Origin: Lobosporangium transversale
Taxonomy: Eukaryota; Mortierellomycota; Mortierellomycetes; Mortierellales; Mortierellaceae
Reading direction: 5' to 3'
Assembly (NCBI RefSeq): GCF_002105155.1
Contig: NW_019028986.1
Coordinates: 816,501-880,500, forward strand
Length of the DNA: 64,000 bases
Shown: positions 1 to 64,000 of the stretch, piece after piece
How positions within the stretch are numbered: the first letter of the stretch is position 1
How the letters are laid out: the number at the start of each line of letters is the position of its first letter
Position numbers and translations under genes: made by a program
Notes under the pieces: generated by a model
Seen by the model: only the letters and a program-made list of their open reading frames with translations
What the model was told of the DNA's origin: nothing
The model's database searches: none

Positions 1-2503
1 GCAGAGCCATTACCACTGAGCTGTGCCGCTTCGCGTGGCCGTCCAGGTTCAGAAAGGCCGATGTCTCTGTCGACTGCAAGTAGTGCCTATTGATTAGACC
101 TACTATGTATGTCTGTTTTCGAGGTGCTAGTGAAGGCACCGTATGTTTAGTGCTGAATGATTGGGAATCGGACCTGTGCTGCTTCGCGTGGCCATCCAGG
201 GTTCGAGACATAGTTCGGCTTCTGCTTGCGAGCTGCTTTCTTAGTTGAGCTAGCGGAGTCATTTGTAACGAGTTGTGACAAGGGTGACAAGGGTAAATCC
301 AATACGATCACCTCGATGTGATGACAGTGATGATTGATATTACCTTTGTGGTATCCTTTTTAAACATTATCTTGTTTACTTCTCCAAGCCGTTGCTCTTT
401 TCTGGGACCCATAGATGACAATTACTCGATTGGCGCCGACCTGCATGCCTGAAAACAAAGCAACCCGTTATTAGAAGGGAATGACATCAAGGATCCTTTT
501 GGTCAAGAACAGTGCTATTAGTACAAAGAATACCATACAATAAATTGATATATCGAAATATAAAAACAAAACGCAGTGTTTATATGTCCCACTTTTTAGA
601 TGTTATTAGCAACATGACTTTTTGCATTCCCAAAACCATACCTGGCTATGATTTACTTTTTTATGAAGAAGATGAAGACTTTCTTAAATTCAGCGAGTTC
701 CTTCCTGTGCAAACCTATAGAATCTAATAACCACCCAAAAAGATTGGTCTAAGTGGCCATCAAGCCTGTTTTTTCTAGTTCTTCCTACCTGAGCTAATAG
801 TCAAATGAAGTGTCACTATCAGGTTCCATTTTAGGCAGAGTGTCAAGCAGGACTCCCCTTCGCCAAAAAAAATCATGGCGTACGTATCTTCAGTGAGAAT
901 AGGCTGAAGTTATTGAATAGAAAGTAAAAAATATTTAAATTGAAATGTGCTCTAAGCCAATGATAATCTTGGAAATATAACAATTTTTTGATTTGCAATC
1001 CCCCATAGTGCTCGACTGTATGTCAACGATCAAATTGCCACACGCCACCTGAACGATGAATAGTTTTTCTCAAGCAAGAAGACTTGCGAGAGCATGAAGA
1101 AGAGGCAAAAGTGGGGATGTGAAGTGGGAGCTGCACGAACCACACGAGAAATGATTGATAGAAATGAAGCCAGTGATTTGGGTGTGTGTCTGACCATTGT
1201 TGATAACGAACTTTTGAACCTTAAACTTGGCTTATATGTCGCATGGAACCATGAAACAGAGGAATGTGATGTTGTCACTTTTCTTCGAGTTTGAGCAGTT
1301 TCTCTTCGAGCAGGATCCAGTAATACTAAATTATCAATTGTCTCCTTGAATGGTGCTTGCTTGATCGGATGCTCCTCTGATGTGACCTGGAATGGCTTGT
1401 CGGGCCCCAACACAAAACTAATGGGTGGAAAGATAGGAATAGACAGTAGAAACAACTTGCCACTTACTTAAGAAAATTCCGATAATGCAGCTGCGGCAAT
1501 CCGCTTGGTGTGTTCACTTCTCCTTGCTCAGGTTTGCTGAATAGCGATATTTTAATTTATCTATTAGTGTTACATTACAAAATTGTGTCTGTGCCGTTGT
1601 CATAAACAATGGCGAGTAAAAAGGAGTAAAAGAAGCGATCGCTACTTTTTCCTTGGTCTCTTATCCCTGCTTGACCTATTGGGCTTGTCGTCCTCCGCAT
1701 GAACTTTTTCTTTTATTTGATCCGCTGGCTTTGCTCAATTCTTCCTTATTTTCCATAGTTTGAGCTTTATCGACAATTCTCTTTGATGTCCTCCTTGCCT
1801 GTGGTTCTTTGGGCTTGCTTCCTTCTCCCTCATCCTCACGGAAATGCTTTTTTTCAGTCAAGAGCACGTTTCATGGTAAATATGACTACTCGAAACAAAC
1901 CCAGGATGCAGCGAGGGCCGGAATACAAGGTGCGCTTCAATGTCTTTACAGCGATAACCGCAATATAAAAAAATGATTGAGACCATCGCTTGTTCATCAA
2001 TGTGTGGAAGCGCCACGAATCCAGGGAGGTTTCTGATGTAAAAGGCCTACGGGAAAGCCTTGATGAAACTCAGACTATAAGGTCGTTCGAGATCACAAGG
2101 TAATTTGTTGGACGTGAGGTTGTGTGGGCAGACTCTTGATGTAATTAATTAAGATAATGAAATATTCCTTTCAAAAGCCAAAGATGGAACTGGTTACCTT
2201 ATTGTTATGCCTTTGTAATGTTGAAGGCTCTCAATCAAATACTTCTTAGAGCTAAGGAAGTGTCTGTTTCCCCTTGCGACTTTCTTTCTGCGTCGAGCCT
2301 GGCTATTGCACTATTTCAAGCGTCTTCATGGACACTATCAAAAATGCTCTTGTTGGACCGAGCATTGCTTGAGGTCGATGCTGCAAGGAATAAGAGGAGG
2401 CCTGCATCCCGAGCTGACACAACCTGAGTCCTGTCTGATGTCTTTCAAGGTGTAAAAGGAGACTTTGGTCTACTTCAATCCATATACGCTTGCAGAAAAC
2501 TAA
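1..2503. other. No confident gene; eroded intergenic DNA
   Basis: No long open frame or convincing exon set is visible. Short protein-like fragments occur, for example a 47-codon ATG frame at 584-727 (+) ending in TAA, and weak frames at 1094-1294 and 2218-2427 (+). None has a recognisable motif. They may be remnants of genes or transposons. A duplicated 30-base motif lies near the left edge and is listed separately. Confidence 0.5.
21..204 (+). repeat. Direct repeat pair of a 30-base motif
   Basis: The motif at 21-50 recurs at 174-204 with two substitutions and one inserted G. Both copies share the core gcttcgcgtggcc. The second copy ends in gggttcgagac, which resembles a Pol III B box. No tRNA fold or A box was found, so this is listed only as a short dispersed repeat, possibly SINE-like. 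Confidence 0.4.
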
Positions 2504-3833
2504 ATGCCCATGCCAAGAAAGAAAAAGTTACTAGTCAATACCAACAGTGGTGCGAAATCCAAATTGACTGTTCTGTCCAATAATGAGACCACCAGGGAAC
2601 TTGCTGATTGCGTGTTTCGCTGCGCCGGAAACTGTGTCAACATTAATCATCGTTGGGTCTTCCAAAGTCCCAAAAATGGTGTACCATTGATCATCAAGGT
2701 TGAGCTTGAGAATCTTTTGTACAAAATATCGTCGCTGCATAACGCCAAGAAGGAGCTCTCAGCATTCGGTGGGAAACCCAAGAAGACGGCTGACAAGTCC
2801 GATGATAACATGATCATATCCAAGGTTACAGATAGGATGCCGCGGCTCCGTAAAGGCACGGATGCTCGTACATTTCTGGGTCAGATGAAAAATTATTAGA
2901 CTGCACTCATTAGCAACGATCGATTCGAGAAACTGTGCGGACGATACCTTCAGTTACTAATCGGGAGTGAGCACCATAAAGACCTACTCATACGTGAAAT
3001 GTAGAAGTCTGAGCCACATGAACTCACTTGGAGAAGTGCGAAATACTGTTCCTGGATGTCTCCCTCCATGAGCAGGACGCACTGCCGAGATGAAGCAAAT
3101 GTTGGAAACCGGCCGAAAACGGACAGAGGTTTTCCATGAATTCGCCACAAGAAATTCCAAACAGGTAAGTGTGACTCTTGGGTTGCTCATATTCTCTATA
3201 GATGCGGAGACGTCGAACCAGATGATAAACATACTTCGAATACTCTAGAAGGATATAGTGGAAAGGTTTGCCTCCATCAAGGACTTCGTTCTGATCCTCG
3301 GCAAGTTCAGCGGTCCTACCTCTGCTCTTCGAGCACAAAAGGAGCAAAAGTCTCCGCAGGGTTCTGCTTCTACGTAGGTCCTATCAAAAAATAAGATTAA
3401 TCGAAGCAAGCGGTTTTCTGCCTATAATAAACCGATCAAAGAATCGATGCGACCCACTATTGGTACCTATCAGTGCAACTGCTGTGGCGCGAACAACACT
3501 CATAACACGATTGACTCTGAATTCTGTAATCATTGCAAGAAAGCTGATCATACGTTTTAAGATTGTTGCAGCCGACAAAGATTGAGTAATAATGATGCTA
3601 ATGGCAAGAGCGATAACAGAAAATATATCTATCATAGACTAGGAAATTTCCCTTCAGAAGGTTCATACAGCAAACAATCTACTCGTATTCTACTTGGTGG
3701 AGCCAAAGCATCTAAGATCTGTATCTCTTCTGCTATCACACAGGCAAGAACAAGCCTTTTAGAAAATAAGCACATCGAGAAGCATGTAGATGATATTATC
3801 TTCATTCGAAACGAAAATGTAGACAATGTGTAA
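2504..3833 (+). pseudogene. Degenerate gag-like relic with CCHC zinc knuckle
   Basis: An ATG frame of 131 codons (2504-2899) ends in TAG but stays protein-like past the stop to about 3002. A second frame, 3261-3833, reads through two internal stops (TAG 3375, TAA 3558). At 3525-3566 it encodes C-x2-C-x4-H-x4-C, the retroviral-type zinc knuckle of Gag proteins, with the TAA lying inside the knuckle. A further CxxC (CNCCG) precedes it. The likely source is an LTR-retrotransposon gag gene. No LTR, protease or polymerase was found nearby. The family assignment rests on the knuckle alone. Confidence 0.35.
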
Positions 3834-4374
3834 CAGACGCGTTATTCTAGAATGAATTATATCGTGACTGAATAAACCCCGCAAGACTTTCCGAACCGAA
3901 AAAGGATATCATCGTGCTATAATGTTCTTTTCGTTTTTTTATTGTGGTCCATTTCATCGCGATCACCTCCATTCCTCTATACTCATCCATTATAAAGATT
4001 GCTTTCCTGCAGCGTTTTTCACCAAAAAAAAAAAAAAAAAAAAAAATCCAAGCTTGGTCCCAGTAGGTGGGATTCGTGCAATGCATTTAAGCTTTTCAGG
4101 CAAGTGACACGCCGCATACTGTGGGATCTCAAACACCTGCTTTCGTTGGGCACAAACATTCATGCACGAAATTAATTCTCAATTAAAACCAAAGAAGAGC
4201 ACGAACTTCACTTTGTGATCAAGGCTCTCTAGCTCATGTTGCTTAACATTCTTTTCCTCTTTTCATGTTTCAACACAACAACCCTTTCTTTTTTTCTTTT
4301 CTTTTTTTTTTATTTTATTTTTATTTTTTTTACCTTCATCCTACTTCCTTCTGCCACAATAAGTCAGCACAGAT
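3834..4374. other. Intergenic, A/T homopolymers
   Basis: The stretch holds a 23-base A tract (about 4024-4046) and a T-rich block at 4288-4331 just before the Kelch gene start at 4375. The T-rich block probably belongs to the promoter or 5' leader. No gene is seen. Confidence 0.6.
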
Positions 4375-5876
4375 ATGACTGGCGCTACGCTTCGCCGTGG
4401 CGTGTTCCAACTAAAAGTTACCAGACTATTTGACACTTTCAATATTAGAAGATGCCTTTTGATACTGTACATTTCCTTGTTTTTCGGAGACTTCACTACT
4501 CCTGTGACAGCACAAATCCCTGACTTTGGATACTCCATGGCCTATGCCACTGTAAAAGATAAGACACTATACATCCATGGAGGATACATAGAAACGGCGC
4601 CCTCGCCCAGTAACCAGTTTTTCGCTCTAGATTTGACACAGCCAAGCTGGAACACGTCAAGACCACCATGGAAAACGATCAATGTCCACAACCTTGCCGA
4701 TCAAAGACATCCAGGCGTAGCGGCCCACACAATGACTGTATCTAAAGACCAGCAAATGCTGATTGCCTTCTATGGCCATATGGTGTTTAAATATCACTTT
4801 GCAAATGAGACATGGTCAGCTCCCATGAAGCCGTCTTTGAACTTCACTATATTAAGCCAACAAGCTGTAACAGATCCCAACTCAGGGCTCGTCTACGTTC
4901 CTGGCCCTGTCGGCTCTGACTACATATCATTCGCAGCGGGCGATATGTTGGTATACAATCCTGAAACAGGAGTATGCCAAGCGATCCCAATGCCGACAGA
5001 GCACTCTAGTGGTAGATTTGAGCATTTCGCCGCTGCTTGGAGTGAGAAGCGGAATAGTCTTCTCATTCATGGAGGGTGGCTAGGTTCTACTACCAAGACC
5101 GCTATTGACATTCTTATTGAATACAACCCTGCGACATCTGCGTGGAAACAAGTGGTAAGGCAGCAAAGGATATGGTTGATAGTTTACATTTTCATGGCTG
5201 ATTTATCTGACACTGAGATCGGTCGTTTTGTTACAGGCCACGACAGGAACGCCCCCTAAAGGCTTAGCTGCTCATTGCATGGTTCCTGGTAAAAAAAAAA
5301 AAAAAAAAAAAAAAAACTCTTACTTGCATCAGGATCAGATATCATCTTTTTGACACAAATTTAATGAGCCTCGTCTATTTCTGGAATTAGCATACGGCGG
5401 ATCAAAAATGATTGTATTTGGTGGCTGGCAGGAAATTGATGACTTGCAAAGCACTATATACATCCTTGATATCGATACTATGACATGGAGTCAAGGGCAA
5501 TCGGCCCCTCCAGAACAGGCTCGCGCTTCTATGGTCTGTACTTCGATAGGTGATAACTTCCTGGCATGGGGAGGTATCGTTAAGAGCAGATCGAAAGGTA
5601 TGCAATTCAGCCCTCATAGCCACCACACCATGTAATGTTGCTTATTACCACTCATTAAATAGCTCTTATTATACCTGAAAATTATAAACTATAGGAGGCG
5701 CACCGATCATTTACAACATCAAGGACAATCAATGGACTACACAGTACTCCTATTCAACTTCATCGCCGGATACGTCTACGTCTACGGCTATTTCCACAAG
5801 TAAAGTGAACGACGCTGTCATTAATAGAGTCGTTGGTGCTGTGGTTATTGTGATTGTGGCTGTGTTTTTTGTGTAA
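4375..5876 (+). CDS. Kelch-repeat membrane protein with N-terminal signal sequence
   Basis: Four exons join in phase: 4375-5154, 5237-5288, 5391-5597 and 5695-5876, giving 406 residues. A hydrophobic segment near residues 25-47 ends in TPVTA-Q and looks like a signal peptide after a long basic n-region. Kelch blades follow, with repeated IHGGY, IHGGW and FGGW signatures and the partner Y/W positions of a beta-propeller. A Ser/Thr-rich linker leads into a C-terminal membrane segment (VVGAVVIVIVAVFFV). The stop codon TAA at 5874 comes directly after it. Reading through would add a basic tail (RRNKYGKG...) to a TAG at 5940, the usual cytoplasmic tail of such proteins, so the stop may be a recent nonsense change. 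Family knowledge: fungal surface Kelch proteins of unknown ligand. Exon 2 is only 52 bases. Intron 2 contains a 25-base A tract. Confidence 0.75.
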
Positions 5877-6524
5877 AGGCGCAATAAATATGGGAAGGGT
5901 CATCAGCACGACAAAAGTACTCCGAAAGCATCACACGCCTAGATTACTGACAACGTACGGCCTCGTTCTCAAGTTTTGTGTTCGAATATAATTCAGATAG
6001 TCTACGGGATAATAGATCATATACTACCAACAAATAAATGCAGCTATAAGGCCAGGTAGCGCAGATCAGTGCATAATTAGGGGCACTGAAGCGTCGCTTG
6101 GCTGGATCAGTAATAGTAAAAGGAAGATTTGTGAAGATCGGTGACTAGTTAGTTCAGTATTTTTGACTCTGACAGAGAGGAAACAAATCCACTGTTGTTG
6201 GGATGCGAAAAATGATGCGGCCACCTATGGCAATAATTTTATCTTATTAATGCAACTATGAAGCATACCCCATTAACTCTGTCAAATCTGCCATGCTGCT
6301 CGCTCCGACTTTTGTAAATGGAATTATCTCTGCTGCTTATCCACGGAATTATATTGAAACAGCAATGTCGTGGCCCCCGTCGCTCAAGTCAAACCACATA
6401 AAGCTTCAATTAAGGGGCCTGATCAAGGAGCGTTTTTTTTTTTTTTTTTTTTTTTTTTCTTCTAACCCAATATTTTTTGTAAGTCAGCATTCACTGAAAT
6501 CTAAGAATTCGTCGACATCAAGCC
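5877..6524. other. Intergenic between Kelch and Myb/SANT genes
   Basis: The first 66 bases could encode the lost cytoplasmic tail of the Kelch protein. The rest holds a 25-base T tract at about 6434-6458, shortly before the Myb/SANT start codon. No further gene is seen. Confidence 0.5.
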
Positions 6525-8150
6525 ATGCGAAATTACACTACCACCGTTACTAGTGATAGAACTACGAGTGTTCAACCACGTTCAACAGAAGAAAATCCCT
6601 CAGCAAGTTCGCCTACTTCACCTGCCCCCATTATTATTGTTTCTAGTTCTGCCGGTAGTGCTTCTACTGCTGCTGGTAGCACTACCTCGTTTATTTATCG
6701 GAAGCGCAAGCAGCCTGATTCAGAACGGTCTACGCCTCTGAACGTGTCAACATTAATGTCGTGCAGGGCTCCAAAACATGTTTATACGTTTCAACAAGAT
6801 ATATTCCTTGCAGAAAGGCTCGCGGATCCTCGAATTAGTGAGATTTTGTTTAGTTCAATCGGCGGCAGCAGCACCAGTAGCAGTAACATCAACAACAACA
6901 GTAACGACAACAATAACGACAATAGTGATGGCAACAGTGATGACAAAGACGTGACGATTTCAGCTCCAGCTTCTGTTCCTGTTCCAGCTCCTCTTCCACT
7001 CAAAAGCAAGATCCATCAAGAATTAGTCGATACTTTCAACAAAGAATTCAATACGACTCTCGATTCACTTCAAATAAAAAATAAGATTGCGGCCATGCAG
7101 AGGATCTGGAAGGAGGCAAGGGCACTAATCCATAATATACAAGGTACAGGGAATGAGGACAAGGACAGCGAATTGTTGAAGGAGATGGTTCTTAAAAGAT
7201 GCTCCTTTTTTTATATTATGGAACCAGTTTGGTACAAACTCTGGACGTCACCCTCGTCAAAAGGTGTTAGCAACAATAGTGGCAACAAAAAAAACAGCAG
7301 TAATAGCGTCAGTTACAGTAAAAGCAACGGCAAAAATAACAAAATTGTCAGCAACAGCAACAATACCAGCAGCAACAACAATAACGACAGCATTCAGAAT
7401 CCGCCTTTTGTTGAGGAGGATCTGCAAATGGCCGAGGAGGAGGAGGAGGTAGAGAGAGCTAACATTGAACATGAAATTATTGAGCTGCAGAAACAGCAGC
7501 AAGGAGAACTACAGGAGCAGCTGCAAGAGCAACTGCTGGAACAGGAACAGGAGCTACAACGGGAACAGGAGCAACAATATCAGAATCAACATCAACAGCA
7601 ACAGCAGCAGCAACATCAATATCGACATCAACAGCAACATCAGCTTTCTCAGGACTTGAATCAGCAACCATCATACTTACCATCGTGGCTATCAAGAGAA
7701 GAAAGGATCGTCGCGCCCAGGACAGGACAGCAGCAACAGCAACAACAGCAACAACAGCAACAGCAACAGCAGCATCCACATCTTAGAGAGCTAATATCAG
7801 TTATTTGTGAGACTCTAAAATCATCTCAATCTAGTCAGGAGGAGCAAACTAAACGATTTCGGATAGAGAAAGAATCAACACTTCTGATCGAGAAAGAAGT
7901 GACGGCTCGTGAAAAGGAGATGACAGTCCGCGAAATGAAACGTATAGGATCTTTGGTGGAGATAGCAAAACTTGAATTGCAGCGCGAGCAAAAAGCGATA
8001 GATCGCTTAAAATTGGAGCTTGAGCTCCTCAAGTGGCGTGAACGTGAACATGAACAAGAGCGTGAAAGAATGTCAGAAATGGACCATTATAGCAGCAGTA
8101 GTCACAATATTAGTAATAGTGATGTTCAAGCACGAGTGGGTATTGAGTAA
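6525..8150 (+). CDS. Myb/SANT-like DNA-binding protein, Gln-rich, with C-terminal coiled coil
   Basis: A single uninterrupted frame of 541 residues. Residues 1-160 are Ser/Thr/Asn-rich and disordered. Residues about 163-243 match the Myb/SANT-like (trihelix/MADF-type) pattern: LVDTFNKEFN, then LQIKNKIAAMQRIWKEA, then a GTG turn, and a final aromatic helix ending in VWYKLWT. Long Asn/Ser- and Gln-rich stretches follow, including a run of about 14 Gln near residue 402. A basic-acidic coiled coil rich in Glu/Arg/Leu covers about residues 430-525. The architecture fits a transcription regulator or a domesticated transposon-derived DNA-binding protein. Target and partners are unknown. The first ATG was taken as start because no upstream in-frame ATG is supported. 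It converges with FAM50 147 bases downstream. Confidence 0.7.
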   Translation: MRNYTTTVTSDRTTSVQPRSTEENPSASSPTSPAPIIIVSSSAGSASTAAGSTTSFIYRKRKQPDSERSTPLNVSTLMSCRAPKHVYTFQQDIFLAERLADPRISEILFSSIGGSSTSSSNINNNSNDNNNDNSDGNSDDKDVTISAPASVPVPAPLPLKSKIHQELVDTFNKEFNTTLDSLQIKNKIAAMQRIWKEARALIHNIQGTGNEDKDSELLKEMVLKRCSFFYIMEPVWYKLWTSPSSKGVSNNSGNKKNSSNSVSYSKSNGKNNKIVSNSNNTSSNNNNDSIQNPPFVEEDLQMAEEEEEVERANIEHEIIELQKQQQGELQEQLQEQLLEQEQELQREQEQQYQNQHQQQQQQQHQYRHQQQHQLSQDLNQQPSYLPSWLSREERIVAPRTGQQQQQQQQQQQQQQQHPHLRELISVICETLKSSQSSQEEQTKRFRIEKESTLLIEKEVTAREKEMTVREMKRIGSLVEIAKLELQREQKAIDRLKLELELLKWREREHEQERERMSEMDHYSSSSHNISNSDVQARVGIE

Positions 8151-8216
8151 TAAAAGTCTTTGTCCGGAATTCGACTCTTAACCTTTTCAAGAAAGGGAGA
8201 TTTTTTTTTATTTTTA

Positions 8217-8247
<31 letters not shown>

Positions 8248-8297
8248 TTTATTATTATTGTTATTATTTTTCTTTGTCTCTTCTAGCGCTGTCGAAT
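8151..8297. repeat. (TTTTTA)n-type simple repeat in convergent 3' region
   Basis: About 8202-8272 is a T-rich tract with tttta/ttttta units between two convergent genes. It probably forms part of both 3' UTRs. Confidence 0.6.
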
Positions 8298-8692
8298 TTA
8301 TTTTCCTTTGATCGAGTATTTTCCATAAGACTTTTCAGGGTCGTAGATCTCAAAGCGTGACAAGGGGAAAATATGTTTGTTACGCTCATAATACGTCCGC
8401 TCCACCACTTTGCCGGCATGAGATTCATCCTTCTCAATATTTGCATCGTTGGTCAGACGAATATCCTCATGAACATCGAAACTGAACAATGGTCCTGATT
8501 TACCACGAGCTTTGTTGATGATAAAGTCGTAGAATGTATAATGATGCGGAATAATTAAGTCCTCTTTCACATACATCAAATTGTCGATACTGACACCTCG
8601 CAACTGTTGAAATTGCTGACGACATTTTTCCAAGAACTGTGCTATCGTATCTCCCTTCTTGCACTAAAATCATGTTCATTGAATAGGAATCG

Positions 8693-8725
<33 letters not shown>

Positions 8726-8774
8726 AATGGTAAGGAAAAAGGCAATCGAAGCGTTGAGCATACAAGATTTTTAA

Positions 8775-8811
<37 letters not shown>

Positions 8812-9775
8812 CAAGGAAGTTACCTCGACTTCTTTACGATGTCCTGATCCATCCCAATACGAATAAGTGATCTGAATAGGCTCCTTCTTGATCTCTTCCT
8901 GTTTCCTCAGCCACTCTTGCCTGAGTTCTTCTCTAGCCATACGCTCCCTTTCTTCACGTTCTCGATCCGGCAAGAAACTAGTATCGATATTAGGATCCTT
9001 TCCAAACTTTGGTTTCTTGAAGAGCGGCGTTGACGGAGATCTCTCTCCATTGGCCCCATTTCCTCCATTGTCTTCACCATCATTTTCTGAACGCTTCCGA
9101 CTCAATTCACCATTTTGTTCTCCTCCTTCGCCTCCTTCTTCCTCATCATCTGCAAATGATAATTTCGAAATGACTTTTTTAGCCTTTTTCTTTGTTGTTT
9201 TTTCTTGTCTAATTAGTTATCGATCAAAAAGAAGGAAGGAAAAATAGAGGGAATTGTTTTAGTTTTTTTTTTTTTTTTTTTTTTTTTTTTGTTTTGTTTT
9301 GTTTGCTCATTTGTGCTAAAAGAATAAAAATATATATATATAAGGTAGCTTTTTAATAACATTTACATACATTTGATTTGTCTTGGCGGCTTCACGTTTT
9401 TTAAGCTCTTCAAGTTCTTGTCTAACTTTCCGAAAATCCTTGAGATGAACAAGACCCACAGTCGACTTCTTAAGAGCCTCCTCCACGTTATCATGTTGCG
9501 ACACAAATTTGTCTGACGAGACTTTAAACTCATTATCTTTAGCAATCTGTGCACGTTGTTGTTCAAACTCACTCAACATCTTTTCACGCTGCTTCTCCAA
9601 TTTTTGATGGCGAGCACCCTCTTGCGCTGTTCCTGTAAATTCATAAGAAAAAAGTATTTTCAATTAGGTGAAGATGTTTCAGTAGAGGAATGAAAAGAGT
9701 TTTTTTTTTTTTTTTTTTTTTTTTTCTCTTCGTTGTTACTGTTATTGTTGCTACTTTACCTTTGTATTCGGCCAT
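8298..9775 (-). CDS. FAM50A: FAM50/XAP5 family nuclear protein
   Basis: Four exons on the minus strand join in phase: 9760-9775, 9371-9632, 8824-9208 and 8298-8663, giving 342 residues, close to human FAM50A (339). The N-terminus MAEYKGTAQEG resembles the family start. The middle has [12 protein letters not shown] followed by an acidic run. The C-terminal half carries the family signatures [54 protein letters not shown] and NKHIFP. The family is a conserved nuclear factor linked to spliceosomal C-complex function and, in plants, to the circadian clock (XCT). Exon 1 codes for only 16 bases. Exon 3 was started at 9208 because only that acceptor keeps phase and restores the conserved basic segment. 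Introns contain A and T tracts, including a T14/A20 head-to-head pair in intron 3. Confidence 0.92.
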
Positions 9776-9913
9776 GGTCGATTTGTATGATTGTGAGAAG
9801 AATAGGTTTGGTTCGAATTCAGTTTATAAATGATGTTTAGAGGGGCGAAGCTTCTAAAGGATACAGGTTGCAATTATATACACTTTTTATTTTATTTTTT
9901 TCTCTCTAAGCAG

Positions 9914-11097
9914 TCACATAAGAAGCCTATAAATCCTGGACATGGGAATAGAACCTTCCATGGCCACGATCCTGTACACACCCACCAATGCAATTGTTGA
10001 TACAACTCCTGCCACCACAACCCGAGTCTTTCTTGACTTGATCAGATCTTGGACTTTGATGCGACTGCTATTATTACTTTTTTTAGGCAACGCCATGTTG
10101 AAAGCAATAGGTCCCCCACTCATCATATGATAGGCTAAAAAGCCCACCAGCAATACATAGGGTATCGTAGAAGATTTCTTCATCCGATATAAAAAAGTGA
10201 CAAACGAATAATCAATCATTGCCGAATCTCCCAGAACATCTACCGGGACTGCACGCATCGAGTTCGCATGACCTAGAACAATAGGTGTCAAACACCATCC
10301 CACCAAACGATGATATGGGAACAGTCCTGGTGACGTTCCACTTCCACTAATACTTCCTCTCACACCAATGTCAGAAATCCTAACGCCGGTACCGTCTTCT
10401 TCCCTGTGATTGTCAAGTCTCCTTGATTGCCTAGAAGAAGAAGAATGGATCGTTGTTGTCGTTGTGCTTGTTGTTGTTCCTGTTGTTACTGTTGTAATCG
10501 TGGCTGAGTTTTGTGTCTTGGTATTATCCCCATTGTTTTCACCTTCATCTGTAATGACAGGGGTTGTGGAAGCATAATAAGCCTTGGCCTTCCAAATAAA
10601 TCTCACCAAAGCTTTACAGAAACCTGTTCCAACGTGAAGTGCTAATGACCCATAAACGAACACCTGTTCGATACCGTAAGTCTGAAAAAAAAAAAAAAAA
10701 AAGCCAATTAGTATGTTTTGTGATAAACACAAAATAAAAGCTTAGTTAATTATCTCTTCCTTTTCTTTTGAAAAAATCTAACCTGATAATAAACGCGTCC
10801 CCAGATAAGAGCCTTGTTTGCCAATTCTACGCCTCCAACAGACGCTAAGACAGGGGGCACCAAATGAATGATTCCAAAAGCACCAAACATCAGAGCAGAG
10901 TAAGCCTGAACTCGGCCTAAACCTTGATATAGCCCTACAGATGGGAACGAGTATACGCTTTTCCTTACTCCTCCTATTACTCCTCCACCACCTACTCCTG
11001 TGTTGCCTCCAACAGATTCTGAGTCAGTAATAGTGACTGTTGTAGCTTTGTAATATGCCTCGGAACCTGTCAGGCTTTGGAGTTCTTGCTCTTGCTC

Positions 11098-11132
<35 letters not shown>

Positions 11133-11631
11133 GATTATCTTGATGATATAATTCCTCATTAGATTGTTCATCTTTAACATTTTCTGCACTCTTTTGTATG
11201 TTATCAATGTCATTGTTGTGAGGCTGAATTATTTCAAATAGTGAAGAAGAAGAAGAGGAGGACGATAACAATGATGAGACTGAATTTCTGGCTCTTGTTG
11301 CTGTATCACTATCGTCACCCTCACCAGCACCTTCCCTTGTCTCTCCAGAGATGGCCATCATGGAAGAGATTAACCGTCGCCCTTTCTTCTGTCGGATTGT
11401 TTGAGAGCTATAGCGAGCAGGAACAGGTGAACTACTTCTGCTACTGCTGTTTTCATTGTTTGTGTTGAAAATTAATCCGGCGGTGGCTTCTTCAATTCGG
11501 ATCAGTTCTTCCATATCAAGCTCCTGATCATTTTTAAAGGAAGGAAGCATTGTCGTTGCTGGTGTGTTCTGTGTTGGATGCTCGTCTGCCCAGACGTTGT
11601 ATGGCTCAGCAAGGGGACTTGAAGGAGCCAT
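9914..11631 (-). CDS. MCP1: MCP1-like mitochondrial outer membrane protein
   Basis: Two exons join in phase: 10783-11631 and 9914-10681, giving 538 residues. The N-terminal 230 residues are Ser/Gln-rich and disordered, with a Gln run near residue 175. The membrane part begins with RVQAYSALMFGAFGIIHLVPPVL and continues across the splice site as RVYYQTYGIEQVFVYGSLALHVGTG. A second half carries HRLVGWCLTPIVLGHANSMRAVP and two more hydrophobic segments. This Q-x-H/H pattern with conserved membrane histidines is that of Mdm10-complementing protein 1 (DUF1691), which in yeast acts in mitochondrial lipid homeostasis. The disordered head and the Ser/Thr-rich insert between the two halves are longer than in yeast. 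It lies tandem to FAM50, 138 bases upstream of that gene's start. Confidence 0.7.
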
Positions 11632-12541
11632 TTTGTAGCAGCAGGCAGCAGTGATTGTGGTAGTAATGGTAGAGGTTGCTGTTGATATTGCACAACTGAT
11701 CTTCTCCTTTTATCTCTTATTTGAAACCAGTTACAAAAGAAGGAGAGAAAAGGGGCGATATAAAGTCAAGTAGAAAGGTGTTTTCACTAAAAAGAAAGAA
11801 AAAAGAGATTAAGAGGTGAAGTGGAGAAAAAAAAAAAAGAAAGAAAGGGACAACAGAAAATATGCTCTGAAGCAAGGATGGCGGGCCGCACTGAACAAAA
11901 ACAAAAAAAAAAAATTCAACCGCCGCAGAGCTTGTCCCGGAGAAGAATTTTCATGTGTGTGCAACTGTAGAACCACATCAATGTTTTTTTTTTTTTTTTT
12001 TTTTTTTTCTTTTTCGCGTAGGCAAGGTTGGGCAGTGTGGCGGATCCACAATTCAGTTCCTTTTTGTTCCTTTATTTGCTTTTAACTCGATGTCCCTGAA
12101 TGAAAATAATACAGAGGAGAAGCACAGGGGCTCTGTTTTCTGTTTCTTGATTTTGCATCATCGGTTACAATGTACAAATCATGACACCATTCAACAACAT
12201 TTATAAAGTATTAAATGCTATTCCCACGCGTTTTTTTTTTTATTTTTTTTTTTTTTCCTCTTTGATTCCTTCATTATCAATAACAACAACAAAAAAGGGT
12301 TGTATATAATATAAGCCGATCTATCACTTAGAAAATATCATTGCATACATAAAAAAATTCACCATGAATACAACGGATTGCTTGTGTCTTTCTTAAAAAA
12401 AAGAAAAGGAATCAGATTACTGTGTTATCAAAATTTTTTATTCCTGCATGTTTGATGGATATATCCCGCATGCACCTTTTTATGAACAAATAGCTTAATC
12501 AAGATGATGTATTATCTCTCTCATATCTCTCTTGCACCATG

Positions 12542-12588
<47 letters not shown>
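12542..12588 (+). repeat. 47-base poly(A) run
   Basis: A perfect run of 47 A, the longest homopolymer noticed in the window. Many other A or T tracts of 18-32 bases occur in introns and intergenic DNA on both strands, so this is the extreme case of a genome-wide habit rather than a single retroposed tail. Confidence 0.9.
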
Positions 12589-12589
<1 letters not shown>

Positions 12590-12734
12590 GACAATCTCTT
12601 TTCTGCAGGAACGGTTACTTTGCATGAACAATAAAAAGCTATTGATTGATTCCCTAAATTACCGAGCCTTATGAAATAGCCTATTAGAGTTAGTTTAGTG
12701 ACATTTCAATCACTATGGGCTGCTTCATGATCTT

Positions 12735-12931
12735 TTAGGTTTTTATGTCTGTCTCTCCACCAGACAAAGTGTTATCAGAATCAAGTCGATCACTATTGTG
12801 ATCACAACTACTTTCTAGGCCATAGCCTGGACATCGCATGGGTAGCACATCATCACCATCGACAATTACGACAGCTGGGTCTAACAAAGTGAGCAGCGCA
12901 AGATATGAACACAAGCAGTGATCTTCGCCAG

Positions 12932-12962
<31 letters not shown>

Positions 12963-13112
12963 CACTGATGAATTTGGCTAGTGTGATGCTCCGCTGGCCT
13001 TCAAGAGCGGCATGATGTACTCTGATACAAAAATATCCTGTTGCGCCTTTGGTATATCATTCCAGAAACCATCGATGGTGAGAATATTCTGAATAGTACA
13101 CCGCACCGCAGG
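12735..13112 (-). pseudogene. Minus-strand coding relic, interrupted by a stop and a poly(A) insertion
   Basis: Reading down from 13112, one frame gives a protein-like stretch (TIQNILTIDGFWNDIPKA, then DIFVSEYIMPLLKASGASH). It meets TAG at 12980-12978, then a run of about 29 A, and continues in the same frame as TGEDHCLCSYLALLTLL and a further 50 residues to a stop at 12735. Amino-acid composition and the shared frame suggest a former exon. I do not recognise the family. It could also be a real exon pair of an unannotated gene with an unusual intron. Confidence 0.35.
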
Positions 13113-13704
13113 AAAAAAAAAAAAAAAAAAAAAAACTCCTTCACGACGCAAGATTCACTAGTGAATATCATTGGGTAGAAGAGATATAGGTAGAGGCGTT
13201 GTTATTGATCATTGTTTCCTGTGTTGGTTCCGGAACTCGAGAAAAAGAAAGATGAAGACTAGCGTAGGGCATCAAATGCTATTTATTTATTTTAGCTTAG
13301 TTCTGGAATCTCGAGTATCAATAAAGGATTGATTACACAGGAGAGGGTTGCTAGCAAAGGAAGGGTAATGTTCACATTTGTAGGCATCACGATATGAAAT
13401 AGCCTATTTTTTAAGACATGGATTTTTGCAGGAGAAAAAGACCCAGGCTTTAATCAACAACATGTTCATTTTCTGTTCCAGCCTATGTGCAATTATATTA
13501 ACCTTCTGTTGTCGTTTACTATTGCAGACTGTTTTCTTCTATGTTGCTACGCACTCACGATCATAAAATAAAAAAATAAAATACATCTTTTCTATGCAGT
13601 TACAATGCATTTATATTTTAATACATAGTAAGGGTTCCATAATTAATTTAAGCGTCGACGCCCAGTAAAAACGGTGATTCGTATTGTGTTCTAGAAAAGG
13701 TTGT

Positions 13705-13839
13705 CTACACGCGATATTGCTTTCTTTGCGGTGCCGTGTCAATACACAAGACTTCCTTGTCAGAAACTTGACGTGAAACTAGTGGAACAACACCGGTTCT
13801 AATAAGATAATTTCGATCATTTATTCTCAAAGCAGTTGT
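13705..13839 (-). pseudogene. Short minus-strand open segment, possible relic exon
   Basis: A 44-codon stretch without stops reads NDRNYLIRTGVVPLVSRQ and then VSDKEVLCIDTAPQRKQYRV, ending in TAG. It has no start codon of its own and no motif I recognise. It lies upstream, in transcription direction, of the relic at 12735-13112 and may come from the same dead gene. Confidence 0.25.
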
Positions 13840-14349
13840 TTAAGAACAAATCAAGTTAGTAAGTGTAGTCTATCTCAAACATAATCCTTTCTTTTGAACA
13901 CTGTTGGAAGATTACAATTTCACATGCACCGAGGTGAAATGTAGTCCAAGCAATATGCCTACATTTCTTACACATGCCGCACCCCGCCTCCGATGGTCTC
14001 GCTGCAGACTAAACTTAACCCTGCAAGACGCAAGTGACATGGCTGTGCTCGGTACATTCAATTAAACTGTATTAAAACTGTATTCAATGGACTTACCAAA
14101 TTACATACAAATTGAGGAAAGTTGAAAACCATTATTCACTTATTCTTCATTTTTACATTCATACAACAGCCAAGCCACTGCGACCAATTCGCCACCAGTC
14201 TGCACTCTGGACGCGTCTTCGAATAGGCTCGTCACCTGCCTGTGTGGCTTATGTGCATAAGTACTAACGCTCACCGACAGGCTGGTCCAAACTTGAGAAA
14301 AAAAAAAAGGCCAATTCCCCGCCATTCGCACGACTTACAAAAATCAAAA

Positions 14350-16971
14350 ATGAAAAATACCAACACAAAGGACGTTAGCAATAATTCCAACTCTGCGCCC
14401 CGAACTCATGTTGATTGGCTCGTAGACCGGAAGGGGAATTATGCATCTCTTTTCCCAGACTTTGTAAACAAATTTAACCTTACTGAGAGTTCCTCGGCCG
14501 AAGCCGCATTCGACAACTTAATTCGGTCTAAGAAGTTAAAGAAAGAGCTCCGGAATCGGCTCATCGATGAATTTAATACATGGAAGCAGAAGAATAGTGA
14601 GAGGTTTTGGACCGAGAACGCCATTTGAATTTCCACTAGGAGAGCAGTGAGCAATACAGCGCAAAGAGTTGTTCGGAATGCTGAGGGTTTACTACAGAAA
14701 CAATTGGACACGGACAGTGCAATCATTGAGGCCCCTACTGAAACATTAGCGTCTCCATTACTTGCAACTCCGGAAAATCAGCATATCGATGAAGATCAAG
14801 AAAGTAAGTAATTTTTTGGAGAGTGCATATTCATGATAGAAACTTTTTTACTGACAGCCATTGATGTTCAACTTTCACTTTCCTGTCGCGCCATCCATTG
14901 CATAATTATTCTTCTCGCTACTTTTTTTTTTTTTTTTTTCATGTTTCTTAAACTCGATCTTTCAAAAGACTCTTCCCGATCTAAAAGACAGTCATTCCTA
15001 CCCACATGTTCTCTACGAGGAAAACGGATTCTGAATGATAATGAATGTAAGTGAGCTATTGATTAAAAGTTACACAAGGCTTGTAGCACTTTCTATCTGC
15101 CAAGATACTCATCACCATCACCCGCAAGCTTGACTTGCAGAATTAAGAACTGGTTATATGATTCCCAGATGCTCAATTTGCCTTTAGTAAATTATACAGT
15201 GGAATCTCGATAATTGTACACTTTTGTACAATTTTCGAATTTGTTATATTTCTCGGTTATTGATTGGCTAAGAAGCCCTAAAAATCCTCTACTGACTCCC
15301 CTACTCCAGTTGAGTGTGGGTTTTTAGAATACTTTTTTTTAAAAAAAGTAAGGCTCTTAGCCAACCAATGACTAAGAAATATGACAAATTCGAAAATTGT
15401 ACAAAAGTGTACAATTATCGAGATTCCACTGTACAGCGTTTTTAATTGTGTTATCCATTTAAAAAAAACATTTATCCATTTTCAATTTGCATTGCTCCGA
15501 TGAGAAATAGGCTTTATCTAATTTAAGCTAATAAAATTATTTTTTCAAACATGATAACCGGACTGTCACAAATATCCAAACACAATGTCCTTTTCATGTC
15601 CCACAAAATTCATGGTTAATTTCGTGTACTGACTATGTTTTTACTCTATTTTTAGCTGCCGTCTTTCCACAGAGGAGTCAGGAATCAAATAAGAAGTTGC
15701 GATTTGACTTGGATAAATCAAGGTTTACGGCTCCGGGTAATCCGTTTGAGGACGAGAGCAGCAGTAGTGAAAGCTTTATACCAACAACTTTAGAAGACTC
15801 CACAGGAGATTACTCAGTTGTTGTTGATCGTCCCCAATGGATTGTACGTGTTGTTGGGCCAGGCCAAGAGTCATCATCTCTTATGCTTGATCACTGGCGT
15901 TTTGGCGATCAAAATGTTTCACGGAAGTTGATGCAAAACCGAGCATCGTTAGTAAAAAATCATGAGGATTTACAGACGGTGCATGAGATTTTGTAAGCCT
16001 TTATAGCCTTTATTTCTGTAGTTTTACCCATCCTTGATATAGTTATTAACATTAGCTGATTGGATATTTAGGCAATTAAATTTTATCTTTACGCGGGATG
16101 TGATACTCGACATCACGGAAGCTAAAGAACTCGCCCCAACCACCTGCTGCCAACCCATCCGCTCATCGTCCATAGCTCTCGCTATGTCAGAGCTAGCTTT
16201 CACGGCAGCTAATGATGGATACCTCGCGACGATAAGCGAATGGAGAAAGATCCGAGAGTCGATAGAAGTAGAGAGCGAGCATGAAGAACAATGGGAGGTA
16301 CTTCAAAAGATGTTGGACCACATGTGCATTACAGCGACCTTATGGAGTCCTCTTAAATACACAAGCAAGCGAAAAGGAAACGAGGACAGCTTCTACACCA
16401 ACATTGTTCGGCCTTTTCTGACATGTGCCTTTGGTCAGCTTCCCGATGTCAAGTTGAGGGGTAACGGCGACTGTTTCACCTGCGGGGATGAGCTAGATAA
16501 GGAGCTCAAATTCCCTGACTTCGCGGTCACAATGGAGTGCTACAGGAAGGCCTTCGGAGAAAATTACCTTGCAATCGCCGAGGTCAAGCCCCCAAGCGCT
16601 TCCCAAAATGAGCTTGACGACGACTTCATCAAATTACCAAACTTGATGAAATTAGCACTCGATCATCAGATCAGACAAGGTTATGGAGATGGCATAGTGG
16701 TTGGGCTGTTGGTACAAGGGTGGAAAGTCCTTGTATTTTACATGGCACTCGAGCACGAAGCTGTGTATGAGTTGAGGAACGTCGGCCAGTTTCAGTTGAT
16801 TGCAGACCACACCCAGATGGCACAAGTTCTTTCAATCTGCCCAGTATTTGTGAAGGCAAAGGTATAAATTATTTCTCTCTGGTCTGTTCAGCGCGATTCT
16901 GCCCTGCTTTTTTTTTTTTTTTTTTTTTTTTCGAGAGAGAGAGAGTCAGTATGTTTTAAGCCTCAACTGCA

Positions 16972-17003
<32 letters not shown>

Positions 17004-17162
17004 CTGTAGGAGCTGGTTGAAGAAACAAGAAAAACACTGCGCCGACGACCAGCCTCAAATCTATCACCCAAAGATCAGCTCCGTCGTCCCTCCTACCATA
17101 TCAGCCCTATAATGATCCATCCCAATAATAGCGACGATACAAGCGAGCATGAAAATAGTTGA
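14350..17162 (+). pseudogene. PD-(D/E)XK nuclease-like gene, interrupted by an in-frame TGA
   Basis: Five exons join in phase: 14350-14803, 14969-15046, 15656-15992, 16072-16861 and 17010-17162. The result is a frame of 515 codons before the terminal TGA, with one internal TGA at 14626-14628. The N-terminal part is helical and basic. Near residues 437-462 the sequence reads FPDFAV, then about 20 residues later LAIAEVKPP. This is a PD-x20-ExK arrangement typical of restriction-endonuclease-fold nucleases. Flanking segments (VRPFLTCAFGQLP before; HQIRQGYGDGIVVGLLVQGW after) look conserved. The C-terminal tail is basic. The coding sequence looks intact except for the TGA, which would end the protein after 92 residues; an internal start downstream could still give a product with the nuclease core. 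No named family is recognised; a lineage-expanded fungal nuclease family is my inference. Intron 2 carries a MITE. Confidence 0.6.
15197..15431. mobile_element. 235-bp MITE with long terminal inverted repeats and TA target duplication (pogo/Tigger-like)
   Basis: Both ends begin with CAGTGGAATCTCGATAA on opposite strands. The first 48 bases of the two ends are perfectly inverted copies, and similarity extends to about 75 bases. TA dinucleotides flank the element at 15195-15196 and 15432-15433, as expected for Tc1/mariner-superfamily insertion. The terminal CAGT..CTCGATAA is like pogo/Tigger ends. There is no internal coding capacity; the centre has a small t8/a7 palindrome. It lies in intron 2 of the nuclease-like gene, leaving splice signals intact. 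Confidence 0.88.
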
Positions 17163-18417
17163 GTCATTACTAAAGCTGAGGCTGACGTCAGAAGGGGCAT
17201 TTAATCAAGGATAGGAGGATGAATCTAAATGAACAGGTAATGGAGCGCCTATTACAGTCATATGAAATAGATCTGCTAGAATTAACAAACATTATCTTCA
17301 AGCTTGCCTTGCAGTCACAATTCGTTTGATTCTAGCGTTTTTTCATTTATATCCTTTACTTCTGGCGTTCTGTTAACACTCTTATCCAACACTGTATAAT
17401 AATACTTAGTTGTTTGATGGGGTCCTTTAAGTGTTTTTATTTTTCGTAGTGTAGTATATCTTTGTACTTTATTTTGTACTTTGTTTTTTTTAATTTAATT
17501 TGTATTTTAGTATATCTGAATTGAAATAGTGCCCCGATTTTAATACAAAAAATACATGTCGTTTACTCTGAAGCAAAGCATTATTGAATTTTCTGACGAG
17601 GTAAAAAGCCGAATCGTGTTCGCCTTATAATTTTAAATGGACCTCTAAAATGTCGCTTTAGGTTGCTTTTTTTTATTTTTAATTGGGCGAAATCAATTAT
17701 AGGTCTTTTATTTAATAAAATACTTGTAATTGATAGCCATGATTTTTTTGTTTGTTTGTTTGTTTGTTATTTATTTATCTGTCGCAAGGAGCGGTGAACA
17801 AAGTGTTCCCACTAGAAAATCAAGAATGGTATAGGATCCTACCCGTTCTACGATCCACAAATGATAAAGTTTGATGAACAATCCTCCTTATCTGGTCAAT
17901 GTTGTTATAATTCGTTAACTCTCATTCCTTCATCCACGAGAGCCTTCGTACTTTGTTGGCGTTAACGTGAACAGTAGTTGGCTACTTTCCCAGTACATGA
18001 TCAGACTATCATGCTAACGAACAGCCATGCAAGGACATGTAGGAGGGGCGGGGGACATTCATGTTGAAGCAACGAAGGCGTAAAGTACCCATAACAACAA
18101 TAATAGTAATAAAGAAAAAATAAAGAAATAAATAAATTAGTCAATAATGCGAGTTGTATACTGTAGAGAATATAAATAAAGGTGTAATGTTTGATTGAGA
18201 GTGTATGTCCGTTATCAGGAGACCATAATCAATGGGGCAAAGTATATTTTTGTAGTTATCTAAAACATCACTTGGAATCTCCTCGTCTCGTAATGAAAGT
18301 GCACCATATTTCAATTGGCGAACATTCTTTTTTGTTTTGTGGGGGAGAAAAAAATTTGCGTTACACAAAGGTCACTTGGTTGATCGTGATGAAAACAATA
18401 AACAAACGACTCCATTC

Positions 18418-18450
<33 letters not shown>

Positions 18451-18840
18451 CCGTTTACTTATCCCATTCATACTGTAGAATGCAAACACACTAGTTACAG
18501 ATACACCAGTATGTTTGACATGGGTGTTTTGTATACAAATATGCATTGCAGATGTGTACAAAAAACAGCTCCCAAGAAGGAGCTCATGTTAGCGCGCCCA
18601 AATATTTACAAGACCAATAATGCACAATGCCGAATAAAATAATAAAATGGAAAAGAAGAAAAGGAGAACAAATAAAAAAAAAAAAAATCAATCCATTATA
18701 GCCAAAGTTGTCGGAGCCTCATTGGAAGTTTAGTAGATCCTTGTTGGGGTGGAGGAGACATAGCATATATAAATTGTCAAATATTGTAATAAATTTCGGC
18801 AAAAATACCCATCCTTCTTTTTCTCTTCCACCCCTTAGAT

Positions 18841-19412
18841 CTCTCCCCGATCTTCACTTACTCAATCGGGGATAGGCTCCATAGAAAAGCCCGATTTTAG
18901 AGGCAGTCAAATAGCTTGCTTGTCTTTCCTCCTTTCTCTGTGTCTCTCATGAAAGTGAGCCATGGTGTGGTATTATATATATATATATATATAATTTGTT
19001 TATTATTTATTTATTTATTTTGGCCTTGAGCGCTTTCGCGTTAGCTCTTCAAGTTTAGTTGAATGGCCTGTTCCTCCTTTGTGTTTTAGCCAAATAGGTA
19101 AATTGCATTAAAATAGTTTTTCTCTGTCCTTTGTTGCACCATGCGTTGTATACAATGAACAAAGATTCATCCCACACACACACACAAGGCCAATGGCATT
19201 TTAAAATCTTTCGTTTTGGTGTCATGTGCTCCCCCTCGTCCACTCATCATTTAGACGTGAATCAAATCCACTCTCCCGATCTGATCTCAGTTACCTCTCC
19301 CGATCTCAGTAACGAATCTTAATTCGTCCCCCTTTACATTTTCCTTTTCCTCCCTCCCGATCTCATTTATCTAAACTGGGATAGACTTATGGATAAACTC
19401 GATTTTAATGGG
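18841..19412 (+). repeat. Diverged duplicated 60-base motif plus CTCCCGATCT repeats
   Basis: Segments 18841-18904 and 19350-19412 align along their length: a CCCGATCT start, GGGATAG in the middle and CTCGATTTTA or CCCGATTTTA near the end. The first copy can form a CCCCGAT/ATCGGGG stem. The decamer ctcccgatct occurs again at 19273-19282, 19297-19306 and 19354-19363. Function is unknown. Confidence 0.45.
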
Positions 19413-19948
19413 GGTGTCCTTGTTTCTGTTTCTGTCTCTGTCTTTCTTTCTTTCTTTCTTTTTTTTTTTTTTTTTTTTTCGAGTCTAGTTGTTTATCTAC
19501 TTTTTTCAAAAAGCATGTCGCGCATTCGAATAAATATTCTATATTATAAGAGGAATAAAAAGAAAAGAAAAGAAAAGAAGAGAAAAAATATATGCAATGC
19601 AATGCAAGTAAAACTCATCCTTCCTCTCCCCTCCTCCTCCTCCCCCTTGCTATTCTCTCTCCTCCGCTCTCTCTCGCTTTCACTAAATAAAATAGAAAAG
19701 CCGAGTAAATGAATGAGAGAGGATCATCAGATCATTTTTAAACAAATCAATCATTTGGACGTTATATATTTCTCAAGTTACACAAATAAAAAATAAAATA
19801 AAATAAAATGATAAAATAAACGCCTCCTGCATTCTGCATTTTGCCAAGTGAATATATATGTATATAAATATAGTGATATAAAAGTAAGATAAGAATAGAT
19901 AGACTGTGGGCTGTGGGCTGTAGGAGTCGGGGAACTAGGGGACGCCGA

Positions 19949-19982
<34 letters not shown>

Positions 19983-20493
19983 CTTGTTTTTGCACATCAT
20001 CAGTTCTTACTTTTTTCGTTTGCTCATTGATCACTACATGTCCTATACAATACAATATACCGATTGCATCCCTATATCGATTATATATATATATATATAA
20101 ATCAATGTTTCTATCAATGTTGTTAATGTTTATTCTGATATGTGTCTGTTTACACATGTGAACGTATCGCGGTATTTTATATGCGGTATATAAATCTGGC
20201 ACACGTCTTTATTATTTGGGCGCATACATTTGAGCATGCAGATCTGTGTAATTGAGTAAGATTGTGAGGGGGTGAAAGAGGAGGAGAAAGTAGACTCAGT
20301 AAATGTAAATACAGATATACATATATTATATATTGTATACATGTATATTAGATAAATATGTATACGCATTATATACATATACATGATGTGAGACTAAAGA
20401 CAGGTGATACACCGTTGTGTAACATTTCACACTTCGTGTTGGCTTGAATAAGCATGCAGAATTAAGGTAGGACAAAGATAATTAACATAAGCA

Positions 20494-20532
<39 letters not shown>

Positions 20533-20864
20533 CAAATAAGCATTTCTTGAAAGGCACAAAATGCAATGTACCTGTACAAAGCTATAATACCCTTTATCTC
20601 AAGGTCCATGACACTTTACTTAGACAATACAAGGAGTAGGTACAGGGAGAGGAGTGGATCAGAACGTTAGAAAACAAAGTTGGAGCATAGGATGATATGC
20701 TTGTTCAAAATACTTTTTTTTTTTTTTTTTATCTTACAAAGTATAACTATAATAAAAATGTATTTATATGATATCCAGACAGCAACAACAACAACAAAAG
20801 AAAAGAGAGAGAGTGTGTAAGAGTGAGAGTGAGAGAGTAAAGTAGATAATGAACATCTTTGATC

Positions 20865-20866
<2 letters not shown>

Positions 20867-20901
<35 letters not shown>
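20867..20901 (+). repeat. (CT)n microsatellite
   Basis: About 17 uninterrupted CT units followed by tgcag. Confidence 0.85.
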
Positions 20902-20904
<3 letters not shown>

Positions 20905-23900
20905 GATCAACTCCCTTGTGTATATCCTTGTATGTATAATATAATCTATAAAAAAAATAAAAAAATAAAAAAAATTAAAAAAATCACCTCATGAAGACGT
21001 AACAGCAACAGCAGCAGCAGACATGCATGTCCGTAGTTTAGCATCCATCAGAAAGTAAACGGATTAGACGTCACTTCCCAGTAGTACATACCGTACATGT
21101 TCATCATTGTCTTTGATTATTATTATACGAATGTACTTTGGGGATAGAGCAAAGGAAAAAAAAAATAAAAAAATAAAAAAAAAAAGTAAGTGAGCCAACC
21201 TCCAGATTAAAGTAAGACCCTCTTCTCCTCTCTCTCTCTTTTTCTCTCTAACCAAAACAAAATAAAATAAAATAAAATAAAGGAGACTCTAGTTTTTTTT
21301 TTTTTTTTGTAGAGAGTGAAAGAGGGAGAGGAGAGACGAGAGAGAGATAGAGAGAGAGAGAAAGTAAGTGGATACATGTACACAGCATGCAAGATGCAAG
21401 ATGCAAGATGCAAAGTACAACAACAAAACAATGCTTAGAGTGCATTGCTTTTTTAATACGAGAGCCTCTTTACATTCAAAAAAAGAAATAAAATAAACTA
21501 GTTAAAATAAAAAAGGTCGAAGGGATCTAGAGACTACGAAACTGAATGAACAATATGAGAGGACAGCTGGACAGGACTCCTCCCCTCCCTAGGCCCTTAA
21601 AACTCACAAGGCCTGAAGGTTCAAGATTCAAGGGCCAAGGGGTCAAGATTCAATGATCAAGGTTCAATGGTCAAAGGATCTCTAAACATCAACGATATCC
21701 TGCGGAATATCTGTCGTATTCAAATAAAAAGTCATATTAGAAGGTCGGATGTATTTCATAGGTCTCTCTTCACTGTCTTTCTCAAAGTCTCGAACCTTTC
21801 TTTTTTTTTTTTTTTTTTTTTTTTTCTGTTCTTCTCTGTTTTTTTCCTTTTTTTTCCTTTCTTTTCCTTTCTTTTCTACAGATACTAGACTGGATCAATA
21901 TGAAGGAGAAGAAGGAAGGAAGGAAGGAGGAAGAAGAAAAGAGGCCTGGACTCTAATGAAACTTTATGTTTTGGGCCGACCAAGAAAGAAAGTTTCTTTT
22001 ATCAATTGATTAAAGACGGCCAGAGAGAGACAGACAAGGGAATGAGCTAAAAAGTTATCAAAATCATCATAAATTAGCTTTATGTGCAAAGAGCTACTTG
22101 ACGTTCCTTGCCGTTGAGACCCAAACAAAAAAAGCAAAGCAAAGCAAGGCAAAGCAAAGCAAATCAAGGCAAAGCAGAGTAAAGTAAAGTAACAAAAAGC
22201 TCTTTTTGACGGATGTACCTTTTGATGATAACAGATCAGTCCACAGCCATTGGTGTGGAAAGTGTTCATAAAAAACTGATTGGTCTTTTTAGTGCATCAA
22301 ACAAAGAAGAATTAATATTAAAAGGAAAATATAAAAAAAAAAATAAAAAAATAAAAAAAACTTTTTTAATTTTTTTGAATCGTTTGAAGATGATGATGAT
22401 CATAGATCCTCCCCCTTTCATTTCTCTTTCAATCACTGATCACAAATTCCGAGACCATGAACTAAAAAAGATCCGTTATTTCTTTCTTTAATACCGATGT
22501 GTGTTACTACTGGGCAAGTTTATTAAAGAAGAAGAAAAAAAAAAAAAAAAAAAGACTTGAGAGGAGAGACGATGATCTAAGATCAACATGGCACATGGCT
22601 ATGGAAAACAAACAAACACACAAACAAACAAATAAATAAACAGTGGCTAAAAAAGCATAGGGTAAAGGGAAAAGGGCAGCGGGCAAAGGGCAAAAGGTCA
22701 CAGAGGAGGGAAGGCCAGAGGACAAAGGCAGGGTAAGATGAAGGAAAAACTACATTACTCACTTATCCTCCATACGTTTTTTTTGATTAGTGACAGTAGG
22801 GATTAGACATGTTCTTTCATACGATTGGACAAAATAAAACGCGCAACTAAAACTATTGTTGGATTGTTTTGGTTTGATGTCGTACAAGAAAAAAAAAAAA
22901 AAAAAAAAAAAAACCAAAAGTACGCGGTGTCATCTTACTCTTTTAAAGCACCCAAACAACACTCAAGGCATCCAGAGTATTCAAAGCATTCAAAGATAAA
23001 TGTGGAGAAAGTGAACAAAGGAAGGAGGGTTTTTTTTGGTACCGTCATTAGATTATCTTTTTTTGATTTATTTATTTTTTTTATTTTGTCACTTTGCAAC
23101 TCTTAATAAATTAAAATTAAAATTAAAATTAATAAAAAGTTTTTTTTTTTTTTTTTTTTTTTTATACACACACTTTAACCTAGCCATGACCATGGTTCGA
23201 GACCCTTTTTATCTTTTTTCTTTTTCATTTCATTTCTACGTTTTTCTTTACCCCACAAACCTTCTTTAAATCAATGTCCCTTTCTTTCCTTTCCTTTCTT
23301 TTCTTTTTTTATTTTTATTTTATTTTTTTTTGGGAGATACCTTTAATGTTTAGTGCATGTTTTCTAGATTGTTATGCATTACTCTGCCTGGGTAATAAAG
23401 TTTTACCTTTTAAAGCCTGTCGTCAAAGTATCCTTTTTTATGCTTCAGAAAAAGAAAATCAAGGTTAAATGAACAATTAGAAGCAACTAAGGGGAAGGAA
23501 ATGAAAGAAAAGAATACAATTTAATTGATAGTTGAGGAGCCTTTTCTTTTCTTTTTTTTTTCTTATTTGCATTTACAAGACTGCTTCGAGCAATATTAAA
23601 ATATGGTATATACCCTTTTTTTTTTTCTTTTCTATAAGAATTACTCGTGGAGACTTTGATATATACGAATTTATACGCACATCAATGGCTTCGTCAGGAG
23701 ATGAATGACGATATATGCATATGCATGTGCATGCGCATGACATGATGAAAGTGCGACCTTGGGACTAAACTGGGGGGATCACTGGTAGGGTTAGTCCTGA
23801 TGGGTATATTGTATATAGACTGATGATATTCGTACGAATGGGGTCTGAGTACATTGCTCACTCTTTTTTTATTTTTTTGTATGTTTTTCTGGTTTCCAAG

Positions 23901-24240
23901 GCAAAAGGGCCAACAGGCACAATAATGAAAATAAAAAAATAAAAAAAATCTTTTATGAAAATCTCCACATGTCTGTGCTGTGCTTCCTCTCCAAAGTATT
24001 AAACCACTTTCGAAACACAGCAAAAGTCACGTATGGCGAGAAATTAAAAGGAAAAGGAGGTTACATAGATATGTCGGGAGTATAAAGGAGAGAACGGAAT
24101 GGGGATGAAAGGAGATTCAGAAGGTTGTCTGTGTATCTGTGTATCTGTCCTTCTGTCCATCTACTTGCCTGTCTATGCGCGTAGTCGGTCGTTTTTCCTT
24201 TTTTTTTCTATTATCAATCAGTCAATGGTGATTGGGGGAT

Positions 24241-24300
24241 ATGAACAAAAGTATGAACAAAAGTATGAACAAAAGTATGAACAAAAGTATGAACAAAAGT
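24241..24300 (+). repeat. 12-bp tandem repeat, five perfect units
   Basis: The unit atgaacaaaagt is repeated exactly five times, followed by degenerate partial units to about 24330. The unit keeps a reading frame (Tyr-Glu-Gln-Lys) but no surrounding gene supports translation. Confidence 0.9.
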
Positions 24301-24867
24301 ATGAACGAGAAGTACGAACAAAGTATGATGAACGTTTCTATTTTCTTTTTCTTTTTTTTTTTGCTCTCGTTTGCGTTGTTTAGAGAAATTTCCGTCCAAA
24401 AGCCCTGATGCTCTACCTTTTTCAGCTTTCTTTCAACCATTTAAACAGCTCTACAGTGTTGTGAGTTGTGACCAGTGGGGTTATTCAGAGTAAAAATGAC
24501 TTTAATAAAAGGAGAGGGAGGGGGATCTGGTTCATGACTGTTACTTGGTCAGGTTCATTTTAAAAAAATAAAATAAAATAAAGTAAAATTAAAATTATTT
24601 CCTTTTATTTATTGTCGACCCTGTCCCGTCCCCTCTTGTTTATTCTATGCAAGGAGGTAGAGAGGCAGACGAAAAGCTCTGCTCAACACCTTAACAGTTC
24701 AAGAAAGGCACTTTCATTTCCTTCCATTTTCTTAAACGAACCCATGAAAACGAAAAAGAAAAGGTCTTTAATAAATAGTAAGCGGCCTTTTTTAATATTT
24801 TACTCTATACCCTGCCGAGACTCTTTCTTGTATTCATCGTCCTCTACTTTGTACGGTGCTAGACAAT

Positions 24868-24900
24868 GGGAAAGGGAAAGGGAAAGGGAAAGGGAAAGGG
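24868..24900 (+). repeat. (GGGAAA)5GGG tract, G-quadruplex candidate
   Basis: Six runs of three G separated by AAA. Four such runs with three-base loops satisfy the usual G-quadruplex pattern on the plus strand. Confidence 0.8.
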
Positions 24901-26565
24901 TCCAGTCCCAGAGATTGCATAGGTTTATGTCTCTATCTATCAATTTCTATTTTGGTCCTCTCATTTCCTCCATTGATAAAAATGACAATGGGAATAACAC
25001 GCACGATTACGAAAGGATTATGGCTGACTTGGTTTTGCTAGGGAATCCTATTGTGTGAGGATAATGCATGTTAGAGACCGAATCCAGGCCCGAGAGAGCG
25101 GAGTCATCATTTAAAATTCCCCATCAAGTCGTCCATCGAATGAGCCTTTCGTTTAAATTATCTTCTGTACACTCTTGTTTGAAAGAAACGAACGGGCCCT
25201 TTATTACTTCAAGACCGGAGAAAAAAAAAAAAAAAAAAAAAAAAAAGAATTATAGCTTGACCGAAGCAAGTTTGAGTAACGGGCGGGAAGTGATGCTTGG
25301 TGACACGATGCATGTACGCTGATTACTAGCGATTACTAGGCATTACTAATTAACCGATTTACCGCTAATTGCTGATGCTATATACCTTCATTGCTTATCA
25401 CCTTCTCCCCCTCTTTCGATGGCACCCTGTTGCTATTTTTTTTTTATTTTTTTTTACCCTCAGTACCTTCCAAGAGCCGACAGGGCATCTATTTTATGTA
25501 TATATATATATATATATAGTGATGATGATGATAATGATGATCCAAAATGCATGCCTTATTTATTTTTTTTTTTTCCTGTTATGTTATTTTATATTTTTGT
25601 CCGAAATGGTGGGAGGGATGCAAGGTATAGAAAAAGGAAAAAGTGATGATATGCATTGATTGGGATGCTATTGGATAGGCTACTTTGGCTGATTATAGCA
25701 GAGGATGGATTATAGGAATGCAAAGTATATACGATGTAACATGCAGAGGATAGCTGTAAAAAAAAAAAAAAAAAAAAAAAAAAGTGCCGTCATGAGCCCA
25801 CCGTAACTGCAACTGGTTTTTGTTGTTTTTAGTTTCTCCTCCATCCCTGACAATACATAATATGTAAATGATATAGTAATAATTCAGAGGAAAGAAGGTA
25901 CATTTGCAGTTATATATATATATATATATATCAATAGAGAATAGATGGATTGAATAAGACAGTGTATTATAGTACTAGAATACATGCTTTATATGTTGAT
26001 TATGATAAATAAATACATATATACATACTATTACAATACATGTAACATGTAAACATGTACGATGCTTCAGATATGCAATATAGTTTCAATATAGCGTTTT
26101 AAAATATACAAACATTCAATACCCAAATGATCCCCTACACTCTTCTGCTCAATGGTTTAAAAAGGGGGCAATCTGTCCTTCCCCCCACTTCTCAATTTCT
26201 CTTTCCTACTTCCTCTACTCTCTCACTCTATTCTTTTCTTTTTTGTGTTTGTTCTTTCTCCACTCTTCTCTCTCTCTTTCTCTCTCGACATACAGAGTTA
26301 TCTTATCTCGTTATAGCAATTGCGTTATATCTTCAATTGCAATCATTGAATTACTTTCGATCTTTTTTTTTTTTTTTTTTTTTTTCTCCCTTCCTATCCT
26401 CTTCTCTCTCTTCCCATCTTCTTCTTCTTCTTCTTCTTCTTTCTACTCCTTCTATTACTTATCACTCACTACTTTCATTTTTCTTTTCTCATCAATCAAT
26501 CGTTCATCTAACCCCCCCCCCTTCACTCGTATACGTTATATTTTCGAAACCTCCTTTGCACAACC

Positions 26566-28917
26566 ATGGGCGCTACTCATTCATCAACGCGCGCCACATA
26601 CAACGGCACAACTGGTTACTACACCACCAACCCTTCTGCCGTAAACAAGTACGGCGGCAACGCAAAGGGTCGCCGTTCCTTCTCAAAAGATCATCTTCAT
26701 CGTCAATATAACAAAAACATCAACAATAGCTGTGGACAATTACACTATCCAACCTCGAACACCAGTAGCAATAACCTTCACCCATCATCAGCCTCCTCAC
26801 CCTCCTCATACCCCTATTATGGTCATCCGCAATATAACAATACTCACAATCATCATCACCATACGACTTCCAGCCCTCTTCATGTCTCGCCTCCAACAAG
26901 TAGCAATGCCTCATCACATTCATCATCCCGACATCGGATTTTCGGTCGGAGGCGATCCTCTAACCAAACAGTCGAGTCTCTGTCATCAAGTCTAGGATCA
27001 GTGGCAACCTATTTCGGCTCAACACCCAGCAATGGTGCCCTTCAGCCTGACCCACAACATCAAAACAATAACAAACCCCGATATTCAGAAGATTGTCAAT
27101 CCCTTTCAGACAGTCAGGAATTCCGATGGTTGCATGGTCGACGATATCACAACACATCAAGTCTGTATATGCTTCCCAATGACACTGACGAAATTGACAG
27201 GTAAAAAAAAAAAAAAAAAAAAAAAATACATCTATACATATACATGTATATACTTGTAATATGTATTGTTGATCAATATTTGTCTATCTGTCTATCTGTC
27301 AATCTATCTATCGATCTATCTATCTATCTATCTATCTTTCATCCCCCCTCCTCTCCTTCCTCCACCCCTTTCCTCCTTCCATGATTGTAATCATCTTCAC
27401 CCTTATTCATCTCTTTCACATATGCAAATAAGCCAATTGAATTCTTTTTGATCTGATGATCTTTGGATCGTAGGACGAGATATGATTTGACAATACACAA
27501 AAGAAAAAAGCCTTTTTTTTCCCTTCCCTTTCCTTTTCCCTTTCCCTTTCCCTTTTCTTTTCTTTTATTTTCTTTTATTTTATTTCAGCCCTTTCAAAAC
27601 CAAGTCGTGACAAAGCCCAGGATATATTTTATGTCATTTTATTTTATTTTATTTTATTATATTTTTCTGCTCGTGAAAAAAAAAAAAAAAAAAAAAAAAA
27701 AATCGAATCTCCGTCCTCTTGTGTTCAACCTCTTTTTTTTTTTTTTTTTTTTTTTGTCCATTCATGCAATGAAGTTTTCGGTTCTTGACATTCGACAGGT
27801 TTAGGAAAAAGAAAAGAAAAGAAAAAAAAAAAAAAAAAAGGCTTTTTTCGTGTCTCTCTTTTACGGTGCTTCGTGTCTTCCCTTTCTTTCATTACTTTTT
27901 TTTTTATGTTACAGCGGTGAGAGGAAGAATGAATGAGGTGAAGAAGGTGAGAGGGTTCAAGTAATAAACTTTTAAAAAAAAGGCATCTCGGAGGAAATTA
28001 TTACCTCCTTTTTTCCCTTCTTTCATGAAATGAAAGGGTATGGATGGATGTAGGGCAAAGTATAGATGTGTTTGGATATGTTGTAAATGATAAGGTGCAA
28101 ATGAGGGTTGTTGCTTGCATGTTTGATGAGCCTTTTTTTTTCTTCTTCTTCTTCTTCTTTATCTTTATCTTTCTCCCCCTGTCCCCTCTTCCTCTGTGTC
28201 TTCCTCCTTTTTTTTTGGCTCTCATGGATTCATCCCACAGAAAATAAAACCTTTCGCCCTCTTTTTTTTTATTATACATAAATGTGTATACATGTATAAA
28301 TATATATATACCCGGAATATTATTGTCATTTTTAATTTAATTGAGATTTTATTATCTTTTTTTTTTTGGAGCGGACAAAAAAAAAAAAAAAAAAGGGCGA
28401 AAAAAAGAAAATACGCCCTATCCAAAACAAATAATTATCTCAATGGACATATCTAAATCATCGAAAAAAAGTCTTTGGCTCTCATGAACTTTTTGAACTA
28501 ACTAAAAAAAAAATATATATATATATTTGTTTCTCGAATTTTAAAAATGCTTAGATTACATCTTCAACACTATCTATACAAGATGGTCATGGGTGATAAG
28601 AATATTCATGTTCCTATTCCCAAGGAGAATAGTCGAGTTATCGATCTCGGATGTGGCCCCGCCACTTGGACGATGGTAGGTTTTATTTATTTATTTATTT
28701 ATTATTATTATCATTGTATATGTGATTCCTACTTGATGAGCACGGGGTCTTGTTTATTATTTTATTATATATATACCATCGTTGTCGTCGATGACTGGTG
28801 GAGTGTGGTTTTTCTTTTTCTTTTTCTTTTTCTTTTTTTTTTTTTTTTTTTTTTCTAATGAGGGTTGTCAATGTTATACAAAAACAAAAAAGGTGTTTTG
28901 AAGATTGTGCTACTATC

Positions 28918-28948
<31 letters not shown>

Positions 28949-29476
28949 TGCTCGGAAGTCAATCCGATCGACCATTTTTGTTTGTTGTTGTTTGGGTTGT
29001 TCACCTTGGTTTTGGCAAAGATGATGCCATTTTTCTTTTTTGTTTGAAGCTTCGAGGTCTGGAAGTTGAAAAAAGGAAGCTCTTGGGAATTTTTTTTTTT
29101 TTTAAAGAGCTGATGAGAACAATGTTGGATACCCGATATGGAGTCTTTTTTTTTTTTTTTTTTTTTTTTTTTTGTTCCATGGTTCCTCCTCCCCTTCTCC
29201 TTCCACATTGGCTCTTCTATCCCTCTCATTTTATTTTGCTCTCGCATCTTCTCCCTCCCTACCCATCTTTATCCATCCCCATTCCTTTCCCCTTTTACTC
29301 CCCCAGGATATGATGTATTTCACGACATCGATCATAAACACATGCTCATATCCTTATATTCCATATCCCCATGCTCATTCACAGGCAAACAGGCACAGAC
29401 ACATACACAGACATTCAATCATTCAATTTAGCCTGATACAATTACAATTGTCTTTAAAAATCATTTTGCCGCGCAG

Positions 29477-29507
<31 letters not shown>

Positions 29508-29610
29508 GTGAGAGAAAGAGAAAGAGGAAGGACAAGGCAATGGCAGGGGAGGGGCTATTGCGTTATTTTGCAGAAAAGAGGGCTCGAGCGTTTGAAAAAG
29601 TTCCCCCCTG

Positions 29611-29643
<33 letters not shown>

Positions 29644-29683
29644 ATGGCCCATGCGACCGCGACCTTTCTTCAACGACAAGCGC

Positions 29684-29737
<54 letters not shown>

Positions 29738-29779
29738 TTACCTCCTCCTCCTCCCCCCCCCTTTTTTTTTTTTTTTTTT

Positions 29780-29812
<33 letters not shown>

Positions 29813-29867
29813 TTGTGTGTTGAATATTCTATGGTCTCATGGTTCAATATCAGGTGGTAATAGAAAT

Positions 29868-29900
<33 letters not shown>

Positions 29901-30672
29901 AACATTTGTAGGGGTAGAAGGAGGAAAGAAGATCTAAAGAAGATGCATTGTCCATTTGATTGTGGTACACATGTGACGCTTTTTGCAAACTCTAAAACCT
30001 TTAATTTCTTTTTTTACTTTAAAAACTTTTTAGGATATGGCAACAGAAATGACATCAGTCAACTTTGTAGGCGTAGACATCTCACCCATCTATCCAGCCC
30101 TGATCCACCCAAGGAATTGTAATTTCTATCGTGAGGATATTCTCCAGGGGATCGCATCTCAACCGGACAACTGTTTCGATGTGGTCTATCAACGGAATGT
30201 GACCACCGGTTTCACAGTAGAGCACTGGCAACGATCCTTTCAAGAGGCATTCCGGCTCTTGAAACCGGGTGGATGGTTCGAGAGTGTGGAATCGGATTGT
30301 TCCGTTCATTCGGGAGGCCCCTTCCTGAACATGTGTTTTGATCATGTGAAGCTCTCGATGGCCTCTAGGGGAGTAGACCCAACAGTGGTCCGGTCATTGG
30401 ATCGGATCATGATCGCCACAGGATTCGTAGATGTGCAGGTGAAGGAGTATTGTGTCCCATTGGGTGAATGGGGTGGCAAGACCGGTCAGCTATGGAAACA
30501 AAACATCATCTCGATCTTGGAGACGGTGAAGCCTCATCTGGCAAAGGCTGGTCGAATCACAGAGGGACAAGTCGGGGAGATGATCCAGTCCATGAATCGA
30601 GAGTCGAAGGATTATCGGGCTTACCAAACCATTTATGTGACCTATGGACGAAAGCCTCCTTCTTCATCTTAA
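26566..30672 (+). CDS. SAM-dependent methyltransferase, LaeA/UMTA type, with disordered N-terminus
   Basis: Three exons join in phase: 26566-27200, 28555-28675 and 30034-30672, giving 464 residues. The N-terminus MGATHSS fits an N-myristoylation signal (Gly2, Ser6). About 185 residues of Ser/His/Asn-rich disorder follow. The catalytic part starts near DTDEIDRLHLQHYLYK and holds the class I methyltransferase motifs: VIDLGCGPATWTMDMA (motif I, SAM loop), VGVDISP (acidic residue after beta2), FDVVYQRN (motif IV-like) and RLLKPGGWFE (post-motif). This family includes LaeA, regulator of secondary metabolism, and many uncharacterised fungal UMTA proteins; the substrate cannot be named. Exon 2 was placed because it exactly bridges the conserved HLQHYL..DLGCGP block. 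Introns of 1,354 and 1,358 bases are far longer than others here and full of homopolymers. Confidence 0.85.
27201..28554 (+). repeat. Intron 1 of the methyltransferase gene: microsatellite-rich
   Basis: The intron contains a TCTA/TCTG tetranucleotide array at about 27281-27340, CTTTTC-type repeats at 27520-27590, A and T tracts and a CTT block near 28142-28160. No nested gene was seen. Confidence 0.6.
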
Positions 30673-30695
30673 TGAATGATTTGAAGATTCTTTTT

Positions 30696-30727
<32 letters not shown>

Positions 30728-30734
30728 TTTTTTC

Positions 30735-30765
<31 letters not shown>

Positions 30766-31049
30766 TCTATGTATCATGATGTATATGACCGAACCACCCC
30801 CCACCTTCCCAAAGTAAGAAAAAGAAAGAAAAAGAAGGAAATGAAAATTGTACAATAATAAAATAAATGTTTGAAAATATTTGACTACATGTACAAAGTG
30901 TGCTAAAAAAAAAGAAAAAAAGTCTAAATCGTTTCATTGGAAATGGCCTTGCGCGCTGCAGGAGCATTCTACTTTATTTTCGTTCCAAGACATGGAAGAC
31001 ATGGAAGACATGGAGGCGCGATTTAGGATCTATCCAAAGAGGTCTAGTT
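30673..31049. other. Convergent intergenic region
   Basis: The region between the methyltransferase and fucokinase stops has CTTTTT units (30690-30735) followed by a TA repeat (about 30739-30764). It probably holds both 3' UTRs. No gene is seen. Confidence 0.6.
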
Positions 31050-33601
31050 TCACGGCATGACAGTATGGTTCTCATCTCCGACATAAACGATCAATCCGGT
31101 AGTGTCTACAGTTGCCTCCCAAATCCACATCGAATCTTCTTCCTCCTTCTCTTCCTCTAATGATGATGATGATGGTGATGATGGTGATGATGATGATGAT
31201 GATGATGATGATGACGTTCTGGCTTCTTTTTCTTCTTTTCCATCTCCTGTTTCTACTACTTGTGCTGTACCTCCTTGACTCTTATCCTTATCCTTATCCT
31301 TTTCCTTTTCCTTTTCCTTTTCCTTTTCCTTTTCCATAGCCATGGCTCTCTTGACATTGTTTATCACAGTATGGCGATCATGTTCAGGTTTGAGCAGAAC
31401 GGCCAAGAAACCGCCGCCCCCGGCTCCAGCTAACGTGGCGCCCTCTAGGAAGGGTTCCAAATGAGCTAAAAGTCTTTTGACGATAGGAGGATGATTCAAT
31501 GTGGTATTGGAAAGGAGTCGTTTGGCAGCAAAATATCGTGTCATGATTGCTCCTATTTCTGAGAAAACGGATCCATGTTGATGTTGAAAAAGAAGAGCTC
31601 TTTCACAACGGGTGGCATCTTTTGAAAGTTGATCCATAGTCTTGACTACTGCATCGTCTCGACCAGCCCAATTCATTAACACGGTCTGAAGAAGGTTTTT
31701 GGCCAGTCGAGTCTTTCCTGTATAGATCAACAATAGTCGTGAATTGAACGTTTGAATGAACTCATCCGAGACATCAATTGTCTTTGTATTCAGCTTGAAT
31801 AATAGAGAAGAAAAGAAAAGAAAATGAGTACAAGTATGAGAGAGAAGGATCAAATGGATTTACAATTGAGTTTTTTTTTTATTTTTTATTTTTTTTACCT
31901 TGATGGGTAGACCAATGTCGCAAGTCGAGACTTTAAATCCTGGTAACACGCCACCAACTTGATCTTGCCAACCACCACCTATGAGAATAAAAACAAGAAC
32001 CATAAATCAATATTTTGTGATTTTTTTTTTTTTTTTTTTGCTTTTTGCTTTTTGCTTTTATAAAGAAAGACTTGCCAGTGTTCATCATCTGCTCGACTTC
32101 CAATGTCATGTACAGCAAATCGTCCGTCGTATAGGCTTCTCCTTTAAGAGTCTTGAGGACTGCTAGGATTGCAGCTGCAAGGATACTACTTGTGCCCATC
32201 CCTAAAGAAAAAAAAAGAAAAAAGAATACAAAAAATACATTGGTACAGGTTTGTTTGTAAATGATGTTGGGGGGGGGGGTCCAGTTTTAGTCGAGACAAA
32301 CTAGAGAGATTACCTGATCCAATGGGTAAGGTCGAACGCACAACCAATTCCAAACCTCCTCCGGTATGTTTCAAGGCATCTGCAACGGTCTTGAAGGGAA
32401 CATCATCGTGTCTTTGGGCTGTGATCCCTAGGATGCCCGAAGCAACAATGCATGCCTTGAGAAGTGCACAGGGTACGAGAGGATCTGCATGATCTCGGAT
32501 TTGGTCTAGAGAATAATAATGTTTTGGCGGAATGTTTGGGTCGTACGAGAGTGATAAAATCAAACTGGGGTGTGTCACATAATATTGTTAATAAGAGTTA
32601 AAAATAAAAATAAAGAATAAAAACAAAAACAAAAATAAAAATAAAAATAAAAGTTGTAATAAAAATAAATTTTCTTTACGCTTCCGTCCGACGAGCTTTA
32701 ACAGAATATGGAGCCTAAAGATTTTTTTTTTTTTTTTTCGTTCATCATGTCATGCCATGCATTAGTGAAAAAAGGTTAAAAGATGAAGATGACATAAGAA
32801 AAATGCAAAAAATGCAAACCAATGGTCAGAATTAGATAATTAGCTTTCGGGATAGTATGATTTAGCTATCAAAAAAATAAAATAAAAAAAAAAACTATTA
32901 TAACCAGTTCAATTAAAGAGTGTTTTTCTTCTTACAGTGTTATTCACTTTGACAGCAACATTGACAACCTTGCCACCATGCTCATGGCTATTATGAAACA
33001 AAAGAATAAGAAATATAAGAGTGTTTTTTCTTTTTATTTTCCATTTTTTTATTTTATTTTATAATACGTATATATATTTATATGTTTAAACCTTACGTGA
33101 TGGGAATGGTATCAGTCCATCCTCCTGCAAGGTCAATTCGAGCAGGAGCTGAGGCATAGACATAAGTCCCTCTGGGTACTTTGATGGGTCTATAACTAGT
33201 CAAGGGACGCGTTGTAGTAATGTCGGGCGCAGATTCAAGTCCAGGTCCGGGGATAAACATATTTTCCAGACCGACATTGAGTTGATCACGTCCTAGTTCT
33301 ACGCGATCACTATTAGAATATGTCATTGAAGGTTAAATAAAAAGAAAAATAAAAATAAAAAGAAAAATAAAAATAAAAAGAAAAAGAAAAAGAAAAAGAA
33401 AAGAAGGAATGGAATGTGCAAAAGAGATGTGGAATGAAGAGATGAAAGAGCATGAGAGAGAATGAAGGAAAGAAAAGAGAGGGGGTAACACATAAACCTC
33501 GCGATGTGGTTGGCTACCGAAATTATGTAAACAAGGATCACAGGGGGTTGGTTACATTGAGATGGGATTGCAGATTTATGCAAATGTTTGACCTCGGACA
33601 T
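31050..33601 (-). CDS. FUK: GHMP-family sugar kinase, C-terminal half of L-fucokinase
   Basis: Eight exons join in phase: 33498-33601, 33097-33309, 32936-32987, 32680-32714, 32314-32564, 32076-32201, 31899-31978 and 31050-31793, giving 534 residues. Signatures: SAPARIDLAGGWTDT (GHMP motif 1), THEHGGKVVN, LPIGSGMGTSSILA (ATP-binding motif 2), TGGGWQDQVGG, IYTGKTRLAKNLLQ and LAGAGGGGFL (motif 3). These match the kinase half of human or plant fucokinase, which phosphorylates L-fucose in GDP-fucose salvage. The pyrophosphorylase-like N-terminal half is absent; nothing upstream to 35 kb encodes it. Before the last strand there is a low-complexity insert, (KE)n(KD)n then Ser runs, coded by tandem repeats. 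The junction at 32075 uses a GC donor (G|GCAAGT). The start at 33601 is the least certain part. Confidence 0.82.
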
Positions 33602-33719
33602 CCCGTCCTAACACATTTTACCCTCGCCACAGAAGCAGTGGCAGTGGCAGTGGCAATGACAATGACAATGAGAATGACAATGAGAACGACAGAGAGATCG
33701 ATAGCGATAGCAACAAAAA

Positions 33720-33760
<41 letters not shown>

Positions 33761-35135
33761 GCAGCAACGGACACAGGGAGTACAAACAAAGAAAGAAAGA
33801 AACAAACAAACAAACAAACAAGCAAGCATTCTGTCGCTCTTCTCTTCTTCTCTCCCTTCTTTTTTTTTTTTTTTTTTTTTTTTTCTTTTGATCTCGCTCT
33901 TACTTGCACTCGTACTTCTACTCTTTATTACTCTTACTCTTACTTACCCTTATATACTTACTTTGCACTTTCTTTGGTTGCTAATCCGTTCATTTTACTT
34001 CTTCTTTCTCATTTCTGCCTAGTTCTGTGTGCGGATGGGCATAGTCAATGTTTGCATGTGTATCGGATGTATCTGGTATAGGATATATGGTATATACATA
34101 TATGGATATGATATATCTGGGTCTTTTTCATCTAATTATGCTTTTAGCCAATGACATTGGGCGTGACTCTTCCCCCCCCCTTTTTCGTTTGTAGCTGCGC
34201 CTAATTGTTCTCATGAATGAATGACGAGAAATGAGAGGGTGAGTAACATTGGAAGAGAAAAAAAAAAAAAAAGTTGAGAGCATTTTTTGGTTGAGGTTCA
34301 ATCATTCAATTGCTGTTGTATCGTGTGTGTTGTGTAGATTAATGAATGAATGGATGCATCAAACAAAAAAGGGTTTGACCATTGAGAAAAAAAAGAAAGT
34401 CTCTTCGTTTTCCCACATGCCCCAAAAAAGACATTTTCCCTCCTCTCTCTCTCACACAACTCTTACTCTCTCTCTCTTTTCTTTCTTTCTTTCTTTCTCT
34501 CTCTCTTCTGTCCTTTTCTTCTCTAATCCTTTTCATCCATTCATTCATTCACTCACTCATTAACTCATTCATTCATTCATTCATTTGTCCTTTTTATTTT
34601 TATTATTCTTATTCTTCATTCATTAAGATCCATCCGTGGATCCTCTCTCTTCCTTTTTATATTGCCTTATTGTTCGACTAGACCCTAACCGACAGGCACC
34701 CTAGCTCGAATTTTAATTGCAATTTCCCTCTCCCTTTTTTATCCTTCGCGACTTTTTTTTTTTATTATTTTTTATATTCAATCATGGCTTACTTCTACTT
34801 GACCTCTGGAGGCCACGTTGGCCGTGAAGTCGATCTAGCATAAGGCACTTTCCTTACAACCCTTACAAATAACAAATAACAAAAAACAAATAACAAAAAA
34901 AATTACCTTCGAAACCCCTTCAAGGCCCAGCACTAAATAACTTGTTCATACCCACCATCCACAACAAAAAAAAAAAAGAAACTTTTATCTTCAATATTTC
35001 TTTTCCATTTCTGGTCCTCTTTTCGGAACCATATCCCAATTGCTTTTATTTATACTTTGGGTCACGTTGCTGATCTCTGTCGGCCCATTCATTCTCCCAT
35101 CACACAAACAAAATTACAAAACTAAAAAAAAAAAA
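33602..35135. other. Divergent intergenic region between fucokinase and GATA genes
   Basis: It holds A/C/G-rich short repeats (acaacg units, about 33640-33780), a T tract at 33861-33884, CT-rich and CATT repeats (about 34440-34600) and a 19-codon upstream ORF. No other gene is seen. It presumably contains both promoters and the GATA 5' leader. Confidence 0.55.
34784..34843 (+). promoter_or_regulatory. Upstream ORF in the GATA-factor leader, 19 codons
   Basis: ATG at 34784 opens a frame encoding MAYFYLTSGGHVGREVDLA, ending in TAA at 34841. It is the only ATG between there and the GATA start at 35136, so scanning ribosomes would meet it first if transcription starts upstream. It could attenuate translation. 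I do not recognise the peptide. Confidence 0.4.
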
Positions 35136-36931
35136 ATGTTTGTCACTACAACTACCAATGGCACCACATCCGACGCGTCGGTTGCTGGATTCAATATCCC
35201 ATGGTTACATAACAACGATAACAACAACAATGATCTGTCGCTCTATCCTCACGATGTCCTTGATTACTCAGTCTTCTCACACGATCCAAATACATTGCCA
35301 TCCTCCTCCTCATTGTCCTCGCCTATCCTTGCTATGACCATGGACATGGACAACTGTACCAGCAACAGTCTACTGAACTTTCACCACTTTTCTGCTCCTA
35401 CTCCTACTCCTGCTTTTGATCTTGATCTTGCTCCTGCCCATGCTCCTGCCCCTGCACTCACGATGCAGTTCCTTCAGGATATGAGCATGGCTGCTTCATC
35501 ATCATCATCCGCTTTCCTGCCTGTGACCACCCCTCAAATCAATCTAGCTTCTTCCGCTACAATGAATGATGACATGTCGCGTCAAGCTGCTCTATTGCAT
35601 TCCTATCTTGCTCATCAGCAACAGCAACAACAACAGCAACAACAACAGCAACAACAACAGCAACAACAACAGCAACAGCAGCAACAACAGCAACAACAGC
35701 AGCAACAGCAACGATGGATCTCTGCTCCCTTAACACAGGAAAATATCCAAGTCATCCAAGCTCAGCAGCAAGCCCAAGCACTGCAGATGGCATTAGAGAA
35801 CCAAAAGAAGCAATCGGAGCTTGAGCAGCATCAACTGCAACAACGACAGTTGAGAGAAATGCAAGAAGCCCAAAAGAGGGAGCAACAAAAGCGAATGATC
35901 CAACAAACAGATGCCCTGAATCTCGCTAGGTATCTTGCACAATCCCAGACTGTGCAACAGCAACAGCAGAGTCAGATCAAACTGGAGCAGGAGCAGAGCA
36001 TTACGGCTTCATCTATGGAGCATGATACTGTCTCCATGTCGTTATCTTCCCCTTCTTCCCCAGCTTCATCGTGCTTATCCTCCTTGGTATCGGAGGCTGG
36101 TGGTAATAGCCCTCTGACTTCGCCCACACTCTCAGAGCGCTCCATTGGTTCGGAAATATCATCAGACTCTGCTGATACTTCAACTACTACCACAACAACC
36201 CCAGCAACTACCGTTGCAGCCAATGCTACAGCTGAGCTTACAGTTGTCAAACATGAATCCCATGTCCCTAATTGCGATGATCCTTTACCATCTGCAACGA
36301 GTACTCGTCAGCTGGAGTGCTTTAATTGCAAGGTGACACAGACACCGCTGTGGCGCAGAACTCCGGATCGCAAGCATTCCCTCTGTAATGCATGTGGGCT
36401 GTATTATAAACAGTATGGAGCACACCGTCCCCTACATGTTCGTCACAAATTACTGGCCATGGCTGATGTCCGCTCGAATACTCTGCCCTATGCTCGACCT
36501 TTATATTCTTCCGGTCGTGGTTCCTCGCCAGTGTCGTCCTTGTCCGATAGTGATTCAGAGTCTGCTGCTACTGTTGCTGCTGCTTCTGGCATCTTGACGG
36601 ATTTGACAAAGATCTATACCGAAGCCTTGGTTCCTGGCCCTGTTACCACTACCTCCACTGCACCACGTTCACCTCCACTGATGACTGCCAAACAAGGGAT
36701 TCAGTGCGTCAACTGTTTGCAGACACAGACCCCACTCTGGCGTAAGAACGAGGCTGGAGAGCCGATCTGTAATGCATGTGGGCTGTACGCAAAACTGCAT
36801 CATCGAGATCGCCCCGTCACGATGCGTAAAGCCATGATTGCCCGACGAAGAAGAGATTGGGGTGGTAACTTGGCACAGCGAGCAGCAGCACAGGCGAAAG
36901 CTGAAGCTGAAGCTCAAGCTCAGGTTCAAGA

Positions 36932-36966
<35 letters not shown>

Positions 36967-37526
36967 ATCAAGTCTCTACTCGAGCTCAAGTTGAGGTTCA
37001 GACTCTGGACCAATTCCAAGCTGAAGCACAGGTGCAGGGACACATGCAAGCAGAGACTTTGTATATGAATCAAAAGAGGATTGAACTCCAACACCAAGAT
37101 TTACCAGTCCTGAACAGCAACCGTATCGATGATCAAACTATGGAAGAGTCCATTGTGGAGGAAATGAGTCGTAGGGCGCAAGAATTGACTGGTCGTCATC
37201 GTCTTTGTTTATCTAACGAAGGGAGGGAGGAGAAGGAGAAGGAAAAGGAGCATACGGCCATGACCACTGGATCCACTTCAGCCTCGAATTGTGGGAAAAG
37301 TACAGTAGCACAAAGTTTGTCCAACAATCTGATTATGGATGAATCCAAATTTGCAGATGTGGTGGGTCAGATGAATGCACATCAGATGAACCGATTTCTG
37401 AGTATTCTTGAGACTCGATGTGGAGTCCTTCGTGAACGTCTTTTGGCATCCACAGAAGTATCCAGATCTGTAGCCTCTGCTTCCGCCACTGCCAATGCAA
37501 CATCACCATTTGATGATTTGTTTTAA
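35136..37526 (+). CDS. GATA-type transcription factor with two zinc fingers and polyGln
   Basis: An intronless frame of 796 residues starting at the first in-frame ATG (35136); the open frame extends upstream but without an ATG. Finger 1 starts at residue 395 (CFNC...CNAC, spacing CX2C-X18-CX2C); finger 2 at residue 524 (CVNC...CNAC, CX2C-X17-CX2C), followed by a basic tail RKAMIARRRRDW. Both contain the TPLWR core that contacts GATA DNA. Residues 161-192 are 32 consecutive Gln. Further Gln-rich segments and a GQ repeat (about residues 600-610) surround the fingers; a C-terminal helix (MNRFLSILETRCGVLRERL) may be a dimerisation element. Two-finger fungal GATA factors include siderophore and nitrogen regulators. 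Position next to urease and purine genes makes a nitrogen role attractive, but that is inference. Confidence 0.85.
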
Positions 37527-37701
37527 AAAGAAAAAGAAAAAAAAAAAGAAAAAAGGAAATATATCATATCGTGTCTGGATAAAGAGTGTTGGGTAAATAT
37601 CTTGATCAGTCCCGAGCAACATGTCACATGTGCGTCTTGTTTATATTAATTTTTCCCTAAAATGTTAGACAATTCAATAAACATCATCTTCACAATCCAA
37701 A

Positions 37702-38862
37702 ATGTCATCGTTACCTCCCATGGCCTCACCATCCCCAGAATCAGAGTCGGAATCAATAACAATAACAGCAACAGAGCCAGTGTCATCACCATTGCCATCC
37801 AGCAAGACATCAACAACAGCGGCGACACCAACGATACCAACGAACATTTCGCCACAGCTTTATGATACCACGATTGTGACAACCCCGTCCTGGCTTCTCT
37901 GGCAATTTCTAGATTCAGCGCTTCCGACAGGGGGGTTTATTGCGTCGAATGGTCTTGAAGCGTTTGCAAAACTTCATCCGGATCAGGCATCACCTCGGGA
38001 TGTGGAGGCCTATGTGAATTGGAGTGTCCATGCATGTGGCTATACCAATTTACCGTTCATTACAGCTGTTTGGAAATTAATGGATGCGTGGGTATTAAGG
38101 GACCAATACGAGTTGAAGACCGAGAAGGGAAAAGAAAGGGCCATGAAGAGTGTGTTGCACAGGATTAGTAATATCGATCGAGAATATGATGTGTTTATGA
38201 ACAATGCGATCCAAAATGCAGCGTCTAGAAAGCAAGGAGATGGAATGGTGATGATGGGGGTGAAGTGTTTTGCAGATCAATTGAATTATAAAAAGGAGAG
38301 TAGTCGACCGGGTGTTTTTGATTATGAAGAGGCAGAAGAAGACGAAGAAGAGGATGATGAAGGAAGAAAAGGGAGCGGAAGGTTCTTTAATGAGCTTGGG
38401 CCGAGTATCCGGATATTGAAATCATTCAAGGCCATGTTGAGGACTGAGGAAGTCGCGGGTCATTATCCAATTGCATTCGCAATGATTGCCAGATTGCTAG
38501 GCTTTGATCTAGGTAAATGTGAAAGTGTGAAAAAGCTCCCCCCCCCCCTTTTTTTTTTGTGGAAAATGTTGCAGTGTTTATTGATTTTTTTTTTTTTCTT
38601 TTTTCTTAATGGGTTATTAGCAACGACAAGGTATCTTCATCTTCATCTTCATGCACGGACACTTCTTTCATCTGCCATTCGTCTGGCTCTAGTGGGACCT
38701 TTTCAAGCACAACATATCATGACGCGATCACAAGCAAAAGCTCGGTTCATTGATGCCAAAACAGCAGATCTAACGATCGAAGATGCAGCCCAAACATTCT
38801 TGGTTGGTGATATCTGTGCAGGAGTCCATGGACGTTTGTGGACAAGACTCTTTAACAGTTGA
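37702..38862 (+). CDS. ureF: Urease accessory protein UreF
   Basis: Two exons join in phase: 37702-38512 and 38621-38862, giving 350 residues. The conserved UreF segment runs from WLLWQFLDSALPTGGFIASNGLEAF through EAYVNWSVHACGYTNLPF, and resumes after the splice with LLSSAIRLALVGPFQAQ. UreF, with UreD and the GTPase UreG, delivers nickel to apo-urease in the cytosol. The first 50 residues are Ser/Thr/Pro-rich. A highly acidic insert (EEAEEDEEEDDEG, about residues 212-224) sits mid-protein, unlike bacterial UreF of about 230 residues. The intron has C and T runs. It lies 175 bases after the GATA gene and converges with MRT4. Confidence 0.88.
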   Translation: MSSLPPMASPSPESESESITITATEPVSSPLPSSKTSTTAATPTIPTNISPQLYDTTIVTTPSWLLWQFLDSALPTGGFIASNGLEAFAKLHPDQASPRDVEAYVNWSVHACGYTNLPFITAVWKLMDAWVLRDQYELKTEKGKERAMKSVLHRISNIDREYDVFMNNAIQNAASRKQGDGMVMMGVKCFADQLNYKKESSRPGVFDYEEAEEDEEEDDEGRKGSGRFFNELGPSIRILKSFKAMLRTEEVAGHYPIAFAMIARLLGFDLGKCESVKKLPPPLFFLWKMLQCLLIFFFFFFLNGLLATTRYLHLHLHARTLLSSAIRLALVGPFQAQHIMTRSQAKARFIDAKTADLTIEDAAQTFLVGDICAGVHGRLWTRLFNS

Positions 38863-38977
38863 ACAGATAATAAGAATAATAACAATAAAAAAAAAAAATT
38901 ATGGATATTTATTGTACAAGGATAAAAGAAAATCCGTGGATTTGATGATGCCATGTAGGATGGAATGAATTGGGTTC

Positions 38978-39009
<32 letters not shown>

Positions 39010-39080
39010 AAAGAAAAAAGAAAATGAAATATCTAAAATAAAACGCAAAAACTTTTTTTTTTTTTTTTTTTTTTCCTCCT

Positions 39081-40198
39081 CTAAACACGGAAGATCTCTC
39101 CATCCTTATAGTACGCCTTCAAAGTAACATGGAAATCTGCCATCTGGACCATAAACAACTTCAAGAGCTGAGCCTGTTCAGGGGTAAGGGTCTGTCCTTC
39201 CTTGCAGACACGATACTCATTGTTCAAGGTGACGATACCATTGTTCAAGACTGTGGGCATGCCCAAGCTTCTCAACTGAGGCTCCATATTATGAGGAAAG
39301 ACTTCTTCACCCCGATAAACAGGACCAGCGGGGACGACAAAAGTACTGGTGGCCTTGACACCTGAACGAGCATAATCCGATTCAGTATAATTAGCAAAAT
39401 AGTCCTGAATCTCTTGAGGGGGTTGATTGGTGAAGAGTAAGCCGACATGACCGACCAATTGTTCAGCAAGTTTATGAAGGTTATCCTTGTGTTCATCTTC
39501 AGGACTGGTCCCTAAAGCTTTTGCCATGACTTTTGTACGTCCGAAGAAGAAACGAGAGTTTCGTAATTCTGCGCGGACGTTTTTCAGATAGGTATTACGC
39601 ATGTTCTCGACTGAGAAAATCCAGATGTACTTGTACTTGTCAACGCATTCTCTGATCTATTATGATTTGTGATTATGGTTGAGATTAATATTAATGCTAT
39701 TATTGTGCTAAGATAGTTAAAGCAAAATATATATATATATATATTTACCTGTTCGTAGAGAGCATCCTTGCCAGCACGACCCTTCTTGTCGGTCTGAGTA
39801 AGAGTGACTATAAGGAAAATAATAATAAGAATAATAGAAGAAGAAAAAAAAAATCAGCATGTTTATTTTGATATTGTAGTTCCTGAAAAATTGTAGAAAG
39901 CAAAATGATATGGAATAATTAAAAAAAGATAACGCTGCAGCTTATTTTCCCATGTTTAATAGAAGTAATAACAATAAGAATAATAGCAAAGGTGTGAATC
40001 AATAGTAGATAGAAAGTGATATTGAAACATGAAGGTTAAGAGCTACTGGACACTGTTTTGTTGTATATATGAAGGTCCATGTTTTTTTTTATACATGTTT
40101 CCTCTTTTTTTTTTCCTTCTTCTTCTTCTTCTTCTTATTATTATTATTATTTTCTTTTTACTGAGCATACCGATTTTGTTTCTTTTGCTCTTAGGCAT
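39081..40198 (-). CDS. MRT4: Ribosome assembly factor MRT4
   Basis: Three exons join in phase: 40171-40198, 39749-39807 and 39081-39656, giving 220 residues (yeast Mrt4 236). The start MPKSKRNKIVTLTQTDKKGR is characteristic. Further matches are WIFSVENMRNTYLKNVRAELR, RFFFGRTKVMAKALG, HVGLLFTNQPP and the C-terminal uL10-like end. MRT4 is the nucleolar paralogue of ribosomal P0 that occupies its site on pre-60S particles. The first coding exon is 28 bases. The 5' part of intron 1, in plus-strand terms 39921 onward, is duplicated beside the second xanthine dehydrogenase copy. It is divergent from XDH copy 1. Confidence 0.92.
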
Positions 40199-40912
40199 TG
40201 TTTAATAGGATGAAGAGAATGAAAGTTGAAGGCGATGGAGAGGAGGAGAGGGGGAGGTTTGATGGTAACGATGGTATTGAACTGTTTTCACACAAAAAAA
40301 AAAAAAAAAAAAAAAGAAAGCAAGTGAGAAAGTAAACATAGCGAAGCCACTTTATATATTTGTGACTGTTAGTGGATTAACCTAATTTCTAATTGGGTAA
40401 AAAGAGTTTACATGAATGATTCGGCGCGTCTACGAGAAAGAGTTAAAGCGTTTCTTTTTTTTTTTTTTTTTTTTTTTTGCATGCTCATACTCAAACAAAC
40501 CATCCTTAATACACTCTCAGGATCAGCATACTAAGTTGATCCTCAACTACTGAAAAAATTTCAAAAATGCCTCCTACTATTATCCGAATAAAGGGGCGAA
40601 GGTCGTTTGCGCGATAGGTCGTTTCCGTGATAGATCGTGTGTGGGGAAAAAGTATTAACAACTTATGCATGGGAAAAAAATAATATATCAGCTTTACATG
40701 ATCTTTTGAATCTCTCCTAATGCACAATTTTTATTTTTTTTCCATTTTTCTTATGATCCTCAATTGGTGCTTTTTAGTTCTTCGCTCTTGTCTCTCTCAC
40801 TTTTGCCCTGTCCTTTTATTTTCTTTTATTTTCTTTATTTTCTTTTCTTCTTTTATTACCAATCCTTAAACTCACAAATTGTTATATGATTATATCTATT
40901 TAGTTCAGTAAA
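40199..40912. promoter_or_regulatory. Bidirectional promoter region MRT4/XDH copy 1
   Basis: 714 bases between divergent start codons, with an A tract near 40295-40315, a T tract near 40455-40478 and a CT-rich stretch just before the XDH start. Its counterpart before copy 2 (45523-46162) has diverged considerably. Confidence 0.5.
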
Positions 40913-43900
40913 ATGATGGACTCAGTCGATTATTCTTCTTTCTCAAGCACTCTTCGTTTTTATCTGAACGGGACCGAGGTTATTCTTGAGAGCCCGGATC
41001 CAGACATTACTTTATTGCAGTATGTCCGCTCCATAGGCCTTACAGGAACAAAGTTTGGATGCGCAGAGGGTGGATGTGGTAAGCCTATTTACATCCTTCA
41101 ATGTCTTTTTTTTTCTTTCTTCTTTTTCTTTTCCTTTTTCCTTTTTTCTTTTTTATTTGTCAGGCAAGGGGAGAGAGCAAGGCCTAACTTTGTTATAATG
41201 TATGAACTGACAAAAGAGGATTCACTTTCCTATTCTCTGCTGTGGCTGTAATGGGGATAGGTGCATGTACGGTTATGGTCTCGTCTTACGACCGAGTAAC
41301 AAAACACATCAAACATCTGAACGTCAATGCTTGCTTAACCCCTCTGTGCTCTGTCGATGGTAAGCATGTCATCACGATTGAAGGTCTAGGCAACCACAAG
41401 GACCCTCATCCAGTGCAGGAACGCATTGCTCTTTGCTTTGGGTAAGTCTCGCTTCTGCCACATCATCCATGCAATCTAATCCATGCAAACTTTTGTCGTG
41501 CAAAGGCCCACAACTAAAACTTTTACTACTGTTTTTTCTTTATGCAAATAAATTATAATAAAACAACAACAATAACAACAACACTATAAATATCCGTCCG
41601 GGAATCTCAACCAGCTCACAATGTGGATTCTGTACTCCTGGCATTGCCATGTCTCTTTACACATTCTTGCGCAATAATGAGAGACCATCAGAGTATGAGA
41701 TCGAAGACTCCTTTGATGGAAACCTCTGTCGCTGCACAGGCTACAGACCCATCTTAGATGCAGCCAAGTCTTTTGCTGTTCCTCAAAAAGCAAAGATCGT
41801 GAATGGTTTCAAGGATGGCTTTACGAACCGCAACAGCAATAGTGCGGTCCCAGATGGATGTTGTGGCAAAGGTGGAGCGAACGGTGTTGATGGTTGTTGT
41901 AAGCGGTTCGATGTTTCATCTACAGTCCCACAAGAAAGTTCTTTTCAATTCCCTTCTGTCTTGTTCAAGACATATGACCCTACACAGGAGCTTATATTCC
42001 CACCTCAACTTATGAAGGTGGGTATTAAGCCGCTTCATTTCCGAGGTCGAAAGACGCAGTGGTTCCGTCCTACAACCTTATCACAGGCACGAGCCATCAA
42101 AGCAGCTTTCCCACATGCCAAGTATGTCGGAGGCAACACCGAAGTCGGTATCCAGAAGAAGTTCAAGCATGCAGCCTACTCTCCACTGATATACCTACAT
42201 GACATCACAGAGCTGCAAGGGATCCGTTTTACATCTGAAGAGATGATCATTGGTGCTAATGTGACAATTGCCAACTTCCAAAAGGCTCTCGAAGATGGAC
42301 AAAAGAAGGTAGCAGAGCATCAGGTGCCTGTTCTACATGCCTTCTTAGCCAACATCAAGCATTTTGCAGGTCGTCAGATCCGGAATGCTGCTTCTGTTGC
42401 TGGCAATATTGCGACTGCATCTCCGGTCTCAGCTCTGAACCCTATCTTTATCGCTTCCAACTCTACATTCAGCATCCTTTCTTCCAACCAGTCTGCGGAT
42501 GCATCAACAGCAGCTCGTGTGGTGCCTGCTACAGAGTTCTTCCAAGGCTGTAGCAAGACTGCATTGAATCCAGAGACCGATATCTTGACAGAGATCCACA
42601 TCCCATTGACGCGTCCAGACGAGTATATCCGTGCATTTAAGCAGACTAAGCGACGCGATGACGATACTGCAATTGTCTCGGCTGCTATCCGAGTCCGGCT
42701 ATCACCTGAAGATCATAAGGTCATTGAGAGCTCATTTGTATATGGCAACATGACCAGTTTCACCTGCCAAGCTGTCAAGACCTCAGCACGCTTGAAAGAT
42801 AAGAGGTGGGGAGATGAGAGTGTCTTGAGCATGGTCCTCGAGAGTCTTGATGAAGAGCTCCCTATGCAAGTCTCGGCACCTGGTGGGATGCCTGAATACC
42901 GGAGAGCGCTTGCTAAGTCATTATTTTTCCGGTTCTGGTGGGATGTGGTTGAGAAGCGAGGACTTTCTGTCCAACATGACCATGGTAACTTAAAGCTGTT
43001 GACAAGCGAGATCCATCGACATGTCTCTCGTGGAACTCAAGATGCTAAAGCAGCTGTGCGGAATGCAGAGACAGAGGTTGTTGCGAAGGGCATAGCAGCC
43101 ATCTCTGCCATGAAACAAGCAACTGGAGAAGCAAGATATACAGGTAAAGCAAAGCATTCAAATATTGTATTGCTATTGCCATTATACGCTAACTCCCTTT
43201 ATTCTCTTTTCTTTCATTTGTAAAAAAAATGAAAAATCAAATCAAATCCAATAATAATACAGACGATATCCCAAGCTCTAAAGATGAGTTGTATGCAGCT
43301 TTAGTGCTTTCTACAAGAGCCCACGCAAAGGTTATAAGTGTCGATGCCAGTAAAGCATTGGCATATCCAGGAGTCAAGGACTATATTGACCATACTAGAG
43401 TTCCTGGTAGTAACGACTGGCATGCAGCTTTGGCCTCTGACGAGACTATTTTTGTCACAGACACGGTTCTCTGTGTCGGACAGATCATTGGGCTTGTCAT
43501 TGCAGATAGCCAAGCCATTGCTCAAGAAGCAGCTCAAAAAGTCAAGGTTGAATACTCAGACCTCCCAGCTATTGTCACGATCGATGAAGCTATCGCAGCT
43601 GATTCATATCTATCAGCTGAACCCCGGACTATCATCAAAGGGGATGTAGATGCAGCCTTCAAGACATGTGCCAAAGTATTTGAAGGTGAAACTCGAGTTG
43701 GAGCACAGGAGCATTTTTACTTAGAGACACACTCAGCCATTGCCAGCTACTCTGAAGGAGAGGTAGAAATCATTGCTGCAACACAATATGCGGATGGGGC
43801 ACAAGCGGCTGTGGCAGATACATTGGGTCTGAGCTCTAACAAGGTTGTTTGTAAGGTCAAGCGTGTGGGTGGTGCATTTGGCGGAAAGGAATCACGAGGT

Positions 43901-45490
43901 GTACCACTGATCTGTGCGATATCAGTAGCATCCTATTGTCTTAAGAAGCCTATTCGAATTGTGCTCGACCGCAACGAGGATATGATAATGACAGGTCAGC
44001 GGCACCCATTCAAGGGTAAATGGAAGGTTGGACTGGACCAAGATAACAAGTTGGTAGCTCTAGATATCCAGCTGTATTCGAATGGAGGATTCAGTCGTGA
44101 TTGCTCTGCTCCAGTCATGGATCATGCTCTGACCCATATTGACAGTGTATATTATTTTTCGAACATACGAACTGTTGGCAAGTGCTGCCGAACAAACCTA
44201 CCAAGCAATACATCCTTCCGTGGGTATGGAGGCCCTCAAGTAACCCTTATAACGGAGTCATTCATGAATGAGGTTGCAGAGCAGCTCAATATTCCTGTGG
44301 AGGAGCTGCGAGAGAAGAACTTTTACAAAGAGGGACAGAAAACACACTATAACCAAGTCCTTGAGGACTGGCATATCCCAGAGGGATATTACCAGCTCAA
44401 GGAAAAAGCACGGTACGATGAACGTCGGCTTGCAATACAAGAGTTCAACAAGTTGTCGAAATGGCGCAAGCGTGGTATTTCTCTAATTCCGACCAAACAT
44501 GGTATTGGGATGAATTCTCGTTTTATGAATCAGGCAGGAGCATTGGTCCATATTTATCTTGATGGATCTGTGCTGGTAATGCATGGAGGTGTCGAAATGG
44601 GACAAGGACTACATACAAAAATGATCCAGGTTTGCGCAGAGGTGCTGAAGGTCCCAATGGATCTCATCCATACAATGGACATGTCAACTGACAAAATCCC
44701 CAATGCGATACCAACAATAGCGTCGATCTCTTCAGATACGAATGGCATGGCAGTTAAAGATGCAGCAGAGAAGCTGTATGAGCGACTTCAGTCTTACCGC
44801 AATCCCAAAGGGAAGAACCTCTCATGGCGTGAAGCTGTCATACAAGCGTATCAAGATGGAGCACATCTAAGTGCGACTGGATTTTACGTTGTTCCAGAGA
44901 TTGGACACGATTGGGAAAAGAATGAAGGAAAGCTTTGTCACTATTACACAACGGGAGTAGCAATATCAGAGGTAGAAGTAGATATGTTGACAGGAACATA
45001 TACAATTCTTCGGTCAGATATCAGTATGGACTTGGGTAGATCACTTAACCCTTCGATTGACATTGGACAGATTGAGGGAGGGTTTATACAAGGAGTTGGA
45101 TATGTCACCACGGAGGAGTCCTTGTTTTCACCCGATGGGATGCTGTTGACCCAAGGACCAGGTTCATACAAGATCCCAGGATTCAAGTGTATTCCGCAAG
45201 AGATGAACATCTCATTCTTTGAAGATGTGACACACGAAAGTATAAAGACTATCTTCAAGTCGAAAGGAATTGGAGAACCACCATTGCTTCTTGGCAGTTC
45301 AGTGTACTTCGCGATCCGAGATGCAGTACGATATGCACGACAGGACCATGGGCATACTGAAGGCACCTTTTCATTACCGATCCCAGCGACTCCGGAGAAG
45401 GTCCGTATGGCTGTTGGAGATGTGATCGCAGAGAGCAGTCGACTGGTTGCAAAACCAGGAGAGAAGCCATCAGCAGTGCTGAGTAATTAA
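40913..45490 (+). CDS. Xanthine dehydrogenase-family molybdenum hydroxylase, tandem copy 1
   Basis: Four exons join in phase: 40913-41078, 41261-41441, 41615-43143 and 43263-45490, giving 1,367 residues. Order of domains: 2Fe-2S ferredoxin ([13 protein letters not shown]), second 2Fe-2S ([20 protein letters not shown]), FAD domain ([28 protein letters not shown]) and the molybdopterin domains ([33 protein letters not shown]). Catalytic Glu (bovine 1261) and substrate Glu (bovine 802; here Glu835) are present. The purine-binding Arg880 position is His913, Phe914 is Tyr947, Phe1009 is Met1042 and Thr1010 is Asn1043. Hence xanthine may not be its substrate; a different N-heterocycle, such as nicotinate as in Aspergillus HxnS, is possible. 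Homology numbering was done by eye against remembered bovine XDH. Confidence 0.88.
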
Positions 45491-46162
45491 GGTTCCTAGG
45501 GGAAGGAAAAAAAAAAAAAAAAGATAACGATATGATACAGCTTATTTTCTCATATTTAATAATTTAATAGCTGTAGTAACAATAGTAATAGTATGAAAGG
45601 CCTGAGCCTAAAACAATTAAGCAATAATGGATAAGTAGCAATATTGAGACTTGAAGGTCAGGAGTACTCGACACAGTTTTTGTGTGTATACTTGAATGCT
45701 TATGTTGTTTCTCTTGCCTTCGGGCCTTCAGGATTTGCTGTTACAGAGCTGTTTCACATAATCAAACACACCCATGGCTGTTGAATAACCTAATTTCAAT
45801 TGGGCGTATTTCCGTGAAGGAAAGAGCAGAAGAGAGTCAGAGCGCGTTATTTTTTTGGCATGTCAAACAAGGCGCAGCCCATCCCTCGGAAATTGTCCTG
45901 CCCTCAGATTTTGGTTTATTTTTCCAGAATTCATCATGTTCATGCAAAATATCGCACCAGTGTGATCCTCATTCCTTGTTTCTTATTGCTTTCTCTCTTG
46001 CCTCTTACTTTTTTCTCCATCCTCTTCTTTTCTTTTTTTTTTTTTTTTTTTTTTTTTTCCTTTTTCCTTTTTTTTCTTTTCCTTTTTCCTTTTTTTTCTT
46101 TTTACCAATCCTTATACTTAAAAAGCCCTGCTACTTGTCTATGTCTATTGTAGTTCAGTATA
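45491..46162. promoter_or_regulatory. Intergenic region and promoter of XDH copy 2, with duplication junction
   Basis: After the copy-1 stop a short A tract (about 45509-45522) is followed by sequence matching MRT4 intron 1 (from about 39921). This marks the tandem junction. The rest is a diverged copy of the copy-1 upstream region, ending in a T-rich tract (46030-46090). It contains no MRT4 exon. Confidence 0.55.
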
Positions 46163-49100
46163 ATGGTGAACTCAGTTGATTTTTCTTCATTCTCGAGTAC
46201 TCTTCGTTTTTATCTGAATGGTACCGAGGTTATTCTTGAAAACCCGGACCCAGACATTACTTTATTGCAGTATGTCCGCTCCATAGGCCTTACAGGAACA
46301 AAGTTTGGATGCGCAGAGGGTGGATGTGGTAAGCCTATTTACATCCTTCAATGTCTTTTTTTTTCTTTCTTCTTTTTCTTTTCCTTTTTCCTTTTTTCTT
46401 TTTTATTTGTCAGGCAAGGGGAGAGAGCAAGGCCTAACTTTGTTATAATGTATGAACTGACAAAAGAGGATTCACTTTCCTATTCTCTGCTGTGGCTGTA
46501 ATGGGGATAGGTGCATGTACGGTTATGGTCTCGTCTTACGACCGAGTAACAAAACACATCAAACATCTGAACGTCAATGCTTGCTTAACCCCTCTGTGCT
46601 CTGTCGATGGTAAGCATGTCATCACGATTGAAGGTCTAGGCAACCACAAGGACCCTCATCCAGTGCAGGAACGCATTGCTCTTTGCTTTGGGTAAGTCTC
46701 GCTTCTGCCACATCATCCATGCAATCTAATCCATGCAAACTTTTGTCGTGCAAAGGCCCACAACTAAAACTTTTACTACTGTTTTTTCTTTATGCAAATA
46801 AATTATAATAAAACAACAACAATAACAACAACACTATAAATATCCGTCCGGGAATCTCAACCAGCTCACAATGTGGATTCTGTACTCCTGGCATTGCCAT
46901 GTCTCTTTACACATTCTTGCGCAATAATGAGAGACCATCAGAGTATGAGATCGAAGACTCCTTTGATGGAAACCTCTGTCGCTGCACAGGCTACAGACCC
47001 ATCTTAGATGCAGCCAAGTCTTTTGCTGTTCCTCAAAAAGCAAAGATCGTGAATGGTTTCAAGGATGGCTTTACGAACCGCAACAGCAATAGTGCGGTCC
47101 CAGATGGATGTTGTGGCAAAGGTGGAGCGAACGGTGTTGATGGTTGTTGTAAGCGGTTCGATGTTTCATCTACAGTCCCACAAGAAAGTTCTTTTCAATT
47201 CCCTTCTGTCTTGTTCAAGACATATGACCCTACACAGGAGCTTATATTCCCACCTCAACTTATGAAGGTGGGTATTAAGCCGCTTCATTTCCGAGGTCGA
47301 AAGACGCAGTGGTTCCGTCCTACAACCTTATCACAGGCACGAGCCATCAAAGCAGCTTTCCCACATGCCAAGTATGTCGGAGGCAACACCGAAGTCGGTA
47401 TCCAGAAGAAGTTCAAGCATGCAGCCTACTCTCCACTGATATACCTACATGACATCACAGAGCTGCAAGGGATCCGTTTTACATCTGAAGAGATGATCAT
47501 TGGTGCTAATGTGACAATTGCCAACTTCCAAAAGGCTCTCGAAGATGGACAAAAGAAGGTAGCAGAGCATCAGGTGCCTGTTCTACATGCCTTCTTAGCC
47601 AACATCAAGCATTTTGCAGGTCGTCAGATCCGGAATGCTGCTTCTGTTGCTGGCAATATTGCGACTGCATCTCCGGTCTCAGCTCTGAACCCTATCTTTA
47701 TCGCTTCCAACTCTACATTCAGCATCCTTTCTTCCAACCAGTCTGCGGATGCATCAACAGCAGCTCGTGTGGTGCCTGCTACAGAGTTCTTCCAAGGCTG
47801 TAGCAAGACTGCATTGAATCCAGAGACCGATATCTTGACAGAGATCCACATCCCATTGACGCGTCCAGACGAGTATATCCGTGCATTTAAGCAGACTAAG
47901 CGACGCGATGACGATACTGCAATTGTCTCGGCTGCTATCCGAGTCCGGCTATCACCTGAAGATCATAAGGTCATTGAGAGCTCATTTGTATATGGCAACA
48001 TGACCAGTTTCACCTGCCAAGCTGTCAAGACCTCAGCACGCTTGAAAGATAAGAGGTGGGGAGATGAGAGTGTCTTGAGCATGGTCCTCGAGAGTCTTGA
48101 TGAAGAGCTCCCTATGCAAGTCTCGGCACCTGGTGGGATGCCTGAATACCGGAGAGCGCTTGCTAAGTCATTATTTTTCCGGTTCTGGTGGGATGTGGTT
48201 GAGAAGCGAGGACTTTCTGTCCAACATGACCATGGTAACTTAAAGCTGTTGACAAGCGAGATCCATCGACATGTCTCTCGTGGAACTCAAGATGCTAAAG
48301 CAGCTGTGCGGAATGCAGAGACAGAGGTTGTTGCGAAGGGCATAGCAGCCATCTCTGCCATGAAACAAGCAACTGGAGAAGCAAGATATACAGGTAAAGC
48401 AAAGCATTCAAATATTGTATTGCTATTGCCATTATACGCTAACTCCCTTTATTCTCTTTTCTTTCATTTGTAAAAAAAATGAAAAATCAAATCAAATCCA
48501 ATAATAATACAGACGATATCCCAAGCTCTAAAGATGAGTTGTATGCAGCTTTAGTGCTTTCTACAAGAGCCCACGCAAAGGTTATAAGTGTCGATGCCAG
48601 TAAAGCATTGGCATATCCAGGAGTCAAGGACTATATTGACCATACTAGAGTTCCTGGTAGTAACGACTGGCATGCAGCTTTGGCCTCTGACGAGACTATT
48701 TTTGTCACAGACACGGTTCTCTGTGTCGGACAGATCATTGGGCTTGTCATTGCAGATAGCCAAGCCATTGCTCAAGAAGCAGCTCAAAAAGTCAAGGTTG
48801 AATACTCAGACCTCCCAGCTATTGTCACGATCGATGAAGCTATCGCAGCTGATTCATATCTATCAGCTGAACCCCGGACTATCATCAAAGGGGATGTAGA
48901 TGCAGCCTTCAAGACATGTGCCAAAGTATTTGAAGGTGAAACTCGAGTTGGAGCACAGGAGCATTTTTACTTAGAGACACACTCAGCCATTGCCAGCTAC
49001 TCTGAAGGAGAGGTAGAAATCATTGCTGCAACACAATATGCGGATGGGGCACAAGCGGCTGTGGCAGATACATTGGGTCTGAGCTCTAACAAGGTTGTTT

Positions 49101-50740
49101 GTAAGGTCAAGCGTGTGGGTGGTGCATTTGGCGGAAAGGAATCACGAGGTGTACCACTGATCTGTGCGATATCAGTAGCATCCTATTGTCTTAAGAAGCC
49201 TATTCGAATTGTGCTCGACCGCAACGAGGATATGATAATGACAGGTCAGCGGCACCCATTCAAGGGTAAATGGAAGGTTGGACTGGACCAAGACAACAAG
49301 TTGGTAGCTCTAGATATCCAACTATATTTGAATGCAGGATACAGTTTAGATTATTCTCCTGCAGTCATGGACCGTGCTCTGACTCATAGCGAGGGTGTAT
49401 ATTATTTTTCGAACATACGAACTGTTGGCAGGTGCTGCCGAACAAACCTACCAAGCAATACATCCTTCCGTGGGTTCGGAGGACCACAAATCACCCTCAT
49501 AGCGGAATCATTCATGAATGAGGTTGCAGAGCAGCTCAATATTCCTGTGGAGGAGCTGCGAGAGAAGAACTTTTACAAAGAGGGACAGAAAACACACTAT
49601 AACCAAGTCCTTGAGGACTGGCATATCCCAGAGGGATATTACCAGCTCAAGGAAAAAGCACGGTACGATGAACGTCGGCTTGCAATACAAGAGTTCAACA
49701 AGTTGTCGAAATGGCGCAAGCGTGGTATTTCTCTAATTCCGACCAAACATGGTATTGGGATTGATCCCCATTTTATGAATCAGGCAGGAGCATTAATCCA
49801 TATTTATCTTGATGGATCTGTGCTGGTAACGCATGGAGGTGTCGAAATGGGACAAGGACTACATACAAAAATGATCCAGGTTTGCGCAGAGGTGCTGAAG
49901 GTCCCAATGGATCTCATCCATACAATGGACATGTCAACTGACAAAATCCCCAATGCGATACCAACAATAGCGTCGATCTCTTCAGATACGAATGGCATGG
50001 CAGTTAAAGATGCAGCAGAGAAGCTGTATGAGCGACTTCAGTCTTACCGCAATCCCAAAGGGAAGAACCTCTCATGGCGTGAAGCTGTCATACAAGCGTA
50101 TCAAGACGGAGTACATCTAAGTGCAACTGGGTTCTACAAACATCCACAACTTGGACACGACTGGGAAAAGAATGAAGGGCATATTTTTCATTATTACACA
50201 ACGGGAGTAGCAATATCAGAGGTAGAAGTAGATATGTTGACAGGAACATATACAATTCTTCGGTCAGATATCAGTATGGACTTGGGTAGATCACTTAACC
50301 CTTCGATTGACATTGGACAGATTGAGGGAGGGTTTATACAAGGAGTTGGATATGTCACCACGGAGGAGTCCTTGTTTTCACCCGATGGGATGCTGTTGAC
50401 CCAAGGACCAGGTTCATACAAGATCCCAGGATTCAAGTGTATTCCGCAAGAGATGAACATCTCATTCTTTGAAGATGTGACACACGAAAGTATAAAGACT
50501 ATCTTCAAGTCGAAAGGAATTGGAGAACCACCATTGCTTCTTGGCAGTTCAGTGTACTTCGCGATCCGAGATGCAGTACGATATGCACGACAGGACCATG
50601 GGCATACTGAAGGCACCTTTTCATTACCGATCCCAGCGACTCCGGAGAAGGTCCGTATGGCTGTTGGAGATGTGATCGCAGAGAGCAGTCGACTGGTTGC
50701 AAAACCAGGAGAGAAGCCATCAGCAGTACTGAGTAATTAA
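45523..50740. repeat. Tandem duplication unit, copy 2
   Basis: Second unit of the duplication, offset 5,250 bases for the coding part. By eye I saw no difference between 41000-44043 and 46250-49293, introns included. Differences resume only in islands 44044-44257, 44512-44580 and 44857-44941 (copy-1 coordinates), and one base near the stop. Confidence 0.8.
46163..50740 (+). CDS. Xanthine dehydrogenase-family molybdenum hydroxylase, tandem copy 2
   Basis: Four exons at the same offsets as copy 1: 46163-46328, 46511-46691, 46865-48393 and 48513-50740, giving 1,367 residues. All cofactor motifs are as in copy 1. In the substrate pocket it keeps Arg913 (bovine Arg880) and Phe947 (Phe914), so it is closer to classical XDH than copy 1. 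It has Ile1042 for Phe1009 and Asp1043 for Thr1010, and Tyr906/Ala909 at positions matching bovine Leu873/Ser876 (Cys/Pro in copy 1). The N-terminus differs slightly (MVNSVDF versus MMDSVDY). It may be the purine hydroxylase of the pair, or a second specialised enzyme. It ends 178 bases before the Tim17-like gene. Confidence 0.88.
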
Positions 50741-50918
50741 GGTCCTCACGTATATCTATATTTATATATTTTACATAAATAAAAGCAGTTGCATTGTTCA
50801 TGCTTTGGTCAATAATTAAACGCAGTCCTTCATTTCCAATGCTCTTGAGACCTCCCTCCCTCCCCTCTGAACTTTCAACTAATAAAGCAAAACCCACATA
50901 ATTCAATAAATCTCGGTA

Positions 50919-52049
50919 ATGGACGCATTACGTAAACCTGACAAGGAAGTTGGCAAGGATCTTGTCAAGGGCACTTTGATATCTGGTAACTTCTGTTGTT
51001 GTAGAAGGATAAGAGCAACGGAAATATTAAGGCCAAATGTATCAAATGCATTAGAAAAACATTCATTACGATCAACTAATTTAGACATTGCATTCAATGT
51101 TTTTTTTTTTTTTTTTTTTTTTATAAAAAAAAAAAAAAAAGGTGTTGTTGGCGCGTCAGCAGGCGGTGTTATTGGCATTCTACGACAGCAACCCGTTGGA
51201 CAATATGCGTTTTCTGGAGGATTAAATGCTTCTCTATTTGGAATGACTTTTATTGGTATAACATTAAGGGATCCCAGTTCTTATAAACAAGTGTTGTATT
51301 TACATGAGATATAAAAGCTGAGATTTCCATTTTTTTTTTTTTTTTTTTTGCTACAAATGTTATCATTGTATAGCCTTCCGGGAGTCATTTCTTCGTTTTC
51401 AGCGAAACAAAAACCCATATTTTGGATTGAAAGATTCACAGACTATGGAGATTGATCAACTTTGGAGCAGTACGATTGCAGGAGCGTGCACAGGAGGGAT
51501 TCTTGCAGCATTAGCACGTAGGGAATAAGCTAAACTTATGAGTGGAAATCAACGGATTGTACAAAAAAAAAAAAAAAAAAAAAAAAAGGTTTTCTTGGTA
51601 TTAAAATACTCAAGTCTGTGTCACACACATCATAAAAAACTTTTTTTTTTATTTTTTTTATTTTTTTAGGTGGATCCAAGGCAGTACCATCGGGGACATT
51701 CATGTTTGGAGTGATGGCATTGGGTGGTCAATGGATCTGGTCAAAGACAAACCGATATCGACAGGACAGGATTTTGGCGACCATACCTCAGATAGAACAA
51801 AGTGAGACACATCAAACGATTACTACTTCTGTTGCAAAGACAACGACAGGCGCGCCACGGGATCGGGACGCTGTAGGCACTGGACTGTTGAAGGTGCTAC
51901 CGGTTCACAGGACAGATGTTGATGAATATGAAGCAAAGCTTCGACAGAAACTGGAGTTGATTGAACAGGAACAGAAGATGTTGCAAGAGGAGGTGTTGAG
52001 ACGGAAGAGGATAGTAATGGAAAAGGCAATTCAGGAGAAGACAGTATGA
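50919..52049 (+). CDS. Tim17/Tim22/Tim23-like multi-pass membrane protein with C-terminal coiled coil
   Basis: Four exons join in phase: 50919-50985, 51142-51255, 51374-51517 and 51670-52049, giving 234 residues. Four hydrophobic segments rich in small residues are visible: GVVGASAGGVIGIL, FSGGLNASLFGMTFI, STIAGACTGGILAALA and PSGTFMFGVMALGGQW. An amphipathic RESFLRFQRNKNPYFGL lies between segments 2 and 3. GxxxG-packed four-helix layout is typical of the Tim17 superfamily of mitochondrial inner membrane proteins. The last 40 residues form a charged coiled coil. The assignment is by fold pattern only; no specific member is recognised. Intron 1 has facing T and A tracts (51101-51140). Confidence 0.6.
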
Positions 52050-52878
52050 CATTGATAATGAGCTCTTTTATATAATAAACCATTTTTCCTATTCATTATA
52101 ATCGAAAGTGGGTTTTTGGGCTCAAATACACTATGAATTTGGTCCCAAAAATGAATGAATTGACCTTCATAAAAGATGTATTTAAAAATATTGGCGCACA
52201 TGATATCAACTTTATGCTGATTTGTCCTCCACTTGGCAGTATTCAAGAGATGTCAGGATGTCATAATATCGTTTGAGTTTCTTCAAGTTCGTGTTTGGTA
52301 AATGTTTTATCCTTATTAAAAAAGAGGAAAGGGGAACAGGCTTCAGCTTTTTGGCTTGTGCCCTCACCTCCACCGAGAACGACTGGCGTCTTTTGTTAAC
52401 ACTTTTTTTTTTTTTTTTTGGACATGGTGTTTATAAGAGTGAGGACGCAATTTGTTTATTGGTATCATGTGCGTCAATATATGTGACTTTAAATTTCACG
52501 TCTTAAAATATACCTTTTATAGAGGTCAATTCATTCATTTTTGGGACCCTTTCGACGATAAAAATTAAAAATTTACATCTTGACTCTTCTCACTTGTTCT
52601 GCTTTGCCATTAAAATTTGCCACCATCTTGTTGTCCATAATCTCATTTATTCTCTAAAACGCGCTTCTTTGTCATCAAGCTTTTTATTTCAAACTAATAA
52701 TCTCTCATTCTTTTCATTGCGATCCCCTTGACTAAAGATTCTTCATTTCTTCTTATCTTTTCTTTTCTTCTCATCTTTTCATTTCTTATCTTTTTTTTTT
52801 TTTTCTTTTTTCTTTTTTTTTTCCTTTTTTACTTTTTCACTTTCTTTCTTTCGTACACGCGACATACACCGAGAAATA
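52050..52878. other. Intergenic, promoter of RIF1
   Basis: Nothing gene-like is seen. The last 130 bases before the RIF1 start are strongly C/T-rich (CTTTT units), as is common for fungal core promoters and leaders. Confidence 0.55.
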
Positions 52879-55800
52879 ATGGATTCACTTACGAGCAAGA
52901 AGAGAAAAGCAGAAATCACGATACTGGACGCAACATCTACTGCCAAAACGTCTCAATCTTCACCTTCCCCTAAGAGCCGTCGGGTGAGGTCGACTGGTGA
53001 TATTAACGATAACGCTAGTACTAACGACAGCAACAACAACAGTGAAAAAGTATCTCCATCAAAATCAAGGCTTCAGCATGGGCAGGATCTATCACATCTA
53101 CAGCGGCCTTCTTTTCAGGTCACTGATCATCCAAAGCAGCCACCATTGAACCCTAAGTTTGAGCGCCCTTATACTAGGTCTAGCAGCTTGCTCGACCATA
53201 GTCCTGACTCCTCAAAGCCTCAAGAGAATGTTGCAGCTCTAAAGTCAACCAGAAAAAAACATAGACATGTAGAGGAGTCAGGAGTGCCCGCATCATCACA
53301 GTCATCGAAAATTGCGTCATCATCTAAAAGCTCGAAGCGAACGTCTGGAGAAGACCGACGCCAGTCAACGGACGAGCCGGAAGGCATTTCAGCCATAGCA
53401 CCCACCACGGCACCTCAAGAATCACCAAACAACAATGTCCAGGAAAGCCATAGTACGCCATCAAATGCTGTATCCCACAAGCCTTTGGCGGCAACTGATG
53501 TTCCTGTTTCTATACCTGCTCAGATTGCAGTCGTAGAAGCTTCTCCAAGCAAGCGCGTCGCATTCTCTCCTTACAGACAAAAGTCTCCATTGTCGATCCC
53601 CAGCGCGGCGTCTACTCCCAAATTGAAAGGGATTCTTAAGTCACCAGCTCCGACACGTGTTTTGAACCGAGACCATGAGCTTGATAGCACTGAAATGAGA
53701 AACCCTTTTGTTGTAACTACAGAGAGCGATTATTCGGAAAGAAAATCCTTTGTAAAGGAAGCTCTTGAGTCACTGCAGTCTGAGGATGCTCAAATACGCT
53801 CATCAGCCTACCTTAACTTGCAGGCCAAGTTCAGAGAGGGCGATGAAAACCCTTTCTATCTGAAGGAAGTCAAAGAGTCAATGCGATTGTTTGCGAGGTA
53901 TCTCATGAGGGATTTAGATCTAAATAGCCCTCCGAGTTTGATTCAGGCGACACTGAAGTGCACAGGCTACTTTCTTTTCAACCAGAGAATTGTCGCGATG
54001 TTTACTTCAAAAGAAATCGAGGCTCTACTTATACAAATCTTACATTTGGTCAATGCGGCGGATGAGAAACCAACTTGTAATTTGGCGATCTGGACTCTTT
54101 CCTCTACCAGAATCCCTCCAAGACTCTTGTATCCGTTTCTCCCGCAAATGATCGAGGCTTTCTTGGACAATCTGGAGTCCCGATTCAAGTCGTCAAGTAT
54201 TACGAGTGAATCCTTAGGAGGCATGTTTTCCGTATTTACACAATTTCCGAATGAAATTGTGGCAACAGTCCAATCATGGCTCATACCTGTACTTACGAGG
54301 TTAATATCACCCATTCCTGGTATCCGGTCAAGGGCGCTGGAGCTGTTGACAATGGCGATCCCTAAGTTGATTGAAAAGGAGGATCCGAGGCGAATACAGG
54401 CCGTCAACGAATTCATGGATGATTATAGCACTGAGTTCCTTGAGGTTTTGACAGCAAACTTTCTGGATGCTAATGATGGTAAGACGACATGGACTTTTTT
54501 TCTTCTTCTTCTTCAATGTTAAAAAGGATGTTTGGTTAATATTTAAGAGTTTCTCTTGTAACATTAGAGGTTTACGCCGTCACTGTCTGGGGCGCTCTGG
54601 TCACATTAATGGGAAAGAAATTACAAAAAAGTCCATTGCTCAACCCCATGCTAAAGATGGTGGAGGTAATATAATCGGCAATATTGGTGTTGCATTTTGA
54701 CACATCCTTTAACTATTCTAACTTTTTTTTGTTTTGTTTTTCCTCTTTTACTTTTTACGCATATAATGCTTTGATCTCGACATATCTATCACAAATAGAA
54801 ATGTTTTAATTCGACATCATCCGCGAGGACAGAAATCAAAATGGCTGCGTTTCAAGCATGGACGTAAGCCAAGGACTCTAAGATCTTTTTTTTTTTTCCG
54901 CTCGGTATAACGCCAAATAATGGCTGATGCAATGTTTGAAACTTACATTTTATTTTTATTTTTTGTTTTTTATTAGGCGACTCATATATAATTTTGCTAT
55001 TGGTGGACATATCGCAAACGAAAAGCCTCTTAAACTAATGCTTACCCCATTCGCAAACTGGTAGGTTTTGCTCCGCACTTATGCTTCGTCCATCCAATAC
55101 TTTGAGTCTTTGCCCCCAAAAGGAAAAACTTTATGTGGACTCTAATACCCATCATTATTGTTGCTCTTGTCCCTGTTATAGCCTTTTTAACGAAAGGCAC
55201 AAGCGCATTCGACTAGCATGTTTCAACGCCTGGATATCCCTTATTTATGCCCTCGGTTCCAGGCTATCAAAGGTATGTTGAGACATATTTCGAGCAGAAG
55301 TTCAGTGCTACTAATTTGAAGACAAAAAATGCGATCTCTAACGAGCTGCCTTCATCTTGCGCTTATCACAGCACGCAGATCAGGTCCTATTTCCTCAGCT
55401 GAAACTTGCGATTGTGGACGAGTCTGAGCATGTCCGTGACCTCGCGCTCAGACTCATTGTGGCTTTGATCTCTAATTCTGGTGGCCAAGGTATAGAGCGT
55501 TGATGATTGCTAGTAAACAATATAATAACTAGTTCAAAAAGATAATTTTAAAATCGCTGGTAATTAACTGTAGTCTTAATACTTCGATAGACCTTGTGGA
55601 AGGGCGCCAGAGTATAGTACCTGGATCAATCACATTTTCGGATCTAGGCTGTGCAGAGGCATCTTGGGTACGTACGGACTTGCTGGATATTTGTCTGGAC
55701 TGTGTTTACCAAACTGTTGGCCTACAACATAGGATTCAGGAAGCAGCACGCGAAGATTGGAAGGTACTTGGATTGACGGAGCTACCTCTGCTTACGCAGC

Positions 55801-58800
55801 GGTGTGCGACGACTTGGGAAACCATCGTGAGAGCCATCCGAGATATTAATCTGCAAGAGAAGGGTACGATCTTGTGCTATTCATTGATCAATATCTGAAG
55901 CCTCAGTGGCCAAATGGTACGAGGGGAAAAAAGATGTAGTCTAACGAATGACAGTGCCCTCAATTCTTATGCTAGGTATGAGCGCCACTTCTGAGGCAGA
56001 TCGTGCTCTGTCATCACTGCTATTTTTTGTAGAAAAATTGTCACGGTGCAACCCGAAAGCACTCATCCCTGGCGAATGGCCGAACTGTGACCCTGAGAAG
56101 CTTGCACTGTTGAAACACGATACAGAATCGACAGGATACATCATTCGAGCGGACATCATACATTATTTCCTTACTTGCGTTATTGAGATTTTTTCTCCCA
56201 GAACGCTTATGTCTGCTCGATATCAAGTTCGAGACAAGATTCACGACGATATTTATAATGCCATCTATCCTGTTTCTGAACCAACATCACAGACAAGTGA
56301 TGTGGCCCCGCTTCCTCAAGATGAGGGCCTAAGAAGTGGTGTCATCTTATCGCCGCTCGAATTCATTCTCAAGAGCTGGCTGGCGACAGGTGAATCAGTC
56401 ATTGGGACTGCATTAGAGGATCCATTCTGGCAAGCCATATCAGCCTTTGTGGAGTTTTCAACTAAAGGGATCAATGCCCTCGGTCCGCTGTACAGGTGTT
56501 TGGATCATATTGAGGACATTCGAATGAAGAGACATACCACAAACACCAGTATTTGGCCTGAGTATTCCAATGATCCAATTACGCCAACGGCATTCCGCGT
56601 GTTCCAGTGCAAATTCTGGGCTATAGTCTGTAAGCAGCATGAATATTCTCAATATTACACAGTCGTCTTTTTCTTTGTCAAAACTATCTGACCAAGTTTT
56701 CGTTTTTCAATTTTTCTCTTCTTTGTGAAATGTAGCACAAAAACTCAGAGCAACTATCAGTAGAACTAACCAGATTATAGATGGTACGGTGACAGGATAT
56801 GAGCAGGCTTATGTGAGCTTTATCAAATTTATGATGTATCCATTTATGATTCTGAGTGATCCTAATGACATCAAACGAGATATACCCGACATGGATTACA
56901 GTCAACGCATGTTGGACAGTCAAGATCCAGTGATTACACAAATGGTTCAGTTCATGGAGACATTTAAGGCCATTTCTTTACCTACTTGGACTGAGCTGCT
57001 GCAGATTTTTTATAGAACCGCACAACATAAACGGAGTCATGGTAACGATGTAATGAATACATTAGCTGCTCAGATTCGGGAGCTGTACGGCAGGAGACAG
57101 CCATTTGTTTGGATTCAGTCATTTAGCGTGGCATGTACTAGCAACATTGTCGATACATTAGTGTTGCATGGTTTTAAGGGGCCATCAGCACAGAAGTCAT
57201 CAGTACCCACATCAAGAAATACCACTCGTGGACACCGCATTAAAGAGTGAGTTTTTTTTTACAAGAGAGGAGGGTAAATGTTCAAGCCTTGCAAGGATTT
57301 GTACTAATATAATTCTCTTGGATAGAAATTTTGATGATCTGCTCAACCTCTGCTCGGACCTATTTGCGGAAGCATACGATAATGTGAGGTACAGAGCAGA
57401 GTTGATTACCTCCGAAGGTATTCCACAGATTCAAGAAGCAGCGTTCTTGCTCATGGAAAGAACCATCAACAAAGCCCCTTCGTCACAAATCATTCAATGG
57501 CTTCAAGTCCTACAGCCGTCTATTATTACATGGTTTGATGATCCCATGATGAACATTCGTAATCTATCCAAGATGCAGCGTCGACCCTACAGAGCTAGGA
57601 TTGAAACTATGTGGACTCGGTGCATTTTAGAAAAACTACTCAAATGTTCGCCATCATCGATCGGCGTAGGTGGTCCGAATTCTGCTTTTGGTTCAGTGCT
57701 TCCGGCGCCTCTGACTACAATTCGTGGCATTTATCAACATATGCAGCAAAAATGGCAAAAGGCTTCATCTGCCTCGAATCCAGCTAATCCAGTCTTGGAT
57801 ACCAAACACGCTGCTAAAGATGTTGACTCGACCTCCGGGCCTTTCAACTCTGAAACATTAGCTCAACTGTCTCCATTGCTGTTTGCTGCACTCAACTCTC
57901 ATCACAAGTCAATCGTCAATAAGACACTGGAATTCTGGAATCAAACATTCGGCAAGTCTAACACTGATCTAAATTATCCTGAGGACATTGCTTTAATCAT
58001 GCAGCAGCTTAAGCTTGTAGCGACAATCAGTCTTCCAGGATGGAAATTCGGAGACAACTCACAGACAGAAGTCCCACAATTCGCATCACTGTCACAGGAA
58101 ATGCTATCACTTCCTCAAGAGCTCCATGTGCGGTCTGAATCGGGTCTATCGAGGCTATTGAAAGAGAAGGCGGCAGTTGCACGACAGCTCTCGAGAAAAA
58201 AGAACAAGCAGACACAAGGAGTAGGAGTTGGCGATGCAGCTACTTTGACAGGTTTGCAGGATGGAGCAAACATCAGTAGTAGTAGCAACAATACTAGCGG
58301 CGCAGCCACTCCAAGCTCGTTGTCAACACCAATCGGTAGCAGGCCTCAAACTCCTCTGATCCATACAGACTCGTCTGTACAGCAACTCGACGTCAATAGT
58401 GATAACAACAATATCGATCCCGATATTGGCGCATCACCAACCAGAAAATCCGATAAAGGTAAAGAGATCTGGGTTGCAAATCCTCATAAGGCGAATCCTG
58501 ATCCAAAGTTGATGAATGAGCCGGATAGTGCTGAGAACTCTATGGATGAAGTTGAGGTATTCTCGCCCTCGAAACGAGCTCAGAAAGCATTAGCCATGAA
58601 AGAAACACAATTACGGCCTCCCTCTACGAAGAACTCGCTTTCGAAGCCAGCGAATACAACAACGACCAAAATTAATGACACGCACATTAAAGTAAATGAG
58701 ACCAATAGGGTTATGGATTTGTCAACACCAGCATCAACATCTGCATCTGCACTTGCATCAGTATCAGGGCCTAGCAGTGTCTACTTTAGTGCAGGTTCCA

Positions 58801-59252
58801 GTCCAAGAGACAACAATAGTAAAGGCAACGAAGAAGTTGTAACGCCGACTCCGTCAGAGGGCTCATCACCATCGGCTACTGCATCAATCCAGCGTGATAA
58901 TGCAGAAATAAGAACTATGGAGGATCGACGGATCCGAATAGAGGCACCAGGCAATGTCAATGGCGGCGCTGAAATACCTAAATTGATTGAGACTGCCGAA
59001 GAATTTTTAAAGACGGTTCAGCACCTTGGAGAGGCGCGCAATGTCGTCAATCAGATGGACACGAGGTAAGAACATTAGTCTATTTGAATTGATTTAAAAA
59101 TTTAAAATATCGCTCTAATCACGATCACTATTATTATATTTATTATTTGCCCCGATAGACAACTCTTTGAGCTACAAAGGCAATTAATGGTGTTGAATCA
59201 GGCCGCGCATGATGCATTGAGCCAGAGTATGATGAAAGATGCCAGAAAGTGA
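52879..59252 (+). CDS. RIF1: Telomere and replication-timing regulator RIF1
   Basis: Eleven exons join in phase: 52879-54478, 54568-54665, 54799-54863, 54977-55060, 55182-55272, 55372-55489, 55591-55863, 55955-56629, 56736-57246, 57326-59065 and 59159-59252, giving 1,782 residues. Residues 1-290 are disordered and carry PP1-docking motifs: RVAF at 226-229 and GILK at 251-254. From about 290 on, alpha-helical HEAT-like repeats follow the RIF1 N-terminal domain pattern (RNPFVVTTESDYSERKSFVKEALESL; IRLACFNAWISLIYAL; HVRDLALRLIVALI). A disordered Ser/Asn-rich region precedes a helical C-terminus (LIETAEEFLKTVQHLGEA; QLFELQRQLMVLNQAAH). RIF1 recruits PP1 to counter DDK phosphorylation at origins and acts at telomeres and breaks. 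It converges with the SPT23-like gene. Confidence 0.88.
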
Positions 59253-59524
59253 TTTTTTTTTTTTTTTTTTTAATTTGTACTACCATCATTTATGTTCATG
59301 CTTTCATGTAAACATAAATTTATTGCAAGAATTCTTAAAAATACAGCTTATATTTGCATTAATTAGCAGGATCGACTCCTTGCCAAATAAAAAGTAAAAA
59401 TTTCGAACCAGATAAAAAATAGAATGGATAAATAGACATTGAATACAACAATATTACAAAAAAAAAAGGAAAAGAAAAGAGTGGGGAGCGAAGAAGGATT
59501 AGAGCGCATCAGACTATAGGCTCT

Positions 59525-62500
59525 TTAAGTGTTCTTACGGAGGATAGTTCGCATATTCCATTTGCGGCTACTTGGGCTAGAGACATGATCGGGGCTAGAG
59601 GCTAAGGTCTCTGCAATGTTAGAGACTTCTTTCCAAAGAGGCTTCATCTCGTAAGGCATACGGATAACATCATCGTCACCATCGTCATTGTTGTCGCGGT
59701 GGTGATCGCCGCTGCCAGGCTTGTCATCTCCAATAATGCCACTAATCCTTCTGTACCAACCATCAGCTTGTTCGGCCACAATAGCCTTGGCTAAAGCTTT
59801 TCGTTTAGTCTGACCTGCCTCACCTGTCCAACTTTCAAGCAATCGAAGGACCATCTGCTTACGCTCCTCTTTTCTCTTGGCAACGCTTGCAGTCTGAGCT
59901 GCAGTTGCATGTTGAAGTTCCTGCTGATGTTGAGCTGACAATGATGATGACGAAGAAGAGGAAGAAGGAGAATCATTCTTCAAAGCCTTTGATGCCCAAC
60001 GGATAGCATCCTTGATATTTTGTTCATCATTAATGAACAAATCATTCTCAAGCATCCACTGAAGGGACTTGATTCTTCCAAAGAAAGCTGCATATGCCAA
60101 TGCTGTGCCATGAGGATAGACATCTTTAGAACTCTTGACCCGAGTATCTGCACCTCTGGAATATAATTCTTGAACCATCAATAAACAGTCACGCCCAGCC
60201 ATTAATCGCATCAGACTCGTCTCTTTCCAATGATTCTTGGCATCCACTTGAGCACCCCTATCCAAAAGGAAACGCATTGCTTGCAAAACATCCCGTTCAT
60301 TGGCCTCCAATTCTTGCGCAGAGATTACATTCATCATCAGCAATCGCCATGTATCATCTTGTGTGTTGAGTAAACCACCTTCTTCACAAAGGACATGAAG
60401 TGGGGTTCGTTTGTAGAACGAATCTGCACAATGAACTTGAGCACCTCGTTGATTGACCAAATATTCGATCAGCTCATAGGGTTGACTAGATGCACAGGCA
60501 CTACTGAGGATAGACCGACCATCGAATTTCCAAGGAGTGTTGATTAATCCAGGCTCCTTATCCAGATGATATTTAACTAAACTCAAATTGCCCTTCTTGG
60601 CACACTGCCATACATTCTCCAATCCACCAGCCTTGGTACTGTTCATGAGACGGCCACCAGTGCCCATACTACTGCTACCACTCATGCCACTTAGCATTGT
60701 GGAACGAGATTGCATTGAAGATGTAGCTGAAGGTGCCATAGTGGACATGGTTCCTGCATGAGAGATCATTCCTGTAGATCGAGTCGAAACTGAGGCAAGT
60801 GAGCTAGGTCGATTACGCCGGTCTGGGAGGATAGACCGGAAGGAAGACGACTTGATTGTCGAAATAGCAAACAAGTTGGATTTTGATGATGATAATACTG
60901 GTGCAGACGAATCAAATGATGGTGATACTGTAGGATCTGCTGGCGGTGGAGACGAATCTGAGAATGAGGACGTGGGCGCAATTGCATCATCATTTTCTTC
61001 AACAGGCTCGACTTCTTCAGCGATCGCCTCTGAAATAACTCGATGTGTAGCCGTCTCAGGTGGAGTCAAAGTTGTCGTTGTTGTAATGGTAGTGGTACTG
61101 GCAGTAGCAGTAGCATTAGTGTTAATACCTGAAACCGTTGTCGTAGCCGCTGCGCTTGTTGGAATCGTGAACGTCTCTACATGAACATCCTCAATAGAAT
61201 CAGTCGCTCCCATGTCCTCTGGTACCCCATCATCACCTTGCTGAGAACCTTCGACTGCAGACAAACCTTCCACCTCAGTTTCTACTTGGGGAACTGTAAC
61301 ATCTTGAGCAGTAGAGGATGCTACTGTGGACAAATCTACACCACAAATCTCTTTAAGAAGTGCAGTCATTGCAGCTGTAGGGCGAAGAGGCAAGCGATCC
61401 AAACGTTCATATGAGACAATGGAGCCAGCGTAAAGCAAAGCACTGGTAATCTCCACATTGTTTGTATGAATCGCATAATCCAGAGCTTATGGCACATAAA
61501 AGAAGAAAAAGAAAAAAGGTTAATTCGGAGCACTTCAAATTTCAACTAATGCTCAGACATGTTCATCCCGCTATACGTTTTTTTTTTTTTTTTTTGTTTT
61601 TTGTTGGCTTGTTTGCTTTACCTGTGAGCCCCGAATCATCTTCAATGTCCAGCTCGATACCTTCCTCAACCAAGATGTCGACCCCTGCTCGATATCCCAA
61701 AAGGACTGAATTATGCAGCATGGTTGATCCGTTCAACTGACTCTGGCCAGAGATATCTACAGATGATGGGAACTCTGGGACTCGAGCCAATAAGGTAAAA
61801 TAAGTAGGATTACTGTGACTACCATTGCTATTGCTGTTGCTGTTATTGTTAGTGCTGTTAGATCCGGCTGCATTACCACCAAATCCGTCTCCAAGTCCAC
61901 CACCCATGGTTGTACCATTCTCTTGCTGCTGGATCATAGTTCTTAACATCTGTTCCAATTCTAGCTGTGCTTGTTCATTCGTGAATTCGTACGTCTTTTC
62001 TGATGGTAAGAATTGTCCATTATGATGAATCCAAAGTCGAACAGTCTCTGGTCGAGGATATCGTGGAGTTGTGCACTCGATGTAGAATGGATTGATATCA
62101 ATGACTTTTGCATGATCTCGTCCAAACATTGGAGTCATGCCCCGGACAAAATTCTGTCCGATGATGATCACATGGTTCTCTTGACAAATTGGGCCCTTTT
62201 GAGGCGCCAATGATTTGATCATTGGTGGTTGTCGAACTGAGGGCGTTACATCTCCATCTAATGGTGGAGGAGTCATTGGAGGAGGATGATGTTCATCACG
62301 TCGTTTCTTGACCGGACCTGTGTCATAGCCATTAGTGTTGTTACTATAATGATTTTGAGGTGATCCAGGTGGACTAGAGGTCTTTGCAGGTGAAGGTGGT
62401 CCTCCTCCAGCCGCACTGCCACTTTCGTGTAACGATGGAGATTGCGATTTCCTAAAAAAAAAAAAAATGGTTTCCAATTGGTTAGCGTACGATGCGAGAA

Positions 62501-64000
62501 AGCACTCAAAATTTTTCTGAATCACATGAGTAAAATTAATGCATTTTAAACAGCTTCTCATGTGGTGGGTCAGCAGACAGTGACCACATGTGCTCGCCTT
62601 GCACAAATTTGTTAATTGGTTTTAACCAAGAAATGCTTTGCCGAAAGAAAAAAAAAAGGCGCGTGTCCAACCATTCATTTCGTAGCGCTTTTGCTTTCTT
62701 TTTTTTTTTTTTTTTTTAAAACTTACGAAGTCTTTTCTGCATGTTTGGACATAGATCTAGATCCTTTGTCTCGTCCATGGGAAGCATAGATCTCAACTTC
62801 ATCACTCCGGCCATGATAGATTACCAAGGGTCCAACATGATTAGGGTTTCCACCCATCATACTGGTTAACTCGATTTCAAAACTGAACTTTGTTCCAGGT
62901 CCACGATGATGGGACGTACTGGCACACCAAGCTGAAGCAATCAACTTGATCTGTCCGTTTCGAAGCTGAACCATCCCATTCTCATCAATCATCGGTTTAC
63001 CGTTCACACCCGGATGAAATCTCAAGATCTCTGGGGTCTTGTCTTTACACCGTCCACAGGGTAGAACGGGTCGATGTTCAGGTTCCAAATATGTTGTCAA
63101 TTTCATGGAGAGAACGTCTTCTTCCTGTGCGCTCGTGGGCATTGACATCACCTCAGCCGATCGTTTATTCGAGCCATTCAGTGTGATTCGGCCATTCGGA
63201 TCCGCTCGACAGGGTAAGACAATGTTTTCATTAGGAATACGAAGGTATCGGTACCGTTCTTGATCTTCCTCTGTTAAATGAATGTTCAAATAGAACTGTT
63301 GACCTTTACGGAACTCGCCATCGTCATCTTTCTTGGATGACGTGAATACCTTGAGATGCTTTATGCCTGTGAATTCTACCTCATCCTTGAGAGTAGGAAG
63401 AGAGAAGAAAGAAAGAAAGATAAAGATGAGATATACACGTGTATACATTAAATGATGAGTATACAACACGAAATTGCCTCACTAATATCAATATATTTTT
63501 ACAAACTTACCCGAGAGTTCTCGTCGAAGCTTGTATGGGTAAGAGCCGGTGTCGAATATACGGCTTGTTCCTCAGTATGCGCTGTAGGCTCACTCCATGG
63601 GGCTATTGAATATTAATAAAATATTGAATAAAAGATAAGAAACAAGGATTAATAAATTAAATAATGAAATGTTTGATCATAAAACAGATAAACACACACA
63701 AAAAGGGAAGAGCCGCAAATGAAGAAAAAAAAAGTAGACGTTTTTGTTTTGACGGCCAATGGGCAGAAAAGAATGAATGAATGAATGATATGTGCTCTAC
63801 AATTCGAATATGCATATGTATGAATGCGTGTGTGTTTTTTGCTTGTATATGGGATGGCGTAAACAGATTAAAAGGTGTGAAGTGTTCTTACCCCAGATAA
63901 GTGGATTTTCCACAGGCGAAGTTTTGATTGGCATATCCGGTGAACAGCTCTGTTGTTGAACATATTCTGGGATGTGAAGAGGAGAAGGGGAGCTATTGAA
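59525..64000 (-). CDS. SPT23: SPT23/MGA2-like transcription factor (IPT and ankyrin domains), 5' end outside window
   Basis: Exons visible on the minus strand: 63892-64000 (partial), 63511-63602, 62727-63385, 61622-62451 and 59525-61485, joining in phase for 1,216 residues. An Rel-like N-terminal domain appears (RPVLPCGRCKDKTPEILRF, then FEIELTSMMGG). A basic NLS-like PVKKRR, an IPT/TIG domain at about visible residues 362-445 (KGPICQENHVIIIGQNF; YIECTTPRYP) and two ankyrin blocks follow (about 535-595 and 850-1070). MGA2/SPT23 in yeast are ER-anchored and released by proteasomal processing to induce fatty-acid desaturase OLE1. Here the C-terminus (MRTILRKNT) has no membrane segment. A GTAAGA donor at the very end leaves open an extra small exon, but none with a hydrophobic run was found before RIF1. 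Confidence 0.8.

Follow-up and report, generated by a model that had tools for sequence, protein, structure and literature searches.

Tandem XDH-like genes of Lobosporangium transversale are identical over most of their length and diverge in three segments rich in substrate-pocket residues

The window, which here means the whole 64,000-nucleotide stretch of Lobosporangium transversale DNA that was analysed, carries two intact XDH-like genes that are head-to-tail neighbours on the same contig, at an offset of 5250 bp. A database protein of L. transversale is copy 2, letter for letter, and its seven precomputed Pfam domains (entry P0001) give the domain set of the XDH family, in which a single chain of about 1350 aa combines Fe-S, FAD and molybdopterin domains. 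The protein of copy 1 is the same except at the N-terminal edge and in three internal segments, called islands in the following, and the catalytic residues Glu1261 and Gln767, as well as Glu802, are retained in both copies. The two genes were compared base by base at the offset of 5250 over 40911-45490, and 58 of the 72 differences in this span fall inside the three islands. The features are as follows, all on the plus strand:

40913-45490, plus strand: copy 1, intact XDH-like gene, 1367 aa, spliced translation without internal stop
40913-41078, 41261-41441, 41615-43143 and 43263-45490, plus strand: exons of copy 1, introns GT..AG
46163-50740, plus strand: copy 2, intact XDH-like gene, 1367 aa, same four-exon structure as copy 1, shifted by 5250
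40911-40999, plus strand: diverged 5' edge of copy 1, 13 differences (partner 46161-46249)
41000-44043, plus strand: homogenised body, 3044 bp, no difference, three introns included (partner 46250-49293)
44044-44257, plus strand: island 1, 30 differences (partner 49294-49507)
44512-44580, plus strand: island 2, 8 differences (partner 49762-49830)
44857-44941, plus strand: island 3, 20 differences (partner 50107-50191)
44942-45477, plus strand: homogenised 3' part, no difference

The stretches between the islands (44258-44511 and 44581-44856) contain no difference either, and a single isolated one is found at 45478. All three introns, of 182, 173 and 119 bp, are identical between the copies. 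Homology stops just past the stop codon at 45488-45490, and the upstream flanks resemble each other only in simple repeats and in stretches that are about 75% identical. An earlier note on this DNA had reported a body without any base difference, introns included, and divergence in three islands, with the same limits as listed above, and both observations hold base by base. The longest identical run, at 3044 bp, compares with at most 662 bp in 2000 random scatters of 72 differences.

Divergence at synonymous and replacement sites, estimated by the Nei-Gojobori method, follows the same mosaic. The first 29 codons have a dS of 0.55 and a dN of 0.06 (ratio 0.11), and the islands a dS of 0.34 and a dN of 0.13 (ratio 0.38); in the body dN is 0 and the one silent difference lies in the codon straddling the edge of island 1, and the 3' part beyond island 3 has neither synonymous nor replacement differences. 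The peaks are seen at silent as well as at replacement sites, against a low background. As dS is close to zero in the body and the islands and the 5' edge are diverged, the duplication is old and the body was overwritten recently; by the same contrast, the islands preserve older divergence and are not recent hot spots. Interlocus gene conversion, which the earlier note had proposed, has almost certainly homogenised most of the gene pair in recent time, and has probably done so repeatedly. Introns and synonymous sites are identical throughout the body, next to islands with a dS of about 0.3 and a 5' end with one of 0.55.

A recent duplication without conversion was rejected because the 5' edge, the islands and the flanks are old. 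Another donor for the islands is not supported, since the copies are joined at 100/100 in a tree of 22 sequences built from the island columns only, with branches of 0.23 for copy 1 and 0.12 for copy 2. The island 1 DNA of copy 1, the island used as query, matched nothing further than the two copies themselves. Because the island columns unite the copies at this support, their divergence arose inside the Lobosporangium lineage.

The locus had been described earlier as a pair of XDH copies. The two XDH-like genes are indeed there, but the frame of an ordinary pair is incomplete, given a third XDH elsewhere in the genome and the position of the window copies in a faster clade. A protein search of the genome (42.7 Mb, 127 contigs) found three XDH-like places, the third of them on contig C82 at about 232614-236499 and 65% identical over the C-terminal part. 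The C82 enzyme has a canonical pocket, with Asn768, Leu873, Arg880, Phe914, Phe1009 and Thr1010 retained, and by these residues the gene is probably the ordinary XDH of L. transversale, with ordinary purine oxidation as its role. Each homologue search scored 8000 candidates and listed its best 120, and 187 proteins were listed overall; the alignment consists of the bovine chain and 48 sequences, namely the two window copies, the C82 protein and, from the 187 listed proteins, P0006-P0050, and 32 of the 48 entered the tree.

The 26 Mortierella-type rows of this 32-row tree form two clades. The slower one, with C82, has 13 rows and a support of 93/88, and the faster one, here named XDH2, includes both window copies and has 13 rows and a support of 100/99; P0010, P0011 and P0013 fall in the canonical clade, the one with C82. 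The window copies share a stem of 0.31 and are sister to Mortierella claussenii, and among the best 120 of each homologue search there was no second Lobosporangium cluster. The other XDH2 members (P0006-P0009, P0012, P0014, P0016, P0017, P0021, P0024 and P0026, each row standing for at least one listed sequence) have lost Asn768, Thr1010 and Pro1076 in 10 of 11 cases each, the exceptions being P0016, P0008 and P0014, respectively. They keep Arg880 and Phe914 throughout (11/11 each), Phe1009 in 10 of 11 and Glu802 in 9 of 11, with Asp in its place in P0006 and P0024. Contrary to the trend of the clade, Pro1076 is present in both window copies. Copy 1 is alone in the 48-sequence alignment in having His880, a position at which P0044 has Trp, and also in having Tyr914.

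The substrate pocket was described by 22 ligand-contact positions of xanthine oxidase, taken from Table 4 of PMC10956095 and from positions given in PMC8348919; residues that PMC10956095 gives for further poses docked into the human structure did not enter this list. The islands, which make up 125 of the 1367 codons, contain 11 of the 22 contacts (2-4 expected), on lists that come from inhibitor and docking papers located through the names of residues lying in the islands. When three islands were placed at random 50000 times, they took in 11 or more contacts in 0.16% of the placements across the whole protein and in 1.0% of those confined to the Mo domain, and when the fixed island pattern was slid along, the observed overlap was reached in 21 of 1367 shifts, or 21 of 742 for the Mo domain. 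The earlier note had also placed the differences preferentially on active-site residues, and this is borne out inside the islands: the copies differ at 8 of 11 contact positions and at 21 of the 114 others (p = 0.00036), so that 8 of the 29 island replacements are on contacts. The excess persists without Phe1150 (7/10 vs 22/115, p = 0.0014) and with the contact list of one paper alone (7/9 vs 22/116, p = 0.0005).

Island 1 holds contacts 873, 876, 880, 910 and 914 (bovine numbering), four of which differ, with copy 1/copy 2 pairs of C/Y at 873, P/A at 876, H/R at 880 and Y/F at 914. Island 2 holds 1009, 1010, 1011, 1013 and 1014, three of which differ (M/I at 1009, N/D at 1010 and S/P at 1011). 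The six residue pairs that had been named before (873, 876, 880, 914, 1009 and 1010) are all correct against the bovine chain, and two further differing contacts are added to them: 1011, and 1150 in island 3, an island that the earlier note had left unexplained. There, bovine Phe1150 is Cys in copy 1 and Phe in copy 2, and this single residue, taken from a docking study, is what links island 3 to the pocket. The remaining 11 of the 22 contacts lie outside the islands and are the same in both copies, which also share departures from the canonical pocket outside the islands (Tyr768, Gly771, Gly1008 and Ile1078).

Selection on the pocket, and not the chance placement of conversion tracts, is the likely reason why the islands have stayed apart. 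With slightly less assurance, the following mechanism is proposed. The genes arose by tandem duplication within XDH2, the Mortierella-type branch of XDH paralogues, and recent, probably repeated, interlocus conversion would have homogenised most of their length; conversion over the three segments with residues of one substrate pocket would be disfavoured by selection, presumably as the two copies depend on different pockets, and the islands would survive. More speculatively, and with belief leaning somewhat against it, continuing conversion might give both copies a common chassis, made up of the electron-transfer domains and the cofactor site, with selection separating two pocket sets over three segments, to yield two specificities unlike each other and unlike known XDHs. 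Against selection stand an island dN/dS below 1, the half of the contacts that lie outside the islands and are identical, and the sampling of one genome. The comparison of dN/dS inside and outside the islands, suggested by the earlier note, bears out old divergence within them and next to none outside, but it gives no ratio above 1 that would prove positive selection: the value is 0.38 for the islands and 0.54 for the 11 contact codons (dS 0.72, dN 0.39), the latter from few sites.

It can be argued instead that the mosaic arose by chance, an explanation regarded as unlikely. Several tracts, or a single one with patchy mismatch repair, would have left three segments unconverted, the old divergence in them would reflect ordinary, partly relaxed constraint, and the link with the pocket would be coincidental or due to a naturally variable pocket. 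The island dN/dS of 0.38 agrees with this, as do the variation of contacts 768, 873, 1010 and 1076 among other XDH2 members and the 21 slides of the fixed pattern that equalled or beat the observed overlap. However, the copies differ at contacts much more frequently than elsewhere in the islands, Arg880 and Phe914 are invariant in the other members of the clade, and conversion would have had to miss three separate segments in a 0.9-kb stretch that is otherwise perfectly identical.

Divergence that persists under conversion has known parallels. In the human red and green opsin genes, introns are homogenised and divergence peaks around the sites that determine function (PMC3924837, after Teshima and Innan 2008). 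Like the XDH pair, these are tandem paralogues with homogenised introns and local divergence; the opsin peak surrounds the sites that set the functional difference, and the XDH peaks are enriched in contact positions that may do so. The opsin sites are of known function and their pattern is confirmed in other primates, whereas the XDH pair is an enzyme with three peaks of putative functional effect, seen in one genome. In the copepod Tigriopus californicus, GOT1p1 and GOT1p2 keep divergent regions despite apparently continuing conversion (PMC3728101). These are also paralogues of a metabolic enzyme with regions of high divergence under conversion; their case has population data, and that of the XDH genes has islands linked to the ligand-contact residues of one pocket. 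A divergence peak under conversion is a known phenomenon, and what is new here is the enzyme, the three segments that carry the contacts of one pocket, and the XDH2 branch. A literature search found nothing on these XDH genes.

Whether copies 1 and 2 use two different substrates is put at even chances. Of the residues that mark an XDH using xanthine (Arg880, Phe914, Phe1009 and Thr1010), copy 1 keeps none (H/Y/M/N) and copy 2 keeps two (R/F/I/D). According to PMC5746545, mutations at the Arg880 equivalent in Aspergillus nidulans alter specificity and abolish xanthine use, and hypoxanthine activity remains in such mutants (PMC3624778). As copy 1 has His880, it should be poor on xanthine; with Tyr for Phe914 and Cys for Phe1150 as well, it would most likely hydroxylate xanthine poorly and prefer another heterocycle or a hypoxanthine-like compound. 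Copy 2 retains Arg880, Phe914 and Phe1150, yet with Ile1009 and Asp1010 it is probably not an ordinary XDH either.

Purine hydroxylases I and II of A. nidulans (HxA and HxnS) resemble the window pair as a duplicated fungal XDH of which one has shifted specificity. In HxnS an additional Ala separates Phe1009 from Thr1010, and both Phe1009 and Arg880 are retained (PMC5746545); the insertion and Phe1009 are absent from both window copies, and Arg880 is also absent from copy 1. A nicotinate hydroxylase of HxnS type was rejected for both copies because of the missing Ala insertion. In aldehyde oxidase, which derives from XDH, Glu802 and Arg880 are both unconserved (PMC5746545), a signature that does not match the window genes, as Glu802 is found in both copies and Arg880 in copy 2.

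The pocket of copy 1 might also be degenerating, with the rest of the gene kept intact by conversion from copy 2, although such a loss of function is improbable. Copy 1 departs at the near-universal residues Arg880, Phe914 and Val1125, and its island branch is the longer one (0.23 vs 0.12); in a relative-rate test of the two copies over the islands against M. claussenii, with 12 unique changes in copy 1 and 4 in copy 2, the excess of copy 1 was not significant (p = 0.077). Its reading frame is intact, however, dN/dS is well below 1, and otherwise-invariant island positions are mostly kept, copy 1 departing at 2 of 26, one of them common to copy 2, and copy 2 likewise at 2 of 26. An assembly artefact, in which the consensus homogenised or mis-joined two near-identical copies, could yield perfect identity over 3 kb but is highly improbable in this assembly, which we take to be PacBio, given flanks that differ on both sides, diverged 5' edges, a window free of N, both copies on one contig with intact frames, and three contact-rich segments, which a collapse at random should not have left untouched.

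If selection on two pockets is the right explanation, hardly any neutral difference has survived conversion and the few residues that still differ are likely to set specificity; the pair would also point to a branch of Mortierella-type XDH whose pocket has departed from the canonical one.

A GATA zinc-finger ORF (34941-37526) and a UreF-like urease accessory ORF (37681-38862) lie a short way upstream of the two genes; their presence fits nitrogen scavenging and a possible nitrogen-metabolism neighbourhood, without being a demonstration of it. Downstream of the pair are an ORF with a Rif1 N-terminal domain (window 52732-54522) and, on the minus strand, ORFs with ankyrin repeats and an IPT/TIG domain (window 59525-62621). 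Between the pair and the Rif1 ORF, at window 52141-52548, there is an element about 0.4 kb long whose inverted ends measure 46 nt and are 89% complementary. Diverged relatives occur on other contigs, in a search that scored 15 candidates and gave 34 match rows, counting self matches, and the element looks like a member of a MITE-type transposon family.
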